From Nitrosopumilus sp. b3 (GTDB lineage: Archaea; Thermoproteota; Nitrososphaeria; Nitrososphaerales; Nitrosopumilaceae): 64,000 nt of DNA. Positions 1 through 64,000 of the stretch are shown here, one piece after another. Each line of letters begins with the position of its first letter. Within the stretch, counting starts at the first letter, position 1. Under the pieces are notes generated by a model. The model was not told the DNA's origin and made no database searches. It worked only from the letters and a program-made list of their open reading frames with translations. The stretch covers positions 1-64,000 of the forward strand of contig NZ_MU078697.1 of assembly GCF_014078525.1 (NCBI RefSeq), read 5' to 3'. The position numbers and the translations under genes are program-made.

Positions 1-60
1 TCTTTCTTTGGTGCTTCTTTAGCTGGTTCTTCTTTCTTTGGTGCTTCTTTAGCTGGTTCT
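1..60. repeat. 30-bp perfect tandem repeat in eL31 tail
   Basis: Bases 1-30 and 31-60 are identical. On the minus strand each unit encodes EPAKEAPKKE. The repeat may continue beyond the window. It is a coding minisatellite that lengthens the charged C-terminal tail of eL31. Confidence 0.9.
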
Positions 61-377
61 TCTACTTTGTCGGATATTTTTTTAGTATCTTTTTCTGGAA
101 GTACTGCCGGTTCTACTTCGTCAGTATATGGAGACACAAGAACATATCCTTCATCGGTTTTACTCATCCTTACTCTAATTTTTCTTGGAGGACTTCTAAC
201 ACCTTTTGCCCAAATCAAATGAGCAAGGTCTTCCTCAATTTTGATTTGTTCTACTTTCATATGATGACGAGCAAATTCTTTGATCATGTTAATTGCTCTA
301 ACAGCCCTATGTTGAGATTGTGAAAGTAAAACCTTACCGAGATTAATTGTATAAACACGTTCTAATTCCTGAGACAT
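1..377 (-). CDS. rpl31e: Ribosomal protein eL31, 3' end cut by window edge
   Basis: Component of the archaeal large ribosomal subunit near the exit tunnel. The reading frame starts at an ATG (375-377) and gives MSQELERVYTINLGKVLLSQ..., followed by the eL31 core with the basic stretch VRSPPRKIRVRMSK. The conserved domain ends around residue 85. What follows is a Lys/Ala/Pro/Glu-rich tail built of EPAKEAPKKE decapeptides that runs off the window, so the C-terminus is not seen. The start codon directly follows the stop codon of the upstream eL39 gene (TAG then ATG), as expected for a ribosomal protein operon. Family assignment is secure; the tail length is unknown. Confidence 0.9.
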   Translation of the reverse strand, partial: MSQELERVYTINLGKVLLSQSQHRAVRAINMIKEFARHHMKVEQIKIEEDLAHLIWAKGVRSPPRKIRVRMSKTDEGYVLVSPYTDEVEPAVLPEKDTKKISDKVEEPAKEAPKKEEPAKEAPKK

Positions 378-536
378 CTATCCTACCTCCACATCAGTTG
401 ATCTCCAAGCTCTACGTTTTGGATTTGTTCTAACACTTCTCTTTGTTTTGAGAATAATCCAAGCTGGTACGGGTGATGCTTGTCTTGTCTTTTTTAAAAG
501 ACGGATTTTTCTTGGAGAGGACTTGCGTGCAGCCAT
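378..536 (-). CDS. rpl39e: Ribosomal protein eL39
   Basis: A 52-residue, strongly basic protein of the large subunit, lining the exit tunnel in archaea and eukaryotes. The translation begins MAARKSSPRKIRLLKKTRQ, then carries PVPAWIILKTKRSVRTNPK and ends RRAWRSTDVEVG, the standard eL39 pattern of alternating basic residues and conserved Trp residues. Its stop codon abuts the eL31 start codon, so the two are co-transcribed. The length is normal for the family. Confidence 0.93.
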   Translation of the reverse strand: MAARKSSPRKIRLLKKTRQASPVPAWIILKTKRSVRTNPKRRAWRSTDVEVG

Positions 537-573
537 AGTTTTTCAGGCACGAAGAGCTCTTTTTAAATGAATC

Positions 574-1176
574 TCAAAATTTTAGAATATTTCTAATCTG
601 TTTTAGGATTCTTGCTGATGCCCCCCAGACTATTTGATTTTGATACTCAAACGTATACATTTCTTGAATGATATTATGTGAAGGATCCGGATCTTTAGTC
701 ATGGTGTGTAAAAATGGTTCAAATGGAATATGAAAAATTTTTTCAACTTCACGATTCGCTGACAGAGGGGGAATTTTCTCAACTACTGAAACAAATGGTA
801 AAATTAGAAATCCCGAATTCAAAGTAACAACAGGTTCAAGTTGACCAATTACCTGGTCTCGAGTAATTTCAAGTCCAATCTCTTCACTAGTCTCACGTAA
901 TGCAGTATCAAGAAGATCTGAATCAACATCTTCCATTTTACCACCAGGGAATGATATTTCACCTGCATGGAATTTCATATCCTGAGGTTTTTCAGTCATT
1001 ACAATTACTGGTTCTTTTCCATAAATTACAACAAGTACTGAAGCCAATCGATATTTTTCATCATAATCAATTTTTGGGTTTATAGGTTTTGAGAGTTCAA
1101 ATTTTAGATCATCTAAATTCATTTCAATCTTTCCTACAATTCCATATGGGTTTTGGTATTCAAAGGTTTTAACCAA
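574..1176 (-). CDS. NUDIX hydrolase, CoA pyrophosphatase-like
   Basis: A 200-residue NUDIX protein. A full NUDIX box lies at about residues 78-101 (GGK...RETSEEIG, matching Gx5Ex7REUxEExGU), which binds the catalytic Mg. It is preceded by MKFHAGEISFPGG, resembling the extra signature of the NudL/CoA diphosphatase branch, so hydrolysis of CoA or a related nucleoside diphosphate is a reasonable guess. The longest frame starts at a TTG only 19 bases from the divergent MetF-like gene; an ATG at 1122 (MNLDDLKFEL) would leave the NUDIX domain intact and is a real alternative. Substrate is inferred, not shown. Confidence 0.8.
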   Translation of the reverse strand: MVKTFEYQNPYGIVGKIEMNLDDLKFELSKPINPKIDYDEKYRLASVLVVIYGKEPVIVMTEKPQDMKFHAGEISFPGGKMEDVDSDLLDTALRETSEEIGLEITRDQVIGQLEPVVTLNSGFLILPFVSVVEKIPPLSANREVEKIFHIPFEPFLHTMTKDPDPSHNIIQEMYTFEYQNQIVWGASARILKQIRNILKF

Positions 1177-1195
1177 GGTTGGAAGAAATTAGAAT

Positions 1196-1933
1196 ATGAC
1201 AATCAGGTATGAAGCAAATCCACCAAAAATTTTACCTGATGTAGATACAAATGAATCCATTCTAAAATTCATTGAGAAAATAAAAATTATTTCAAAAAAA
1301 TGTGACGCAGTTCATCTAACTGAAAATGTATTAGGATTTCAAAGGGTTTCACCAATCAAGGTTGGAAAAATTATCAGAAAAGAAATTCCAGATTTACCAA
1401 TCACAGTTAGTCTAAGAGTTAGAGATAAGAGTGAAACGGAAATCTCAGAGTTTGTAGAAAATTGTATCGCAATAGGTTTTTCAGGAATTCTGGTATTAAT
1501 GGGAGATCCTTCACAATCAGGAAAGCAAGATTCAGGTCAAATTCCTAGCATGGTTGTAAAAAAGTTAAGAGAGCAAGGGATTGATTCAAAAATTGATTTG
1601 TATCTATCTATTTCCAACAAACCCAATTTTTCTAAAATTGGAAAGAAATTAGAATCAAAACCAAAAGGATTCATGACTCAGGTAATTCAAAACATAGAGC
1701 AAGTTCAAAATTTATCTAATAATTTAAAGGGATTCTCAGTTATTCCCATACTTTTGTACCCATCACCTAAAAATGAAAAATCTGCAAAGTTTTTGAATTT
1801 ATATTTAGAATCATACTCTCAAGAATTTGAAGAGTTGTTAGATAAAACACATGAAATAACTGGAGACGTGTTAATTACATCTCCCAGTGATTTTAACGGA
1901 TTGAATGAATTTTTAAAGAAATTATCTAATTAA
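1196..1933 (+). CDS. MetF-like (methylenetetrahydrofolate reductase family) protein
   Basis: A 245-residue protein with an apparent TIM-barrel pattern: MTIRYEANPPK at the start, AVHLTENVLGFQRVSPIKVG, and a GILVLMGDPSQSG strand-loop resembling the GD-containing region of 5,10-methylene-THF reductases. It is shorter than bacterial MetF (about 290 residues). It converges on the split methionine synthase genes, overlapping the metH stop by 4 bases. That context supports supplying methyl groups for methionine synthesis, or handling a related pterin. The enzymatic assignment rests on moderate similarity plus context. Confidence 0.65.
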   Translation: MTIRYEANPPKILPDVDTNESILKFIEKIKIISKKCDAVHLTENVLGFQRVSPIKVGKIIRKEIPDLPITVSLRVRDKSETEISEFVENCIAIGFSGILVLMGDPSQSGKQDSGQIPSMVVKKLREQGIDSKIDLYLSISNKPNFSKIGKKLESKPKGFMTQVIQNIEQVQNLSNNLKGFSVIPILLYPSPKNEKSAKFLNLYLESYSQEFEELLDKTHEITGDVLITSPSDFNGLNEFLKKLSN

Positions 1934-4428
1934 AGAACAAAATATTTTGCATCAGGATGGTGAACCACAATTGCTGCAGTTGACTGTTCAGGAATAATTT
2001 GTCCAGATTCAGTTAAAGTCATACCAGATTTTTCAGGTTCCAATAATTTCCAGACTAAATGATGTTGAGAAACATCAGGACAGCTGGGAAATCCCCAACT
2101 ATATCTGAGACCACCTTTTTCTAAATTCAATTCAGATTTAATTCTACGATTCACCCATTCAGCTAAAGCTTCGGCAACTTCAACTGCAAGCCCATGTAGA
2201 TAATATGCATCAGTGTACTTGTCATCCTTATTCCATTGTTCAATAATATCAGCTACTTTATTTCCTACAGTTACTGATTGGAATGCAACAACATCATCAT
2301 CACCAAAATAATCAGTCAGACACAAATGTTCAGGTTTTGTAGAACGAGGGAATTCTAATTCCACGTCATCACCGTTAGGATTCTCCACAAGTAATTTTCT
2401 GTCTTTATTATGACATTTGAAAAAACCATAAACAACTTCTGGCTCAAAGAGTTTTTCTCTAATTATCCTAATTTTCCATTCAGTTAACAATTGTTCATGA
2501 TCAGCCTCTGATTCAGAGCCAGCTTTTCCCCTCAAACCCCAAGATAATTTGAAAAGAGATTTTTTATCAATCATAGTCCAAACTTCTGCCATATTGATTT
2601 GATCTGCTTTTAATCGAATTGGCTCTCCAATTTTTTTAGGAGTTGGGGATGTTACTGGTTTTATGTCACTTTTTGGAAGTGTGTCAGGATCTATATCTGC
2701 CGTAGATTTTTCCTTCCAATTCTCTAGTTTTTCTTTCCAATCTGACAATAGTTTTTGTTTTTGATCTGAAATCAAAATATCCATTGTTTTAAGGCCTTCA
2801 AACATGGTATTGCAATAAAATACTCCAGGTTCATAAATTCCATCCTCTTTTGCAATTCTGTTTATGTAATTGCTGTTAATTGCAGCACCACCACAAAGAA
2901 TCGGAATGGTCATATTGTTTTTTCTTGCATGCTCTACAAAGAATTTCATTTGCTTTGAAGTAGATACAAGTAATGCAGACAAACCTATTGCATCAGGTTT
3001 TGTTTCATCAATTTTTTCCAGAAATTTTTGTAACGGAACTTGTTTTCCCAAATCATGTACAGTGTATCCATTATTTTGAAAAATAGTCTTTACAAGATTC
3101 TTTCCAATATCATGTACATCACCATATACAGTGCCTAAAACAAGTACACCCTTACTTGTTCCCTCTTCTTTGACTAAATATTTCTCCAGTTCCCCAACTG
3201 CTGCCTTCATACATTCTGCAGATTTTAGAACAAAGGGCAAGATTAATTCTCCTGCACCAAATTTATCACCAACTTCTTTCATTGCAGGCAGTAAATCTTC
3301 ATTTAGAGTTTTAATTGCACCATCATGAGTGATTTCTTTTGCTGCATCAAGGGAAAGGATTCCATCAATATCTTTTACAATATCATTTTTTCCAAGTTTC
3401 TCAGCAATTGCAGAGACAACATCATTTTGAATCCCTTCTTTGAGTCTATTTACAATTCTAAAGTTTGAGCGTTTTCCTGCAGGCCAGGAAGGATCAACAT
3501 CAACTTTCTTTGAAGCATTATTACTTTGAGGTCCCGCATTCTCAAAGTATGTAATTAAATCAGATAGAGCATTTGGATGAGTGTTAAAGATTAGATCTTC
3601 AGCAAGTTTTTTCTCTTTCTCATCAATTTCACCATAAGGAATTATCTCTTTTGCATTAACTATTGCAGTATCAAGACCGGTTTTTACTGCATGATACAAA
3701 AAGACAGAGTTTAGGATTTTTCTCGCATAAGGTGCAAGACCGAAGCTAATGTTACTAAGACCCAATGTAGTAAAGCAGTTTGGAAATTTTTCTTTGACGA
3801 GTCTTATTCCTTCAAGGGTATTTTTCCCAGCATCAAGAAACTCATCTTCCCCTGTTGCTAAAGTAAATGTAAGAACATCAAAAATAAATTGTTCAATTTT
3901 TAATCCATATTTTTTTCCTGTTTCAAAAAGCAATTCTGCAGTATCAACTTTTTGTTGAGGGGTTTTGGCCATACCCTCAGGTCCAATACATAATGCAATT
4001 GCAGGCAAACCATACTTTGCCATAATTGGAGCTAATTTTTCAAATCTACTTCCATCACCTTCAAGATTTATTGAATTAATTATTGGTCTACCAGGGATCT
4101 GTGTAACTGCAAGTTCAATAACTTCAGGATCTGTAGAATCAATTACAAGTGGAGCGTCAATTTCTAAGCTTAATCGTTTTACCAAATTTAGCATAAACTC
4201 GCGTTCATCAGAACGTTCAGTAGTTGCAACACAAACATCAAGGCAATGCGCGCCATCCTCAACTTGAATTCTTCCCAAATCCACCAAACCATCATAATCA
4301 TCTTCAAGAACTAGCTTCTTTGCTTTTCGAGAACCCTGAGTATTGATTCTCTCCCCTATAATCAAGGGGGCAGGAATTTGTTTAAGATCCACTGCTTTTA
4401 GTGCTGAACTTACTCTAGGAACTGTCAA
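1930..4428 (-). CDS. metH: Cobalamin-dependent methionine synthase, folate/B12/activation part
   Basis: An 832-residue protein with the C-terminal three modules of MetH. Residues about 15-290 form the pterin-binding barrel (IIGERINTQGSRKAKK at the start). Residues about 340-590 form the cap plus cobalamin-binding Rossmann domain, with the axial-ligand motif GDVHDIGKNL near residue 437. Residues about 610-832 form the AdoMet activation domain with RYSWGFPSCPDVSQH. The N-terminal homocysteine-binding domain is missing and is encoded 33 bases upstream as a separate gene. Together they should transfer the methyl of methyl-THF or a related pterin through B12 to homocysteine, so the cell needs cobalamin for this route. 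Confidence 0.93.
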   Translation of the reverse strand: MTVPRVSSALKAVDLKQIPAPLIIGERINTQGSRKAKKLVLEDDYDGLVDLGRIQVEDGAHCLDVCVATTERSDEREFMLNLVKRLSLEIDAPLVIDSTDPEVIELAVTQIPGRPIINSINLEGDGSRFEKLAPIMAKYGLPAIALCIGPEGMAKTPQQKVDTAELLFETGKKYGLKIEQFIFDVLTFTLATGEDEFLDAGKNTLEGIRLVKEKFPNCFTTLGLSNISFGLAPYARKILNSVFLYHAVKTGLDTAIVNAKEIIPYGEIDEKEKKLAEDLIFNTHPNALSDLITYFENAGPQSNNASKKVDVDPSWPAGKRSNFRIVNRLKEGIQNDVVSAIAEKLGKNDIVKDIDGILSLDAAKEITHDGAIKTLNEDLLPAMKEVGDKFGAGELILPFVLKSAECMKAAVGELEKYLVKEEGTSKGVLVLGTVYGDVHDIGKNLVKTIFQNNGYTVHDLGKQVPLQKFLEKIDETKPDAIGLSALLVSTSKQMKFFVEHARKNNMTIPILCGGAAINSNYINRIAKEDGIYEPGVFYCNTMFEGLKTMDILISDQKQKLLSDWKEKLENWKEKSTADIDPDTLPKSDIKPVTSPTPKKIGEPIRLKADQINMAEVWTMIDKKSLFKLSWGLRGKAGSESEADHEQLLTEWKIRIIREKLFEPEVVYGFFKCHNKDRKLLVENPNGDDVELEFPRSTKPEHLCLTDYFGDDDVVAFQSVTVGNKVADIIEQWNKDDKYTDAYYLHGLAVEVAEALAEWVNRRIKSELNLEKGGLRYSWGFPSCPDVSQHHLVWKLLEPEKSGMTLTESGQIIPEQSTAAIVVHHPDAKYFVL

Positions 4429-4460
4429 CGTAGTAAAATCACATCTGATTTTGTAAATAC

Positions 4461-5447
4461 TTAACCCTCGATAGAGTTGGCTCTTTCGTCAATTACTTTC
4501 CTCAAGGCTTTGATGTGTTCAGGATTAGTCCCACAGCAACCGCCAATTATTCGAACTCTTTTGTAATCATCAAGAAAATCACCAAGTGCTTTACCCATTT
4601 TTTCAGGAGTCATTTTGTAAACTGCTTGCCCCCCATCATTTTCAGGCATACCAGCATTTGGAACTACCAACACATCATGATCATTTTGTTCATCAAGCCA
4701 CCTTACACTAGGGGTCATCTCAATTGGACCAGTCGAACAATTCAATCCAAATACATCAATTCCCATATCAGAAACAGTCGTATATGCTGCTTGAATATTT
4801 GTGCCAAGCAACATTTTTCCATATTGATCCAAAGTAGTATTTGCAATAATTGGAACTTTCTTACCAGTTTTTTTTATTGCATTATGACATGCCTCAATGA
4901 CTAGTTTTACTTCAAGAATGTCTTGACTGGTTTCAATAAGCAATGCATCTACTCCCCCAAGAATTAATCCTTCAGCTTGTAACTCAAAAGCTTCACGGAT
5001 TTCATCAAGAGGTTTTTGACCTAAATCAGGATCATTGGAACTTGGAAGATATCCTGTAGGACCCATGGAGCCAATCACATATCGAGGTTTGTCAGCATAT
5101 TCATTGCAAACTTCTGATGCAAGTGTTGCTATTTTTTTGTTAAATTCAACTGTTTGATCACCAAAACCATATTCATCTAGTTTAATTTTATTTGAACCAA
5201 AAGAATTAGTTTCAATGCAATCAGCACCAGCATCTAAATAATTTCTATGAATTTGTTTAATCCATTCAGGATGGGTAATTACTAAACCATCATTAAAGCC
5301 ATCTTGATTATTTGGAAAGTCTTCAGGTTTTGGATCATATCTTTGAATTTCAGTACCCATTGCACCATCAAACAACAGTATTCGATTTTTTAATGCATCA
5401 AGAAAGGGTTCTTTATCAGTCAATCTAATTTCAAAATATTCTGACAC
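4461..5447 (-). CDS. Homocysteine S-methyltransferase domain protein, N-terminal part of split MetH
   Basis: A 328-residue protein equal to the first domain of MetH. It begins with FDGAMGTEIQRYDPKPEDF and includes the zinc-ligand Cys motifs GLNCSTG and GGCCGTNPEHI, the pattern that binds and activates homocysteine. It lies directly upstream of the larger metH gene on the same strand with a 32-base gap, so the two are almost surely co-transcribed and work as a two-subunit enzyme. The start codon is ATG. I see no sign that the split is a recent frameshift: both parts have intact ends. Confidence 0.92.
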   Translation of the reverse strand: MSEYFEIRLTDKEPFLDALKNRILLFDGAMGTEIQRYDPKPEDFPNNQDGFNDGLVITHPEWIKQIHRNYLDAGADCIETNSFGSNKIKLDEYGFGDQTVEFNKKIATLASEVCNEYADKPRYVIGSMGPTGYLPSSNDPDLGQKPLDEIREAFELQAEGLILGGVDALLIETSQDILEVKLVIEACHNAIKKTGKKVPIIANTTLDQYGKMLLGTNIQAAYTTVSDMGIDVFGLNCSTGPIEMTPSVRWLDEQNDHDVLVVPNAGMPENDGGQAVYKMTPEKMGKALGDFLDDYKRVRIIGGCCGTNPEHIKALRKVIDERANSIEG

Positions 5448-5528
5448 AGTTTAACTCTTTTCAGAAAATTACTCAGACAGTTATAGGAGTATGTTGAAAT
5501 TAGGTGAAATATTTTTTTCTATAGATTT

Positions 5529-6629
5529 ATGCTCAAACTTCAAGTAAACAACCTAGTTCGTAGTGCCACTTTTTTTCAGCATGCTGGGATTTCTATAATC
5601 TTTGTTTTCATGCCCGTAATAGCGAAGGGAGTCACAGATTCAATTTTTGAGATTGGGTTGTTAGTAGCCTCATTTAGTTTTGCCCAGATTTTATCAGAGA
5701 TTTATTTTGGAAGGCACTCAGATAAGAAAGGAACCAGGCTCAAATTTATCAGAATTGGCTTTATCGGATGCGCGATAGCCTTTGGACTACATTATTTTGC
5801 AGAGGATCTTACCATGTTTTTCTTGGTAAGAATTGCTGCGGGAATTGCTAGCGGAATTATGATTCCTGCAATGATTGCATACACCTATGAGGCAAACATT
5901 GACAAAAAGCGAGCCGCGACAGTAATATCATTTCATGCATTAGGATGGTTAGCCGGAATTGCAGCAGCAGGAATTGCAAATGATCTCAAACTAATTTTCT
6001 TACTTAGTGCTGCATCATTTGTAATTGGGTTATTATTTACAATCAAACTACCAAATCCTCAACAAGAAAAAGAACTCAAACCTGGAACTACAAAAAATGT
6101 AATTACCAAAAATAAATTTCTTTTTTCATCATTATTACTAAGACATATTGGTGCAGCAGCTGTATGGACAATTTTACCAATAATGTTAATGGAGAGATTA
6201 GGTGCTGAGCTATATCAAATATCAATAGTATACGTTGCTAACACATTGACTGCATTTATTTTGATGAATGTAATGGCAAGTAAAATTCATCTATCAAATG
6301 TTACCAAGTTTCAAATCGGTATTGGCTTTACAACTTTTGTATTTATTGGATTGACACTAATTACTGATTGGTGGATGGCAATGCCATTTATGTCGCTTGT
6401 TGGTGCAACATGGGCATTTTTGTTTATTGGTGGGAATTTCCATTTGATGGATAACAATCCACGTTCCACATCAACAGGAATATTCAGTTCTACTTTATCA
6501 ATTGCTACCGTAGTAGGGCCAGTAGTTGCAGGAAGTATTGCATATCTATTTGATTATGTTGCAGTAATGTATTTTGCAATTGCAATAATTATTTGTGCAT
6601 TTGTAGTATCACTAAAGATTAGAAAATAA
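5529..6629 (+). CDS. MFS transporter
   Basis: A 366-residue integral membrane protein with about twelve hydrophobic segments. The motif FGRHSDKKGTRLKF between segments 2 and 3 is the typical MFS loop (GxxxDRxGRR-like). The gene is divergent from the methionine synthase genes. Substrate cannot be told from the sequence. It is related in type, but not closely in sequence, to the second MFS gene at 34465. Confidence 0.85.
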   Translation: MLKLQVNNLVRSATFFQHAGISIIFVFMPVIAKGVTDSIFEIGLLVASFSFAQILSEIYFGRHSDKKGTRLKFIRIGFIGCAIAFGLHYFAEDLTMFFLVRIAAGIASGIMIPAMIAYTYEANIDKKRAATVISFHALGWLAGIAAAGIANDLKLIFLLSAASFVIGLLFTIKLPNPQQEKELKPGTTKNVITKNKFLFSSLLLRHIGAAAVWTILPIMLMERLGAELYQISIVYVANTLTAFILMNVMASKIHLSNVTKFQIGIGFTTFVFIGLTLITDWWMAMPFMSLVGATWAFLFIGGNFHLMDNNPRSTSTGIFSSTLSIATVVGPVVAGSIAYLFDYVAVMYFAIAIIICAFVVSLKIRK

Positions 6630-6662
6630 AAAAGAAAAAAAGGAAATTTGAAGTTATACTTT

Positions 6663-9600
6663 CTATGGTGATTTTTGTGCACTACTTAGTTGACCAATGT
6701 AGGCGGTTACATCACCACATGAGCCTACAGAACTACATTCAGAAACTGTTTTGTCAATCCATCCATCATATACATTTGGAATTGTTACAATTCCTTGTCC
6801 ACCAAATCCATCATAACCAATGATTCTATCATCAGAATCAACAGAACGATCTGCAAGTATGATAGAGCCAACAATAGATGCATCATTAGTTCCTAAATCA
6901 TTATCAGGGTTTGGATCTACAACATGTAGTGCATTTGAGAATTTACTGGACACATATGCATAGTATCCACCTCCATCTTTAGCACCCCATTGAACGCCAT
7001 GGCAACCAGGATCACAATCAAATATTGCAGTTACTGTACCAGGATCTGCTGTTAAATCAACTACACCAATTTTACCACCCAAAGTCAGGGCTGTAACCAT
7101 CCATTGATCATCAGGACTAATTGGAGTTTGAATTGGCAATCCTACAAGTCCCTGCCCAAATGCTGCACCTTCAGCAAGCCAATCAATATGGCCCAAAGTA
7201 GAACCATCAGATGGATCTAGAGCAGTGTTTGAATTTCCTAGGAAGTCAGCAGTATAAAATACTGAATCATCACTTTTCATTCCTGTTGCAATTGGACCAT
7301 ACAAGACTGAATCGGATCTATCAACTGTATTTGAATTAAGATCAATGATTGATGCTTTCAAACCCAGAAAGTCGGGAGTGACAATATACTGACCTGAACT
7401 ACTTATCCAATGCCCATGAGGATGAGAACGGAATCCTGTGGAAATCTGTCTTGTCAGTTCGTAAGTGACAGGATCAAATTCATTTACAGTGTCCTCACCA
7501 TTGATTGCAACATAGATTTTGTCAGTTACAGGTGAAGTCATAACATGTGAAGGAGATTGTCCAGTGAAAACTTCTTTGATAAGTTCACCACTTTCCCTAT
7601 CAATTATAGCCATTTCATTTCCAAACCATTCAGTTTGGTAAATGACTTCATTCTTTGAATCAGTCCACATGTTATGAGGATGGTTCATGTTGATTTCAGG
7701 AAGTGCAATCTTTCTTTCAACATCCCATGTTCCAGTATTCACCACAGTAATCGTTCCAGGTTTATCAGCCGGAGTTCCATCATGATTCTTGTTGACTGTT
7801 CTCTCAAATTGGGTATCGACCCAAACTTCTCCAACTCCATTAATTGATGGATCAGAAACAGCTGGTATAGGAATATTAGAGCCTCCTAATGCAAATCCTT
7901 CCACACTTGCTGGAGTACCTCCATCAGATTTTGTTAATCCAAGTTCAGTAGCTGCAAATATTGTTGTAGGAGTATCATATGCTAAGGCTCTTACTACATC
8001 TTCAGAATCAGTAGTTACCAAAACTGGAGGCAGACTTACATTCCAAGTAGGTTGAGTATAGTCTTTCCAGTTATTTGGATCTGTGATTACATAGAATGTT
8101 GTTAGAAGAGATTTTGCCAAATCATGTGTAGGTGGAATAACTGTTGGAAAGTCAAGTGCTGTAGGATCTACGTTACCAGCCCTAGTTAGAACAGTCAAAC
8201 TTGGTGACAAGTCTAACAATGGGAAAGGTAAATCAGAATCACCACCAATCAGCAATTTTGTATTTGGATCATCTACTATTACTGCACTGAACATGTATGG
8301 ATGTATCTTACAAACAAAGACATACAATCCAGGAGTATTCAATCCTGTGGGTACACCATCTTTGTCAGTTAGAAGTGTAGAACCTCTAATTCCTAATTGT
8401 TGATCAAAGTGACTTATGTCACTTCCAAGAACAGAATCTGCAACATTTAGGATTCCATTTCCTCCTAAACGATCAGCATCTGTCGGATAGATCAAAGTGG
8501 TGATGGTATGTTTTGTCTGAGAATCTTTCATTCCAAAGAGTACAGTTTCTCCAGGATTGATTACTGCAAGTGAACGTCCTTCTGAATTAGTAAAGTCAGT
8601 TTCAGCTGCAGGATCTACTGCAAGACCAAGTGCTTCACTAATGTAACCCAAGGAGAAACCTGTTCCATCTCGAGCATTTATTGGAACACCAACTGTGTCT
8701 GCAAGATAATTATCCAGATCATCAGCAATTCCTGCATTGAGTGTTTTCATCCATAATCCTGGTTCATCACTTAATGTGAATACCGCACCAATGATTGGAA
8801 TATCATCGCTCTCATATTCTGGTAAAACTGCCATCATACCACTCATTCCTTCTTTCATATGATCAACAAAATGACAGTGGTACATCCACATTTCTGCACC
8901 ATCATGAGTAGTATCTGCATCATCATTATCACTTGCTTGGATAAGGAATGTATGTCTCTGCAAAGGAGTGATTTCCTTTACGTCAATAACATCCTCTTCA
9001 GATGCTTTCTCATGAATATCTTCAGTCCAGCGGTGTCCATGCATATGGAATGCATGAGTTTCTTCACCCAATCCTAAAACATGGATTCTGTAAATTCCTC
9101 CTTCAACAGTAGTTAGATTTGGATTTGTCCAAAGTGCAGTTTCCCTTACTCCAGAATCACCAGAATAAGTGGTAGTATCATAATCAATTTCATTTCCATA
9201 GAAAATTCGTTGACCTAATACATCAGATGAAACCATCCAGAGAACAAAGTCTTTTTCAATGTCTTTTACTTTGACATTTTTGATTTTTCCAGAATTATCA
9301 TCAACCAAACCATTAACTTTACCGTTTGCTGGATTGATAATCACAGTACCAAACAGACCAAGTTCTTCAGCACCAATTTCATTAATTGCAAAAGTATGAT
9401 CATGATATGGCCATGCTCCAGATGTTCCAGGGGAAGCAATCCAACTATACTGAATATCTTCTCCACATAATGCACCAGAATCACCATTCATGTTCATTCT
9501 TCCATATGTTGCATCATCACTAATATCATATTGAACACCATGCACATGAATTCCTAGCATTGATGTTTCAGAGTATGTTGGTAATGCACCTAATGGATGA

Positions 9601-10010
9601 TCAACACCATCCACAAATGTTTCGTCACATGCATTGTTGATTAATGTAACATTTGCCTCATCACCTTCTGTAAGGATTATTGTAGGTCCAGGAATTGTAG
9701 GATCTGTAGAATAAACACCTTCATCAACCAAATTTCTCACATTTGATTTTTTCTTATCTTCATTGTCATCATCATTGTCATTACTGTCTTTGATGAGTTC
9801 ATAATCGACCATTCGATAAGCATAAAGACCATCAGGCATTGCTACTGCTTCAATAGTGATGTTATGTGTAGTGCTTTTCTTTGCTTCAGCTGCAAAAGGA
9901 ATTTCAGAAGTTGTTGTAAATTTGTTGTTTTCAAAATCAAATGCAAAAACAGAAGTTAATGCAATTGAAAGTATAACTGTCGTCATTATCATTGTATTTG
10001 TTCGTTTCAT
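6663..10010 (-). CDS. Secreted multicopper oxidase fused to cupredoxin and beta-propeller
   Basis: An 1115-residue exported protein. An N-terminal signal peptide (hydrophobic residues about 7-24) is followed by a two-domain multicopper oxidase with all four copper motifs: HVHG at about 155, HDH at about 203, HxxHxHGH at about 319-326 and HCHFVDHMKEGM from about 378. Residues about 480-580 are a separate plastocyanin-like domain with His501 and CKIHPYM (Cys567, His570, Met573) for a further type 1 copper. Residues about 590-1110 look like a YVTN/lactonase-type beta-propeller (repeats such as KIYVAINGEDTVNEFD). Such extracellular copper oxidases are abundant in ammonia-oxidising archaea and have been proposed to act in nitrogen-compound oxidation. 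The substrate is not shown here. Confidence 0.9.
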   Translation of the reverse strand: MKRTNTMIMTTVILSIALTSVFAFDFENNKFTTTSEIPFAAEAKKSTTHNITIEAVAMPDGLYAYRMVDYELIKDSNDNDDDNEDKKKSNVRNLVDEGVYSTDPTIPGPTIILTEGDEANVTLINNACDETFVDGVDHPLGALPTYSETSMLGIHVHGVQYDISDDATYGRMNMNGDSGALCGEDIQYSWIASPGTSGAWPYHDHTFAINEIGAEELGLFGTVIINPANGKVNGLVDDNSGKIKNVKVKDIEKDFVLWMVSSDVLGQRIFYGNEIDYDTTTYSGDSGVRETALWTNPNLTTVEGGIYRIHVLGLGEETHAFHMHGHRWTEDIHEKASEEDVIDVKEITPLQRHTFLIQASDNDDADTTHDGAEMWMYHCHFVDHMKEGMSGMMAVLPEYESDDIPIIGAVFTLSDEPGLWMKTLNAGIADDLDNYLADTVGVPINARDGTGFSLGYISEALGLAVDPAAETDFTNSEGRSLAVINPGETVLFGMKDSQTKHTITTLIYPTDADRLGGNGILNVADSVLGSDISHFDQQLGIRGSTLLTDKDGVPTGLNTPGLYVFVCKIHPYMFSAVIVDDPNTKLLIGGDSDLPFPLLDLSPSLTVLTRAGNVDPTALDFPTVIPPTHDLAKSLLTTFYVITDPNNWKDYTQPTWNVSLPPVLVTTDSEDVVRALAYDTPTTIFAATELGLTKSDGGTPASVEGFALGGSNIPIPAVSDPSINGVGEVWVDTQFERTVNKNHDGTPADKPGTITVVNTGTWDVERKIALPEINMNHPHNMWTDSKNEVIYQTEWFGNEMAIIDRESGELIKEVFTGQSPSHVMTSPVTDKIYVAINGEDTVNEFDPVTYELTRQISTGFRSHPHGHWISSSGQYIVTPDFLGLKASIIDLNSNTVDRSDSVLYGPIATGMKSDDSVFYTADFLGNSNTALDPSDGSTLGHIDWLAEGAAFGQGLVGLPIQTPISPDDQWMVTALTLGGKIGVVDLTADPGTVTAIFDCDPGCHGVQWGAKDGGGYYAYVSSKFSNALHVVDPNPDNDLGTNDASIVGSIILADRSVDSDDRIIGYDGFGGQGIVTIPNVYDGWIDKTVSECSSVGSCGDVTAYIGQLSSAQKSP

Positions 10011-10139
10011 AAGTTATTGGTACAAAACACAAATAGAGATAATATAAGTAATTATGTTATTCATACTTTGATCCGATGATCGCATATCATCATATAGTAT
10101 CATTAGAGAGTAGTATGATTATTCACAAATAAGTAAAAA

Positions 10140-10898
10140 CTATCTTAATCCCCAACGAGACATGACTTTATTTTCAAGTCTTGTAAATACAACACCATCA
10201 ATTGCCAATCCAATTCCCATTATCACCATCATTATAGCAATAACTTCTGATACATCATTTAGAGAACGCCCTGCATTTAGCAAAAATCCAAGTCCTAAGA
10301 ACGAAAATAGTATTTCAGCACCAATCACTCCCCTCCATGCAAATGCCCAGCCTTGTTTGAATCCTGAAATCATGTATGGAAAGGCTGCGGGAATCAAGAC
10401 TGCAGTAATGAGCTGGCTACCTTTTGCACCCATATTTCGGGCAGCCTCAATAAAGTGAGGATCTATATTTTTGACTCCAGTGTAAGTGTTGATAGTTACT
10501 GCAAAAATTGCTCCGATTGCTGTGACGAAAATTATTCCACCATCTGTTAACCCAAACCAAAGTATTGCAAGTGGAACCCAAGCAATTGATGGGATTGATT
10601 GCAATCCCAAAACCAATGAGCCAACAGTTTGATTTATCGCCTCAATTCTTGCCATAAAAATTCCAAGAACTATTCCACCGGCAATTGCGATTGCCAATCC
10701 AATAGACAACCTCCACATACTAGTTGCAATCCCATAAAATAGACTACCATCGGAAGCACCATATGCCAAATCTTCTGCTACCTCATAAGGTGATGGAAAA
10801 ATATTATCAGGCCAAATTCCACTCATCGCAATAATTTGCCAAACAACAACAATTCCAATGTAAAATGCAATTCTATGAGGTGTAAAATTTTTTGCCAT
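10140..10898 (-). CDS. ABC transporter permease, nitrate/sulfonate/taurine type
   Basis: A 252-residue membrane permease of the SsuC/TauC/NrtB family with about six hydrophobic segments. The EAA loop reads EAARNMGAKGSQLITAVLIPAAFPYMI, with the spacing that docks the ATPase. It is the last gene of a three-gene importer set on the minus strand, 5 bases after the ATPase gene. Substrate is not decidable from the permease. Confidence 0.9.
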   Translation of the reverse strand: MAKNFTPHRIAFYIGIVVVWQIIAMSGIWPDNIFPSPYEVAEDLAYGASDGSLFYGIATSMWRLSIGLAIAIAGGIVLGIFMARIEAINQTVGSLVLGLQSIPSIAWVPLAILWFGLTDGGIIFVTAIGAIFAVTINTYTGVKNIDPHFIEAARNMGAKGSQLITAVLIPAAFPYMISGFKQGWAFAWRGVIGAEILFSFLGLGFLLNAGRSLNDVSEVIAIMMVIMGIGLAIDGVVFTRLENKVMSRWGLR

Positions 10899-10903
10899 AA
10901 TAA

Positions 10904-11668
10904 TCAGCCTTTACTTTTTTTTACCTCAGGTCTTAATTCTGCTAAAATATCTTGTTGAAATTTTAGTAATGCTTCATCTTCTGTAACTCTAGGTCTTGGA
11001 AAATTATTATCGACTTCTTTTTTAATAACTGATGGACGATTACTAAAGATTGCAACTTTGGTTCCAAGAACTGCAGCTTCTGAAACATTGTGAGTTACAA
11101 ATAAGATTGTCTTTTTGGTCTTTTCCCAAATTAACTGCATCTCAACTAATAGCAAGTCTCTAGTTTGTGCATCAAGAGCTGCAAATGGCTCATCCATTAA
11201 TAATACATCAGGATCCATCACTAATGCTCTAGCAATAGCTACACGTTGTTTCATTCCAGTTGAAAGTTGAAAAGTGTAAGAATCTGCAAATTTAGTAAGT
11301 TGCATCATGTCAAGATATCTATGAGATATCTTTGCTCTCTCCTCTTTTGGAATTCCTGCCATCTTTAATCCAAATTCGACATTATCTTGGACCTTAAGCC
11401 ATGGGAATAATGCACCCTCTTGAAAAACCATTATTCTCTCAGGTCCTGTTTGGGCAACAGGATGACCATCAAACAATATTTGTCCCTCGTCAGGAGATTC
11501 CAAGCCTGCAACTATGCGTAAAAATGTTGATTTTCCACATCCTGAAGGTCCAACCAAACACACAAAGTCTCCAGCCTCAACTTTGAGGTTTACACCACCT
11601 AGTGCTTTTAGTTTATGAGAATCATGACTAAAATATTTTACAATATTTTTTGCCTCAAGTTTGGTCAT
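10904..11668 (-). CDS. ABC transporter ATP-binding protein, nitrate/sulfonate/taurine type
   Basis: A 254-residue ATPase with Walker A GPSGCGKST, Q-loop VFQEGALFPW, signature LSTGMKQRVAIARAL, Walker B VLLMDEPFAAL and switch His in FVTHN. The signature is LSTGM in place of the usual LSGGM, a small change. It belongs to the SsuB/TauB/NrtD branch and powers uptake with the flanking permease and binding protein. Its start overlaps the stop of the binding-protein gene by one base. Confidence 0.92.
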   Translation of the reverse strand: MTKLEAKNIVKYFSHDSHKLKALGGVNLKVEAGDFVCLVGPSGCGKSTFLRIVAGLESPDEGQILFDGHPVAQTGPERIMVFQEGALFPWLKVQDNVEFGLKMAGIPKEERAKISHRYLDMMQLTKFADSYTFQLSTGMKQRVAIARALVMDPDVLLMDEPFAALDAQTRDLLLVEMQLIWEKTKKTILFVTHNVSEAAVLGTKVAIFSNRPSVIKKEVDNNFPRPRVTEDEALLKFQQDILAELRPEVKKSKG

Positions 11669-12693
11669 TACGGGTTTTCCTCCAATACGGAATTTGAATT
11701 AAGGGGGTAAAAAATTCCAGCTAAGTCATATCCATTTCTTCCCAAATACCCAAGTGCATCAGCTTTTTCTGCAAAAGAATACACAGAATCAAGTAGAGGA
11801 TCAGAAGTTATTACAAGATTGGACAAAGCAGTATCAACAACATCATCAGACAGAGATTGTCCCAAGTGTGATTTTAAAAAATCATTAAAAATAATTCTAG
11901 TTTCTACAGGATTTGCATTGATCCAATCTGCAGTTTCATAATGAGATGCCACAAGATCAGAAACAATCTTACGATTTTTTTCAACGTAATCCACATTTGC
12001 AATTAATAGAACAGATGCAAATTCATTGTTGGGCCACAATTCTTCTTCGTGGAATAATCTTTTTCCATCAAGTTCGGTTTCTAAAATTGTAGCCCATGGT
12101 TCTGCAACCCATGCACCATCAATATCTCCTTTTACAAATAAAGTATAGATATCAGGATTTGGAATATTATAAACAATGACTGAACCCCCTTTTTCTGCAG
12201 TCTTCAAACCATTTAGGGAAAGGTAGTGTCGTAAGGATACATCTTGAGTGTTTCCAATTTGAGGTGCAGCAATCTTTTTGCCAGCAAAATCAGATGAAGA
12301 TTTAATTTCAGATTGAGGATGAACGATAAAGCTTGCCCCACCACTTGCAGCACCTACAAGAATCTTGACATTATGATTTTCCGAATTTAGAAATCCGTTT
12401 ATTGCTGGTCCAGGCCCAGCATATGCAAGATCAATCGAATTGGCAAATAGTGATTCTATTGCTTGAGGACCACTATCAAAAACACGCGTTTCAATTTGTA
12501 TATCATCCCCAACACTTTGTTCAAAAAAGCCTTTTTCCATCCCAACAATAGGAATAGCATGACCAATATTTGGAAAATATGCAATACGAATTTTATTTTC
12601 ATGTGTGATATCACTGGAATTTAGAGATATTCCAACTGTAATTATCAAAATTATTCCAACAATTCCTGTTGAAACAATTGATCGAGTTTTCAT
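11668..12693 (-). CDS. ABC transporter substrate-binding protein, NMT1/SsuA type
   Basis: A 341-residue exported protein with an N-terminal hydrophobic segment (residues about 6-26) and no clear lipobox, so it is probably membrane-anchored. The body has the NMT1/SsuA/TauA fold pattern: IRIAYFPNIGHAIPIVGMEKG, YAGPGPAINGFL, and GDIDGAWVAEPWATIL. It is the first gene of the importer operon. The ligand may be a sulfonate, nitrate-like anion, a thiamine precursor or another small compound; no residue decides this. Confidence 0.87.
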   Translation of the reverse strand: MKTRSIVSTGIVGIILIITVGISLNSSDITHENKIRIAYFPNIGHAIPIVGMEKGFFEQSVGDDIQIETRVFDSGPQAIESLFANSIDLAYAGPGPAINGFLNSENHNVKILVGAASGGASFIVHPQSEIKSSSDFAGKKIAAPQIGNTQDVSLRHYLSLNGLKTAEKGGSVIVYNIPNPDIYTLFVKGDIDGAWVAEPWATILETELDGKRLFHEEELWPNNEFASVLLIANVDYVEKNRKIVSDLVASHYETADWINANPVETRIIFNDFLKSHLGQSLSDDVVDTALSNLVITSDPLLDSVYSFAEKADALGYLGRNGYDLAGIFYPLNSNSVLEENP

Positions 12694-12825
12694 AAAACAG
12701 CGTTATATTTGGCGGTTAAATAATCATCGAATTTTAGCTCAAGCTAGTCAGAAATTTTTCAAAAATAATTAGTTTTCAGGCTATCACAAAAGATAAATTC
12801 CAAAATACGACGGAAAAGTTGTTTT

Positions 12826-14025
12826 ATGACACAAAAAGGAATTCTTGCATTTTCTGGAGGACTAGATACATCAGTAGTTGTAAAATATTTGCAAGAGGAA
12901 CACGACATGGATGTTATTACAGTAACAGTAGATGTAGGTCAATGCGATGATACTAAAAAAATTGCAGCCAAAGCAAAAAAACTTGGTGTAAAAAAACATT
13001 ACAACGTTGATGCTAGAAAAGAATTTGTTAAAGATTACATTTTTCCATCAATTAAAGCAAATGCTCTTTATCAAAAAAAATATTGTCTTGCAACAGCTCT
13101 TGCACGACCACTAATTGCAGAGAAAGTATTAGAGATTGCAAAAAAAGAAAAAGTTACTTCGCTTGCACATGGATGTTCAGGTAAAGGAAATGATCAAGTA
13201 AGATTCGACATCACATTACGTTCTGGCTCAGATCTTCCAATTATTGCTCCTATACGCGATAAAAATTTAGACAGAGAAACAGAATTAAAGTTTGCAAATA
13301 AACACGGAATAGAAATTGATGCTGTCGCTAAAAGATTCAGTATTGATCAAAATTTGTGGGGACGTGCAATAGAAGGAGGAGTACTAGAAGATCCATACAA
13401 TGAGCCACCAGATGATGCATTCATTTGGGTCAAAACAAAAAACTTACCAGACAAAGCATCATACCTAGAAATTAAATTCGAAGAAGGAATTCCTGTTGCA
13501 GTTGACGGAAAAAAACTAGAATCACAAAAACTAATTGAATATATTAACAAAAAAGCAGGAGATGCAGGTGTTGGAATAGTTGATCATATTGAAGACAGAG
13601 TTGTAGGAATCAAATCCAGAGAAGTGTATGAGACTCCAGCTGCCACATGTTTAATTGAAGCTCATTCAGATTTAGAAAAAATGGTCCATACAAAGCATGA
13701 AAACAAGTTCAAATCAATAATAGATGATGAATGGGCATATTTGGTATATTCAGGACTTTGGCAAGATCCATTAAGAGCAGATCTAGATGGATTTATCGAG
13801 CAATCACAAAAACCTGTTTCTGGAACTGTCAAATTAAAGATGTTCAAAGGAAGTCTCAGGGTTGTTGGAAGAAAATCAAAGAATTCATTGTACAGTCACG
13901 AAATTGCCACATATGGTACAGAATCAACATTTGATCAAAGATTGGCTAAAGGATTTGTGGAATTATGGGGAATGCAGTCAACAGAAGCTAATAAATTACA
14001 AAAGAAAAGGTCAACAAAAACATGA
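12826..14025 (+). CDS. argG: Argininosuccinate synthase
   Basis: A 399-residue enzyme that joins citrulline and aspartate using ATP in arginine synthesis. The N-type pyrophosphatase loop FSGGLDTSVV is at residues 8-17, followed by the conserved segments CLATALARPLIAEK and AHGCSGKGNDQVRF. The length matches the family. The stop codon overlaps the lysW start as ATGA, so this gene heads the amino-acid operon that follows. This placement links the neighbouring LysW carrier and ligase to arginine as well as lysine synthesis. Confidence 0.96.
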   Translation: MTQKGILAFSGGLDTSVVVKYLQEEHDMDVITVTVDVGQCDDTKKIAAKAKKLGVKKHYNVDARKEFVKDYIFPSIKANALYQKKYCLATALARPLIAEKVLEIAKKEKVTSLAHGCSGKGNDQVRFDITLRSGSDLPIIAPIRDKNLDRETELKFANKHGIEIDAVAKRFSIDQNLWGRAIEGGVLEDPYNEPPDDAFIWVKTKNLPDKASYLEIKFEEGIPVAVDGKKLESQKLIEYINKKAGDAGVGIVDHIEDRVVGIKSREVYETPAATCLIEAHSDLEKMVHTKHENKFKSIIDDEWAYLVYSGLWQDPLRADLDGFIEQSQKPVSGTVKLKMFKGSLRVVGRKSKNSLYSHEIATYGTESTFDQRLAKGFVELWGMQSTEANKLQKKRSTKT

Positions 14026-14189
14026 ACTGCCCAGAATGTGACGCAACACTAAACATCCCAGATGATGCCTCAGTTGGAGAAATAGTCTCCTGTCCTGATT
14101 GTGGCGCTGACTTTGAAATCTCCAAAAAAGACGGATCAAATGTTGAGCTTAAACAAGCAGAAACCGTAGGCGAAGACTGGGGAGAGTAA
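14022..14189 (+). CDS. lysW: Amino-group carrier protein LysW, copy 1
   Basis: A 55-residue acidic carrier protein. It has a zinc-ribbon with CPEC at residues 3-6 and CPDC at residues 24-27, and ends in the invariant tail EDWGE. In this family the gamma-carboxyl of the terminal Glu is joined to the amino group of alpha-aminoadipate or glutamate, protecting it through the later steps of lysine or arginine/ornithine synthesis. The start overlaps the argG stop (ATGA) and the stop overlaps the lysX start (TAATG), showing translational coupling. Confidence 0.95.
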   Translation: MNCPECDATLNIPDDASVGEIVSCPDCGADFEISKKDGSNVELKQAETVGEDWGE

Positions 14190-15046
14190 TGTCAAAAGTC
14201 TGTATTGTGTTTGACCGCCTAAGAGCGGAAGAGAAGATGCTACAAAAAGAGGCATCAGAACTAGGACATGATGCAGTAATGCTTGATGCAAAAATTACTC
14301 AAATTAACACAGATAGTAAAAAAGAAGACTATGATTTTGGAGATGTTGTTCTAGAAAGATGCGTCAGTTATTTTAGAGGCCTTCATTTTACTGCAAGTTT
14401 AGAGTTTTTAGATGTCCCAGTTTTAAACAAATTTGAAGTTGCACATATTTGTGGAAACAAAATGTTCATGACTCTGCTTTTAAAAAAAAGTAACATTCCA
14501 ACTCCAAAGACCTATTTTTCGTTTTCAAGTGAAAGTGCAGCCGAGAATTTAGAAAAAGTAGGATTTCCTCTAGTCATTAAACCTGTAATTGGTAGTTGGG
14601 GACGAGGAGTTATGCCATTAAAAGACAAAGATACCATGGAAGCAGTTTTTGAAATTAGAGATATTACAGATAGCCCACATGATAGAATTTACTATTTACA
14701 GGAATTAATCAAGAGGCCGCCAAGAGACATCAGAGTAATCACAGTAGGTGATGAACCAATCGCTGCAATGTATAGAAAATCATCAGGCGGTTTTAAAACA
14801 AACATTGCTCTTGGGGCAGATTCTGAACTTTGTGAGATCACAAAAGAGATGGAGGATATGGCTACAAAAGCATCAAAAGCAATGGGTGGAGGAATTTTAG
14901 GAATAGACATGATGGAAGACGATCAGAATGGGTTAGTGGTACACGAAGTAAATAATACCGTAGAATTCAAAGGATTAGCAAGAGTATCACAACGAAATAT
15001 TCCAAAAGAAATGGTAGAATTTGCTCTAAACTACGTTAGGAAATAA
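14189..15046 (+). CDS. lysX: LysX/ArgX-type ATP-grasp ligase, copy 1
   Basis: A 285-residue ATP-grasp ligase that attaches an amino acid to LysW. Visible elements are the N-terminal Rossmann part (MSKVCIVFDRLRAEEKM), ERCVSYFRGLHFTASLEFL, the ATP-grasp Lys segment FPLVIKPVIGSWGRGV, and the metal-binding C-terminal VVHEVNNTVEFKG. It sits between lysW copy 1 and the reductase, kinase and aminotransferase genes, right after argG. A glutamate-specific role (ArgX) is plausible from that context, but I cannot read substrate specificity from sequence. A paralogue is at 19980-20822. Confidence 0.9.
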   Translation: MSKVCIVFDRLRAEEKMLQKEASELGHDAVMLDAKITQINTDSKKEDYDFGDVVLERCVSYFRGLHFTASLEFLDVPVLNKFEVAHICGNKMFMTLLLKKSNIPTPKTYFSFSSESAAENLEKVGFPLVIKPVIGSWGRGVMPLKDKDTMEAVFEIRDITDSPHDRIYYLQELIKRPPRDIRVITVGDEPIAAMYRKSSGGFKTNIALGADSELCEITKEMEDMATKASKAMGGGILGIDMMEDDQNGLVVHEVNNTVEFKGLARVSQRNIPKEMVEFALNYVRK

Positions 15047-15074
15047 ATTATACTCCTTTGCGAGGAGGTTTATT

Positions 15075-16121
15075 ATGAAAGTAGGTGTAGTTGGCGCATC
15101 AGGTTATGTAGGTGGAGAAACACTTCGTCTACTTGTTAATCATCCAGATGTTGAGATCGGTATGGTAACATCAAGACAACATGTTGGAGAATATCTTCAC
15201 AGAGTCCAACCAAGTTTGAAAGGATTCACAGATCTGATGTTCTCTGAATTAGATTATGATAAATTAACTGATCAGTGTGATCTAGTATTTACAGCAGTTC
15301 CTCATGGAACTGCAACTGAAATTGTAAAAGCACTCTATGACCGAGGAGTCAAAGTTATTGATTTGAGTGCCGATTACAGATTGCACAATCAGGAAGGATA
15401 TGACAAATGGTATGGCTGGGAACACCCACATCCAGATTACTTACCAAAATCAGTTTTCGGAGTACCTGAATTACACCGAGAAGAAATTAAAAAAGCACAG
15501 CTTGTTTCATGTCCAGGATGTATGGCAGTAACATCAATGCTAGCACTTGCACCATTAATTCGAAATAACCTAATTGACGAAGATCATATTGTAGTTGATT
15601 CCAAAATTGGATCTTCTGGTGCTGGATCAGGTTCAGGAACTGCACATGCAATGAGAGCTGGAGTAATTAGACCATACAAACCTGCAAAGCACAGACATAC
15701 TGGGGAAATAGAACAAGAGCTAAGTGAAATTGCAGGACATAAAATTCGTGTCTCAATGAGTCCACATGCTGTAGATGTAGTTCGTGGAATTTTATGTACA
15801 AATCACACATTCCTGAAAAAAGATATCGATGAAAAAGAATTATGGAAATTATATCGACAAACTTATGGTGAAGAAAAATTCATCAGACTAATTAGAGATA
15901 AAAAAGGATTATACAAATTCCCAGATCCAAAATTCTTAGTTGGTTCAAACTTTTGTGATATAGGGTTTGATCTTGATGAAGACAATAATAGATTAATTGC
16001 ATTATCTGCATCAGATAACTTGATGAAAGGTGCAGCAGGGTCTGCCATTCAAAACATGAATGTAATGTGTGGTTTTAATGAAATGGATGGACTTAGAAAT
16101 ACACCGTTAACTCCTGTTTAG
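15075..16121 (+). CDS. lysY: LysW-aminoadipyl/glutamyl phosphate reductase
   Basis: A 348-residue NADPH-dependent reductase of the ArgC/LysY family. The dinucleotide motif GASGYVGGETLRLL is at the N-terminus and the catalytic Cys lies in SCPGCMAV near residue 148. It reduces the acyl phosphate on the LysW-bound substrate to the semialdehyde. As this is the only such gene in the window, it probably serves both arginine and lysine routes. The start ATG has a strong ribosome-binding site, GAGGAGGT, about six bases upstream. Confidence 0.93.
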   Translation: MKVGVVGASGYVGGETLRLLVNHPDVEIGMVTSRQHVGEYLHRVQPSLKGFTDLMFSELDYDKLTDQCDLVFTAVPHGTATEIVKALYDRGVKVIDLSADYRLHNQEGYDKWYGWEHPHPDYLPKSVFGVPELHREEIKKAQLVSCPGCMAVTSMLALAPLIRNNLIDEDHIVVDSKIGSSGAGSGSGTAHAMRAGVIRPYKPAKHRHTGEIEQELSEIAGHKIRVSMSPHAVDVVRGILCTNHTFLKKDIDEKELWKLYRQTYGEEKFIRLIRDKKGLYKFPDPKFLVGSNFCDIGFDLDEDNNRLIALSASDNLMKGAAGSAIQNMNVMCGFNEMDGLRNTPLTPV

Positions 16122-16125
16122 AAAT

Positions 16126-16929
16126 ATGATCACAATCAAAATTGGTGGAAGTGTAGTAGATGATTTACATCCATCCACAATTGCAGATATTAAAAAAGTT
16201 GCAGAATCAGAAGGTATAATCTTAGTTCATGGTGGGGGAAAAGAAGTTACAAAAGTTTGTGAGCAACTTGGTAAGGAACCAAAATTTGTCACATCACCAA
16301 GTGGCATCAAAAGTAGATATACAGATAAAGAAACTGCAGAGATTTTTACAATGGTAATGTCAGGTAGAATAAACAAAACTATTGTTCAGATGCTTCAAAA
16401 AAATGGAATTAATGCAATTGGTCTTTCAGGGGTTGATGCTAAAATCATTCAAGCAGATAGAAAAAAGAAGCTTCTCATAGTTAATGAAAAAGGCAGAAAG
16501 CAAGCAATTGATGGTGGATATACAGGTAAAATTACAGATGTCAACTCAAAATTTATCAAATCTCTCTTAGAGCAGGGACTAACACCCGTAATATCTCCAA
16601 TTGCAATTAGTGAAGAATCAGAATTCCTAAATGTTGACGGAGATAGAGCCGCAGCATATGTGGCAGGAAAAGTTGGATGTGATAAGGTATTATTCATTAC
16701 AAATGTTGATGGTCTTCTAATGGATGACAAACTTGTTTCAAAGTTGTCATTGGCAGAAGCAAAAGAGATCAGACCAAAAATAGGACCTGGGATGGAAAAG
16801 AAAATTTTGGCATCAACAGAAGCATTAGATATGGGAGTAAAAGAAGCATTGATTGCAAATGGACAAAAAGAGAATCCAATATCATGTGCAATTGCACATG
16901 ATAATTGTACGGTGATTCAGAATGAGTGA
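16126..16929 (+). CDS. lysZ: LysW-aminoadipate/glutamate kinase
   Basis: A 267-residue amino-acid kinase (ArgB/LysZ family). It has the KIGGSVVDD start, the HGGGKEVTKVCEQLG substrate loop, and a nucleotide-binding segment ending in GPGMEKKILAS. It phosphorylates the side-chain carboxyl of the LysW-bound amino acid. It starts 4 bases after lysY and its end overlaps lysJ by 8 bases. Confidence 0.93.
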   Translation: MITIKIGGSVVDDLHPSTIADIKKVAESEGIILVHGGGKEVTKVCEQLGKEPKFVTSPSGIKSRYTDKETAEIFTMVMSGRINKTIVQMLQKNGINAIGLSGVDAKIIQADRKKKLLIVNEKGRKQAIDGGYTGKITDVNSKFIKSLLEQGLTPVISPIAISEESEFLNVDGDRAAAYVAGKVGCDKVLFITNVDGLLMDDKLVSKLSLAEAKEIRPKIGPGMEKKILASTEALDMGVKEALIANGQKENPISCAIAHDNCTVIQNE

Positions 16930-18103
16930 AGATCAATTTATGGGAAATCTCTATCAGAGATTTCCAGTTACCGTTGAGAAAGGGAAAGGATCACATGTAT
17001 GGGATGTTGATGGCAAAGAATACATTGATTGTATGGGAGGATATGGTGTTGCATTAGTTGGTCATCAAAATCAAAGAGTCAACAATGCAATCAAAGAACA
17101 AGTTGATAAAATTATTACAGTTCACAGTTCTCTATACAATAAAACGAGAGAGGAGTTTTTGAAAACATTGATTGGATTAGCTCCCAAAGGACTCACACAA
17201 GTTCACCTAAACAATAGCGGTGCAGAAGCAATTGAAGCTGCAATGAAATTCGCAAGGAAATTCACAGGCAAAAAAGGAATGGTTGCAATGAAAGGATCAT
17301 ATCACGGTAAATCATTTGGCGCTTTATCATTAACATTTAATCCAAAATACAAAAAAGCATTCAAACCATTAGTTGAGAAAGTTTCTTTTGCATCTTTTGG
17401 AGATATTGAATCACTTCGTTCAGTAATTGATGAAGATACAGCATTTGTGATTTTAGAACCAATTCAAGGTGAAAGTGGAATAATTGTTGCACCAGATGGA
17501 TTTTTGCAAGATGTACGAAAACTTTGTGATGAAAAAGGAATTCTGTTAATTTTTGACGAAATACAAGCTGGTTTAGGAAGAACAGGACGATTATGGGCAT
17601 CGGAGCATTGGGATACTGTACCAGATATTTTGTGTCTTGCAAAAGGAATTGCAGGTGGCGTTCCAATGGGTGCCACACTTGTAAGACCAGACATACTTGC
17701 TTCAATGAATAAGGGAGAGCACTCCTCAACGTTTGGAGGAAATCCATTATCATGTGCAGCAGGAACTGCAGCACTCAAAGCATTAACTGAAGATGGATTA
17801 ATTGAAAATTCTGAAAAAATGGGCAAAATATTCAGAGAAGGTTTAGAGAAACTAAAAGAGAACCACACCATGATTAGAGAGATTAGAGGTAAAGGACTAA
17901 TGATTGGCATAGAGATGAAATTTGAAGTAAGGGACATACTTATGGGATTAATGAAAAAAGGTGTCCTCATGTTATACTCTGGAAGAAATATTCTAAGAAT
18001 TCTCCCACCACTAGTGATTTCCGAAGAGGACATAACAAAAGTTTTACATGCTCTAGATTCTGTACTAAGTGAAGAGGAGCAAAAAAAGGTTGTACAAGGA
18101 TAA
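16922..18103 (+). CDS. lysJ: LysW-lysine/ornithine aminotransferase
   Basis: A 393-residue PLP enzyme of the acetylornithine aminotransferase family (class III). Key parts are GGYGVALVGH, the PLP-phosphate region NNSGAEAIEAA, FDEIQAGLGRTGRLWA, and the Schiff-base lysine in CLAKGIAGGVPMGA. It transfers an amino group from glutamate to the LysW-bound semialdehyde. It is translationally linked to lysZ by overlap and is followed by an overlapping Lrp-type regulator gene. Confidence 0.93.
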   Translation: MSEDQFMGNLYQRFPVTVEKGKGSHVWDVDGKEYIDCMGGYGVALVGHQNQRVNNAIKEQVDKIITVHSSLYNKTREEFLKTLIGLAPKGLTQVHLNNSGAEAIEAAMKFARKFTGKKGMVAMKGSYHGKSFGALSLTFNPKYKKAFKPLVEKVSFASFGDIESLRSVIDEDTAFVILEPIQGESGIIVAPDGFLQDVRKLCDEKGILLIFDEIQAGLGRTGRLWASEHWDTVPDILCLAKGIAGGVPMGATLVRPDILASMNKGEHSSTFGGNPLSCAAGTAALKALTEDGLIENSEKMGKIFREGLEKLKENHTMIREIRGKGLMIGIEMKFEVRDILMGLMKKGVLMLYSGRNILRILPPLVISEEDITKVLHALDSVLSEEEQKKVVQG

Positions 18104-18509
18104 AGTAGACGAAAAAATTATAGGATATCTAAAAGAGGATGCCAGAGAATCATTTGTAGACATCGGTAAAAAATTAAAACTTTCTGAATCAGCAGTTAGA
18201 AGACGAGTAAAAAATCTTGTAGATAGTGGAACTATTAAAAAATTTACTTTGGAGCTTGGAGAAGAGAATGCAACAAGTGCAATTGTATTAGTCTCAGTTG
18301 ATTCTGCAACAGATACATCAAAAGTTTCTCTTAAACTTGCAAAATTAGAAGGAGTAAAAACAGTTTATGAAATAACAGGTCAATACGACATTACAACTAT
18401 TATGAGTGCATCAAGTATTGCTGAGATTAATAATACCATTGATGCATTAAGGAAGATTCCAGGTGTTGTCGATACAAATACTGTGATAATTTTAAGAAAA
18501 ATAATCTAA
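18069..18509 (+). CDS. Lrp/AsnC-family transcriptional regulator
   Basis: A 146-residue regulator in the longest form. Residues about 14-60 form the helix-turn-helix (KVDEKIIGYLKEDARESF, SESAVRRRVKNLVDSG) and residues about 70-146 the RAM ligand domain (EGVKTVYEITGQYDITTIM, typical Lrp spacing). It overlaps the lysJ 3' end. The first start is GTG at 18069, but TTG at 18090 would give the more usual Lrp N-terminus and a shorter overlap. Location suggests it controls the lysine/arginine cluster in response to an amino acid, as LysM does in Sulfolobus. That role is inferred. Confidence 0.85.
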   Translation: MKRSKKRLYKDKVDEKIIGYLKEDARESFVDIGKKLKLSESAVRRRVKNLVDSGTIKKFTLELGEENATSAIVLVSVDSATDTSKVSLKLAKLEGVKTVYEITGQYDITTIMSASSIAEINNTIDALRKIPGVVDTNTVIILRKII

Positions 18510-18592
18510 AAACGACTTTCGTAAAAAAAAATCACTTCAGAACTAATTTAGGATCAAAAATAAATTTTTTCAACGAAGATAGTACGAATATG

Positions 18593-18600
18593 TTTATATC
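18593..18600 (+). promoter_or_regulatory. TATA box for the homocitrate synthase operon
   Basis: TTTATATC lies about 30 bases before the ATG at 18627, the usual distance in archaea for a leaderless transcript. It is too close to the earlier in-frame ATG at 18609, which argues that 18627 is the true start. Confidence 0.5.
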
Positions 18601-18626
18601 ATCAAATTATGTTAACGATTTCAGTA

Positions 18627-19793
18627 ATGAAAGATCCGAATCATTATGCAAATATCTACAACTCGTATGACAAAAATCCAAAGAAGATCAGAGTACTAGA
18701 TAGTACTCTAAGAGAAGGAGAACAGCACCCAGGTGTGTCATTTACTAACAAACAGAGAATTCAGATTGCATGGATGTTAGATTATTTCGGAGTTGATCAA
18801 ATTGAGATATCACCAGTTGTTTCAAATGATCATAAAGAAGCAACCAAGACAATAATTAAACAAGGGTTAAAGGCAGATATAGTTTCACATGGACGTGCAC
18901 TAAAAGAGGACATCGACATTTCATTAGATTGTGATGCCAAATGGTGTGCAGCATATTTAGGAATTTCAGACATTCATCTTAAAGACAAGTTACGTATTTC
19001 AAGAGAAGAAGCATTGAGAAGATCAGTTGAAACAGTAGAGTATGCTAAATCTCATGGTCTAAAAATTAGATTTACAGTTGAAGATGGAAGCAGAGCAGAA
19101 CCAGAATTTTTAATCAAAGTTTGTAAGGCAATAGAAGAAGTAGGTGTTGATAGAATTAGTCTTCCAGACACAGTTGGAATATTACGTCCGATTGGAATGT
19201 ATAATTTTGTAAAAAAAGTTAGAGATGCAGTGGATGTTCCATTAGATGCACATGTTCATAATGATATTGGATTTGCAGTAGCAAATGCATTTTCAGCATG
19301 TGATGCAGGAGTTGATCAAATACATACTACAATTGATGGGATTGGAGAAAGAACAGGGATTCCACCACTAGCAGAAGTTGCAGTTGCATTGACATACCTA
19401 TACAAATCACCAAATGATTTCAGATTAGATATGCTACTAGATCTTTCAAGATTAATTGAAGAGTATACATCAATCAAGCCATATGATTCAAAACCAATTG
19501 TAGGTTCATCTGCATACAAACACAAAGCAGGAACACATCTTGCAGCCATTCTTAGAAACCCAGCTGCATACGAGCCAATTCCACCAAGGGCAGTAGGTAA
19601 TCGAAGAAGAATTGTATTTGGAGAACTTGCAGGGAAAACAGGTGCAGCCTATTTGATGTCATTATTAGGACTAGAGAAAGACGATGAGAGTGCAAAAGCA
19701 GTGGCTGCAGGATTAAAAGGACTTAGAATGGGAGATCTAATAGAAATACCACTCGAAGACAGACTTGAAAAAAAGATAATTAATGATAAATAA
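18627..19793 (+). CDS. Homocitrate synthase (LeuA-like family)
   Basis: A 388-residue acyltransferase of the isopropylmalate/citramalate/homocitrate synthase family. It has the catalytic segment VLDSTLREGEQHPGVSF, the metal-binding HVHNDIGFAVANA and the closing GSSAYKHKAGTHLA loop. The HxH and KAGxH patterns match homocitrate synthases. It lacks a long C-terminal regulatory domain. The genes that follow (lysW copy 2, lysX copy 2, lysK) support a role in condensing acetyl-CoA with 2-oxoglutarate as the first step of lysine synthesis. I chose the ATG at 18627 because the TATA box at 18593 fits it; 18609 is an alternative. Confidence 0.85.
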   Translation: MKDPNHYANIYNSYDKNPKKIRVLDSTLREGEQHPGVSFTNKQRIQIAWMLDYFGVDQIEISPVVSNDHKEATKTIIKQGLKADIVSHGRALKEDIDISLDCDAKWCAAYLGISDIHLKDKLRISREEALRRSVETVEYAKSHGLKIRFTVEDGSRAEPEFLIKVCKAIEEVGVDRISLPDTVGILRPIGMYNFVKKVRDAVDVPLDAHVHNDIGFAVANAFSACDAGVDQIHTTIDGIGERTGIPPLAEVAVALTYLYKSPNDFRLDMLLDLSRLIEEYTSIKPYDSKPIVGSSAYKHKAGTHLAAILRNPAAYEPIPPRAVGNRRRIVFGELAGKTGAAYLMSLLGLEKDDESAKAVAAGLKGLRMGDLIEIPLEDRLEKKIINDK

Positions 19794-19815
19794 AGAGGGT
19801 TGTGGAAGATAAGAT

Positions 19816-19983
19816 ATGTCAAAATGTGAAGAATGTGATGCAGAAATATCCATCCCAAGTGATGCACTTGAAGGAGAAATTGTAACATGTCCCGAATGTG
19901 GCGCAAGTTTTGAATTAGAAAAAAGTTCAGACGGTTTCCAACTAAAGCCTGCCCAAACGGTTGGCGAGGATTGGGGACAGTGA
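19816..19983 (+). CDS. lysW: LysW paralogue ending in Gln, copy 2
   Basis: A 55-residue carrier protein, same length as copy 1. It has zinc-ribbon Cys pairs CEEC and CPEC and an acidic middle. The tail reads GEDWGQ: the codon before the TGA stop is CAG, not GAG. The terminal Glu of LysW is the residue that is ligated to the substrate, so a Gln there is unexpected and would need deamidation or a different chemistry. The stop overlaps the lysX2 GTG start (GTGA). Its position between homocitrate synthase and a second LysX suggests a lysine-dedicated carrier. Confidence 0.9.
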   Translation: MSKCEECDAEISIPSDALEGEIVTCPECGASFELEKSSDGFQLKPAQTVGEDWGQ

Positions 19984-20822
19984 GTCCTGACGTTACTATT
20001 CTTTACGATTCCATCCGTTGGGAAGAAAAAGCCCTTCTAGAAGCAGGAAAAAAAAACAACATCAATATTCAGATGGTGGATTGTAAGAAGTTAGCATTAG
20101 ATTTAGAAAAAAAACCTGAAGATTATGGAATTGTAATTCAAAGATGTGTTAGCTATTACAGAAATTTACATTCAACTGCAGCTCTTGAGGGATTAGGAGT
20201 CAAGGTAATTAATTGTCTAAACACGGGCGTTTTTGCTGGAAATAAATTATTTACACATATGTTACTAAAGAAATCAGGTGTTCCAACACCAGATGCTACT
20301 GTAGCATTTTCAAAGGATGCAGCGTTAGAAGCATTAGATGATCAAGGATTCCCCAAAGTAATCAAGCCAACTGTAGGCAGTTGGGGAAGATTGATTTCAA
20401 AACTCAACGACAGAGATTCAGCCGAAGGGATTATTGAAAGTAGAGAGAACATGTATCCAATTTATCAAATCCATTATCTGGAAGAATTCGTAAAACGACC
20501 TCCAAGAGACATTAGAGCAATAATGGTAGGAGACAAAATTGTTGCTGCAATTTACAGAAAATCAAAACATTGGAAAACAAACATGGCACTTGGTGGGGAG
20601 GCAGAACCATGTAAGGTTACATCAGAAATGGAAGAGATGTGTATCAAAGCAAAAAATGCAGTTCAAGGAGATATTGTAGGCGTAGATTTGATGGAAAGTG
20701 ATGAAAAAGGATTGGTAGTACATGAAGTAAACAACACCACAGAATACAAAAATACAGTTAGAGTTTGCGAGGTAGATATCCCATCATTAATGCTAAATTA
20801 TGCCCTAAATATAGAAAAATAA
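19980..20822 (+). CDS. lysX: LysX-type ATP-grasp ligase, copy 2
   Basis: A 280-residue ATP-grasp ligase, paralogue of the protein at 14189. Shared landmarks are IQRCVSYYRNLHSTAALEGL, FPKVIKPTVGSWGRLISKL, EEFVKRPPRDIRAIMVGD and VVHEVNNTTEYKN. I chose the GTG at 19980, which overlaps the lysW2 stop, over an in-frame TTG at 19971 because it matches the N-terminus of copy 1 (VTILYDSIRWEEK). Placement after homocitrate synthase suggests it is the alpha-aminoadipate ligase, leaving copy 1 for glutamate. This split is inferred from context. Confidence 0.88.
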   Translation: MSPDVTILYDSIRWEEKALLEAGKKNNINIQMVDCKKLALDLEKKPEDYGIVIQRCVSYYRNLHSTAALEGLGVKVINCLNTGVFAGNKLFTHMLLKKSGVPTPDATVAFSKDAALEALDDQGFPKVIKPTVGSWGRLISKLNDRDSAEGIIESRENMYPIYQIHYLEEFVKRPPRDIRAIMVGDKIVAAIYRKSKHWKTNMALGGEAEPCKVTSEMEEMCIKAKNAVQGDIVGVDLMESDEKGLVVHEVNNTTEYKNTVRVCEVDIPSLMLNYALNIEK

Positions 20823-20825
20823 GAA

Positions 20826-21950
20826 TTGACTAGTCATTTATCAGAATCAAGATTTGCAGTAAAGATGTTAGAGAAAGCATTGAGACTTTACACACCATCA
20901 TTAAGTGAAAAACCAATGGCAGAATTTTTAGCTGACAAATGTGATGACTTGGGATTTGAAGATATACAGATAGATGAAGTTGGAAATGTTATTGCAAGGA
21001 AGGGAACTGGATCTCCAAAAATTATGTTATGCGGTCACATGGATGTTGTACCAGGAAAAGTCAAAGTAAGAAAAGAAGGAGATGCACTATATGGTAGAGG
21101 AGCATCAGATGCAAAAGCCCCATTAATGGCAATGCTATTTGCAGCCGCATCAATTCAAAATAATAATGGAACCATAATTTTTGTAGGAGCTGTTGATGAA
21201 GAAGGAAACGCAACTGGAATTAAAAATCTTGTTAAAAAAGACATAGGAATTGATTATGCAATTTTTGGAGAGCCTAGTGGAATTAACCAAGTAACAATTG
21301 CATACAAAGGAAGATTAGCTATTAATCTCAAAATAAGTGTCGATGACAGTTCACATGCAAGTGCACCATGGCTTTCAAAAAATGCCATTCATGAATCAAT
21401 GATTTTTGCAAAAGAGCTAAAAGAAAGATTGGAAGAAAATCAAGAAAATAAAACCAAAGGAATGTTGTTAACATCATCAATGACGGAGATCAGAGGAGGC
21501 ACTAGCCATAACATTACTCCAAAGGAATGTGAAACAATTTTCGATATTAGAATTCCAGTAGATATGAATTGTAAGACAATTGAGCAAAAAATTGCAGATA
21601 TAGTTAAAGAAATTTCTCAAAAACGGGAGGTCGAAGCATTTTATTCAATTCTTGATGAGACAGAACCATTTGAGGCACCACATAATTCCCCACTAGTTAG
21701 GGCCTTAACGTTAGGTATTCTTGAGGAGACACAATCAAGGGCCACATTAATCAGAAAAACAGGAACTGGTGACATGAATGTTTTAGGGAACCAATGGGCA
21801 ATTCCCGTAGTCACGTATGGTCCAGGAGATCCTCATGAAGCACATACAATTGATGAAAAAGTATCCATTGAAGAATATCTAAAAGGGATAGAAATCCTAA
21901 AGAAGACTCTACAGCATTTAAAAAGACTTCATGACAGAAAGATGCAGTAA
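20826..21950 (+). CDS. lysK: LysW-lysine/ornithine hydrolase
   Basis: A 374-residue M20-family metallopeptidase that releases lysine or ornithine from LysW. Metal-binding and catalytic motifs are CGHMDVVPG, GRGASDAKAPL and VDEEGNATG, with a C-terminal GPGDPHEAHTIDE motif. It begins with TTG three bases after the lysX2 stop, and its TAA overlaps the ATG of the next gene (TAATG). It probably serves both LysW carriers since no second copy is in the window. Confidence 0.9.
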   Translation: MTSHLSESRFAVKMLEKALRLYTPSLSEKPMAEFLADKCDDLGFEDIQIDEVGNVIARKGTGSPKIMLCGHMDVVPGKVKVRKEGDALYGRGASDAKAPLMAMLFAAASIQNNNGTIIFVGAVDEEGNATGIKNLVKKDIGIDYAIFGEPSGINQVTIAYKGRLAINLKISVDDSSHASAPWLSKNAIHESMIFAKELKERLEENQENKTKGMLLTSSMTEIRGGTSHNITPKECETIFDIRIPVDMNCKTIEQKIADIVKEISQKREVEAFYSILDETEPFEAPHNSPLVRALTLGILEETQSRATLIRKTGTGDMNVLGNQWAIPVVTYGPGDPHEAHTIDEKVSIEEYLKGIEILKKTLQHLKRLHDRKMQ

Positions 21951-22987
21951 TGCTTTGGTTTGTAGGTTTAGGAATTTCGGGATTCAAATCAATTCCGATT
22001 GAGGCAATAGATATTTTATCAAAGGCAGATATCGTATACCTTGAACAATTTACAAGTCCAATTGGTAAATCAGACTTAACTAAAATTAAAAATGCAATTA
22101 AAGGAGAATTCATACCAGCAAAAAGATGGCTTGTAGAAGACGGAGAGGAGATTCTAAAAAATGCTAAGAGAAAGAAAGTTGTGTTACTCTCCTACGGGGA
22201 TCCTTACATTGCAACAACGCATATAGAGTTACGAACAAGAGCAATTGAAGAAAAAATAAAAACGCATTCTATTCATGCATCATCATCCCTTACCTCAATG
22301 ATTGGAGAATGTGGTTTACATTTTTACAAAGTTGGAAGAATTGCAACAATAATGAGTGAAATGAAATCTCTTACAACCCCATATTATGTCATTTACAAAA
22401 ATATTATTGAAGGAAACCACACAGTTCTTCTTTTAGAATATAATCAAGACAAAGATTTTTTCTTAGATCCTAAAGATGCATTAGATGGACTAATAGAAAC
22501 AGAGAAAGGACAAAAAAGAAATGTGATTAGTTCAGATAGCTACGCAATTGTTGCATCAAGAATAGGATTCAGAGATCAATTAATCATTTCAGGAAAAATA
22601 TCTAGTTTAAAGAAAAAAGATTTTGGAAAACCACCGCATACAGTGATAATACCAGGTAGATTACATTTTACAGAATCAGATGCCTTGAAGATATTAGGTC
22701 AATGCATCGATGAGCCATTTGATAATTCGGCAAAAACAAAGAAAATTTCAAAACAAATGATGGAAAAATATGTACCAATGGTAAGAGAGGCTTTAGAGGA
22801 AATTGAACCACATTACAAGAATCAAAAAGAATTTCAAGTGATTTTAGAAAATGCAGAATTGTACATTAAAGATGCAGAGAAATTTCTTGAAGATGGTCAG
22901 GATGAGGTAGCAATATTGAGCATTGGATACGCAGATGGTTTAGTTGATGCATTAAGACTGGCCAAAGGTCTTGATCCAAAGATGTAA
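21950..22987 (+). CDS. dphB: Diphthine synthase fused to a DUF357 domain
   Basis: A 345-residue protein. Residues 1 to about 260 are a tetrapyrrole-methylase-fold Dph5 (MLWFVGLGISGFKSIPIEAI, SYGDPYIATTHIELR), which methylates the modified His of elongation factor 2 with AdoMet. The family is usually about 260 residues; here the last 80 or so residues form a helical extension (EKYVPMVREALEEIEPHYKNQ, AILSIGYADGLVDALRLA) that fits DUF357. The fusion probably reflects the archaeal neighbourhood in which DUF357 is a separate gene. Translationally coupled on both sides by TAATG overlaps. Confidence 0.88.
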   Translation: MLWFVGLGISGFKSIPIEAIDILSKADIVYLEQFTSPIGKSDLTKIKNAIKGEFIPAKRWLVEDGEEILKNAKRKKVVLLSYGDPYIATTHIELRTRAIEEKIKTHSIHASSSLTSMIGECGLHFYKVGRIATIMSEMKSLTTPYYVIYKNIIEGNHTVLLLEYNQDKDFFLDPKDALDGLIETEKGQKRNVISSDSYAIVASRIGFRDQLIISGKISSLKKKDFGKPPHTVIIPGRLHFTESDALKILGQCIDEPFDNSAKTKKISKQMMEKYVPMVREALEEIEPHYKNQKEFQVILENAELYIKDAEKFLEDGQDEVAILSIGYADGLVDALRLAKGLDPKM

Positions 22988-23649
22988 TGCTGAGCGATGA
23001 ATTAAAGAGAGGGTCAGAGATAGAAAAAATATTGGATCAAAGTGAAAAAATAATTCTAACAGTGATGTATGTATGCCAAATTGATGGAAAACCATTATCA
23101 CAAGCCATTATGAAAAAATGTATGTTATCAGAGGACATGATAAATTCAAAGATTGATGAATTGGTAAAAAACCAATTTGTTAATGAAGATAGATGCACAC
23201 TTACAGAAATGGGCAGGAGTTCATTAAGAGTAGTTTTAGCTGGAGGGGTTTTTGACATTATTCATCCAGGTCACATTCATACGCTAAATGCAGCAAAGGC
23301 ATTAGGCGATGTGCTTGTAGTTGTTGTGGCAACAGACAATACAGCAGTAAAGATGAAGAAAAGAAATCCAATTCACAGTCAAGAACAGAGACAAGAATTA
23401 GTAAATTCACTATCAATGGTGGATCTATGTCTGATAGGTCAAGAAGACGACATTTTCAAAACGGTGAATCTTGTAAGACCAGAAATAATCGCATTGGGTT
23501 ATGACCAAGTACATCAAGAGAAATTCATAACTGAAGGATGTAAAAAAATCGAGCTTGATGCAAAGGTTGCAAGATTACAGTCTCCAATTCCAGAAAGTTC
23601 CAGCTCTAAAATTGAAAAAGAGTATGGTGAATCTATTCACGGAATCTAG
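22987..23649 (+). CDS. ribL: Archaeal FAD synthase with N-terminal winged helix
   Basis: A 220-residue protein. Residues about 1-75 look like a winged-helix domain (MLSEDMINSKIDELVKNQFVN). Residues about 78-220 are a cytidylyltransferase-type nucleotidyltransferase with GGVFDIIHPGHIHTLNAAK (HxGH motif) and the PESSSSKIEKEYG end seen in archaeal FAD synthases. It adenylates FMN to FAD. It converges with the riboflavin kinase gene, sharing the CTAG stop bases at 23646-23649, so the two steps from riboflavin to FAD are adjacent. Confidence 0.85.
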   Translation: MLSDELKRGSEIEKILDQSEKIILTVMYVCQIDGKPLSQAIMKKCMLSEDMINSKIDELVKNQFVNEDRCTLTEMGRSSLRVVLAGGVFDIIHPGHIHTLNAAKALGDVLVVVVATDNTAVKMKKRNPIHSQEQRQELVNSLSMVDLCLIGQEDDIFKTVNLVRPEIIALGYDQVHQEKFITEGCKKIELDAKVARLQSPIPESSSSKIEKEYGESIHGI

Positions 23650-24329
23650 GAATTAATTTTAATTTTAATTGAAATTTTTGAGCCATCTTTAAGTTTTGCA
23701 GTCTTTCTCAGACAGGATTTAGAGATTAATTCAATAATTGAATCATCATGATGTGTTCTCTCAAGTATGATTAATTCACAATTGGCTAAATTGTTTAACT
23801 TTGCTGGAAAGCATTTTACCCATCCATAAGTTCGCTTTCCATCTGAGAAGCTCTTAATTTTTACACCATCCAAAGTTTCAAATTGTTTGATAGATTCTTG
23901 ATGTATTTTTTTATCTAATCTTACATTTAGAGTTCCAGGAAATGGGACATATCCAATTTTTGACTGGAATTGTTTTGTGTATCCTTTTAATCCCATATAG
24001 TAGGCACCTTCACCCATTCCAGAAACCAGAGTTCCTTTAAGTTCAACATAAGAGGGTGAGGAATCCAAACTTTTTCTAAGTATGGCTGAGAGTTTTACCA
24101 TTTCATTAAATCCTTTAGGAGTAATTTTAACAGAAATGTTGCGACCACTAATTATTCTATCTATGAATTGATTCTGTTCTAATTCCAATAGATGCTTGGA
24201 TGCAGATTGCTGAGATTTTTTAATATTTTTTCCAAGAGAGGAAGTGGTAATGGTAACATAGTTGTGTTTTGCACCTTTGGATAAGAGATATGAGAGGGTT
24301 AAGATGTGCTGAATTTTTAGTTCAGTCAT
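23646..24329 (-). CDS. ribK: CTP-dependent riboflavin kinase with N-terminal HTH
   Basis: A 227-residue protein. The first 90 residues or so form a winged helix (SSLGKNIKKSQQSASKHLLELE). The rest is the archaeal DUF120 riboflavin kinase (KGTLVSGMGEGAYYMGLKGY, GYVPFPGTLNVRL, GWVKCFPAKLN), which uses CTP to make FMN. The fused HTH suggests it may also act as a regulator of flavin genes, as in RbkR. The start ATG lies 9 bases from the dnaG stop upstream. Confidence 0.92.
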   Translation of the reverse strand: MTELKIQHILTLSYLLSKGAKHNYVTITTSSLGKNIKKSQQSASKHLLELEQNQFIDRIISGRNISVKITPKGFNEMVKLSAILRKSLDSSPSYVELKGTLVSGMGEGAYYMGLKGYTKQFQSKIGYVPFPGTLNVRLDKKIHQESIKQFETLDGVKIKSFSDGKRTYGWVKCFPAKLNNLANCELIILERTHHDDSIIELISKSCLRKTAKLKDGSKISIKIKINS

Positions 24330-24337
24330 CTAGTTTC

Positions 24338-25483
24338 CTAAGATACGCCCAAGTCACCGAATGTTTTTAGTTTCATGCCATCAGAGTTTGAAAGTTTGGC
24401 AACTCTGTGACCAACAACACATTCTACACCTGCATTTTTGGCGCCTTCTAAAAGTCGTTGGGTAATAATTCCATCAAGTAGAAGATACTTTATTCCAGAT
24501 TGGGAAGACAGTTTACTTACTACTTCACTGATAGGAACTTTGAAAACTTCATTTTGATCACTATCTAATGCAACAGCTTCAAGCGTTTCATTGAGATTTG
24601 GGAAAACTTTTGATGCAATTTCTGCAAGAGGTTTATCATCTTCACTTTTTAGTTCAGGTGCAGGTTTTCCGGATTTAATTTCATCTGCAATTGGTCTTAG
24701 AATTTCATCAATTCTTGTTGGAGTTAATTCTTCAACTTCAACACCAGTATCAGCTTGTAATTCATAGTCTAAAGTTACAACAGATTTTAGTTCTTTGAGA
24801 ATAAATCCACCAGATCTATCTCCATCAAGAAATGCCACTACAGTATCTTTACTGTTACATAGTTCTTTGATGGATTCATCAATTTTTGCACCTTCAATTG
24901 CTAAAACATTATCATAACCAGCTCTTAGGAGATTGATTACATCTGCTCTTCCTTCTACTAGTATTACCCATTTAGAATCAAAAATGCCAGAACTACATGT
25001 TAATTTAGATGGTCCATATGTTGAGAGTTTACCAGCATCGCCTTGATGAACATCATTTAACATGGTTTCTCCTTCACTAACTGTTTTAGTAGCCCATTTT
25101 TGCTTGATTTCTTTTGCACGTCTTACAATGTCATCTTTCTTTGCTGCTCGTACATCATCAATTGCTTCTAATTTGAAGGTGCAATCAAAAGGTCCTACTT
25201 TATCAATACTTTCGATTCCTGCAGCAATTAATGCGCAGGTGTCAATATCAGTACTCATTGGAATTAAAGCATCACCTGCAGTAGTGTTTGCAGTAGATTT
25301 ACTATTAACTTCAATACGTCCTACTTTTGAAACTCGTTGCAGCTCATTCAGATTCATCTCTGGGCCTAACAGTCCTTCTGTTTGGCCAAAGATAGCTCCG
25401 ATTATATCTGCTCTTTCAACGAGCCCATCAACTTCATAGGAAAGTTTAACGTGATATTTGACAATTCCTGATTTACCGGACAT
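24338..25483 (-). CDS. dnaG: Archaeal DnaG-type primase
   Basis: A 381-residue protein beginning MSGKSGIVKYHVKLSYEVDG. The central TOPRIM domain has VEGRADVINLLRAGYDNVLA and FLDGDRSGGFILKEL, with the metal-binding Glu and DxD residues. Archaeal DnaG is found with the RNA exosome and can prime DNA in vitro. I chose the ATG at 25483 because AAAGGAG lies just upstream and the first 30 residues of the longer frame do not match the family. Confidence 0.92.
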   Translation of the reverse strand: MSGKSGIVKYHVKLSYEVDGLVERADIIGAIFGQTEGLLGPEMNLNELQRVSKVGRIEVNSKSTANTTAGDALIPMSTDIDTCALIAAGIESIDKVGPFDCTFKLEAIDDVRAAKKDDIVRRAKEIKQKWATKTVSEGETMLNDVHQGDAGKLSTYGPSKLTCSSGIFDSKWVILVEGRADVINLLRAGYDNVLAIEGAKIDESIKELCNSKDTVVAFLDGDRSGGFILKELKSVVTLDYELQADTGVEVEELTPTRIDEILRPIADEIKSGKPAPELKSEDDKPLAEIASKVFPNLNETLEAVALDSDQNEVFKVPISEVVSKLSSQSGIKYLLLDGIITQRLLEGAKNAGVECVVGHRVAKLSNSDGMKLKTFGDLGVS

Positions 25484-25633
25484 AAGTTCATCTCCTTTAT
25501 TATCATGATTTGGGTGTCTACCTTCGATATATGAGGGTATCGCAAAATAGGTTACAGCACATGAAAAATTCAAAAAATAAATGAGCTTAGCAAATGCTAT
25601 GCAAATCTAAAAATGAAAAATAATGATAGTTGT

Positions 25634-25984
25634 TTATTCAGTACTAAATGAGTGACCACATGAACAGGATTTTGTAACGTTTGGATTATTGATTTTAAAT
25701 CCAGATCCCATTAGACTTTCAATATAGTCTACGTTTGCACCTTGTAGATGGTCAACACTGTAACTGTCAACTAGGAGTTTTACTCCATTTTCTTCCATGA
25801 CTATGTCATCTTCTTCTGGTGCCTTTTCAAAGCCCATCCCATAAGATAGACCAGAACAACCGCCACCTTGGACATATACTCGAAGATATTCAGGTGATTC
25901 TGCTTCTTCTTTCATGAATTCTTTGATCTTTTCAGCTGCTTTTGTGCTGACTGTGATCATCTTTTGTGTTTGCTCAGTTGCCAT
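25634..25984 (-). CDS. A-type iron-sulfur assembly protein (IscA/ErpA family)
   Basis: A 116-residue HesB/IscA-fold protein starting MATEQTQKMITVSTKAAEKI. It has the three ligand cysteines in GGGCSGLSYGMGF and the C-terminal SCSCGHSF. It carries or delivers Fe-S clusters. The longer frame adds three residues from an ATG at 25993. It is alone here, without other isc or suf genes. Confidence 0.92.
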   Translation of the reverse strand: MATEQTQKMITVSTKAAEKIKEFMKEEAESPEYLRVYVQGGGCSGLSYGMGFEKAPEEDDIVMEENGVKLLVDSYSVDHLQGANVDYIESLMGSGFKINNPNVTKSCSCGHSFSTE

Positions 25985-26074
25985 TATAAACAAAAATGCC
26001 GCTTCAAATTATAATAAGCTTTTCCCACCCAGCACACTAGTAATTCAGGAATTTATTCATGTTTTAGTCATTAT

Positions 26075-26431
26075 TCACCAGAGATCGTTGTCACAACCCC
26101 CAGAAATATTAGGAAAAAGTTCAACTGTTGTAACTTCTAAATCACATTTTAAAGAAATTGATTTCACCTTACTTTTGTATAGAAAGTATTTTTTTCCATC
26201 CTGATTGATGGATCCAGATATTGCCAGTAATTTTGCATCATAAAGTGTTTGTAGTCTTCGATAGACAGTACTAATTGGAATCTTTTTTTCATTAGAAATC
26301 TCCATGGCAGATTTTGGCTTTTCTAAAGTATTATGGAGAATTTGTTTGCAATATTTATCAGCTAGAATTTCTAAAATAATTTGCTTTCTTTCATCATCAA
26401 CTATCTTTTTAGATTGAAATAATTCCTGCAT
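26075..26431 (-). CDS. Winged-helix transcriptional regulator
   Basis: A 118-residue ArsR-like winged-helix protein: ILADKYCKQILHNTLEKPKS, recognition region EKKIPISTVYRRLQTLYDAK, and the beta-wing GSINQDGKKYFLYKSK. It is a clear paralogue of the regulator at 52306-52656, sharing P(I/M)(S/T)TxYRRxxxL and DGKKYFLY. The N-terminal Cys is not part of a known metal site. It is divergent from the cupredoxin at 26526, so control of that gene is plausible. Confidence 0.8.
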   Translation of the reverse strand: MQELFQSKKIVDDERKQIILEILADKYCKQILHNTLEKPKSAMEISNEKKIPISTVYRRLQTLYDAKLLAISGSINQDGKKYFLYKSKVKSISLKCDLEVTTVELFPNISGGCDNDLW

Positions 26432-26525
26432 AGTCTAAAGAAAAATAGATTGAATTTAACAAAGATGATTGCACTGCAAGACATCGTATACACTCTAGAT
26501 TAATCCTCCAAATCAAAATTAAAAC

Positions 26526-27047
26526 ATGGAACAGTTATCAAAAAAAATAGTTCTTTCGACAATAGTATTTTCAATTTTACTGATTTCATTTTCAGTGAAT
26601 TTTGTAAATGCACAATCAGTTCCAGAATGGGTAAAAAATACAGCATTATGGTATGGAGAAGGAGTTGTTTCAGAACAAGAATTTCTAAACATGGTAAAAT
26701 TTTTGATTGAAAATGGAGTCATTGTTATAGATAGTGTTGATACTGAAAAAGTTACACATCAAGCATTAGTCACAATTCCAAATGGAAACTCAGAGGTTGC
26801 AAGTGCAGGATTTTACCTACCATTGAATCTAGAAATCTCTAAAGACACTAAAGTTACATGGGTAAATGATGATTCAGTACCACACAACATTCAGAGTCTA
26901 GATGCAACTGGAAAAGTAATTGATTGGTTTAACAGTCCCCCATTATACACAGGTGATAAATATGAATTCGTTTTTGATGAACCTGGTGTTTACAACTACT
27001 ATTGTTCATTCCATCCTTGGAGAGTAGGTTCAATTACAGTAAAGTAG
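26526..27047 (+). CDS. Secreted cupredoxin with thaumarchaeal WIK-type domain
   Basis: A 173-residue exported protein. A signal peptide ends at about residue 29 (VNA). Residues about 32-66 hold the motif VPEWVKNTALWYGEGVVSEQ-EFLNMVKFL, a repeat also present twice in the protein at 43114. Residues about 80-173 form a plastocyanin-like domain with copper ligands His in VPHNIQS and Cys/His in YYCSFHPWRVG. The usual axial Met is not at its CxxHxxM position, which reads CSFHPWRV, so the copper site may differ from blue plastocyanins. Likely an extracellular electron carrier. Confidence 0.82.
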   Translation: MEQLSKKIVLSTIVFSILLISFSVNFVNAQSVPEWVKNTALWYGEGVVSEQEFLNMVKFLIENGVIVIDSVDTEKVTHQALVTIPNGNSEVASAGFYLPLNLEISKDTKVTWVNDDSVPHNIQSLDATGKVIDWFNSPPLYTGDKYEFVFDEPGVYNYYCSFHPWRVGSITVK

Positions 27048-27076
27048 AGTTGAAAAACTCTAGTTTTATTTTTTTA
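27045..27076 (+). terminator. Intrinsic-type terminator after the cupredoxin
   Basis: A 7-bp stem TAGAGTT/AACTCTA with a GAAA loop begins in the stop codon and is followed by GTTTTATTTTTTT. This would end the plus transcript before the convergent hydratase gene. Confidence 0.65.
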
Positions 27077-27109
27077 ATTTGAATAAAATAAGAAGGAAAT
27101 TGGAAATAA

Positions 27110-27907
<798 letters not shown>

Positions 27908-30025
27908 CTATTTTCCTAGGACTTTGCCCCATTGGGCTAATGCAGATGCAGCTGCAACCCAAGTTCTAAGATCTTGATAAACTGGAACTTTATGTTTCTC
28001 AATCAATTTTATCATTTTTTCAGTATATGGACCACCATTTCCACCTGCGATAATTGGTTTCTTCTTTTTCTTTGAGAGATCATCTAAGAAACCAACAATT
28101 GTTTCTTCAAGTGGATCATCTTGGAAGACAAACCATGGCATCGCAATATCAATATTTTTTTCATCTAGGAATTGTTGAATGACAAATCTATAATCATCGG
28201 CAGTTGCACCACCGCCAACATCTGCTGGATTTCCATTATGAATTGGAACAGTTGGTGGGAATCGGGCCTTGATTTTTTTAAGAATTGGTGGAGACATTTT
28301 TCCTATTGTCAAACCTAATCTTTCTAATTGATCAATTCCACCAATCATTGGACCAGCACCATTACTAGTCATAGCAACACGGTTACCCTTTGCAGGAGGT
28401 TGCCATGCTAGTGCTTTTAGTGCTCCAACAAGTTCTTGATAACTATCAACTGAAATAATTCCTGCTTGTTTGAATGCACCCATGATCATTGCATTTGAAC
28501 CACCAAGTGAGCCGGTATGTGATGCAGCTTGTTTTGCACCTGCTGCGGTTCGACCACTCTTCCAGATTACTATGGGTTTCTTCTTTTCTTTCATTACACG
28601 TTTAGCAGTATTGATGAATTTTCTACCATCACCAAATCCTTCAACATACAAGCCAATGACTTTAGTTTGGGGATCATTTGCAGCATACCATATCATATCT
28701 GCCTCATCAACATCAGAACGATTACCAAAACTAATCATCTTGGACAAACCAAACACATCAGCACTTTCTAACATACTAATTCCCATGGTTCCACTTTGAG
28801 AGAAAAATGCAACATTTCCTAATTTTGAACGTACCATTCTTTCTTGTCCTTGAAATGCACAATCAAGACGATTAGCAGCATTAAACATTCCAATACAATT
28901 TGGACCCACCACACGGATTTTGTGTTTTAGTGATAATTCTTTTACTTCAGCTTCCATGGCAGCTCTATCACCACCAAGCTCTTTACCTCCACCTGAAACG
29001 ATTACAACATTATGAATTCCTTTCTTTGCACAGGTCTTCATAATTGGTCCACATAATGAAAGATCAATACAAACAACAACAAGGTCAACTTTGGCTGGAA
29101 TGTCTTCTAATGACGGATAACATTTGATTCCAAGAATTGATTTTTGTTTTGGATTAATTGGATACACCTTACCTTTGTAATCTTGTTTTCCAAGTGCATC
29201 TAAAACAGAATTACCAATTTTTCCAGGTGTTGCAGATGCTCCAACTAGTGCAACGGACTTTGGAGTGAAGAAGGATTCCATTGATTCAATGTTTGGTTTG
29301 GCTTTAGAGATAGAATTCTTTTTTAATTTATTATTTAGAATAATTTTTGCATCAACTACATAATGTGATTTTGGATAAACAATTACCGGATTAAAGTCAA
29401 TGCTGTTGATGTAATCGGCATTTTCTACGCCTAATTTTCCAATGTTTACTAACATTTTTGCGACCATGTTAAGATCAACTGGCTCACTTCCTCTGAAGCC
29501 TTTCAGAAGTTTAGAACCTTTGAGTTCATTAATCATTGATTTAGCATCAGATGTAGAGATAGGTAGCATTCTAAATGCAACGTCTTTGAAGACTTCGGTC
29601 ATAACTCCACCCAATCCAGCCATTATCATTGGACCAAATTGTGGATCATTTTGAATACCTACAATGAGTTCAACGCCTTTTGGAACCATCTTTTCCAAAA
29701 GAATTCCCTTAACTTCAACACCTTTCTTTTTAGAAAGACGACCATACATGTCATTGAATGTCTTTTTTACGTCATTGACATTATCAATTCCAACTTTTAC
29801 TCCTCCAACATCAGTCTTGTGTAAAATTTGTGGAGATACAACTTTCATTACAAGAGGGAATCCAATTTTTTTTGCTTGTTTTGCTGCTTCATCTGCAGAA
29901 GTAGCAAGTGCATAAGGTGGGACTTTAACTCCATAAGTTTTAAGAATAGATTTCGATGATTCTTCAGTAATTACTTTGTGATCTGTTTGAATAATTTCTT
30001 CAAAAATTTTCTTCACGGCAGCCAT
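27908..30025 (-). CDS. ADP-forming acyl-CoA synthetase, probably 3-hydroxypropionyl-CoA synthetase
   Basis: A 705-residue fused synthetase. Domain order is beta then alpha: residues about 1-230 are the ATP-grasp part ([21 protein letters not shown]), and residues about 245-705 the CoA-binding and ligase part ([40 protein letters not shown] with the phosphorylated His). It forms acyl-CoA with release of ADP rather than AMP, saving energy in autotrophic growth. The neighbour hydratase and the N. maritimus precedent point to 3-hydroxypropionate as substrate; 4-hydroxybutyrate is the other possibility. Confidence 0.87.
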
Positions 30026-30067
30026 CGTTCGATCGATGAAATCAAATCTAAGTATATTAAACTTTGG

Positions 30068-30751
30068 TCAAAGGTCAAATGACGTTTTGAAATTGTTGTA
30101 AAAATTCTTCATATTTGATTTTACACTTGAAATATTTTCAATGATATCTAAACGGATTTTTTGTGGATCGATGTATGGGATTTCTTTGAGTTTTTCTTCA
30201 GTATTATCAAGCCAAAGATTCACCATCTTCTCATTTACTTCCAAATGAAATTGCAATCCAATTGCACTTTTGTATTGAAATGCCTGATTGGGATAATACT
30301 CAGATGAGACTAAATTGATAGCACCATCAGGTAAATCAAAGGTATCACCATGCCAATGAAAAACAGTGAAAGGGTTTTTGAAACCAGAAAAAAGGGGCGA
30401 ACTATTTGAGATTTTCAAATCATCATAAAATCCAATTTCTTTTTTAGGTCCAGGATAAACTTTTGCACCGAATGTTTTTGCAATTAGTTGAGAACCTAAA
30501 CATATTCCTAATACAGGAATATTTTCTGCCACATAATTTTTGATAAGTTTTTGTTCCTCTTCAAGGTAGGGCAAATCATCATTTGCACTTTCTGGTGCAC
30601 CTAAAATTACAGCAAGTGGGAATTTTTTTTCGGGAATCTTTTCGTGTTTGGCATGAACTGAAGTAATATGAAATCCATCCTCTTCTAAAAGTTCACCAAG
30701 ATATCCAGAACCTTCGATTCTAGTATTTTGTATTAGTAAAACTTCAGACAT
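30068..30751 (-). CDS. Class I glutamine amidotransferase-like protein
   Basis: A 227-residue GATase1 protein. The nucleophile elbow GICLGSQLIAKTFGAKV holds the Cys, and LQFHLEVNE supplies His and Glu. It resembles the stand-alone GMP-synthase-like amidotransferases of unknown acceptor. No partner synthase lies next to it. It could also be a gamma-glutamyl hydrolase. Confidence 0.82.
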   Translation of the reverse strand: MSEVLLIQNTRIEGSGYLGELLEEDGFHITSVHAKHEKIPEKKFPLAVILGAPESANDDLPYLEEEQKLIKNYVAENIPVLGICLGSQLIAKTFGAKVYPGPKKEIGFYDDLKISNSSPLFSGFKNPFTVFHWHGDTFDLPDGAINLVSSEYYPNQAFQYKSAIGLQFHLEVNEKMVNLWLDNTEEKLKEIPYIDPQKIRLDIIENISSVKSNMKNFYNNFKTSFDL

Positions 30752-30800
30752 TATTGATATTTTACAAAAGTGCTTAATATGTTAAAACAGAGAGAATAGC

Positions 30801-31178
30801 ATGCTAGTAACGGAACAAGAAATTATAGACTTGAAAAATCTTGTTTTACAATTAAACTCAAAGACTAATTGCATAGTTGCTGTAGAAGGAAAGCGAGACT
30901 CTAGTGCATTAAGAAAAGTAGGATATCGTGGAAAAATTTTAGAATTTTACAAATTCAAGGGAATGGTAGATTTTACAGACTATGTTTCAAAATACAAAAA
31001 CATCATCTTACTTTTTGACAGAGATAAAAAAGGAAGACACCTAACTGGAAAAACAATTCATCTTCTTCAAAGAAGAGCAAAGATTGATCTTTCATACAAA
31101 AGAAAACTCAGAGAGATAACAAAAGGAAAAATTATGTTTATTGAGCAACTAGTTTGTTACGAATCTTATCTAGTCTAA
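30801..31178 (+). CDS. Small TOPRIM-domain protein
   Basis: A 125-residue protein made up of a TOPRIM fold: IVAVEGKRDSSALRKVGYRG with the catalytic Glu, then NIILLFDRDKKGRHLTG with the DxD pair. It belongs to the short archaeal TOPRIM family (UPF0292-like), related in fold to RNase M5 and DnaG. Metal-dependent nucleic acid cleavage or binding is likely but its target is unknown. It overlaps the convergent glutamate dehydrogenase stop by 4 bases. Confidence 0.78.
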   Translation: MLVTEQEIIDLKNLVLQLNSKTNCIVAVEGKRDSSALRKVGYRGKILEFYKFKGMVDFTDYVSKYKNIILLFDRDKKGRHLTGKTIHLLQRRAKIDLSYKRKLREITKGKIMFIEQLVCYESYLV

Positions 31179-32461
31179 GGCCAAATACCTTTTTGGTTAA
31201 AAGCCTCTATTACTCTATTTACTGCTAAAGCCATAGTTGCTTTTCTCATGTCTACCTTGTGTTTCTTTGACATTTCATATGCGTCTTTGAATCCTTTAGT
31301 GATATTTTTCTCCATCTTATTTGCAACCTCGTCAAAGGTCCAATAGTATCCCATATTGTTTTGAACCCATTCAAGATATGAAATACATACACCACCAGAG
31401 TTTGCTAGAATATCTGGAATTACTAGAATATTCTTTTTATAGATAATTGGATCAGCCTCAGGTAATGTTGGGCCATTTGCAGCTTCTGCAATAATTTTAC
31501 ATTTGAGATTCCTTGCAATCTTTGCATCGATTTGGTTTTCTAATGCACCAGGGACTAAAACATCACATTTTGTAGTAAGTAATTCTTCAGTAGAGATTTT
31601 TTTACTTCCAGGGAAACCAACAACAGAACCATGTTTTTGTTTATACTCTAAAATTTTACTTACCTTTGCACTTTTAGGAATAGATATAGAACCTTTAGAA
31701 TCACTAACTCCGATTATTTTTGCACCCATTTTTTCAAGATACTCTCCTGCAAATGTTGATGCATTTCCAAATCCTTGTAAAACAACTTTAGCACCTTTTA
31801 GATTTAGTTTAATTGCCTTTGCAGCTTCTCTTACTGTATATGCTGCACCTAAACCAGTTGCAACATTTCTTGCAAGTGAACCGCCCATTGAAATTGGTTT
31901 TCCAGTGATTACACCTGGAGAATATTGATTACCGTTTAGTTTGCTAAATGTATCCATGATTTGTGTCATTTCTTTACCAGTTGTATAGACATCAGGAGCT
32001 GGAATATCTTTTGCAGGACCAATAATTTCAGATATTTTGTATGCAAAACCTCGTGTTATTTTTTCAAGTTCAGTGTCACTAATTTTTTCAGTTTTAGGAT
32101 TGACAAAGATACCACCTTTACCTCCACCTAATGGAATATCAACAATTGCACATTTCCAAGTCATCCAAGATGAAAGTGCCATAACTTCACGTTCCATGTA
32201 TTCAACACCACCTTCTGGGTTAAAGTATCGAATACCTCCTTTGTACGGACCTCTATCATTATTGTGTTGACTTCTAAAACCGGTAAAAATTCTAAGTTTA
32301 CCATTATCCATTGTTACTGGAATTTTTACTCTCAAAACTTTGTTTGGCATTGCAAGATATTCGCGTAATCCTTTATCCTTAATTCCAAGAAGATCGCAAG
32401 CATCATTAACTTGTTGAGTTGCATTAGCAAAAGGATCATTCTTAACCAAGATGATTTTCAA
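31175..32461 (-). CDS. gdhA: Glutamate dehydrogenase
   Basis: A 428-residue Glu/Leu/Phe/Val dehydrogenase. The catalytic region is PLGGGKGGIFVNPK, followed by the conserved Asp in AKDIPAPDVYTTGKEM and the dinucleotide motif VVLQGFGNAST. It reversibly aminates 2-oxoglutarate with ammonia. The start is a TTG (32459-32461), supported by a TATA box about 15-25 bases upstream, so the mRNA is leaderless. Confidence 0.95.
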   Translation of the reverse strand: MKIILVKNDPFANATQQVNDACDLLGIKDKGLREYLAMPNKVLRVKIPVTMDNGKLRIFTGFRSQHNNDRGPYKGGIRYFNPEGGVEYMEREVMALSSWMTWKCAIVDIPLGGGKGGIFVNPKTEKISDTELEKITRGFAYKISEIIGPAKDIPAPDVYTTGKEMTQIMDTFSKLNGNQYSPGVITGKPISMGGSLARNVATGLGAAYTVREAAKAIKLNLKGAKVVLQGFGNASTFAGEYLEKMGAKIIGVSDSKGSISIPKSAKVSKILEYKQKHGSVVGFPGSKKISTEELLTTKCDVLVPGALENQIDAKIARNLKCKIIAEAANGPTLPEADPIIYKKNILVIPDILANSGGVCISYLEWVQNNMGYYWTFDEVANKMEKNITKGFKDAYEMSKKHKVDMRKATMALAVNRVIEAFNQKGIWP

Positions 32462-32469
32462 AATTAATT

Positions 32470-32484
32470 ATATTATATTAAGTT
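32470..32484 (-). promoter_or_regulatory. TATA box of gdhA
   Basis: On the minus strand this reads CTTAATATAATATAAT, a very strong AT-only box immediately before the TTG start of glutamate dehydrogenase. The distance fits a leaderless or nearly leaderless transcript. Confidence 0.5.
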
Positions 32485-32515
32485 TCATTCAAAATTTCAG
32501 ATCGCAAATGATGAA

Positions 32516-32902
32516 TTAGATGTAAATTTTTTTGTGATTCAGTTTTCTATCTAGTTTATCGATTGCCTCTTCCAATGTATGGATGTTTAATTCGAGAAAA
32601 TTTGATAGGTGATAAATCACTCCATATTTTTCTCCGATTTTTGAAACCATGTTATTTTTTTCTAATACTTTCATATGATGCTGAACTGCCTTGTAATCAA
32701 GATCAAGTGCTTGTGCCAATTGATGAGTATTGTATGGTTTTTCAAGCAAATGAATGACAATTCTTAATCGGGTAAATCCCCCTCTTGTGCTTGTAAATAA
32801 ATAAAGAAGTAATTTTCGAGTTTGCTTGTCGGGTTTTCTTTGTTGGAGAACTTGCTTTGATCTGATAATTTCTTTGAATTCCAGGAGCTGGTTTGTCATC
32901 AA
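32516..32902 (-). CDS. Winged-helix DNA-binding protein
   Basis: A 128-residue ArsR/MarR-like protein: TRKLLLYLFTSTRGGFTRLRIVIHLLEKPYNTHQLAQALDLDYKAVQHHMKVLEKNNMV is a clear winged helix, ending in a helical tail (LEEAIDKLDRKLNHKK) suited to dimerisation. It lies just downstream of the divergent proteasome gene and upstream of gdhA. Target unknown. Confidence 0.8.
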   Translation of the reverse strand: MMTNQLLEFKEIIRSKQVLQQRKPDKQTRKLLLYLFTSTRGGFTRLRIVIHLLEKPYNTHQLAQALDLDYKAVQHHMKVLEKNNMVSKIGEKYGVIYHLSNFLELNIHTLEEAIDKLDRKLNHKKIYI

Positions 32903-33003
32903 TAGAAAATAGAGATTTTTGCTTAAAACCCTATTTCCAGATCTTTTCCATATTCAGGCAAGACAATTACCCTTAAATTGACTGAGAATAGACTCGTGAT
33001 ATC

Positions 33004-33729
33004 ATGATGGCATCACGTGGTTACGATATGACTCCAACCATGTATTCTCCAGACGGCAGAATTTACCAAGTAGAGTATGCAATTGAGACCGTAAAAAGAG
33101 GGACAATCGCAATTGGCATCCTCAGCAAGGAAGGAGTTATTTTAGCAGTAGAGGAAAAACCACGTCCATTACAAACTAAAAATATCACACAGAAAATTTT
33201 TCAAGTCGATTATCATATAGGAGTTGCAGCAGCAGGATACATTCCTGATGCACGTGTTCAAGTAGACAGTGCAAGATTCTTTTCACAAGGAAATAGAATG
33301 ACATATGATGAATCAGTCGAAGTTTCAACAGTTGCAAAACATTTAGCTGATCAAGCACATCAATTCACACAATATGGCGGAGTACGTCCAAATGGAGTGT
33401 CAATGATCATTGCAGGGATTGATCAAAAAGGAGAATCAATCTATGTCACAGATCCAAGTGGAACTTATTTACAATATTCAGCAGTTGCAATAGGTGCAGG
33501 TGCAGAAGATGTTAATGAATTTTTAGAAAAATTCTATAACGAAGACATGAATTTGGAAGACGCTGCAACATTAGCTATTGCAGCAATTAATCTAAAGTCT
33601 GAACAAAAAGATGGTGCAAATAATGTAAAGATGGCAAAGATAACTGCAGAATCTAAAGTTTTTGAGAAAATTTCTGATTCAGATGTAGAAAACTATTCAA
33701 AAAACGCATCAAAATTTAGCACTCAATAG
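33004..33729 (+). CDS. psmA: Proteasome alpha subunit
   Basis: A 241-residue 20S proteasome alpha subunit. The N-terminus holds YDMTPTMYSPDGRIYQVEYA, the diagnostic alpha-type gate and H0 helix. It forms the outer rings and contacts regulatory ATPases. Two ATG codons stand in tandem at the start (MMASRG). No beta subunit is in the window. Confidence 0.96.
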   Translation: MMASRGYDMTPTMYSPDGRIYQVEYAIETVKRGTIAIGILSKEGVILAVEEKPRPLQTKNITQKIFQVDYHIGVAAAGYIPDARVQVDSARFFSQGNRMTYDESVEVSTVAKHLADQAHQFTQYGGVRPNGVSMIIAGIDQKGESIYVTDPSGTYLQYSAVAIGAGAEDVNEFLEKFYNEDMNLEDAATLAIAAINLKSEQKDGANNVKMAKITAESKVFEKISDSDVENYSKNASKFSTQ

Positions 33730-33778
33730 AAGTTTTAGATTTGAAAACTATTCAAACAGATTTACTGAGACGATAATC

Positions 33779-34468
33779 ATGGGTTTAGGAAGTTATTGGG
33801 GAGAAGTAATGGAAGTACTTCGAGAAATCATTCCAGTTTATGATAAAGTAAATTCCATTATTTCTTTGGGAAAAGATGTTGAACACAGGAATCGAGGAAT
33901 TTCAGGAAGAGTGCTTCCAGGAAACAAGATTCTTGATGCAGGCTCTGGTTTTGGTAACATGTCAAAGACTGCAATGAAATTAACGGACGGTAAAATTTCA
34001 ATCACACTATATGATCCGCTTGTCCCTATGTTAAAAAATACAAGCAGTCATTTTGACAAATCTCCAGACATGGCAAATGGAGTATTTGAACACATCCCGT
34101 TTAGAGATGAGGAATTTGATGCTGTTTTGTGTGGATATTCTTTAAGGGATGCAATCAATTTGAGAATTGCAATTTCAGAAATTCACAGAGTTTTAAAAAA
34201 AGAAGGAAGATTTGTAATTGTAGATTTAGGAAAACCAGATGATGCATTCATCAGAGCAGGGGTTTCATTTTATCTGAGATGTATTCTACCAATTCTTGCA
34301 TTTATTGCGGGTGGAAGATTGGGATTAAAGTTTGGAACATTATATGGAACATTCAAGAGATGGCCTGCAAACAAAAAACTCGAAGGATTAATTCTAGAAA
34401 AATTTTCCAGAGTTGAATTTGAAAAAGATCTCATGGGCGGGGCAATAATGGTTGCAGCATACAAATGA
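33779..34468 (+). CDS. SAM-dependent methyltransferase, UbiE-like
   Basis: A 229-residue class I methyltransferase. The AdoMet motif I is NKILDAGSGFGNMSK, and HIPFRDEEFDAVLCGYSLRDAINL matches the UbiE/COQ5 pattern (SLRD). A hydrophobic stretch at about residues 160-180 may contact membrane. It overlaps the next MFS gene by ATGA. Methylation of a quinone or another lipid is plausible; the substrate is unproven. Confidence 0.8.
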   Translation: MGLGSYWGEVMEVLREIIPVYDKVNSIISLGKDVEHRNRGISGRVLPGNKILDAGSGFGNMSKTAMKLTDGKISITLYDPLVPMLKNTSSHFDKSPDMANGVFEHIPFRDEEFDAVLCGYSLRDAINLRIAISEIHRVLKKEGRFVIVDLGKPDDAFIRAGVSFYLRCILPILAFIAGGRLGLKFGTLYGTFKRWPANKKLEGLILEKFSRVEFEKDLMGGAIMVAAYK

Positions 34469-35619
34469 ACAGAGTATTAATTTTAGTAAACATCACAGGT
34501 CTAATAATCGGAATTTCATATGGGCTTCACGGTCCAATCTTACCAGTTTTTGCAAAGAATGTCATAGGTGCAACATATTCAGAACTTGGGTTAATCGGAC
34601 TAACAAATTTCATTCCTTACATGTTCATTCCATTGTTTGTAGGAATTCTACTTGATAGAATTAACAATGGACATTTACTTGCAGTAGGTGCTGCAATGAA
34701 TTCAGCATCAATCTATCTTTTATCTGTCGCACAATCAGTTCCTGAGATAATGGGATTTCGTGTAATGACAGGAATTGCTCACGCATTTTTTTGGCCGCCA
34801 TGTGAATCCATAATATCTAATGAAAGTTCGGAGAAGGACAGAGTCAGAAATATTTCTTGGTTTACAATGTTTTTCGTAATTGGATTTATGGTAGGCCCAC
34901 TACTTGGAACCGCATTCCTTGAAGGCCTAGACATCACATATAGAATTCTATTCCAAATTGCAGCATTTATTCTGGCAGCAGGAATAATTACTGCGCTTTT
35001 AGCCTCAAGAAAAAGGGTTAGAAATCACCATGAAGGATTTTCTTTTTCATCAATTAAACAAATGAAGAAATTTCCCGAAGTCATAATTTTGTTGATTTTT
35101 TGTACATCCTCATTTGGAATAATTCTCACTATTTTTCCTGCATTTCTAAATGACAGAGGGATGACGGCATCTGATATTCTATTGTTGTATTTTGTTTTTG
35201 GAATATCAAGAGTTGTATCTCTAGCACTAGCAGGGAAGTTTGCAAGAAATACCAGTCACACTTTGATTGCAGGAACTATTGCAGTATCAATGGGATTGGC
35301 AATATCAATTTATGCTGAATCAATCATCACTTTTGGAATTGCATTAGTTTTGATGGGGTTTGGATTTAGTATTTTCTTCCCACTTACATTGGAAATAATT
35401 TTGAGTAAGACAAGAAAAGCAATATCAGGGAAAATAATTGGTGCTTATGAAACTATTTTCGGAATGGGATGGGCAATAGGACCTACAATTGGAGGACCAA
35501 TATCACAATCATTTGGAAATGAAATACCATATGCCCTATTTTGTATAATAGGAATAGGAGTAGCGGTATTTGCAATAATATCTAGAAAGAAATTAGAACC
35601 GCAAAGAGTTTTGAATTAG
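34465..35619 (+). CDS. MFS transporter
   Basis: A 384-residue polytopic membrane protein with about twelve hydrophobic segments and an N-terminal GPILPVFAKNVIGATYSELG pattern of the drug/sugar MFS families. Translation is coupled to the methyltransferase gene by a 4-base overlap. It converges with the P-II gene. Substrate unknown. Confidence 0.85.
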   Translation: MNRVLILVNITGLIIGISYGLHGPILPVFAKNVIGATYSELGLIGLTNFIPYMFIPLFVGILLDRINNGHLLAVGAAMNSASIYLLSVAQSVPEIMGFRVMTGIAHAFFWPPCESIISNESSEKDRVRNISWFTMFFVIGFMVGPLLGTAFLEGLDITYRILFQIAAFILAAGIITALLASRKRVRNHHEGFSFSSIKQMKKFPEVIILLIFCTSSFGIILTIFPAFLNDRGMTASDILLLYFVFGISRVVSLALAGKFARNTSHTLIAGTIAVSMGLAISIYAESIITFGIALVLMGFGFSIFFPLTLEIILSKTRKAISGKIIGAYETIFGMGWAIGPTIGGPISQSFGNEIPYALFCIIGIGVAVFAIISRKKLEPQRVLN

Positions 35620-35930
35620 ATATCCATTGTTCCGCGTTTTTTGGTGCAGATATCAAGTGCGTCACAAACGTCTGTAACGAATACTTTGCCATCACCTTTG
35701 GTTCCGGTACATGCAACATTTGCAATTGCATCTATCACATCATCGAGTTTAGGATCATCGACTACACAAATTATCATATCTCTGCTAAAATATTGTCCAA
35801 CTAAAGGAGGATCTTGTGCGCCTTGACCTTGAACTTGATGAGTAGTTACACCGCCAACACCAACTTTTTTGATTGCAGCAACTACTGCATCTTTTACGCC
35901 AGATTGAACTATTGCTTCAACTTTTTTCAT
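35616..35930 (-). CDS. P-II family nitrogen regulator with short T-loop
   Basis: A 104-residue GlnB/GlnK-like trimeric sensor. MKKVEAIVQSGVKDAVVAAI starts the fold and TGTKGDGKVFV is the B-loop that holds ATP/ADP. The T-loop region (GQGAQDPPLVGQYFSRDM) is shorter than in classical GlnB and has no clear equivalent of the uridylylated Tyr51. It should sense adenylate charge and 2-oxoglutarate and bind a partner, but no ammonium transporter is next to it here. Confidence 0.85.
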   Translation of the reverse strand: MKKVEAIVQSGVKDAVVAAIKKVGVGGVTTHQVQGQGAQDPPLVGQYFSRDMIICVVDDPKLDDVIDAIANVACTGTKGDGKVFVTDVCDALDICTKKRGTMDI

Positions 35931-36059
35931 AATAGTTAACAGGTTTGAATTTATTTAAATCAATAAGTGCTTCTCATATATGATATTCAATAAAAATATC
36001 CATTTCTAGGCATGAATCCACAACATTACGTTTAATTTCAAATTTTCACATATCAGAAT

Positions 36060-36404
36060 ATGTTAGAACATTCACTAAATGTAGGAGGAAGTGAATGGCT
36101 AATCATAATTTTTGTAGCACTTGTATTAATTTTGGGAACAGGCAAGCTTCCAGGAACAGCCAGAAAACTAGGAAAAGCAGTCAATGAATACAACAAAGCA
36201 AAAAATGAAATCCAAGATCAGATGAAGAGCGTTACCGAAGATACACCAAAAATTTCAGGACCTGTGGAAACAGAAAGAGAAAAGTTAGAAATGATTGCAA
36301 GATCTGCAGGAGTCAAAGTTGAAGGTAAGACAGATGAAGAGATTCGAAAAAATATAGCAGAAAAAATTGGTCAAAAAAGAACAGATGAACCTGAAAAAAA
36401 ATAA
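36060..36404 (+). CDS. tatA: Twin-arginine translocase subunit TatA/B type
   Basis: A 114-residue protein with a single N-terminal membrane helix (EWLIIIFVALVLILGTGKLP), the following glycine/proline hinge, then an amphipathic helix (GTARKLGKAVNEYNKAKNEI) and a charged tail. This is the standard TatA/Hcf106 architecture for export of folded proteins. It ends one base before the convergent methyltransferase stop. Confidence 0.9.
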   Translation: MLEHSLNVGGSEWLIIIFVALVLILGTGKLPGTARKLGKAVNEYNKAKNEIQDQMKSVTEDTPKISGPVETEREKLEMIARSAGVKVEGKTDEEIRKNIAEKIGQKRTDEPEKK

Positions 36405-37181
36405 TTATTTTGAATCTTTAATTCTATACATGTTTTTATCAAGTCGTTTTTTGGCAAATTTGTAGTAATCAGAAACAATTTCAAAACCAAGGTACTGTCG
36501 ATTAAGTGACTTACTTACCACTGCAACTTGTCCTGAACCAAGGAATGGATCAAAAACAACATCTTTTTTTTCACTAGAGTATTCCAATAGTTTTTGAATT
36601 AATTCTGACGGAAGTTTAGTGGGTGTTTTTTCATCTCCAGTCCAATACTCCCTTTTGATGTCCCAAACATCTTCTTTATCTTTATAATGAAGACTACGAC
36701 CATCTTTTGTTTTTTCATCTTTGCCAAATCTAGTAAAGGGAAAGAATTTTCGTTTCTTGTCATCTTTGCAAACATAAAGACAATGATAATGTGAGGTAAC
36801 AAATTTTCTTTTTGTCACTACACCAAATTGATATTTCCAAATTATATGATTTATAGTTGTAAATCCAACGTCATCTAATGCCCTGAGAATGTCTTTAAGA
36901 TTATTCCATCCAGAAAAAATATACATGCTACCGGAATCTTTGAGGATTCGAAAGACCTCACTCATCCATGCAAAGGTGAAATCATAGTAATCCTTTACTT
37001 TGATTTCATTGTAACCAGATAATACACGCGATGAAGTTCTATTGTAGTTTGCTTTTTTAGCCTTAAAATTTATTGCAAATGGGGGATCAGTAATTACAAG
37101 ATCAATCTTGTTCTTAGGAATTAAGTTCATTCCCTCAATACAGTTCATGTTGTAAATTTTGTTGATTTCAATTTTTTTCAT
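36405..37181 (-). CDS. Orphan DNA methyltransferase, beta class (m4C/m6A)
   Basis: A 258-residue site-specific DNA methyltransferase. The catalytic motif DPPFAINF comes near the N-terminus (ITDPPF) and the AdoMet motif DPFLGSGQVAVV near the C-terminus: the IV-before-I order of the beta class. No restriction endonuclease gene is adjacent. DPPF is within the motif IV range of m4C/m6A enzymes. I chose the ATG at 37181 (MKKIEINKIYNMNCIEG); the longest frame adds five residues. Confidence 0.87.
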   Translation of the reverse strand: MKKIEINKIYNMNCIEGMNLIPKNKIDLVITDPPFAINFKAKKANYNRTSSRVLSGYNEIKVKDYYDFTFAWMSEVFRILKDSGSMYIFSGWNNLKDILRALDDVGFTTINHIIWKYQFGVVTKRKFVTSHYHCLYVCKDDKKRKFFPFTRFGKDEKTKDGRSLHYKDKEDVWDIKREYWTGDEKTPTKLPSELIQKLLEYSSEKKDVVFDPFLGSGQVAVVSKSLNRQYLGFEIVSDYYKFAKKRLDKNMYRIKDSK

Positions 37182-37276
37182 TTTTAAATTCAACACTATT
37201 TCCTAGCTTAATAATGTCATGGGTCCGAAGTAATGATTAAACAATAAATCACCAATCAAGTGATATCAATTAGATC

Positions 37277-39787
37277 TTGAAATTCTCATGTCCAAAATGC
37301 AAATCAAAGATAGAGATACAAAAAACATTTAACAAAAAAATGCATGTTTCTTGTGGAAAATGTGGTATAGAGGATCTGCTTGAATTTTCAAAAAACATAG
37401 ACGAGGTATTTCTTGAATTTCTCTCACGTTTTGATAAAGGTCTAGTCACAAGTGTAGGACTATCAGAAGAGTTAAAGGATGAAGGGATCATCAGGACAGA
37501 AAATGAAATCAAAAAGATGATAGGAAATAACAATCCAGACAAAATTACAGAAGAGATTCTATTTTCAAAGAAGGACTATATTTCAGAATACAAAGTTTTG
37601 AAGAATCCCGAGCCTAAAATGGGCTCTAAAATTGAAGAGATGGGATTAGATGAATCAATTTCTGAGCATCTCAAAGAATTAAAAATTGAAAAATTTTACA
37701 AATTTCAAGAAGAAGCAATTCAAGAAATCACATTTGGTGAAAATGTTGTAATTGAGGCACCAACTGCATCTGGAAAAACAGAAGCTTTCTTGATTCCAGT
37801 TATTCAAAGAATAAAAAAAGAGGCAAACGAAGGAAATGTTTTTGCAATTTTTGTATATCCAACAAAAGCTTTAGCACGAGACCAATTCCCAAAAATTCAA
37901 AAATTTGCAGAAAAAATAGGAGTAGATGTCAGAGTTTTTGATGGAGATACCAAAGTTGGAGACAGACGAGACACTATTGAGAATCCACCTCAGATTTTAG
38001 TTACAAATTTTGATGTATTGCATTACCATATGTGGCATCAAACAAAATTTTCATCTCTTCTATCATCTACCAAAATTTTAATTGTAGATGAAGCACATGT
38101 GTATTCAGGAATTTTTGGTTCCAATGTACACTATATCATAAAAAGACTCAAAAGAATTTGCAGCAACAAGTTACAATTTGTTGCAGCATCAGCTACATTA
38201 GATGATGCAAAGAAATTTTGTGAGAAATTATTTGGTGAGAAAATGCAGATAATTTATGGTTCTGGAAAAAAAGGTCAAACAGATTTTGTGATGTTATTTC
38301 CATCTCTTAGAACTCAAAGAAAACTCATGGTAGAACTGACAAAGAAATTAACTGAAAAAAATCACAAGACCATGGTCTTTAACAACTCTCACCTTAACTC
38401 CGAACTATTAGCAATTCAAGCAAAAAAGCAAAAAGTAAACATCAAAGTTCATCGAGCAGGACTAATGGCAAATTATAGGGCTTCAGTAGAAAAGCAGTTC
38501 AAAGATGATAAATTACAAGCTATTTCTTGTACTCCAACCCTTGAATTAGGCATAGATGTGGGAAATGTGGATTGTGTGATTTCATCTACCATTCCTGTCA
38601 ATAGATTAATCCAAAGAATTGGAAGAGCAGCTAGAAAGGGGCAAAGAGGTTACGCGTTTTTGGCATTAGGAAATGATCCAATATCTCAATATTACAAAAA
38701 TCATCCTGATGATTATTTTGAAGATGTTGAGAAAACTTACATTGATCCAAAAAATCCATTCGTGGAAGAATTTCAAGTATTGGCAATGGCATGCGATAGG
38801 CCAATATCAAAACATGAATTAAAAGAGCATCAAGAAATCATAGAACATCACATCATCAAAGAAAATCTGAAAATGTTTAACAACAGAATTGTTCCCAATT
38901 TTGATAAAATTAATTCCATGTTAAACGAATACAGTATTAGAGGAATAGGAAAATCCATTGACATATTTCTATCAGATAGAAAAGTTGGAGACAGAGTGCT
39001 ACCAATTGCACTAGAGGAATTGCACAAAGATGCAATCTATTTTTTAGCAGGTATCCGCTATAGGGTAAAAGAATTTGATTATCCTAAAAAAAATCTTGCA
39101 AAACTAGAAAAAATTTCAAGAGACTATCCATACTATACAAAATCATTAACTGAAGAATGGCCAACTATAGAAACTGTTTTCGAGAAAAGAGTTGCAAATG
39201 GAGTAGAAGTTGCATTTTGCAAATTACATATTCAAAAGAAAGTTTACGGATATGTCAATATCGAATTAGGACAGGAAATTACTCAAGGAGAAAAAGTGAT
39301 GTTAGATAATCCATTAGAGTATGATTTTATAACCAAAGGCATAGTCTTTCATGCGCCAAGACCTCTCAAAGTAATAGAAAAAGCAGAGGATGAAGATTAT
39401 GCCGAAGCCAGTGGATACCATGCAACAGAGCATGTTGTAATTGAAGGAAGTAACATGATAACAGGAGGTGTTTCTCAAGACCTAGGAGGGATATCATTGG
39501 GCACTTCAGGTTTGATATTCATCTATGATGGAGCCATTGGAGGAAGTGGTGCAAGTAAGGCATTGTACGACAGATTTGAGAAAGCCCTAGAGAGAAGTAT
39601 GCACATCGTAAAGGAGTGCCCATGCAAAAATGAGTCAGGATGTCCACGATGTACGTTCTCATATAGATGTGGAAACAATAATGAATTTCTTCACAAATAT
39701 TCGGCATTGGAAATTCTTGAGAGAATAAACAAAGGAGAGAAGACAGAATTAGTAGATCCCACTGAAGGGGACAGACCACTAGTATGA
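37277..39787 (+). CDS. DEAD/DEAH helicase with zinc finger and DUF1998 domain
   Basis: An 836-residue superfamily 2 helicase. It begins with a zinc ribbon (CPKC and CGKC within the first 30 residues). Walker A is APTASGKTEAF near residue 160, the DEAH box is in IVDEAHVYSG, and motif VI is QRIGRAARKGQRG. The C-terminal DUF1998 holds the four-Cys cluster CPCKNESGCPRCTFSYRCG, as in MrfA/Hrq1-type repair helicases. A role in DNA repair, such as crosslink repair, is inferred. The TTG start is needed to include the zinc ribbon, and an in-frame TAG lies just before it. Confidence 0.88.
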   Translation: MKFSCPKCKSKIEIQKTFNKKMHVSCGKCGIEDLLEFSKNIDEVFLEFLSRFDKGLVTSVGLSEELKDEGIIRTENEIKKMIGNNNPDKITEEILFSKKDYISEYKVLKNPEPKMGSKIEEMGLDESISEHLKELKIEKFYKFQEEAIQEITFGENVVIEAPTASGKTEAFLIPVIQRIKKEANEGNVFAIFVYPTKALARDQFPKIQKFAEKIGVDVRVFDGDTKVGDRRDTIENPPQILVTNFDVLHYHMWHQTKFSSLLSSTKILIVDEAHVYSGIFGSNVHYIIKRLKRICSNKLQFVAASATLDDAKKFCEKLFGEKMQIIYGSGKKGQTDFVMLFPSLRTQRKLMVELTKKLTEKNHKTMVFNNSHLNSELLAIQAKKQKVNIKVHRAGLMANYRASVEKQFKDDKLQAISCTPTLELGIDVGNVDCVISSTIPVNRLIQRIGRAARKGQRGYAFLALGNDPISQYYKNHPDDYFEDVEKTYIDPKNPFVEEFQVLAMACDRPISKHELKEHQEIIEHHIIKENLKMFNNRIVPNFDKINSMLNEYSIRGIGKSIDIFLSDRKVGDRVLPIALEELHKDAIYFLAGIRYRVKEFDYPKKNLAKLEKISRDYPYYTKSLTEEWPTIETVFEKRVANGVEVAFCKLHIQKKVYGYVNIELGQEITQGEKVMLDNPLEYDFITKGIVFHAPRPLKVIEKAEDEDYAEASGYHATEHVVIEGSNMITGGVSQDLGGISLGTSGLIFIYDGAIGGSGASKALYDRFEKALERSMHIVKECPCKNESGCPRCTFSYRCGNNNEFLHKYSALEILERINKGEKTELVDPTEGDRPLV

Positions 39788-39829
39788 CAAATCAAAATGG
39801 GATAAATAGACCAAAAATCTAGCAGTTAT

Positions 39830-40660
39830 ATGGAAAAAGTAGCTCTGGTTACTGGCAGTTCTTCAGGTATTGGATTAGAAGCTTCATTAGCACTTGCAAG
39901 AGATGGATACAAAACTTTTGCAAGCATGAGAGATACAAAAAAAGGAATCGAGTTAGAGCAAGCTGCAAAAAAAGAAAACCTTTCAATTGAAATTATAGAG
40001 TTAGATGTAGACAAAGAAGAATCAATAATTTCTGCAATAGAGAAAATAATTTCAGATTCTCAAAGATTAGATGTTCTAGTCAATAATGCAGGATATGGTC
40101 AGTTTGGTTGCACAGAAGATGTATCTGTTGATGATTTTAGAAAACAGTTTGAAACTAATTTCTTTAGCATTGTAAGAATAATTCAAGAGGTTGCTCCAAT
40201 TATGAGAAAACAAAAGTCAGGAAACATCATAAACATCAGTTCAGTCGCAGGAAGAATGGGCCTTCCAGGATCACCTGCATATATTAGTTCAAAATTTGCA
40301 TTAGAAGGACTAGGAGAATGTCTGAGATACGAGCTTGGACAGTTTGGAATAAAGACTACTTTGATTGAACCAGGAGTGATTAAAACAAACTTTTTTGAAT
40401 CAATGAAGATTCCAGATTCAAAAAAAGATCCTAAATACAAAGAGATCACGGATCATATTCTCTCTGGATTAAAGATGATGGTACAGATGGGAACACCCCC
40501 TTCTGAAGTTGCCAAAGTAATCATCAAAGCAATTCACGATGATGAAATGCTTCCTAGATACATTGTAGGTACTGATGCTGCTATGTTCATGGAAGCAAAA
40601 AAGATGAAAACAGACATCGAATTTGAGAAATATCTCAGCAAAGAGCTATTTCCAGGCTGA
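39830..40660 (+). CDS. Short-chain dehydrogenase/reductase
   Basis: A 276-residue classical SDR. The nucleotide motif is TGSSSGIGLEASLAL, NNAGYG follows, and the active-site YxxxK is in SPAYISSKFALEGLG with the preceding catalytic Ser in INISSVAG. NADP preference is likely from the loop residues but is not proven. Substrate unknown. It is followed by topoisomerase IB. Confidence 0.87.
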   Translation: MEKVALVTGSSSGIGLEASLALARDGYKTFASMRDTKKGIELEQAAKKENLSIEIIELDVDKEESIISAIEKIISDSQRLDVLVNNAGYGQFGCTEDVSVDDFRKQFETNFFSIVRIIQEVAPIMRKQKSGNIINISSVAGRMGLPGSPAYISSKFALEGLGECLRYELGQFGIKTTLIEPGVIKTNFFESMKIPDSKKDPKYKEITDHILSGLKMMVQMGTPPSEVAKVIIKAIHDDEMLPRYIVGTDAAMFMEAKKMKTDIEFEKYLSKELFPG

Positions 40661-40737
40661 AATAGCACTTGTACGTTAAATTGATATACACATAGAATAG
40701 AGTTTTCATCAAAGTCCGCAATTTTAAAGTGAAAAAA

Positions 40738-42399
40738 ATGAAATGGAAAACGCTACAACATAATGGAATCTTATTCCCACCTGAATATGAGGCGCAGGGA
40801 TTTACAATAAAGATCAAAGGTGAAACAGTATCACTTGATGCCAATCAAGAGGAGATGGCATATCAATGGGCAAAAAAGAAAGACACACCATATGCTCAGG
40901 ACAAGGTTTTTCAAAAAAATTTTACAGCAGATTTTGTTAAAACTCTAGATCCTAAATTTAAAAAAATCTCTTATGATGACATTGATTTTTCAAATGCCTA
41001 CAAAATTGTCGACAAGGAAAAAGATCTCAAAGAGATGATGACTAAAGAGGAGAAAAAAGCACTTGCTGCAAAAAGAAAGGAGTTGCGAGAAAAATTGAAA
41101 TCAAAATATGGAATTGCCATAATGGATGGCAAAGAAGTCGAAGTAGGAAACTACATGGCAGAGCCCCCTGGAATCTTTATTGGAAGAGGGGAGCATCCAA
41201 TTCGAGGAAGATGGAAGCCACGAGTAACTGCAAAAGATGTCACACTAAATCTAGGGAAAGAAGCCAAAGTACCTGAAGGCAATTGGGGAAAGATAATTCA
41301 TGATAAAGACTCTATGTGGCTTGCAAGCTGGATGGATTTTCTCACACAAAAAAGGAAATACGTATGGCTTGCTGATACTGCAGGACTAAAGCAAGACAGA
41401 GATAAAGAAAAGTACGAAAAGGCAGTAAAGCTTGCAAAAGAGATTGACAAAATTAAAGATAGAATTGTCATAGACATGAAGAGCAAGGATCCAAAAATTA
41501 GCAGAATTGCAACTGCATGTTATTTAATTTACAGAACGGCGATGAGGGTAGGAGACGAAAAAGATCCAGACGAGGCAGATACTGTAGGTGCCACTACTCT
41601 TAGAAAAGAGCATATCAAAATTACTGCAAATACCATAGAGTTTGATTTTCTAGGTAAAGATAGTGTAAGATGGCAAGAGACAGTGGTTGCTGAAGGACAT
41701 GATAAACAATTCCAAGAAAATCTAAAGAAATTAGTTGAAAAGAAAAAACCAAAAGATGAGATATTCGATGACATAACCTCAAGACACGTCAATGCATATT
41801 ATTCAAGTATTGTTAAAGGACTAACTGCAAAGGTATTCAGAACATACTTGGCTACCACAGTTGTGAAAAATTATCTTGTAGAACATGACAACATGAAAGG
41901 AAAGACTGCAACTGAGAAACTATATCATGCAAAACTAGCAAACCTTGAAGCCGCTATGATGTGTAATCATAAAAGAACAATTCCAAAAACTTTCGAGCAA
42001 TCATTGCAGAAGAAAAGAGACACGCTCAAAAAAGTAAAGAAAGAAGAAGTTTGGAAGAAGACTGAAGAAACACTCAAAAAAGTACAGACATCTGAACCAA
42101 AGACAGATACTCAAAAGAAGAACAAAGCAAAAAGAATCAAGACTCTAAATGAACAAATCAGAAAACAAAAGAAGAAACAGAAAGAAAGAATGCAAAAATT
42201 AGAATTGCAAATTGATTTGTCTGAAAAAACCAAAGATTACAACATTGGAACGTCTTTGAGAAATTATATCGATCCTCGTGTATTCAAGGCATGGACTGAT
42301 GAGGTAGGTGCTGAATGGGAGAAATTATACACATCAGCATTACAAAAGAAATTCCTCTGGGTAAAAAATGAAAATGTAAAATGGAATGAAATAAAGTAA
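40738..42399 (+). CDS. DNA topoisomerase IB
   Basis: A 553-residue eukaryote-type type IB topoisomerase, a hallmark of the Thaumarchaeota. The N-terminal DNA-binding core includes GIFIGRGEHPIRGRWKPRV, the catalytic domain RTAMRVGDEKDPDEADTVGA, and a linker rich in Lys. The active-site Tyr is in IGTSLRNYIDPRVFKAW near residue 510. It relaxes both positive and negative supercoils by single-strand nicking. The ATG at 40738 (MKWKTLQHNG) is preferred; a GTG nine bases upstream is possible. Confidence 0.94.
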   Translation: MKWKTLQHNGILFPPEYEAQGFTIKIKGETVSLDANQEEMAYQWAKKKDTPYAQDKVFQKNFTADFVKTLDPKFKKISYDDIDFSNAYKIVDKEKDLKEMMTKEEKKALAAKRKELREKLKSKYGIAIMDGKEVEVGNYMAEPPGIFIGRGEHPIRGRWKPRVTAKDVTLNLGKEAKVPEGNWGKIIHDKDSMWLASWMDFLTQKRKYVWLADTAGLKQDRDKEKYEKAVKLAKEIDKIKDRIVIDMKSKDPKISRIATACYLIYRTAMRVGDEKDPDEADTVGATTLRKEHIKITANTIEFDFLGKDSVRWQETVVAEGHDKQFQENLKKLVEKKKPKDEIFDDITSRHVNAYYSSIVKGLTAKVFRTYLATTVVKNYLVEHDNMKGKTATEKLYHAKLANLEAAMMCNHKRTIPKTFEQSLQKKRDTLKKVKKEEVWKKTEETLKKVQTSEPKTDTQKKNKAKRIKTLNEQIRKQKKKQKERMQKLELQIDLSEKTKDYNIGTSLRNYIDPRVFKAWTDEVGAEWEKLYTSALQKKFLWVKNENVKWNEIK

Positions 42400-42470
42400 A
42401 TTTTACACCTAAAAATTAATCAATATATTTTAGAATCATTTAATTTCCCAAATTTTTAGGCATATAGTAT

Positions 42471-42585
42471 GCCGGGGTAGCTCAGCCTGGTTAGAGTGCC
42501 AGTTCGCTTGGTAATCTCTAACGGTTCTCCAACTAAGGCAATACTCATAATCTGGAGGTCGCGAGTTCGAAACTCGCCCCCGGCA
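42471..42585 (+). tRNA. trnM: tRNA-Met(CAT), elongator, with intron
   Basis: A 115-base gene with a 75-nt mature product. The acceptor pairs GCCGGGG (42471-42477) with CCCCGGC (42578-42584) plus A discriminator; the T-arm is GCGAG-TTCGAAA-CTCGC. No CCA is encoded. After removal of 42503-42542 the anticodon arm reads CCAGA-CTCATAA-TCTGG with anticodon CAT at 42546-42548. The stem lacks the three G-C pairs of initiator tRNA, so elongator Met is favoured; a CAT tRNA read as Ile cannot be excluded. Confidence 0.9.
42503..42542 (+). other. tRNA intron at non-canonical position 30/31
   Basis: A 40-base intron inside the anticodon stem. It is defined by an exact bulge-helix-bulge: central helix TGCC/GGCA, 5' bulge AG|T, 3' bulge AT|A, outer pairs GAG/CTC, and an intron stem including TTGG/CCAA. 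Cleavage between the second and third bulge base on both sides restores a perfect 5-bp anticodon stem. Only this cut gives a normal 7-base loop. Confidence 0.82.
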
Positions 42586-42891
42586 CACAAAATCCCATAA
42601 CATTTAGTTCAGATTCCTAAATTTCATGTTCAAAACTATGCCAAACTATGCCATTTTTTAAAAATACGTAGTTTGAAACCCAAACAGAGAGTTCATAACT
42701 ATACAAAACTAGACAGTTTTTCAGATTTCAAACTTTTAATTGTACACCACAGATGGGTTTGATGCAGATAATGATGGAATTGATTGGGAATCTTAATTTA
42801 ATTCCATAAATGGTTCAAGCCTTATAGGATTCACATAGAATTTAACAATAACCTAGTCTTTTAGCCTCAATAATTCCTAGATTAGGATCTC
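42586..42891. other. Gene-poor stretch with short repeats and a coding remnant
   Basis: No intact gene is seen. Near 42630-42650 the 10-base unit AAACTATGCC occurs twice in a row. At 42752-42796 a plus-strand frame reads DGFDADNDGIDWES then stop, like the last loop of a calcium-binding DxDxDG repeat protein, but only 18 residues remain open. At 42810 lies the first copy of the ATGGTTCAAGCCTT repeat. This looks like remodelled, decayed DNA next to a tRNA gene. Confidence 0.55.
42810..42823. repeat. Flanking direct repeat, left copy (ATGGTTCAAGCCTT)
   Basis: Fourteen bases identical to 46325-46338. Weaker similarity continues for some 20 bases on the right (GATT/AGAT, ACATAGA). The two copies bracket the 57-residue ORF and the 1039-residue protein gene. 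Confidence 0.6.
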
Positions 42892-43065
42892 ATGATTTGT
42901 AATATGCTAGGATGCAATAGTGAAGCCTTTACACAAGTAATGTTTTATCATTTTGAAGAAGGATTTAGCAAGCCATTCTGTAAAGAAATAATGAGACTTT
43001 GCATTAACCATGCTAAGCAAATTTCAAGAGATGATTGCTCTATTAGGATTCAGGTTTTGAATTGA
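42892..43065 (+). CDS. Small Cys/His-rich protein
   Basis: A 57-residue ORF starting at ATG 42892: MICNMLGCNSEAFTQV..., with Cys at residues 3 and 8 and further C-terminal CKEIMRLCINHA. The Cys and His spacing suggests a small metal-binding (probably zinc) protein, similar in scale to the other mini-zinc proteins at 51948, 52106, 60684 and 61399. Not recognised as a named family. Coding status is supported by length, a clean start and Cys pattern only. Confidence 0.5.
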   Translation: MICNMLGCNSEAFTQVMFYHFEEGFSKPFCKEIMRLCINHAKQISRDDCSIRIQVLN

Positions 43066-43113
43066 GTAAATATTTTCATTATCTTTAAGTAAACTTGAAA
43101 ATTTTAGGAATCA

Positions 43114-46100
43114 TTGAAAATCATTCTAGCCTTCTTTTTGATATTTGTATTACTTTTTCAGATTATAACTTTTGGTGATTTCCAAGAAGCAGATGCTCAT
43201 AGAGTTGGAAATATGGCAGAGTGTGTCAAAGTCAAAGTAAAGGCGGAAGTCACTAAAATCACAATTGAAAAGATAAGAGGTTTTGATGCAAAAAAAGCAA
43301 AGTTTGATCCAGGAGTTGTATCTGAAAATCCTGGAACTGTAGAAATAGCTTATACTTTTTGGGAACCTGATCATCAAAAAGAAAAAGATGGTGTAGCTAT
43401 GGATGTAATTGAACTAAAAAATTGGTATCTTAGCAAACATCAACAGGTTCCATTTTCTCCAAGTTCTAATGATAAAACTAAAGCATTTCTAATGCCAAAA
43501 CATAATGTCTACCTTCATGATACATGTTGGCATGATGTAGACAAGTTAGTTGTCAATTTAGCAGCTCAATCAATTAATTCTGGTGATTCTTACAAAGTAA
43601 AATGGTATAATTCCAAATTAGGAAAATATCTTGCATCACAAGTTACTGAAAACACATTATCTACTGCCTTAAAAATTAGTCCTGCTGGTCAGGCAGTTGG
43701 AGCTGTAAAAACTTTGATAGATGCATTATTGATAAAAGGAAACGATGTTTTTGGTGCTGACTCTCGAATTTATAATATCGGTGATCAACAATTAAGAAAA
43801 TATTACACGTATCAATTCCCGCTTGAGAGTAAAGATCCTACAACTAAGAAAACAAATAAAGCAATTGTAGAATTTAGAGTAGTAATTTTAGAAGTTCCTG
43901 AAAAAACTGCAGGACTTGGTTTACCTTTGGATGACAGTTATGCTATTTCATCAGATATTCCTAGTTGGATAAAACAAAATGCTGATTGGTGGGAGCAGGG
44001 GCTAATTAGTGACAAAGACTTTGCATCAGGCTTGGGTTTTATGGTAAAGGAGAGACTAATTCAAGTTGAAAATGTTGATTTTGATCCTAATGGAGATATA
44101 GAAATTTCAGATACTATTGAAATTCCTGACTGGATAAAAAATAATGCAAGATGGTGGGCAGATGGAGTAATTTCAGATAGTGATTTTAAATCTGGGATTC
44201 AACACATGGTAAAAGAAGAAGTAATTTCATTTAAAGAAAAACCAATTACCTCTACACAAAATATATCATCTGAACAAAGTCTTAAACTAAATTCGGCTAA
44301 CATCAAAAATCTCTATACTCTAAACAAATTGAATGAGCTAACTGCAAATTGGCTATTAGAAATTAAAAATACAGAATCTAAATTATTTGATGAATTATCA
44401 AATGATATCTGGATGAAATATTCTGATGATAAAAACACAGATTTAATGAATAGGGCAACTGAATTAGATGCAAATCAACAAGAAGCAACTGATGATGCAA
44501 ATGATCTTGTAGAAATTTTGAAAGAAATCGGGGATCTTGAAGATCTATTAGTCGATAATGCACAAGACATGGGAATAATTCAACAGGATTTGGAAGTTTC
44601 AGCGTTAGTAGCACTTGACTCTCTTGATTTGGTTAAGAGATTACAAAACATACAGGATCTTGAAGAGGGTTACAAACAAGCTGAAAAGGCACAAAAACAA
44701 ACAAAGAATCTCAAAGATCAAATTGATAGTGCTGTTGAGGATAATGATGCACCTCTTTCTTCAGTAATCTATGGTATTTCTAAATTGTATTCAGGTGATT
44801 CTAATTCTCCAAAATATATTGAAATCACTGATTACGGTACAATTGTAACTGGTGATCCATGCATTAAAAATTCTTACGGAGCTCAGATTTTCTTTAAATT
44901 ACAATATCCTGGAGGAATGCCATTTCACAATTATGTAATATTGGAAGTGAGACATTATTTTAATGGTTCATATGAAGACAAAAATGAAATACGTCTTCCA
45001 TATGATTATAAACTTGGCATAGATATTCCAACTGACACTTTCAATACTGAATTTGGCTCATTACAAGTTGGCACTCACTCATTTGTTATAGACGATATTG
45101 TTACTATTCAAAAAGTGTCAAACAAAGATACACGAGTAGATTATACTAGTAATCCCTATTTGACCTTTGATGTTATTGTACCTCCATGTGTTGTTGATTC
45201 ATCTATTGATGATGGTAGTGATTCAGCTGTAGATGATTCTGATAGATATACATTACTTGGTACTGAACGTATAAAATCATTACATGAACTTGTAGAAGAG
45301 GTTATTTTTTATTCTGATGAACTAAATAAAATAATTGATAATGGTAAAAAAACATTATCAAAACTTGATGATTCCAAAACAGATGACTACCTCCCGGGAT
45401 TAGATGATGACATAGATGATGACTCTTTGCCTGGACTTGATTATGATCTAACAGAAGAAGAACTTTGGGAAATAGAATGGAGAGGTTCTACTGATGTTAT
45501 GCTTACATTATTGCCTGATGCAACACCTCCTTCTGAATGCCGTGGAGATATTGTAGTTGGAGTAAACATCAAGAATATGGACTTGGTAAATTTGCATATT
45601 GCCATACCAATAGATGTAACTCTGATAGAAAAAGGACCTAGAGGTACAATATCTCATGTAATACAAGCATGGGTTGCTGAAGGAAAACTGATAATTAAAG
45701 ACCCACCGCCTGGCAAGTATTACTTTGAAGTGACATCTGCGATATTACAAGATGATGTGAGACTTGATGTTTATTCAGGAAAATATGAAATATACAATTG
45801 GCCTTCCAATGTAATTACTGTTAGAGATTGCAATGAATCTGATGAAGCTATAGATTCTGAAGAATCAACATCCTCAGTAACACCTGATTCTTCATGTACT
45901 GAAGATCCTTTTGGATATGGGGAAATCAAAGTAATTGAAAAGTGGGGAAGTTATGAAGCAGACTTGCCATATTATTTCTTTAATGTTGGATGGTCACTAC
46001 AACATACTAATCCAAATTATCAAAATAACGTAAACTCTATGACTGTTGATATGGATATCACTGGATTTCCAGGTGGGCCTCCATCAAAAACGGTAAGAAC

Positions 46101-46233
46101 AAACGGAGATGGTAATCTTGAAATCACTTGGAACACTCAAAGTCCTGGAACTTATACATTCAAGATTGTAAATTTCCAAAATATGGGGTCATACTGTGGA
46201 GATGGTGATAGGATTACTGTAACAATTCCATAG
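43114..46233 (+). CDS. Large secreted protein with two WIK-type repeats
   Basis: A 1039-residue exported protein with a TTG start and signal peptide (KIILAFFLIFVLLFQIITF, cleavage after about residue 28). Two repeats of the thaumarchaeal motif lie at about residues 284-320 (IPSWIKQNADWWEQGLISDK) and 338-374 (IPDWIKNNARWWADGVISDS). A helical, Gln/Asp-rich part follows at about 395-560, then beta-rich Ig-like stretches and acidic linkers (DSKTDDYLPGLDDDIDDDSL). The last 100 residues look like another beta-sandwich (GDGNLEITWNTQSPGTYTFK). No C-terminal membrane anchor is seen. Probably a cell-surface protein; function unknown. Confidence 0.8.
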   Translation: MKIILAFFLIFVLLFQIITFGDFQEADAHRVGNMAECVKVKVKAEVTKITIEKIRGFDAKKAKFDPGVVSENPGTVEIAYTFWEPDHQKEKDGVAMDVIELKNWYLSKHQQVPFSPSSNDKTKAFLMPKHNVYLHDTCWHDVDKLVVNLAAQSINSGDSYKVKWYNSKLGKYLASQVTENTLSTALKISPAGQAVGAVKTLIDALLIKGNDVFGADSRIYNIGDQQLRKYYTYQFPLESKDPTTKKTNKAIVEFRVVILEVPEKTAGLGLPLDDSYAISSDIPSWIKQNADWWEQGLISDKDFASGLGFMVKERLIQVENVDFDPNGDIEISDTIEIPDWIKNNARWWADGVISDSDFKSGIQHMVKEEVISFKEKPITSTQNISSEQSLKLNSANIKNLYTLNKLNELTANWLLEIKNTESKLFDELSNDIWMKYSDDKNTDLMNRATELDANQQEATDDANDLVEILKEIGDLEDLLVDNAQDMGIIQQDLEVSALVALDSLDLVKRLQNIQDLEEGYKQAEKAQKQTKNLKDQIDSAVEDNDAPLSSVIYGISKLYSGDSNSPKYIEITDYGTIVTGDPCIKNSYGAQIFFKLQYPGGMPFHNYVILEVRHYFNGSYEDKNEIRLPYDYKLGIDIPTDTFNTEFGSLQVGTHSFVIDDIVTIQKVSNKDTRVDYTSNPYLTFDVIVPPCVVDSSIDDGSDSAVDDSDRYTLLGTERIKSLHELVEEVIFYSDELNKIIDNGKKTLSKLDDSKTDDYLPGLDDDIDDDSLPGLDYDLTEEELWEIEWRGSTDVMLTLLPDATPPSECRGDIVVGVNIKNMDLVNLHIAIPIDVTLIEKGPRGTISHVIQAWVAEGKLIIKDPPPGKYYFEVTSAILQDDVRLDVYSGKYEIYNWPSNVITVRDCNESDEAIDSEESTSSVTPDSSCTEDPFGYGEIKVIEKWGSYEADLPYYFFNVGWSLQHTNPNYQNNVNSMTVDMDITGFPGGPPSKTVRTNGDGNLEITWNTQSPGTYTFKIVNFQNMGSYCGDGDRITVTIP

Positions 46234-46324
46234 ATTCTACGCCTATCTGCATCCATTTTTGACCCCAAAATGGTAGCTTAGTCCCCGTGATGTGGAATCT
46301 AACAACATCCATTTTGTTCCCTTG

Positions 46325-46338
46325 ATGGTTCAAGCCTT
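46325..46338. repeat. Flanking direct repeat, right copy (ATGGTTCAAGCCTT)
   Basis: Identical to 42810-42823. Here the repeat coincides with the end of the decayed minus-strand frame at 46330-46560 (KA stop), so the left copy may be a duplicated gene end. Confidence 0.6.
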
Positions 46339-46560
46339 GCTAGATTTGCTTAATACAACATAGATGGAATCATCTTTTTCCATCTCCGTGTATACATTCA
46401 TTTCCAAAATATCAAAACTATCTCCAATAATTTGCTTTAACTCATCAATTTGATATCTTGTCAGAACTTCCAATGGTGATGTAGAATTGATTTTTGAAAA
46501 AGATAGAATTCTCTTGAGAGCCTGGAGTTACGATGAGCCTATATGTATAGTTTCAAATCC
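46330..46560 (-). pseudogene. Decayed gene end, possibly a methyltransferase
   Basis: Between the secreted-protein gene and 46600 there is no intact ORF. The minus strand reads, in one frame, LQALKRILSFSKINSTSPLE then VLTRYQIDELKQIIGDSFDI and LEMNVYTEMEKDDSIYVVL, stopping at 46330. Upstream in frame a TAA at 46528-46530 breaks it after RGMGFETIHIGSS. The end resembles the C-terminus of class I methyltransferases, but that is only a suggestion. No start codon remains. Confidence 0.4.
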
Positions 46561-46625
46561 CATCCCACGAGATATTCTGAATAATTGTCCCTCTAAGTGG
46601 TGATAAGAAAATAAAAACTAGACTT

Positions 46626-47021
46626 TTGATAATAATTCCAATAATTGTAGGACTAGCAATATCTCTTCCATTCATAATTAGTAATATGTCAGGTGGCACG
46701 CATTACACTCAAGATATTGATCCTAGAATCACTCAAGTCACAAATGGCTTTGCAATAGCATCTAACATGGATGTATACTCTATTACTGTTGAAGATGAGA
46801 TGCAAGCAATAATAATTACAACGAGTAAAAACATTGATGGATTTATTCACATGGATGACCCATTGCCTATACTGCAAAAATTATTTCCTGACAAAAACAT
46901 CGTCTCAATTGCAGTGTTGTCTGATGGTGTAGAGATACCCCATACATTTGAAGATGGAAAACTTGGAATGAGTGTAAATAATGCTCAAATAATTTCAATA
47001 ATAGGATTCTCTAAAATATGA
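46626..47021 (+). CDS. Membrane-anchored protein of unknown function
   Basis: A 131-residue protein with an N-terminal membrane helix (IIIPIIVGLAISLPFIISNM) and an extracellular domain with YTQDIDPRITQVTNGFAIAS. The TTG at 46626 is the track of the longest frame; basic residues KKIKTRLL upstream in frame suggest the true start may lie a little earlier, but no ATG is there. I do not recognise the family. Confidence 0.55.
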   Translation: MIIIPIIVGLAISLPFIISNMSGGTHYTQDIDPRITQVTNGFAIASNMDVYSITVEDEMQAIIITTSKNIDGFIHMDDPLPILQKLFPDKNIVSIAVLSDGVEIPHTFEDGKLGMSVNNAQIISIIGFSKI

Positions 47022-47099
47022 AAACTAGATACAAAATATGTAATTTATCTCTGAAAAAGAGTTCAATAAATTAAACAAGATAGGAATTTAATTTCAATG

Positions 47100-47747
47100 T
47101 TATTTTAATCCAAAAATTGGGTGCTCTTTTTTCAATTTAACTACAGGAAGATATGGAAATCCGTGTTGAAATACGTCTGTAAATTGTGCTGGAATTCCCT
47201 TATGTCCAGAATACTTTATGAATGGTTTGTCAGGTTCTTTGTCCAACTCTACATAATAAAAGCAGTATACAGTTTCAACTAATTCTATCATTGACATGTA
47301 ACCTATAATCCATTTTTTTCTATGCGGAAAACACAACAGAGTCACCTTTGGATCATCAGGCCATTCAGGATCATATGTCAATCTAGCTAAATTCCCTAAA
47401 TCCAATACTTTGGAAGTTTTGAATTTGTTTGAGATTTTTTTGTAGGATTTTAATGGAAAAGGCAGAGAATCTAAATGAATTATCGGAGCATGTTGAGTAG
47501 AAGAATTTATAGAATTGACAACTTTTGCAGTTTCCTTTCCTCCTTTTGGATCATATTCAATATATCTTCCATTTTCATAATCAGTGTAAAATGCAAGAAT
47601 AGAATTTGATAGAACCAACCTGCAAGATAGTATCATCCTATTATTCAATTTGTGAGCATATACCCTCAAAGGGTATTCTCTGAATGCGCAAACAAATCGC
47701 GCAAAATCCAGAAAACTATTAACTTCAACAAAATGAATCTGAACCAA
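47100..47747 (-). CDS. Hypothetical protein
   Basis: A 215-residue protein, apparently soluble and without a signal peptide: MVQIHFVEVNSFLDFARFVC at the start, YDPEWPDDPKVTLLCFPHRK in the middle, and a conserved-looking end HGFPYLPVVKLKKEHPIFGL. The start is TTG at 47747. It is divergent from proline dehydrogenase, but a functional link is not evident. Family not recognised. Confidence 0.6.
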   Translation of the reverse strand: MVQIHFVEVNSFLDFARFVCAFREYPLRVYAHKLNNRMILSCRLVLSNSILAFYTDYENGRYIEYDPKGGKETAKVVNSINSSTQHAPIIHLDSLPFPLKSYKKISNKFKTSKVLDLGNLARLTYDPEWPDDPKVTLLCFPHRKKWIIGYMSMIELVETVYCFYYVELDKEPDKPFIKYSGHKGIPAQFTDVFQHGFPYLPVVKLKKEHPIFGLK

Positions 47748-47863
47748 ATCTGATTGGTTTGTAGTTTTAAACTAATTTAATTTTCCTTTCTCATCAAAAT
47801 ATTTCTTATCAAAATCTGTCTGGGATTCTAAAATCATATAATTATCGCCAGTCAATACTTACT

Positions 47864-48736
47864 GTGGTATCAGGAACTCAGTTAATGGAAAAGGTTTTGT
47901 TTAAAATAGCAAAACAATGGATTGCAGGCAATACAATAGATGATGCCCTCACATCTGCAAAAAATGCATATCAATCAGGAAGACATGCTATTGTAAACAA
48001 ACTAGGCGAATATCACACTTCCAAAAAACAGATCACTATAACAGTTAACGAGTATCAAAAAATCATCAATTCCTTTAGAAAATGGAAAATTCGTGGAGCT
48101 GTATCAGTAAAACCCACACAGATAGGTCTTTCAATAAGCCAGAAAGAGTGTTATCGAAATTTTGAAAAAATTATTCTAGATGCACGCAATGCCCATGTTT
48201 TTGTCTGGCTTGATATGGAATCCTCAGAGCATACAGATGAGACCATAGAGATTTACAATAAATTTTTTTCAAAGTATGAACGACTAGGAATTGCATTACA
48301 AGCAAATCTCAAAAGAACAGAAGAGGATCTGATTGATTTGCTGCGAATTGGGGCAAAAATTCGCCTAGTGAAAGGGGCATATAGAGAAAAGGCAAGTATA
48401 TCCTTCAAATCAAAAGAAGATGTGGATAAAAATTTTGTAAAACTAATGAAGATATTATTCAAGAAAGGAAATGAATTTGGAATAGCATCACATGATGGAA
48501 AAATAATAAAAAAAGCAGAGAATTTGTCAAAAAAATATCCAAAAAAATTTGAATTTCAAATGCTAAAAGGAATACGAGATGAACTCAAACCAAAACTAAT
48601 CAAAAAGAAATTTGTTGTGTCAGATTACATTCCGTATGGAATTAATTGGTTACCATATTCAATTAGGAGGATCAAAGAAAGAAAAAGAAATATTTTGTTA
48701 CTTGGAAGTTCATTGATTCAATCACAGCGGGTTTGA
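47864..48736 (+). CDS. Proline dehydrogenase
   Basis: A 290-residue FAD-dependent barrel enzyme (PutA/PRODH family). Family landmarks are FVWLDMESSEHTDETIEIYN, LGIALQANLKRTEEDLIDLL, RLVKGAYREKASISF and FEFQMLKGIRDEL. It oxidises proline to pyrroline-5-carboxylate. The GTG at 47864 and the ATG at 47885 (MEKVLFKIAKQW) are both possible starts. Its 3' end overlaps that of the convergent P5C dehydrogenase gene by 19 bases, so the two catabolic steps are paired. Confidence 0.92.
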   Translation: MVSGTQLMEKVLFKIAKQWIAGNTIDDALTSAKNAYQSGRHAIVNKLGEYHTSKKQITITVNEYQKIINSFRKWKIRGAVSVKPTQIGLSISQKECYRNFEKIILDARNAHVFVWLDMESSEHTDETIEIYNKFFSKYERLGIALQANLKRTEEDLIDLLRIGAKIRLVKGAYREKASISFKSKEDVDKNFVKLMKILFKKGNEFGIASHDGKIIKKAENLSKKYPKKFEFQMLKGIRDELKPKLIKKKFVVSDYIPYGINWLPYSIRRIKERKRNILLLGSSLIQSQRV

Positions 48737-50289
48737 GTTTGACTGCGCATAAATTGCTGTAAATAGTTTTCACCACCTGCTCCTTTTCCAGTCGAGCCTG
48801 AATTTTTCCACCCCACAAATGGTTGACTAGAGACTAATGCTGCAGTTGTTGCACTTGCAAAACGATTAGCATACACAACACCTGCCTGAATTTTTGAGAA
48901 AAACTCTTCTAATTGTTTTTCATCATTGCTAAAAATTCCTGCAGTCAATCCGTATTCTGTTTGATTTGCAAGCTTGATTGCATCATCAAGTGTATCATAT
49001 CTCTGAATACATAGAAAGGGTAAGAACAATTCCTCTTTGACAAGTTTATGATCTTCAGGTAATTTTGTAACAATTGTTGGTTCCACAAAATAGCCCTTCT
49101 CAAGTCCTGAAGAATTAAGAACTGTTCCACCTGTAAGAACCTCTCCGTCTTGCTTTGCAAGATTTACTGCATTTTCAAATTTTATTTTAGCATCATTATT
49201 GATAACAGGACCCAAGAACACATCCTTTTGCCAAGGCATTCCTATTCTTAGTTTCTTTGTTTTCTCAACTATCTTTGAAATGAATTGATCAGCGACATCA
49301 TTTTGAACATAAACCCTAGAGCATGCACTGCATTTTTGTCCACCAAATCCAAAAGCAGCATTCACTACTCCTTCAGATGCCTTATCCAAATCAGCATTTT
49401 TGGTTACAATTGCCGGATTTTTTCCTCCCATTTCAGAGATGAAAGGCTTTGTAGTGGTTTTGGTGAACTCTTGGAATCCTTGCATTCCAACTTCTCTTGA
49501 ACCTGTAAATGCTATTCCGTCAACATCTTTACTTTCAATCAAGGTTTTTCCTAGAGTACTACCTGAACCCGTAACAAAATTAATTGCACCATTAGGAATT
49601 TTTGAGAACAAAAAATTTACAAAATAAAAAGAGGATAGCGGTGCAGTACTTGCAGGTTTTAAAACAGCAGTATTTCCAGTAATCAATGCACCAGTAGTCA
49701 TCCCTATTGCAATTGCTGAAGGAAAGTTAAACGGAGCAATAATTCCCCATACACCATATGGTTTCATCATAGTCTGAGTTTTTTCACGAGGATTTGGATG
49801 AGAAGTTTGTTTGCAAAATCCTTTGTTTTTTTCTAGCTGAAAGGCATAAAATCTCATAAAATCTATCGCCTCATCAACATCCCCCATTGCCTCAAAACGA
49901 TTCTTACCGTTTTCAAAAGTCATTACTGCAGTCAAAAAGAATTTTCTTGATGAAAAATAATCAGCGCATTCTCTAAAAATTTCAGCTCGTTTTAGATATG
50001 ATGTATTGCTCCATTTTTCAAATGCATTTTTTGCACTAGATATTGCATCATTTGTATCAGAAATTGTTGCTTTTGAAAATTCACCGATAGTAATTTGTGA
50101 ATCTGAAGGCGAGGTTACAGAAAAAGTGTCATCAGAATAGATTTCTTGGCCATTAATTATCAACGGATATTTTTTACCAAACTCTTTTTTTGCATCATCA
50201 ACTGCTTTTTCAAATTTTTCATGAAATTCATCTGTGGTGTTTTGTGAGATTGCTCTTCCCCACGTAAATTCATTTTCAAATTCAGTCAA
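48718..50289 (-). CDS. L-glutamate gamma-semialdehyde (P5C) dehydrogenase
   Basis: A 523-residue aldehyde dehydrogenase. The catalytic Cys is in GGQKCSACSRVYV, the general-base Glu in FISEMGGKNPAIVT, and NAD binding in GSTLGKTLIESKDVDGIAFTGS. Length and the C-terminal GKGAGGENYLQQFM match the P5C dehydrogenase subfamily. It converts the semialdehyde from proline dehydrogenase into glutamate. Its start overlaps the agmatinase/arginase gene stop by 4 bases. Confidence 0.9.
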   Translation of the reverse strand: MTEFENEFTWGRAISQNTTDEFHEKFEKAVDDAKKEFGKKYPLIINGQEIYSDDTFSVTSPSDSQITIGEFSKATISDTNDAISSAKNAFEKWSNTSYLKRAEIFRECADYFSSRKFFLTAVMTFENGKNRFEAMGDVDEAIDFMRFYAFQLEKNKGFCKQTSHPNPREKTQTMMKPYGVWGIIAPFNFPSAIAIGMTTGALITGNTAVLKPASTAPLSSFYFVNFLFSKIPNGAINFVTGSGSTLGKTLIESKDVDGIAFTGSREVGMQGFQEFTKTTTKPFISEMGGKNPAIVTKNADLDKASEGVVNAAFGFGGQKCSACSRVYVQNDVADQFISKIVEKTKKLRIGMPWQKDVFLGPVINNDAKIKFENAVNLAKQDGEVLTGGTVLNSSGLEKGYFVEPTIVTKLPEDHKLVKEELFLPFLCIQRYDTLDDAIKLANQTEYGLTAGIFSNDEKQLEEFFSKIQAGVVYANRFASATTAALVSSQPFVGWKNSGSTGKGAGGENYLQQFMRSQTQTRCD

Positions 50290-51137
50290 GATGATTCTCC
50301 TGAGGAATAAAGTACTTCAGATATTATCCTAGATGCTAAATGAGAAGTTCTGTCTTTTACATCAAAACTTGGACATACTTCCATAATATCCATACCAATT
50401 ATTCCTTTTTCAGCAATTCTTTGCAATAAATAGACACAATCAGTGCTGCTCAGACCCAAGGGGACAGGAACTGATACACCAGGTGCAAATGAAGGGTCTA
50501 TACAATCCATATCAAAAGAGACATAGACATTTTTGCCCAATTTATTTAGAATAGAGTTTGCAATGTCTTCTATCCCTTGCTGTTGAATATCAAAAGGTGT
50601 GATTACATCAAAATTGTATTTGTTGAGATTCTCCAATTCCTCTTCTTCAGGAGTACGTATTCCTATTTGAAGACTAGACTCTATTTCAATGTGTGAAAGA
50701 ACATCAGTGATTACAGAGCCATAATAGTTTCTGTACGAGCTAACAAAATCAGGATGAGCATCAAAATAAACAAGAGATATTTTCTCATTTTTGTTTGAAA
50801 TCGTTTTAATAATTTCTGTAGTTATGGAATGATCACCTCCAATCGAGATTGGAATCTTTGAGGAATGAATAATTTTTTCAAATGTATCTTTAATCTGGTT
50901 TCGAGTTATATTTCCAAGATCATGCACTTTTTTTGCGGTTCCTTTCAGGGGCCTACCAATTGAGATTCTACCATTTCTTTCAAATGAATCACGCAAATTA
51001 GATATTTCACGAATTTTAAACGGAGCTTCTTCAGTTCCTTTTCTTAAAGCATGAGATTGGGATTCATCAGGAATTCCAACTATAACAAATTCAGCATCAT
51101 TGAAATTTTCTATGTTAGCCCAACAAATTTTTTCCAT
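50286..51137 (-). CDS. speB: Agmatinase/arginase-family ureohydrolase
   Basis: A 283-residue ureohydrolase with the manganese-binding motifs ISIGGDHSIT, VYFDAHPDF and SFDMDCIDPSFAPG. The family includes agmatinase, arginase and formiminoglutamase. Operon position before P5C dehydrogenase would suit an arginase (arginine to ornithine to P5C), yet short archaeal members are usually called agmatinase. The sequence alone does not settle which. Confidence 0.85.
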   Translation of the reverse strand: MEKICWANIENFNDAEFVIVGIPDESQSHALRKGTEEAPFKIREISNLRDSFERNGRISIGRPLKGTAKKVHDLGNITRNQIKDTFEKIIHSSKIPISIGGDHSITTEIIKTISNKNEKISLVYFDAHPDFVSSYRNYYGSVITDVLSHIEIESSLQIGIRTPEEEELENLNKYNFDVITPFDIQQQGIEDIANSILNKLGKNVYVSFDMDCIDPSFAPGVSVPVPLGLSSTDCVYLLQRIAEKGIIGMDIMEVCPSFDVKDRTSHLASRIISEVLYSSGESS

Positions 51138-51258
51138 GATTTCTCTATGAATTCATAGAATTTGTATTTTTAAAACATTGTAAAATGTACGATTTATTGA
51201 TTCAAATTATTTACAAGATAGAAAAAATAAGGATTAAAAAATAAAAAATTTATTTCCC

Positions 51259-51822
51259 TTAACCGTTGGTTACAGGAAATATGTGTACGTGCATGCTTTC
51301 ATGATTATAGATATTACCCATTCCTTTCAATGGAATATCCACTGTCGTAGTTCCAGACCAACCACTACCAATTACAGCAGTGCCTACCAAATCACCTGCA
51401 CCTGCAGAAACTGATATCTTTTGGTTGACTCCTTGATTTGCTACACTAAGTTCTTTGAGTGTAACTCGAAGAGTTTTTTCGTCAACTGGATCTACATTGG
51501 ATACTTTAACACCCACTACGGAAGACATTGCTTTGTAGTATGGTTCACAGTAATGTGGAGGCATATCACCACCCATGTGACATTGTTGGTGTATAGTTCC
51601 TGGACCATAGAAGACACCATGTCTACTTGGACCTCCCCCCATCATTCCACCCATGCTAGAACTAGAACTAGAATCATGACTCATTCCTCCTGAACTACTA
51701 GAACTACCCATACTCATACCAGGCATTGCATCTACTTGTGAGGAATCATAGGATAGAGCAAGTGCTCCAGAAGTAAGAACACCAGCTACAATTCCAATCA
51801 AAATTCCTTTACTTATGTTCAT
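51259..51822 (-). CDS. Secreted Met/Ser/His-rich protein, possible copper binder
   Basis: A 187-residue exported protein. After an N-terminal hydrophobic segment (ILIGIVAGVLTSGALALSY), residues about 32-70 are low complexity (PGMSMGSSSSSGGMSHD, SMGGMMGGG) with many Met. Then follow CHMGGDMPPHYCEPYY and a folded beta-domain ending NHESMHVHIFPVTNG. Met-, His- and Cys-rich stretches are typical of copper-binding extracellular proteins; this is an inference. Family not recognised. Confidence 0.65.
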   Translation of the reverse strand: MNISKGILIGIVAGVLTSGALALSYDSSQVDAMPGMSMGSSSSSGGMSHDSSSSSSMGGMMGGGPSRHGVFYGPGTIHQQCHMGGDMPPHYCEPYYKAMSSVVGVKVSNVDPVDEKTLRVTLKELSVANQGVNQKISVSAGAGDLVGTAVIGSGWSGTTTVDIPLKGMGNIYNHESMHVHIFPVTNG

Positions 51823-51947
51823 TAATTAAAAAAAACATCATTAAGTTATAACTTGAAAATGTAATTTTCTCATCTGACTTTCAAAATTGGGAATCGTTGT
51901 CGGAAATTGTCTACTTTTGTATTATATTATAAAAAAGAATCACACAC

Positions 51948-52103
51948 ATGAGATTACAATTAGAAGATCCAAATTTTGCAAAGAATTTTGGATTCTATGC
52001 AAAATTATCAAGAAAATGTCTTGTGTGTGAGAGTCAGAAAATATTATCAAACCAATTCGGAATCCTCTGTGAGTGTTGTGGTACTTTGTTGAGGTTTGAG
52101 TAA
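51948..52103 (+). CDS. Small zinc-ribbon protein
   Basis: A 51-residue ORF (ATG 51948): residues 1-20 are MRLQLEDPNFAKNFGFYAKL, then CLVC and CECC form a CxxC...CxxC zinc ribbon. It lies two bases before the next zinc-ribbon gene on the same strand, so they form a pair. Function unknown. Confidence 0.65.
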   Translation: MRLQLEDPNFAKNFGFYAKLSRKCLVCESQKILSNQFGILCECCGTLLRFE

Positions 52104-52105
52104 AA

Positions 52106-52303
52106 ATGGCAGTAACTTGTAGAGGTGTTTGTCATAAATACAAAAGCAGTGGCGTTTCAATGCAATTCAAATATCAGGAAGGTCAGAAACGATGTAGTTT
52201 TTGTGGAATATTCATGGAGTGTAATGAAACAAGATGTCCATGTTGTCATACTAAGCTAAGAACAAAAGCCAGGAACAAGATTTCAAAAGAAAATTACAAA
52301 TAA
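52106..52303 (+). CDS. Small multi-Cys zinc-ribbon protein
   Basis: A 65-residue basic protein with Cys in CRGVC, CSFCGIFMEC and CPCC, enough for two zinc sites. The basic C-terminus (KLRTKARNKISKENYK) suggests nucleic acid binding. Proteins of this type recur in thaumarchaeal genomes, but their role is not known to me. Co-transcribed with 51948; converges with the regulator at 52306. Confidence 0.7.
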   Translation: MAVTCRGVCHKYKSSGVSMQFKYQEGQKRCSFCGIFMECNETRCPCCHTKLRTKARNKISKENYK

Positions 52304-52305
52304 AA

Positions 52306-52656
52306 TTACCAGTAAGCACTGATTCCCATACCGTCATTCTCTACAATTTGTACATCTAATTCTTCTAAACCAAATATAACATAGATTGACTTTAGTCTAT
52401 TTTGATACAGAAAATATTTTTTGCCATCATCAGTAACAACAGAGCCTGTAACTTTTAGAATTTTGTTCTCTTCAAGTTCATTTACACGTCTATATGCAGT
52501 AGTCATTGGAATGTCACATCCTTTTACAATCTCCACCACAGATTTTGGTTGCTCTATAGTGAAATTCATTATAGTTCTAGAGTATTCATCTGATAGAGCT
52601 TTTAGAATGGCTTTTCTTAGATCAGAGTCCCTTCCTAAAATTTTGAAATCAGCCAT
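52306..52656 (-). CDS. Winged-helix transcriptional regulator, paralogue of 26075
   Basis: A 116-residue ArsR-like protein: ILKALSDEYSRTIMNFTIEQ, CDIPMTTAYRRVNELEENKI and VTDDGKKYFLYQNRLKSIYV. It shares its helix-turn-helix and wing pattern with the protein at 26075. It is directly upstream of the broken rhodanese gene on the other side of 52680. Ligand unknown; its Cys residues do not form an obvious metal site. Confidence 0.8.
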   Translation of the reverse strand: MADFKILGRDSDLRKAILKALSDEYSRTIMNFTIEQPKSVVEIVKGCDIPMTTAYRRVNELEENKILKVTGSVVTDDGKKYFLYQNRLKSIYVIFGLEELDVQIVENDGMGISAYW

Positions 52657-52674
52657 ACACTGATTTTCTCTACA

Positions 52675-53138
52675 TCATACAATATAATCTTGATTTAAAA
52701 AAATAAAAATACCAAAAACACTACATTCCCAATTGAACTTGGAGTTCCATGCTTTCATTCCTCCTTCTAGAACTTGAAAGTCAATACCTTCTTGTGCAAG
52801 CCCATAGGTGGCTATTGTTGCCCTATTTCCAGAACCCCAAATAACCACATCACATCAGGCAATCTATTTTGAATTGTTGTTACTCTTTTTTCAAGAGTTG
52901 AAGAATCCAGAGCATCATGAGATGCACCAAACAAATGTCCTGATTGATATTCTTCTGCAGTTCTAATATCTACAACTAAAACATGCTCTTTGTTTTCAAG
53001 CAAAACGTCCAATGTTTCAGAAGTTACTGCAAATTTTTCATGACTGTCAGGAGTTGAATTTTGCTCTAGAACAGCTGCACCAATTATGGTAAATCCGATA
53101 ATTATTGATACTATAATTCCAATGTGTTTTTGATTCAT
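52675..53138 (-). pseudogene. Membrane-anchored rhodanese-like gene, frameshifted
   Basis: The first frame (53138 down to 52812) gives a membrane anchor (IGIIVSIIIGFTIIGAAVL) and a rhodanese start (HVLVVDIRTAEEYQSGHLFGA), then runs into WLFGVLEIGQQ and stops. Near 52852 the tandem GATGTGATGTGG looks like a 5-base duplication (GATGT twice). Removing one copy restores LPDVVIWGSGNRATIATYGL followed by AQEGIDFQVLEGGMKAWNSK, ending at the TGA at 52675. The catalytic Cys position is Trp in WGSGNRA, so the ancestor was probably not a sulfurtransferase. Confidence 0.75.
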
Positions 53139-53213
53139 GAAATTATTTCTGTAGATATTATTATATCAAAATACATTTTCCAAAAATAGCTTCCAAGTGT
53201 GGAAATCGTATTT

Positions 53214-53223
53214 GTCTATATAA
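53214..53223 (+). promoter_or_regulatory. TATA box for the DUF302 gene
   Basis: TCTATATAAG lies about 27 bases before the second in-frame ATG at 53246, which argues for that start and a leaderless mRNA. Confidence 0.5.
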
Positions 53224-53245
53224 GATCAAAATGAAAAATAGTAAT

Positions 53246-53632
53246 ATGAATTTCACACATACAGTCAAAACCAAAAAAAGTATTGACAACACCATCACTG
53301 ATCTTTCTGAAAATCTTAAAGAGATTGGGTTTGGTGTTTTAGAAACGCTTGATTTTAAAAAAATTCTATCAGAAAAAGGACTAGAGTTTGCAGACGAATA
53401 CAAACTAATGGAAGTGTGTAATCCTCATCTTGCAAAACAAGTGTTAGAGGCCAATCCAGATCTTGGGTTATTGCTACCATGTACTATTGCAGTTTATCAA
53501 AAAAATAATGAGAATTTCATCAGTTTGGCAAGGCCTACATCATTACTTTCAATGGCATCAGATGAAAATCTCAAAATTTCAGGTGAAGATATTGAAGATG
53601 GGCTAATCAAAGTCATAGAAAATACAAAATAA
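53246..53632 (+). CDS. DUF302-family protein
   Basis: A 128-residue protein of the DUF302 fold: MNFTHTVKTKKSIDNTITDL, GFGVLETLDFKKILSEKGLE, VCNPHLAKQVLEANPDLGLLLPC and GEDIEDGLIKVIENTK match the family pattern. Function is not established in the family. I chose the ATG at 53246 over 53231 because of the TATA box position. Confidence 0.82.
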   Translation: MNFTHTVKTKKSIDNTITDLSENLKEIGFGVLETLDFKKILSEKGLEFADEYKLMEVCNPHLAKQVLEANPDLGLLLPCTIAVYQKNNENFISLARPTSLLSMASDENLKISGEDIEDGLIKVIENTK

Positions 53633-53706
53633 TCAGTCAGATCGTCATTTGTTAAAACAGATGAGAGGCATCAAGTAGTTTAGGATTTAATATTAAAATA
53701 AAAAAA

Positions 53707-54540
53707 TTATTTGAGATCTTGAATTTGTTTTATGATTTCATTCATCTCAAATACCATTTTTTTCTGTTCTATGATATTTCTGGACTCTAGGAATTCTTTT
53801 TGTAGGTCTGAAAGTGATTCTTTGAGATCAGTTATCTGTAGAGGTTTTGGTTCAAGGACGGTTCTAGATATAGGAACTGATTGGTTTGAATCAACTTGGA
53901 CTTTGGATATTTTTGCAGTACAACCATAGCATGGAGCTGCGAGATCATTTTCATATCGAGGTAATTTCCCGTTCATGTCAAAATTGGATTGAATGTCTTC
54001 TTGTGCAAGGTTATGTTTTATGTTAAGTTCACGCACAATATTTTGCATTTCAATTTTTGGCATCTTGGCAAATTGAACATATTGCTTCATGGCATCAGAA
54101 AATGTTCCTCCCTGTTTTAGAACAGAGTCCCGCGCATCCCTTGCTAGAGATACTTTGACTTGAAGATAATCAAATTGATCCCAGAATATCCCATGATTTG
54201 TTGCATTTAGATTTGAAACATACTTTGCAAATGCGTTTCTAGGAGTAAATTCTTCATAGGACTTTTCCATTCTTTTGATCTCTTGTTTTAGAGATTCTTG
54301 AGAAATCTTTCGTTGCTCGTCGATGAGTTTTTGTTGTGCAGTACGCTTGTTTTCAGTTTCTTTTGCTTGCTGGAATTGTTTTTTTGAAAATTCTATTTTT
54401 GCAAGAATATCTTGTGAAATAGGATTTAGCAGTTCGTCGCCTTCAATTTTTTTAAAATCGGACTGTGCAAAGGCATTAGTACTAAAAACAGACATAACAA
54501 TTACTGAAGCAATGATTGATGCATAGAGTAGTTTAGTCAT
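53707..54540 (-). CDS. Secreted coiled-coil protein of unknown function
   Basis: A 277-residue exported protein. The signal peptide is MTKLLYASIIASVIVMSVFS, with cleavage after FAQ. The rest is highly helical and charged: residues about 40-90 (KKQFQQAKETENKRTAQQKL) and the C-terminal 40 residues look like coiled coil. Two cysteines sit in APCYGCTAK. ATG at 54540 is used; the longer frame begins at a TTG. No family recognised. Confidence 0.65.
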   Translation of the reverse strand: MTKLLYASIIASVIVMSVFSTNAFAQSDFKKIEGDELLNPISQDILAKIEFSKKQFQQAKETENKRTAQQKLIDEQRKISQESLKQEIKRMEKSYEEFTPRNAFAKYVSNLNATNHGIFWDQFDYLQVKVSLARDARDSVLKQGGTFSDAMKQYVQFAKMPKIEMQNIVRELNIKHNLAQEDIQSNFDMNGKLPRYENDLAAPCYGCTAKISKVQVDSNQSVPISRTVLEPKPLQITDLKESLSDLQKEFLESRNIIEQKKMVFEMNEIIKQIQDLK

Positions 54541-54703
54541 TGAACACAAAAATGAAAAAATTGCTTAAGAGGGATTCGTAGAAATTATTAGATTAAATCA
54601 TACTGATAGTTTTAATACAAGTTTTCAAGTTATTTTTTGAATAATTTTAAAAATAACATTACAATTTTAGTCATTTAACATATTTTGTTTCAAAAATAAA
54701 AAA

Positions 54704-55063
54704 TTATGGGGAAAGACCTGTGCCACTAACGTCTTTATCCCATTCATCTACCATCGGATTTTGTCTTTTTTCAAGCTCTTCCCAATATCCGTTTAACAGT
54801 CCCGAAGGAACATTAAATGTGGCAGACACAGTATCGCCAACTTGTGCACTACAATCAGGCACGACCACGTTTAGTCCAAATTGTGATTCTCCAACACAGC
54901 CGTATTCGGTTGTTGCTATCACAGTTACGTCTTCAGTAACCTCTGTAGGAATGTAGTTCCAAGGAGTCACTGTGAAGATTACAACGACTGCAAGTCCTGC
55001 AATCAGTGCAGATAAAAGCACGCGTCGCGATACTTTACCTTCTTCTTGCTTTTGATTGTACAT
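54704..55063 (-). CDS. Membrane-anchored small domain protein, paralogue of 55197
   Basis: A 119-residue protein: N-terminal cytosolic stretch, one membrane helix (VLLSALIAGLAVVVIFTV), then an outside domain with VTVIATTEYGCVGESQFGLN and a second Cys in VVVPDCSAQVGD. The two Cys residues and flanking pattern match the protein at 55197 (GCIGET...GDCNA), so they are divergent paralogues. A GGTGA ribosome-binding site precedes the ATG. Function unknown. Confidence 0.7.
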   Translation of the reverse strand: MYNQKQEEGKVSRRVLLSALIAGLAVVVIFTVTPWNYIPTEVTEDVTVIATTEYGCVGESQFGLNVVVPDCSAQVGDTVSATFNVPSGLLNGYWEELEKRQNPMVDEWDKDVSGTGLSP

Positions 55064-55196
55064 TTTTCTTCACCTAATATAGTGTGAAACCAAGATATAA
55101 CATACAGAAACAATTTCCATGTACAGTTTTCACATTTGAAAATTACCTTTGGAAAATGTCTATTTTCTTTATTACTTATTTACTAGTAATGGCATC

Positions 55197-55499
55197 ATGT
55201 CTGCAGTGAATAACAAATCGGATAAAAAATCAAGTAGAACCAACACTATGATCGTTGCAGGAGTTATTGCATTAGGAGCTGGTCTTCTTTTTGCATATTT
55301 GATGTTCTACACTTCACCAGAACACAATATGGAGATGGTTAAAGTAATCGCAGTTACTGAAAATGGCTGTATTGGTGAAACTATGGATGGATTTGCAGTA
55401 AACATCGGCGATTGTAATGCAGAGCCAGGAAAATATGTCGAGGCACTAGTTGATCAAAAAACAAAAGAACGTGCTGCTTTGATGAATCCAACAAATTAA
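55197..55499 (+). CDS. Membrane-anchored small domain protein, paralogue of 54704
   Basis: A 100-residue protein starting MSAVNNKSDKKSSRTNTMIV, with one membrane helix (IVAGVIALGAGLLFAYLMFY), then VKVIAVTENGCIGETMDGFA and VNIGDCNAEPGKYVEALVDQ. Shares the pair of cysteines and the GC(I/V)GE motif with 54704, its divergent neighbour. The start at 55197 avoids an unlikely hydrophobic leader in the longer frame. Function unknown. Confidence 0.7.
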   Translation: MSAVNNKSDKKSSRTNTMIVAGVIALGAGLLFAYLMFYTSPEHNMEMVKVIAVTENGCIGETMDGFAVNIGDCNAEPGKYVEALVDQKTKERAALMNPTN

Positions 55500-55604
55500 T
55501 TTTTTAAATTTTCTTTTTTTATTCTTAATTTCCTAGGTTTTTTGCCATAGTAATAATTTCTGCATCTTTAGAAAAAAGGGATGTAATTCAAAAAAATTGA
55601 ATAA

Positions 55605-55638
55605 ATATAATGGAGATGCTATCTCCATTATATTTTTG
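55605..55638. terminator. Bidirectional terminator, perfect 13-bp hairpin
   Basis: ATATAATGGAGAT and ATCTCCATTATAT pair perfectly around a GCT loop, followed by T-rich tracts on both strands. It sits between convergent genes 55197 (+) and 55628 (-) and overlaps the stop codon of the latter. Confidence 0.7.
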
Positions 55639-56050
55639 GATTAAATGGCAATACCAATGAATCCATTATACTTTTGTTTATGTTGACAAAAGACTTTGAA
55701 TTTTCATTCCATGTATGGATATTCTGTTTGGTTGCATCAATGGATGCAATTGACATCTTACTTTGAACATTAAATGAACGGTTTATCTTTTCTGTAGAGT
55801 CATTCATCATACTGATTGATGATTCTGGTAGATTGGATTTAATTCCTGTTTTTGTTGCAAATTCTCTATGAATATCAATTATTGATGATGAAGCATTATT
55901 CCATGCTTGCACATATTCTTGGAGCAGATTAGTAGCTGCTTGATGGAATTGTGGGATTGACTTTTCTATATTTGAATAGAAGTTGTCAACACTATCACTC
56001 CATACAGAATAGATATCTTTGTGACTGCTTGTGTTTTCTATTTTACTCAT
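55628..56050 (-). CDS. Helical phasin-like protein
   Basis: A 140-residue soluble, amphipathic, helix-rich protein beginning MSKIENTSSHKDIYSVWSDS. The pattern (FYSNIEKSIPQFHQAATNLL, EYVQAWNNASSSIIDIHREF) resembles phasins that coat polyhydroxyalkanoate granules, but similarity is general and no synthase gene is here. The start is ATG 56050 with a GGAGGAGG site upstream; the in-frame GTG lies inside that site. Probably in one operon with the 54-residue gene at 56084. Confidence 0.6.
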   Translation of the reverse strand: MSKIENTSSHKDIYSVWSDSVDNFYSNIEKSIPQFHQAATNLLQEYVQAWNNASSSIIDIHREFATKTGIKSNLPESSISMMNDSTEKINRSFNVQSKMSIASIDATKQNIHTWNENSKSFVNINKSIMDSLVLPFNPKI

Positions 56051-56083
56051 TTTTCGCACCTCCTCCTATTTGATTAAGCATGA

Positions 56084-56248
56084 TTACTTGAATTCCTCAA
56101 GCAAATCTTCATCTTTTTTGAAGACCCAAGAAAGACCAATCAAATCCATAGCAGAAATGCTAGTTGAGAGAGGGTTTTTGGCCTCACTTTCAACCAGAAT
56201 TTCCTGGCTTGGTTTTTGGTCAAATTTGTATTGAATTACAGTTGACAT
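56084..56248 (-). CDS. Small protein, partner of the phasin-like gene
   Basis: A 54-residue ORF: MSTVIQYKFDQKPSQEILVE, then ISAMDLIGLSWVFKKDEDLL. No membrane segment and no Cys. It lies 33 bases before the phasin-like gene on the same strand and is preceded by a TATA box and the shared 13-base element at 56292. The promoter arrangement supports it as a real gene. Function unknown. Confidence 0.6.
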   Translation of the reverse strand: MSTVIQYKFDQKPSQEILVESEAKNPLSTSISAMDLIGLSWVFKKDEDLLEEFK

Positions 56249-56270
56249 GGTATACTATCGTACTAGAATG

Positions 56271-56280
56271 ATATAATATT
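56271..56280 (-). promoter_or_regulatory. TATA box of the 56084 operon
   Basis: AATATTATAT on the minus strand, about 25-30 bases before the ATG at 56248 and 11 bases downstream of the 13-base element at 56292. Confidence 0.5.
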
Positions 56281-56291
56281 AGCAGTTAATT

Positions 56292-56304
56292 TGTGGTATG
56301 CCTT
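56292..56304 (-). promoter_or_regulatory. Shared 13-bp promoter element, copy 1
   Basis: TGTGGTATGCCTT on the plus strand (AAGGCATACCACA on minus). It lies just upstream of the TATA box of the minus-strand operon at 56084/55628. Identical copies are at 58651 and 61378. Probably a regulator binding site. Confidence 0.55.
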
Positions 56305-56355
56305 TTTGAGAAATAGATAACACGGTTGGAGGAGACAAACTCTGGATTTGATAAA

Positions 56356-56421
56356 AACATCAAAATCTCTCAAAGTGTGGAGTCGTAAGGATACGAAAGT
56401 CTTTGAGAGTTTTTTGATGTT
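56356..56421. other. Long nested inverted repeat, structured RNA or mobile remnant
   Basis: AACATCAAAA pairs with TTTTGATGTT (10 bp), then CTCTCAAAG pairs with CTTTGAGAG (9 bp), with only one to two unpaired T in between. Inside is a 4-bp stem CGTA/TACG with AGGA loop. The 66-base unit lies in non-coding DNA between 56304 and 56568. It could be a structured RNA, a bidirectional terminator or a miniature inverted-repeat element. Confidence 0.65.
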
Positions 56422-56567
56422 AATTTCATTATGAAAAATTACTTTATTGGTTGGTGTTTGTTCAAAATATTCAATCATTTTGAATTTTGGATCGGAACTA
56501 TACGAACACATCTTTTGTAATCATAGACACATTGAAAATTTTAGATTCGAAATTAATTTTAAAATAG

Positions 56568-56969
56568 TTATTTCAAAGAATCTGAAATTACTTTGGCATC
56601 AGTAAATTGTCTGAATTGAACAATTTTGTTTTCTTGTACTAGATATACATGTGAGAATTGTATCTCAAAATTTTTGTCCTTAATTGAAATCCCTCGATAT
56701 TTTCCAATAACCATTATGTGATCCTTGAAATCTAGAAATTGCTCTGGAATGGCGTGAAATTCTTTAAAATTTGAAAGCATTTTTGGAAAATAGTCCTCAA
56801 AGACTGCTTTGACACCAACATATTTTCCACCATTTGGCATATCCTCAGCAGTAATCCATGTAATATCATCATGACATAAATCCAGATATTTTTTGTCTTT
56901 ATTTCTAAAAGAATCATAGAATTCTTTGATGATCTGTAGATTAGACACTACCAAGGAATTAATGTACAA
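56568..56969 (-). CDS. SnoaL-like / NTF2-fold protein
   Basis: A protein of up to 133 residues with an NTF2-like fold: IIKEFYDSFRNKDKKYLDLC, DITWITAEDMPNGGKYVGVK, then IMVIGKYRGIS and FSHVYLVQENKIVQFRQFTD. Family members are cyclases, isomerases or ligand-binding proteins of many kinds; the substrate cannot be inferred. The TTG at 56969 may not be the true start; GTG at 56948 also fits. Confidence 0.78.
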   Translation of the reverse strand: MYINSLVVSNLQIIKEFYDSFRNKDKKYLDLCHDDITWITAEDMPNGGKYVGVKAVFEDYFPKMLSNFKEFHAIPEQFLDFKDHIMVIGKYRGISIKDKNFEIQFSHVYLVQENKIVQFRQFTDAKVISDSLK

Positions 56970-56983
56970 ATATTTTATGTTAA

Positions 56984-57355
56984 TTATTCTTCGGGATTAA
57001 AACCCATTTCCCTCAGATCATTTCTTATCTCTGCTTTAATTTGATCCAATTCCATTTTTGGAATATCAAAACTTATCATCTTTCGAATTTGATTTAGCAT
57101 TACTCGTCCTTCCTGATCATCAGATAGTTTTTGTCCTGATTCTTCAAATGTATAATATGCTTTCATAATTTCCAATCTAGGTTCCAAATCATTTCTATCA
57201 GAACTATCCATCCACTCATCAATCATTATTCGTAAATCTTGTTGTGTTACTGGAGGTACAGGCTCGAAATTTAGTGAATTTACTCCCATCACCATTATCA
57301 AGATACTAATCCCCACTGCTAAGGAAATTGGAATTATTTTATTCACTGCATTCAC
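56984..57355 (-). CDS. Membrane-anchored helical protein
   Basis: A 123-residue protein with one N-terminal membrane helix ([19 protein letters not shown]) and a charged helical outside region ([40 protein letters not shown]). It overlaps the end of the Kazal-domain gene by 17 bases, so the two are co-expressed. Not recognised as a known family. Confidence 0.65.
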
Positions 57356-58079
57356 CTACATGATCAATTGCAATATGCTCAGATGCTATCATACATTTGT
57401 TCCCATATGTTTTCCCGTCAACACCACAAATTGGAGCATATTCCAAGGTACATGCAAAGTTAGGAAAATTTGTTTGCCATCCACGAGTTTGAAGATTTTG
57501 AACGGATTGTGGTTTTACACATGCAGGAGATCCATCACTTGATTTGAAAATCAAAGTCAACTTCTCAGCACAGATTACAGAATGAGCAGGAATTCCAGCT
57601 TCGCCTTGTAGTAAGGGTCTGAGATATGGTTTTTCTTGCCCATCCATCACACATACTTTGCCAGGATATGCTCCAGGACCACACCTATCATTAAGTACAC
57701 AGATTTCACCCAAGGGGACAAAGCCTGGGGCACACATATTTTTGTAAGGAATATGTCTAGTGGAAGTTTTTTCTAATATGTCAATGAGCGTGTATTTTTT
57801 ACTAGAAGAATCTGCAGGTGGATTTTCTACGTCAGTTACTTTTACTAATATTTTGTATGAATGTCCTTGCTGAAAAGAAAACCCCTCAATTGAATCATAA
57901 AAATTCTGCCAGTCAGAAGATTCATCTTCACGAATCTGCAGGCATTTTTGTGGTGCTATACCTACACAATCAGCAAGAGAAGGACTGATGAAAAATGTTT
58001 TTGTTTCTTCAGAAAATGATTCTGAAATAGCAATCGTGCCAATTAAAATAAATGGAATAGCAAACCAAATTGTTTTCAT
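57339..58079 (-). CDS. Secreted protein with C-terminal Kazal-type domain
   Basis: A 246-residue exported protein with signal peptide ([19 protein letters not shown]). Residues about 20-205 hold several Cys in short motifs ([32 protein letters not shown]). Residues about 209-244 match a Kazal serine-protease inhibitor domain: [20 protein letters not shown] with a final Cys in HVGEC. The Cys pair corresponding to C1-C5 of classic Kazal domains is absent, the other two pairs are in place. Protease inhibition is inferred from the fold only. Co-transcribed with 56984. Confidence 0.78.
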
Positions 58080-58157
58080 ATTATTTCTAGAGAGTATTCA
58101 TTTAAAGACTTTGATGAAATTTCAATTTTACTAAAAAGAAAAAACAGGATAAAAAAA

Positions 58158-58445
58158 TTATCCTAGTTTATAGAGATTCTTGAGGACTTGTTTTGCACTA
58201 TATTCTGCGACAATCTTCTTGTATATTTTTACTTGTTCTTTCTTTACAGAACCAAATTCATCGTGAATGATTTTATGTGAACTCTGGAATGGTATTTTGT
58301 CTTTAGTTTTTACGCCATATGATTTTGCTTTGAGTTTATCTGAATAATCAGCCTTTGTAGGTTGAGCATATGCATCAGTTAATGATGGAGCAACAACTCC
58401 TGTAGCCAAGATTGCCATAATGGATATTGCCAAAAATGTTTTCAT
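58158..58445 (-). CDS. Small secreted basic protein
   Basis: A 95-residue exported protein. MKTFLAISIMAILATGVVAP is the signal peptide, with cleavage near TDAYAQ, followed by a Lys-rich helical body (SDKLKAKSYGVKTKDKIPFQ, KKIVAEYSAKQVLKNLYKLG). ATG 58445 is used; a GGAGGTG ribosome-binding site lies 12 bases upstream and contains the GTG of the longer frame. Upstream are a hairpin (58526) and the 13-base element (58651). Function unknown. Confidence 0.7.
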   Translation of the reverse strand: MKTFLAISIMAILATGVVAPSLTDAYAQPTKADYSDKLKAKSYGVKTKDKIPFQSSHKIIHDEFGSVKKEQVKIYKKIVAEYSAKQVLKNLYKLG

Positions 58446-58525
58446 TATTTTCAAATACACCTCCTCTTAGTAAGATAAGTGAAATTCCTCACAATAGAAA
58501 TGATTACAGGTATGTTTTTTCCTCT

Positions 58526-58559
58526 AGTCAGAAGAGAGTGGTCGGACTCCCTTCTGACT
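58526..58559. other. Hairpin in the leader region of the 58158 gene
   Basis: AGTCAGAAG-A-GAGT pairs with ACTC-C-CTTCTGACT around a GGTCGG loop: 13 bp with one A-C mismatch. It lies 80-115 bases before the ATG at 58445. It may be a leader structure in the mRNA or an operator. The 246 bases between 58446 and 58706 hold this hairpin and the promoter element, and no gene. Confidence 0.6.
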
Positions 58560-58614
58560 TGAATTGGTAAACAACTTTTTGCAGATTGGCCTGGTGGGTT
58601 TTGCATTACAAGTA

Positions 58615-58625
58615 GAATATACAAA
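58615..58625 (-). promoter_or_regulatory. Possible TATA box of the 58158 gene
   Basis: TTTGTATATTC on the minus strand, 25 bases downstream of element copy 2. If used, the mRNA would have a leader of about 145 bases including the hairpin at 58526. Confidence 0.35.
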
Positions 58626-58650
58626 AAATATTTGGTTATACCGGACAGTT

Positions 58651-58663
58651 TGTGGTATGCCTT
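58651..58663 (-). promoter_or_regulatory. Shared 13-bp promoter element, copy 2
   Basis: TGTGGTATGCCTT on the plus strand, identical to copies at 56292 and 61378. It lies between the glnA stop and the 58158 gene, oriented toward the latter. Confidence 0.55.
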
Positions 58664-58706
58664 TTTTGTAAAGTATGAAAATTAATTTAGATAAAATCAG
58701 ATGAAA

Positions 58707-60152
58707 CTAGGCATCAGCATACATTGATACTTCCCAAGCTGTTGGGGTTTGAGCAAATGCAGTGTACTCTTTGTATTTTATTTCAGCATACGCATCAAGA
58801 AAGTCTTTTGTAAAAACTTCCTCTAAGAACTTTGAATCACTTTCCAATGAATCAAGTGCACCCTTCAAAGAAACAGGTAAAGTTCCAATTTTGTATTCTC
58901 TTTTCTTGTCAGGAGAAAGTTTGTAAACATTTTCTTCAATAGGATCTCCAGGATCAATTTTATTTTTTATTCCATCTAATCCTGCCAACAATAATGCAGC
59001 CTCTAAAAGATAGATGTTTGCAGTAGGATCCGGTACACGATACTCTATTCTCTTGCTCTTTGATTGATTTCGATTGTACATTGGAACTCTAATTGCAGTT
59101 GAACGGTTACCCAAGCCCCAGCAAACATTAGTTGGTGCTTCAAAACCTGGAACTAGGCGTTTGTAAGAATTTGTAGTCGGGTTTGTAATTGCACACAAAG
59201 CTGATGCGTGACTTAAAATCCCACCAACATAATATCTGCCGGTTTGGCTCATTTGTGATTGTTCATCATTTTCATCATACATCACATTTGTTTTTTCATT
59301 CCACAGACTTTGATGAGTATGCATAGCTGATGCATTATCACCAAAAATTGGTTTTGGCATAAAAGTTGCAACTTTGTTTTTTCGTTTAGCTTTTACTTTG
59401 ATTAAATTTTTAACTGCAATAACGTTGTCTGCCATTGCAATCATTTCATCATAAACTAGATTGATTTCACATTGGCCAGAAGTTGCAACCTCATGGTGTT
59501 CTGCCTCTATTTTAATTCCAAAATGATTGTACAGATCTTCACAAACATCTTTTCGAAATCCCTCAAGAGTATCCTTTGGCTGTGATGGATAGTACCCTTC
59601 TTTGAGGTCAATTGCCGTACTTACATTTCCTTTAGCCCAAGGGGATTCTTTGGATTCAATTGAATATCCCGAGCCTCCATAGGCATGAGTTGCAGCATAT
59701 GGCGATGGATATACATTGATGGTGTCAAATACAAAGAATTCAATTTCCGGTCCCCAATTGGTATGAGTTAATCCAAATTCAGATAGTTTTTCTGATGCCT
59801 TATGTGCAATGCCTCTGGAATCTCGATTAAATCTCGATTCCTTTCTTGTACTGCCATCATACAAATCACAAAATATTCGAGCATTTTTCCTATTACCAGG
59901 ATCATAGTCATTTGGAAGAATTTTAAACGAGTTTGGGTCAGGTAATAGAATCATATCAGAGTGATTCACTGATTTGAATCCAACAATAGAGCTGGCATCT
60001 AGTTTTTCAAGGCCGTTAACAAAACTATCCTTATCAATTGCATAGCTTGGCATTCCAACATTATGTAATTCACCAAAAATATCTACAAACCAGAAATCAA
60101 CAAACGATATCTTTTCATTTTGAATAGTCTGTAATACTTGGTCTGAATTCAA
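58707..60152 (-). CDS. glnA: Glutamine synthetase type I
   Basis: A 481-residue GS. Visible parts are the N-terminal beta-grasp (FVDFWFVDIFGELHNVGMPS), the metal-binding NWGPEIEFFVFD and EAEHHEVATSGQCEINL, the ATP-binding DNASAMHTHQSLW and the RVPDPTANIYLLEAALLLAG end. It condenses glutamate and ammonia with ATP and, with the P-II protein and GDH in this window, forms the ammonia assimilation set. The start is a TTG with a TATA box just upstream. No adenylylation loop Tyr is obvious. Confidence 0.95.
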   Translation of the reverse strand: MNSDQVLQTIQNEKISFVDFWFVDIFGELHNVGMPSYAIDKDSFVNGLEKLDASSIVGFKSVNHSDMILLPDPNSFKILPNDYDPGNRKNARIFCDLYDGSTRKESRFNRDSRGIAHKASEKLSEFGLTHTNWGPEIEFFVFDTINVYPSPYAATHAYGGSGYSIESKESPWAKGNVSTAIDLKEGYYPSQPKDTLEGFRKDVCEDLYNHFGIKIEAEHHEVATSGQCEINLVYDEMIAMADNVIAVKNLIKVKAKRKNKVATFMPKPIFGDNASAMHTHQSLWNEKTNVMYDENDEQSQMSQTGRYYVGGILSHASALCAITNPTTNSYKRLVPGFEAPTNVCWGLGNRSTAIRVPMYNRNQSKSKRIEYRVPDPTANIYLLEAALLLAGLDGIKNKIDPGDPIEENVYKLSPDKKREYKIGTLPVSLKGALDSLESDSKFLEEVFTKDFLDAYAEIKYKEYTAFAQTPTAWEVSMYADA

Positions 60153-60156
60153 TTAG

Positions 60157-60172
60157 ATATTTTTAAAAAGTA
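60157..60172 (-). promoter_or_regulatory. TATA box of glnA
   Basis: ACTTTTTAAAAATATC on the minus strand directly before the TTG start, consistent with a leaderless transcript. Further upstream (60247-60271) AAATAGT and ACTATTT form an inverted repeat with an 11-base loop that could be an operator; the rest of the 240-base gap shows nothing clear. Confidence 0.45.
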
Positions 60173-60401
60173 ATTCACTAATATTGTTTTGTAAGTCAGA
60201 GTTGTCAAGTTAGTCATGTTATTTTGAAAGGATCAAATTATTTTGGAAATAGTAATGAAATATCACTATTTTTATCAGTATAGCATAAAATGTCAGTAAA
60301 ATTTTGTACTGCTTATTAACAAAAAAATAGTCAAAATAGATACATCGATCAAAAATTAATTTTCACTCATCAGGCTAAATCCAAATTTCTAGTTGAAAAA
60401 C

Positions 60402-60602
60402 ATGAAAAAATCAATAAATCAAACAATAGAAAACCCAATTCCAGAAAAGCCAATACAGTATAGATTGAAACAGGCAAGCTGCATTACAGTAGAGTCTGCG
60501 CTTAGAAACAAAGTAAACTTGAATATTTCATGGTATGACGTTCACGGAGATGAACAAAGTCAAAAATATTCAATATCTGCCGGTTCAGTAATAGAATTAT
60601 AA
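60402..60602 (+). CDS. Small hypothetical protein
   Basis: A 66-residue protein: MKKSINQTIENPIPEKPIQY, then ISWYDVHGDEQSQKYSISAG and a short end. It looks like a small beta-rich domain without Cys clusters or membrane segments. A T-rich tract follows (60608-60628) as likely terminator. Family not recognised. Confidence 0.5.
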   Translation: MKKSINQTIENPIPEKPIQYRLKQASCITVESALRNKVNLNISWYDVHGDEQSQKYSISAGSVIEL

Positions 60603-60683
60603 AATAAAATATTTTTTTCTTTTTTTTAATACATTTCCCAGAAATCAAACATGTTTACAGGAAAGACAGAGACAAAATTAGAT

Positions 60684-60887
60684 TTATGGAGCTTGTACAA
60701 TCATCGCTTTTTTTAGAGGAGGATTATTCTTGAAATAGCTAGCAGTATAGAGAATTTTATCCCCTTCAGGCATGGGATTTGCGCATTTTCCACAAAGTGG
60801 CAAGATTACTTCTGCATCAAAATCAATCTCTCCAATTACAAATTTGCATTTGTGGCAAATTATTGACTTTGTATCATAAAGATTCAT
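60684..60887 (-). CDS. Small zinc-ribbon protein
   Basis: A 67-residue protein with CHKC at residues 11-14 and CGKC at about 32-35, a zinc ribbon, and a short hydrophobic, basic tail (NNPPLKKAMIVQAP). It follows, with a 4-base overlap, the secreted-protein gene upstream, so the two are translationally coupled. Function unknown. Confidence 0.65.
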   Translation of the reverse strand: MNLYDTKSIICHKCKFVIGEIDFDAEVILPLCGKCANPMPEGDKILYTASYFKNNPPLKKAMIVQAP

Positions 60888-61246
60888 TTTTTTGTCACCT
60901 CTAGAGGCATCTGAATCAAAATACTGTTGCTGTATTTGGCATCAACTGATGTTTCATAGTTTTTACATGAATTTGCCAACTGTAATTTATTATATTTTAC
61001 AACTTTGGAGCCAAGATCAGATGTTATGGTAAATGTAGGAGTCGTCACATGTTCTTGTCCAATGCAGGTTTTGAATTGAACATAATAGCTGTCTTCAGAA
61101 GTTTTTGCCAGATATTGTATCTTAATTGAATTAACATTTGGGTTTTTTGGGGTATCACCATATGCAGAAACCGAAAATAAAGAGACAAGTAGCACTGTAC
61201 CTAAAAACAGTCCAAGTTTTTTATTTTCAGAGTTTGATTTTTTCAT
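60884..61246 (-). CDS. Small secreted protein
   Basis: A 120-residue exported protein. MKKSNSENKKLGLFLGTVLL begins the signal peptide, cleaved near VSAYGD. The outside domain has two Cys (FKTCIGQEHV, LANSCKNYETS) and looks beta-rich. I chose the ATG at 61246 as it starts a proper signal peptide. Its promoter carries the 13-base element (61378) and a TATA box near 61354. Function unknown. Confidence 0.68.
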   Translation of the reverse strand: MKKSNSENKKLGLFLGTVLLVSLFSVSAYGDTPKNPNVNSIKIQYLAKTSEDSYYVQFKTCIGQEHVTTPTFTITSDLGSKVVKYNKLQLANSCKNYETSVDAKYSNSILIQMPLEVTKK

Positions 61247-61353
61247 TTTATTCCTTTTTGGTGAAACGTAAAGAGGCAACTATCAGGATTCGAGGGGATC
61301 CGAGAGATATGTCAAACCTCTTACGTTTTCGCCAAAGTGATTAACACATATCA

Positions 61354-61362
61354 ATTATATCA
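61354..61362 (-). promoter_or_regulatory. TATA box upstream of the 60884 gene
   Basis: GATATAAT on the minus strand, 16 bases downstream of element copy 3. It would leave a leader of roughly 80-90 bases before the ATG at 61246. Confidence 0.4.
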
Positions 61363-61377
61363 AAATATTTTCCAAAC

Positions 61378-61390
61378 TGTGGTATGCCTT
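61378..61390 (-). promoter_or_regulatory. Shared 13-bp promoter element, copy 3
   Basis: TGTGGTATGCCTT on the plus strand, identical to 56292 and 58651. It lies between the 61399 gene stop and the TATA box of the 60884 gene. Confidence 0.55.
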
Positions 61391-61398
61391 GACTATAA

Positions 61399-61578
61399 TT
61401 ATGCAACATGTGACAGAGGAAGATAGTTATCAACATCTAGCCTACATGTTGAGTGAATTTGTTCATCTGATTCGTTAAGACAAGTTGTACATTCAAATTT
61501 TATCGCTTGAAAACAAATCGAACATTTTTGTTTGATCTCTTGAAGAGTACCACACTTTCTACAGCAATCAATTCTCAT
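61399..61578 (-). CDS. Small protein with three CxxC pairs
   Basis: A 59-residue ORF: MRIDCCRKCGTLQEIKQKCS, then CSIC and CTTC, giving three CxxC pairs and an extra Cys, enough for one or two zinc sites. A GGTGG ribosome-binding site precedes the ATG and overlaps the stop of the small membrane gene upstream. Function unknown. Confidence 0.65.
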   Translation of the reverse strand: MRIDCCRKCGTLQEIKQKCSICFQAIKFECTTCLNESDEQIHSTCRLDVDNYLPLSHVA

Positions 61579-61588
61579 TGTTTTCCAC

Positions 61589-61702
61589 CTAAAGTATCAC
61601 AGACAAAACAATTACAGAGATTGCTGTGATAGCATAGAAGGCATAATATGCCTTTTTGTTTCGTGGTATCATTAATTTTGATTTTTGTTTATTTTGGATC
61701 AT
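61589..61702 (-). CDS. Single-span membrane mini-protein
   Basis: A 37-residue ORF: basic N-terminus (MIQNKQKSKLMIPRNKK) then one membrane helix (YYAFYAITAISVIVLSVIL). A GGAGG site lies about seven bases before the ATG. It is 10 bases upstream of the CxxC mini-protein gene and shares its operon. Inside the ORF is a perfect palindrome, AAGGCATA-A-TATGCCTT (61638-61654). Confidence 0.55.
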   Translation of the reverse strand: MIQNKQKSKLMIPRNKKAYYAFYAITAISVIVLSVIL

Positions 61703-61734
61703 TGTATTTCCTCCTTTGAAAAAACAGCGAGACC

Positions 61735-61759
61735 CCTGTGAAAAAACTCACAGGTTTTT
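61735..61759. other. Hairpin followed by T-run
   Basis: CCTGTGA and TCACAGG form a 7-bp stem with an AAAAAC loop, followed by TTTTT on the plus strand. No plus-strand gene ends here, so it may be a leader hairpin of the minus operon at 61702 or a terminator for an unseen small RNA. Confidence 0.5.
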
Positions 61760-61854
61760 ACTGGTCTAGGGTAATACTGTTCTCGCATGAAATAGATACA
61801 GTGTTTTTAACAATATACCTTGGTCAGCTAATCAGCTTACCAGTAATCTGCTAA

Positions 61855-61889
61855 ATTTACCATACTCTATGAACAGCATTTACCATACT
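61855..61889 (+). promoter_or_regulatory. Tandem ATTTACCATACT repeats before the mini-membrane gene
   Basis: The 12-mer ATTTACCATACT occurs at 61855-61866 and again at 61878-61889, 23 bases apart, about two helical turns. It precedes the ORF at 61896. This spacing suggests cooperative binding of a regulator. Confidence 0.45.
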
Positions 61890-61895
61890 ATAATC

Positions 61896-62045
61896 ATGAA
61901 AACAGAACAAATCTCAAACTGGGATAAAATGGTTCACGCCCCTTTCAAAAAGGTCGTAAAATTTGATCTTCTCTGCATGGGTATTGGCGCAGTAATTGGA
62001 ATGGGTGCAGGTGCCTATCTTGTTGCTAGCGGTTTAATCGGCTAG
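61896..62045 (+). CDS. Small glycine-rich membrane protein
   Basis: A 49-residue ORF: MKTEQISNWDKMVHAPFKKV, then one membrane helix (LLCMGIGAVIGMGAGAYLVA). An in-frame ATG 27 bases upstream (61869) is an alternative start. The Gly/Ala-rich helix is typical of small membrane subunits. Function unknown. Confidence 0.6.
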   Translation: MKTEQISNWDKMVHAPFKKVVKFDLLCMGIGAVIGMGAGAYLVASGLIG

Positions 62046-62087
62046 CAACAAACTTATTTTTTATAATAATCAATAACGACAAGCATT

Positions 62088-63056
62088 ATGAAATTCCAAA
62101 CAATAGAGGCATCATACACATCAAAAGAAGGTTGCAGACTAGTTTGGAAAGGAGTAGATGAAGATGATACAGATGTTGTAATTTTAAATAAAAATGAATT
62201 AGAAAATCTAGTGGAGATTTTTAAAAAAAATTCTACTGGCGAGGTAGAGTTAGAAGACCAAACAAGCATTATCAGAGTAAATTCAGATGTGACTCAGTTT
62301 ATGCTAACAAATCATCCGTTGTTAGAAGTAAAGACCAATGAAATTCAAGAAAAAGTGTTAGAGTATGCCAAAGTTCCTCACGAACCACAGTACGTATACA
62401 TTGGAACAAAAGAATTCTATCCATCTGTTTGGATAAGAGATGATGGAAAATCCCAGTCAGAGACAACCAAAAAAGATGCAAAAAAATCACTTATTGAAGC
62501 AATTCTATCATCAGAACCTGAAAAGATAAGACAAGATCTTTCACCCACTGACATATTCAGAGTTTTTTCCACAAGACGCTCAACGAGGAAATTTGAAAAA
62601 ACCAAAGTGGAAGATTGGAAGATTGACAAGATACTCTCAGCTGCTGATGTGGCACCAACAGCTGGAAACTTTCAAGGATTTCAAGTATACCTAGTTAAAA
62701 ATAAAAAAACAAAAGAAGCACTTGTAGAGGCCGCAAATAAACAGCCATATGTTGATGCGCCAGTAGTGCTGGTCTTTTGTACAGAACCATCAAGAGTAAA
62801 GCTAAAGTTTCCCCCAGACATGTTAGAGAAATTTTCATTACAGGATGCAACAATTGCAGCTGCATTTTCACTTCTTGCAGCATCAGGAGTAGGATTAAGC
62901 ACAATATGGATTGGAATGTTTGATGAGGAAAAAGTAAAGCAGATTCTAGGTACAGAATTAAGACCATCATCTATTTTGTGTATTGGCTATCCGGACAAGA
63001 AAAAGCCTCCAAAATCAAGAAGAAAGCTCAAAGATCTCATCAAAGTTATAGAATAA
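62088..63056 (+). CDS. Nitroreductase-family protein with extra N-terminal domain
   Basis: A 322-residue protein. Residues about 155-322 are an FMN-dependent nitroreductase fold: VFSTRRSTRKFEKTKVEDWK, AADVAPTAGNFQGFQVYLVK, and GVGLSTIWIGMFDEEKVKQI. Residues 1 to about 150 form another domain (EASYTSKEGCRLVWKGVDED, EVELEDQTSIIRVNSDVTQF) not recognised by me. Family members reduce nitro groups, flavins or act in cofactor synthesis. Substrate unknown. Confidence 0.8.
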   Translation: MKFQTIEASYTSKEGCRLVWKGVDEDDTDVVILNKNELENLVEIFKKNSTGEVELEDQTSIIRVNSDVTQFMLTNHPLLEVKTNEIQEKVLEYAKVPHEPQYVYIGTKEFYPSVWIRDDGKSQSETTKKDAKKSLIEAILSSEPEKIRQDLSPTDIFRVFSTRRSTRKFEKTKVEDWKIDKILSAADVAPTAGNFQGFQVYLVKNKKTKEALVEAANKQPYVDAPVVLVFCTEPSRVKLKFPPDMLEKFSLQDATIAAAFSLLAASGVGLSTIWIGMFDEEKVKQILGTELRPSSILCIGYPDKKKPPKSRRKLKDLIKVIE

Positions 63057-63098
63057 TTTTCTGTAATGATTTTTATCCAGTGTTGAGTAGCACTATCG

Positions 63099-63899
63099 AT
63101 GACGGATCTATTTGATGAAACTGCAAACTATGTATTGGATTTAGCAAGCCCTCAGAGAATGCAAATTTTATTCAAGTTATTAGAGAAAAATTCGACTCCC
63201 ACCAGCTTGGCAAAAGAAATTGATGCTACAAAACAAGAGGTACATCGAAATTTTACCAGACTAGAACAAAGCGGTTTGATAGAAAAGAAAACTGATGGAA
63301 AGTACACATTAACAACTTTTGGTAAAATAGTATGCACACAGGTTCCATCACTAGTGTTTATTTCACAGAATAGAAAATATTTCGAGGATCATTATTTTGG
63401 AAACATCCCACACAAATTCCAAATGCGCTGCGGTCAACTTGCAAACGGTCAATACATCAAGGGAATATCAAAGGTGCTTGAACAATGGAAAAATGTCTAC
63501 AAAAATTCTAACGAATACATTTACGAAGTTTTATCTGAAGTTCCACTTGATTTGATAGAACCTCTAGTAAAACAAGTCAAAAAAGGAGTGAAATTCAACT
63601 ACATATTTTCAGAGTCAGCCGTAGTCCCTAAAGGACGAAAGGCATTACTGAAAAAACTCGGGTTTGACAAACTAGTTGAAAAGGGGTTAATTGAAAGAAA
63701 GATGGAAAAAAATGTTCAAACAGTCTTAATTCTAAATGAGAAAGAGGCATGCATTATGTTTCCCACACTTGATGGGGAATCAGATCTTACTGAGATGTTT
63801 TATTCAGATGACTTAATGTTTCATGAATGGTGCCTTGATTACTTTAGATATTGCTGGTATGGCTCAGATATTTTTAAAGAAAGTAAGCTCAAAGAATAG
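63099..63899 (+). CDS. Winged-helix regulator with sensor domain
   Basis: A 266-residue protein. Residues about 12-75 form a winged helix (RMQILFKLLEKNSTPTSLAK, TKQEVHRNFTRLEQSGLIEK). The rest (LVKQVKKGVKFNYIFSESAV, FDKLVEKGLIERKMEKNVQT, and a Cys/Trp-rich end EWCLDYFRYCWYGSD) resembles the DUF1724 sensor of archaeal regulators. Ligand and targets unknown. Confidence 0.8.
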   Translation: MTDLFDETANYVLDLASPQRMQILFKLLEKNSTPTSLAKEIDATKQEVHRNFTRLEQSGLIEKKTDGKYTLTTFGKIVCTQVPSLVFISQNRKYFEDHYFGNIPHKFQMRCGQLANGQYIKGISKVLEQWKNVYKNSNEYIYEVLSEVPLDLIEPLVKQVKKGVKFNYIFSESAVVPKGRKALLKKLGFDKLVEKGLIERKMEKNVQTVLILNEKEACIMFPTLDGESDLTEMFYSDDLMFHEWCLDYFRYCWYGSDIFKESKLKE

Positions 63900-63938
63900 T
63901 TGTTTATCTTTTTATTTCGTTAATTTTCAAGAAATTCT

Positions 63939-64000
63939 ATGAATGGAACGAGTTGTGATAATTGCTTTACAGGTTATCGTCCTGGACAGTTGATATCTTG
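63939..64000 (+). CDS. Start of a small Cys-containing ORF, cut by window edge
   Basis: From ATG 63939 the frame reads MNGTSCDNCFTGYRPGQLIS and stays open to the window end. The CxxC suggests another small zinc-binding protein. Too short to be sure it is coding. Confidence 0.35.
   Translation, partial: MNGTSCDNCFTGYRPGQLIS

Follow-up and report, generated by a model that had tools for sequence, protein, structure and literature searches.

The 13-bp element that occurs three times in the 64,000-nucleotide window of Nitrosopumilus sp. b3 analysed here is the strong half of a dyad, whose second half, 19 bp on, is weaker. It is likely that this dyad (AAGGCATRCCRCA ... GGYAT) is an operator at some ten promoters of the genome, bound in trans by the winged-helix protein of a kinase/receiver cassette. 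Judging from genome comparisons, the element very probably belongs to an undescribed winged-helix protein encoded elsewhere in the genome, and the assignment of about ten small-protein promoters to the regulon of this candidate is supported. No published report of the motif was found in a literature search.

The sequence-only reading of the window had described three exact copies of the element in one orientation, and all three were reproduced by a window scan. TGTGGTATGCCTT starts on the plus strand at 56292, 58651 and 61378, so that the promoters read the element on the minus strand as AAGGCATACCACA. The genome-wide scan found no further exact copy in the 1.79-Mb genome; the three copies in the window are the sole ones. 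Three copies with one mismatch and several with two mismatches are also in a promoter setting, and the remaining two-mismatch copies mostly lack promoter-like surroundings. The exact and near-copies make up ten sites genome-wide, grouped in a few genome regions, and the majority of them occupy one fixed promoter position. A search with three mismatches was uninformative, as the motif is swamped (17 found vs. 17 expected). The relaxed core GGCAYRCCRYA matches the genome 15 times, and its reversed control once. Two of these 15 matches overlap as opposite-strand readings of one site, which leaves 14 distinct sites; a TATA-like box follows 10 of them, and the other four resemble coding sequence. 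Random scatter over coding DNA, which the sequence-only reading had set against its own claim, is not seen: close matches lie at a fixed distance 5' of start codons.

Table 1. Features of the three sites in the window and the two loci of the candidate regulator in the genome.
Feature	Position	Strand	Basis or remark
Site 1, distal half-site AAGGCATACCACA	56292..56304	-	scan for exact copies
Site 1, proximal half-site position, GCTAA, degenerate	56279..56283	-	sequence; position from promoter set
Site 1, TATA-like box TATTATATC	56270..56278	-	sequence
Site 1, gene 1: 54-aa GLSW-family protein	56084..56248	-	start codon 54 bp from motif GG
Site 1, gene 2: PhaE/phasin-like	55628..56050	-	TIGR01834 match is weak (E 0.011) and well short of cut-off
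Site 2, distal half-site AAGGCATACCACA	58651..58663	-	scan for exact copies
Site 2, proximal half-site GGTAT	58638..58642	-	completes a perfect dyad, ATACC-N11-GGTAT, 19 bp from first GG
Site 2, TATA-like box CAAATATT	58627..58634	-	sequence
Site 2, gene 1: 51-aa ORF	58451..58606	-	start 55 bp from GG
Site 2, small secreted Lys-rich protein, probably second gene	58158..58445	-	
Site 3, distal half-site AAGGCATACCACA	61378..61390	-	scan for exact copies
Site 3, proximal half-site position, AATAT, degenerate	61365..61369	-	sequence
Site 3, TATA-like box GATATAAT	61354..61361	-	sequence
Site 3, probable 5' UTR, ~90 nt, long hairpin, begins GGCGAAAACGTWAGAGGTTTGACATATC	61247..61333	-	
Site 3, gene 1: small secreted protein	60884..61246	-	
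Site 3, gene 2: zinc-ribbon protein	60684..60887	-	overlaps stop of preceding gene
Candidate regulator gene	C2:218343-219206		
Candidate regulator paralogue	C4:326443-327300		

At most sites in this genome, AAGGCATRCCRCA is followed by a TATA-like box and then by a start codon 54-57 bp past the GG of the motif. In a set of 115 promoters collected from this and other genomes, the box lies ~24-36 bp from the GG; the TATA-like sequences noticed earlier beside the element are real. The ATG is mostly 54-55 bp from the GG in the same set, and with the start codon at this distance the transcripts are probably leaderless or nearly so. GGYAT is placed at an offset of exactly 19 in 25 of its 29 occurrences among the collected promoters, which yields the inverted repeat ATRCC-N11-GGYAT. 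A reading of the two half-sites as direct repeats was dropped because ATRCC and GGYAT are inverted. Both halves are intact at site 2 of the window (ATACC...GGTAT), and the proximal half is worn at sites 1 and 3.

The most common targets are proteins of 48-60 aa that end in [DE]xxGLSWxF and an acidic tail, and looser GLSW relatives have the N-terminal pattern LVxxxAKNPLxT in common. Other targets include DUF6659 roadblock-like proteins, zinc-ribbon proteins and small secreted proteins; the window adds a phasin-like protein. For the GLSW family neither Pfam nor NCBIfam returned a significant match, and only DUF6659 was recognisable among the targets scanned. The genes assigned to the three sites in the sequence-only reading hold for sites 1 and 3. 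At site 2 the nearest gene is a conserved 51-aa ORF, and the Lys-rich secreted protein named there comes after it. This ORF is kept in three other genomes, G080 (82% identity), G013 and G018. It shows 34% identity over 53 columns to a target in G013 and looks like an outlying member of the GLSW relatives. Within it there is an inverted repeat, GTCAGAAGGGAGTCCGACCACTCTCTTCTGAC, at 58520-58555 (minus strand).

Site 3 differs in having a leader. Its hairpin has z values from -1.7 to -5.4. The first 28 nt of the leader recur at a second regulon site (G000, C4:319950-319977, minus strand), and they are identical, W aside, in two other species (G096 and G013). The leader beginning with GGCGAAAACGTWAGAGGTTTGACATATC stands before two different secreted-protein genes of the regulon and is possibly a regulatory RNA element. 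An Rfam scan of the window returned only a tRNA and no match for this leader. Just 5' of site 3, a further small zinc-ribbon protein is encoded at 61399-61578 (minus strand); it lacks a recognisable site of its own, and its layout is like that of the zinc-ribbon regulon targets of other genomes.

The candidate regulator was indicated by the position of the motif itself. At two loci of the genome, a 285-287-aa protein is encoded on the strand opposite to the motif, and its start codon lies within the motif (GGC-ATG-CCT in reverse reading). The two paralogues are 52% identical, and at both loci a GLSW-family gene diverges from the regulator at a distance of 56-59 bp. No copy of the regulator was found inside the window. 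An HVO_A0261-like gene at position 63099 of the window was set aside as regulator, as it has no link to other sites. Neither regulator copy has a Pfam match at E 0.1, including HTH_20 (PF12840) and the MarR profiles. An NCBIfam search with the family gave no convincing match, and a search of solved structures by sequence gave chance-level rows only. The AlphaFold model of the regulator is confident (pLDDT 88) and contains a winged helix at residues 40-121. Alignment of the model with VIA-align to MarR proteins and archaeal RosR gave Z scores of 9-10.8 over 70-80 residues, a range in which many winged-helix families score alike, and Foldseek returned nothing below E 0.001. In the structure comparison, the predicted winged-helix fold of the regulator resembles that of MarR proteins and RosR over about residues 20-138. 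The regulator differs from them in having no sequence family match and in a long helical C-terminal part that lies outside the structural matches.

A scan of named genomes yielded 54 loci of the regulator family, and an operator-like sequence is present at the regulator start codon in 38 of them. At many of these loci a distance of 50 bp separates the regulator start from that of the divergent gene, whatever the product of the latter (range 50-59 bp). In a class-wide sample, the family is present in 57 of 250 genomes, nearly all of them within the family of the window organism. Across 79 genomes of the genus, the pattern GGCATRCCRCA-N41-46-ATG has ~90 matches in 22 genomes vs. one for the control, and these matches include about a dozen copies of one GC-rich repeat in a single genome (G102). 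This repeat, which starts with GGCATGCCACAATTGCGG, is found on many contigs, often at their ends (e.g., C11:40-97), and looks like an unrelated chance match to the pattern. Sites of this type also lie close to regulator genes in Nitrosarchaeum, Nitrosotenuis chungbukensis and Nitrososphaeraceae records. The motif precedes homologues of its target genes in many species; a lack of conservation upstream of orthologues, which would have counted against the element, is not observed. In G090, seven near-identical promoters of this type (e.g., C86:23000-34000, L228) precede a variety of genes, most of them for secreted proteins, as if a single promoter had spread recently.

Several tests link the regulator to the motif, all with shared ancestry uncorrected. 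The motif pattern is present in 19 of 34 genomes with the regulator vs. 3 of 45 without it (Fisher p 1.6e-6, phylogeny ignored). At least two AT-rich sites are found in 12 of the 34 regulator-positive genomes and in none of the 45 regulator-negative ones. Of 24 regulator-positive genomes, 21 have the core 5' of their best GLSW gene, and of 6 regulator-negative genomes none has it there. The regulator-positive genomes in which no site was scored before that gene are G012, G016 and G114, the last of which has a variant; in G113 the scripted check picked another ORF, and the site before the GLSW gene is present all the same. If base 9 of the regulator's own site is A, the trans sites are 37 A to 3 G at that base, and if it is G they are 1 A to 11 G; these are hand-read counts, and the G sites include six near-copies from G090. 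The offset between the half-sites (19, 15 or 14) splits by regulator clade, and its labels require the fewest possible changes on the tree. In 592 kb around the 54 regulator loci, the motif has 50 sites besides the masked start sites, and the control has none. Comparative genomics supports the proposal that the genes form a coordinated regulon under a dedicated regulator; the regulon extends beyond three genes, and there is a named candidate for its regulator. It could also be that the cassette acts on other sites and that another protein reads the motif. Motif-less GLSW genes (L140, L142, L143 and L144), mostly from regulator-negative genomes, have another upstream sequence in common, GATCATTTGTTCGTTAACGTTTTAAGTAAATT, which suggests different control.

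A CheY-like receiver gene adjoins the regulator at 51 of the 54 loci, nearly always convergently, with a histidine kinase behind the receiver; a kinase-like gene is present at 52 of the 54. Both cassette kinases of this genome match PF00512 and PF02518 (HisKA and HATPase), and both receivers match PF00072. The receivers are REC-only proteins of 120-121 aa. The DNA-binding domain is not fused to them, and the winged helix is a separate gene product. In the sections drawn on here, a census of archaeal two-component systems (Galperin et al. 2018, PMC5847659) puts REC-only proteins at ~75% of the response regulators in Thaumarchaea. For most of them the gene surroundings are not conserved, and a few lie divergently to ArsR-type genes. 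The same sections state that most archaeal receivers lack a DNA-binding output and that specific functions cannot be deduced for most stand-alone receivers; they contain no mention of a kinase-receiver-winged-helix cassette (PMC5847659). The cassette probably explains how archaeal sensors of this type act on their genes. It provides a concrete candidate output protein, an operator and a gene list for a receiver in ammonia-oxidising archaea, and it opens a way, through their promoters, to many small proteins that lack annotation.

Several known systems are similar in part. The pairs of REC-only and ArsR-like (HTH_20, arCOG03067) proteins in Thaumarchaea, as described in those sections, likewise combine a stand-alone receiver with a neighbouring separate DNA-binding gene (PMC5847659). 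Those pairs are occasional and divergent, whereas the cassette here is convergent, includes a histidine kinase, and its DNA-binding protein has no match to HTH_20 or any other Pfam family. FilI/FilR1/FilR2 of Methanosaeta harundinacea and LtrK/LtrR of Methanococcoides burtonii also comprise a kinase, a receiver and an HTH/winged-helix output, but FilR1 and LtrR each carry receiver and HTH on a single chain (PMC5847659, same sections), and here they are separate proteins. The MsmS-type kinases of Methanosarcina have separate regulators which, as here, lack a REC domain; in their description they are set apart from two-component systems (PMC6944256), while the present cassette has a REC protein together with its kinase. 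In another ammonia-oxidising archaeon, Nitrososphaera viennensis, the copper-limitation motif TTCSGSMTTTGWACYANT is also placed at -35 to -70 from start codons, but its sequence and gene set are unrelated to those of the element (PMC7785015).

In the proposed mechanism, the kinase would phosphorylate the receiver, and the receiver may act on the winged-helix protein through protein contact, as the gene order suggests. The operator-bound winged-helix protein would then help TBP/TFB to load at the target promoters. Its predicted occupancy from -54 to -31 relative to the start codon, immediately 5' of the TATA box, is compatible with activation via TBP/TFB. At the divergent promoter of the regulator itself, the dyad lies over the regulator's start codon, and the protein bound there would be expected to switch off its own gene. 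The AT-rich core at this promoter is ~28 bp from the regulator start and ~23 bp from the divergent start. An extension of this mechanism, to which we give even weight for and against, is that the cassette is lineage-wide and works by receiver-binder contact, and that the operator sits on a bidirectional promoter with one core, where binding flips transcription, with the regulator off and the target on.

The distal half of the dyad is stronger and better conserved than the proximal half, and its position, -54 to -44 from the start codon, is typical of archaeal activators. This argues against repression of all target promoters by the winged-helix protein, with a signal relieving the repression, which is conceivable but rather unlikely. 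MarR-like winged-helix proteins are often repressors, and the proximal half abuts the TATA box and the BRE region, where a repressor would also work. In divergent pairs, however, the dyad covers the start of the regulator but sits 5' of the TATA box of the target.

It is quite improbable that the element is an extended BRE, that is, a core-promoter element for a special TFB instead of a site for a separate transcription factor. Thaumarchaea encode several TFBs, the distance of the element 5' of the TATA box is fixed, and the proximal half lies at the expected place of a BRE. The element is a dyad, however, with one half 19 bp further 5' than a BRE, and it is present in some species only, where it tracks the winged-helix family and its spacing shifts with the clades of that family. 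An origin of the copies as functionless leftovers of duplicated or mobile DNA is hardly credible despite the seven near-identical promoters in G090 and the clustering of sites in a few genome regions, since beyond the motif and the TATA box the promoters and downstream genes are mostly unrelated, and the sites are kept in distant genera.
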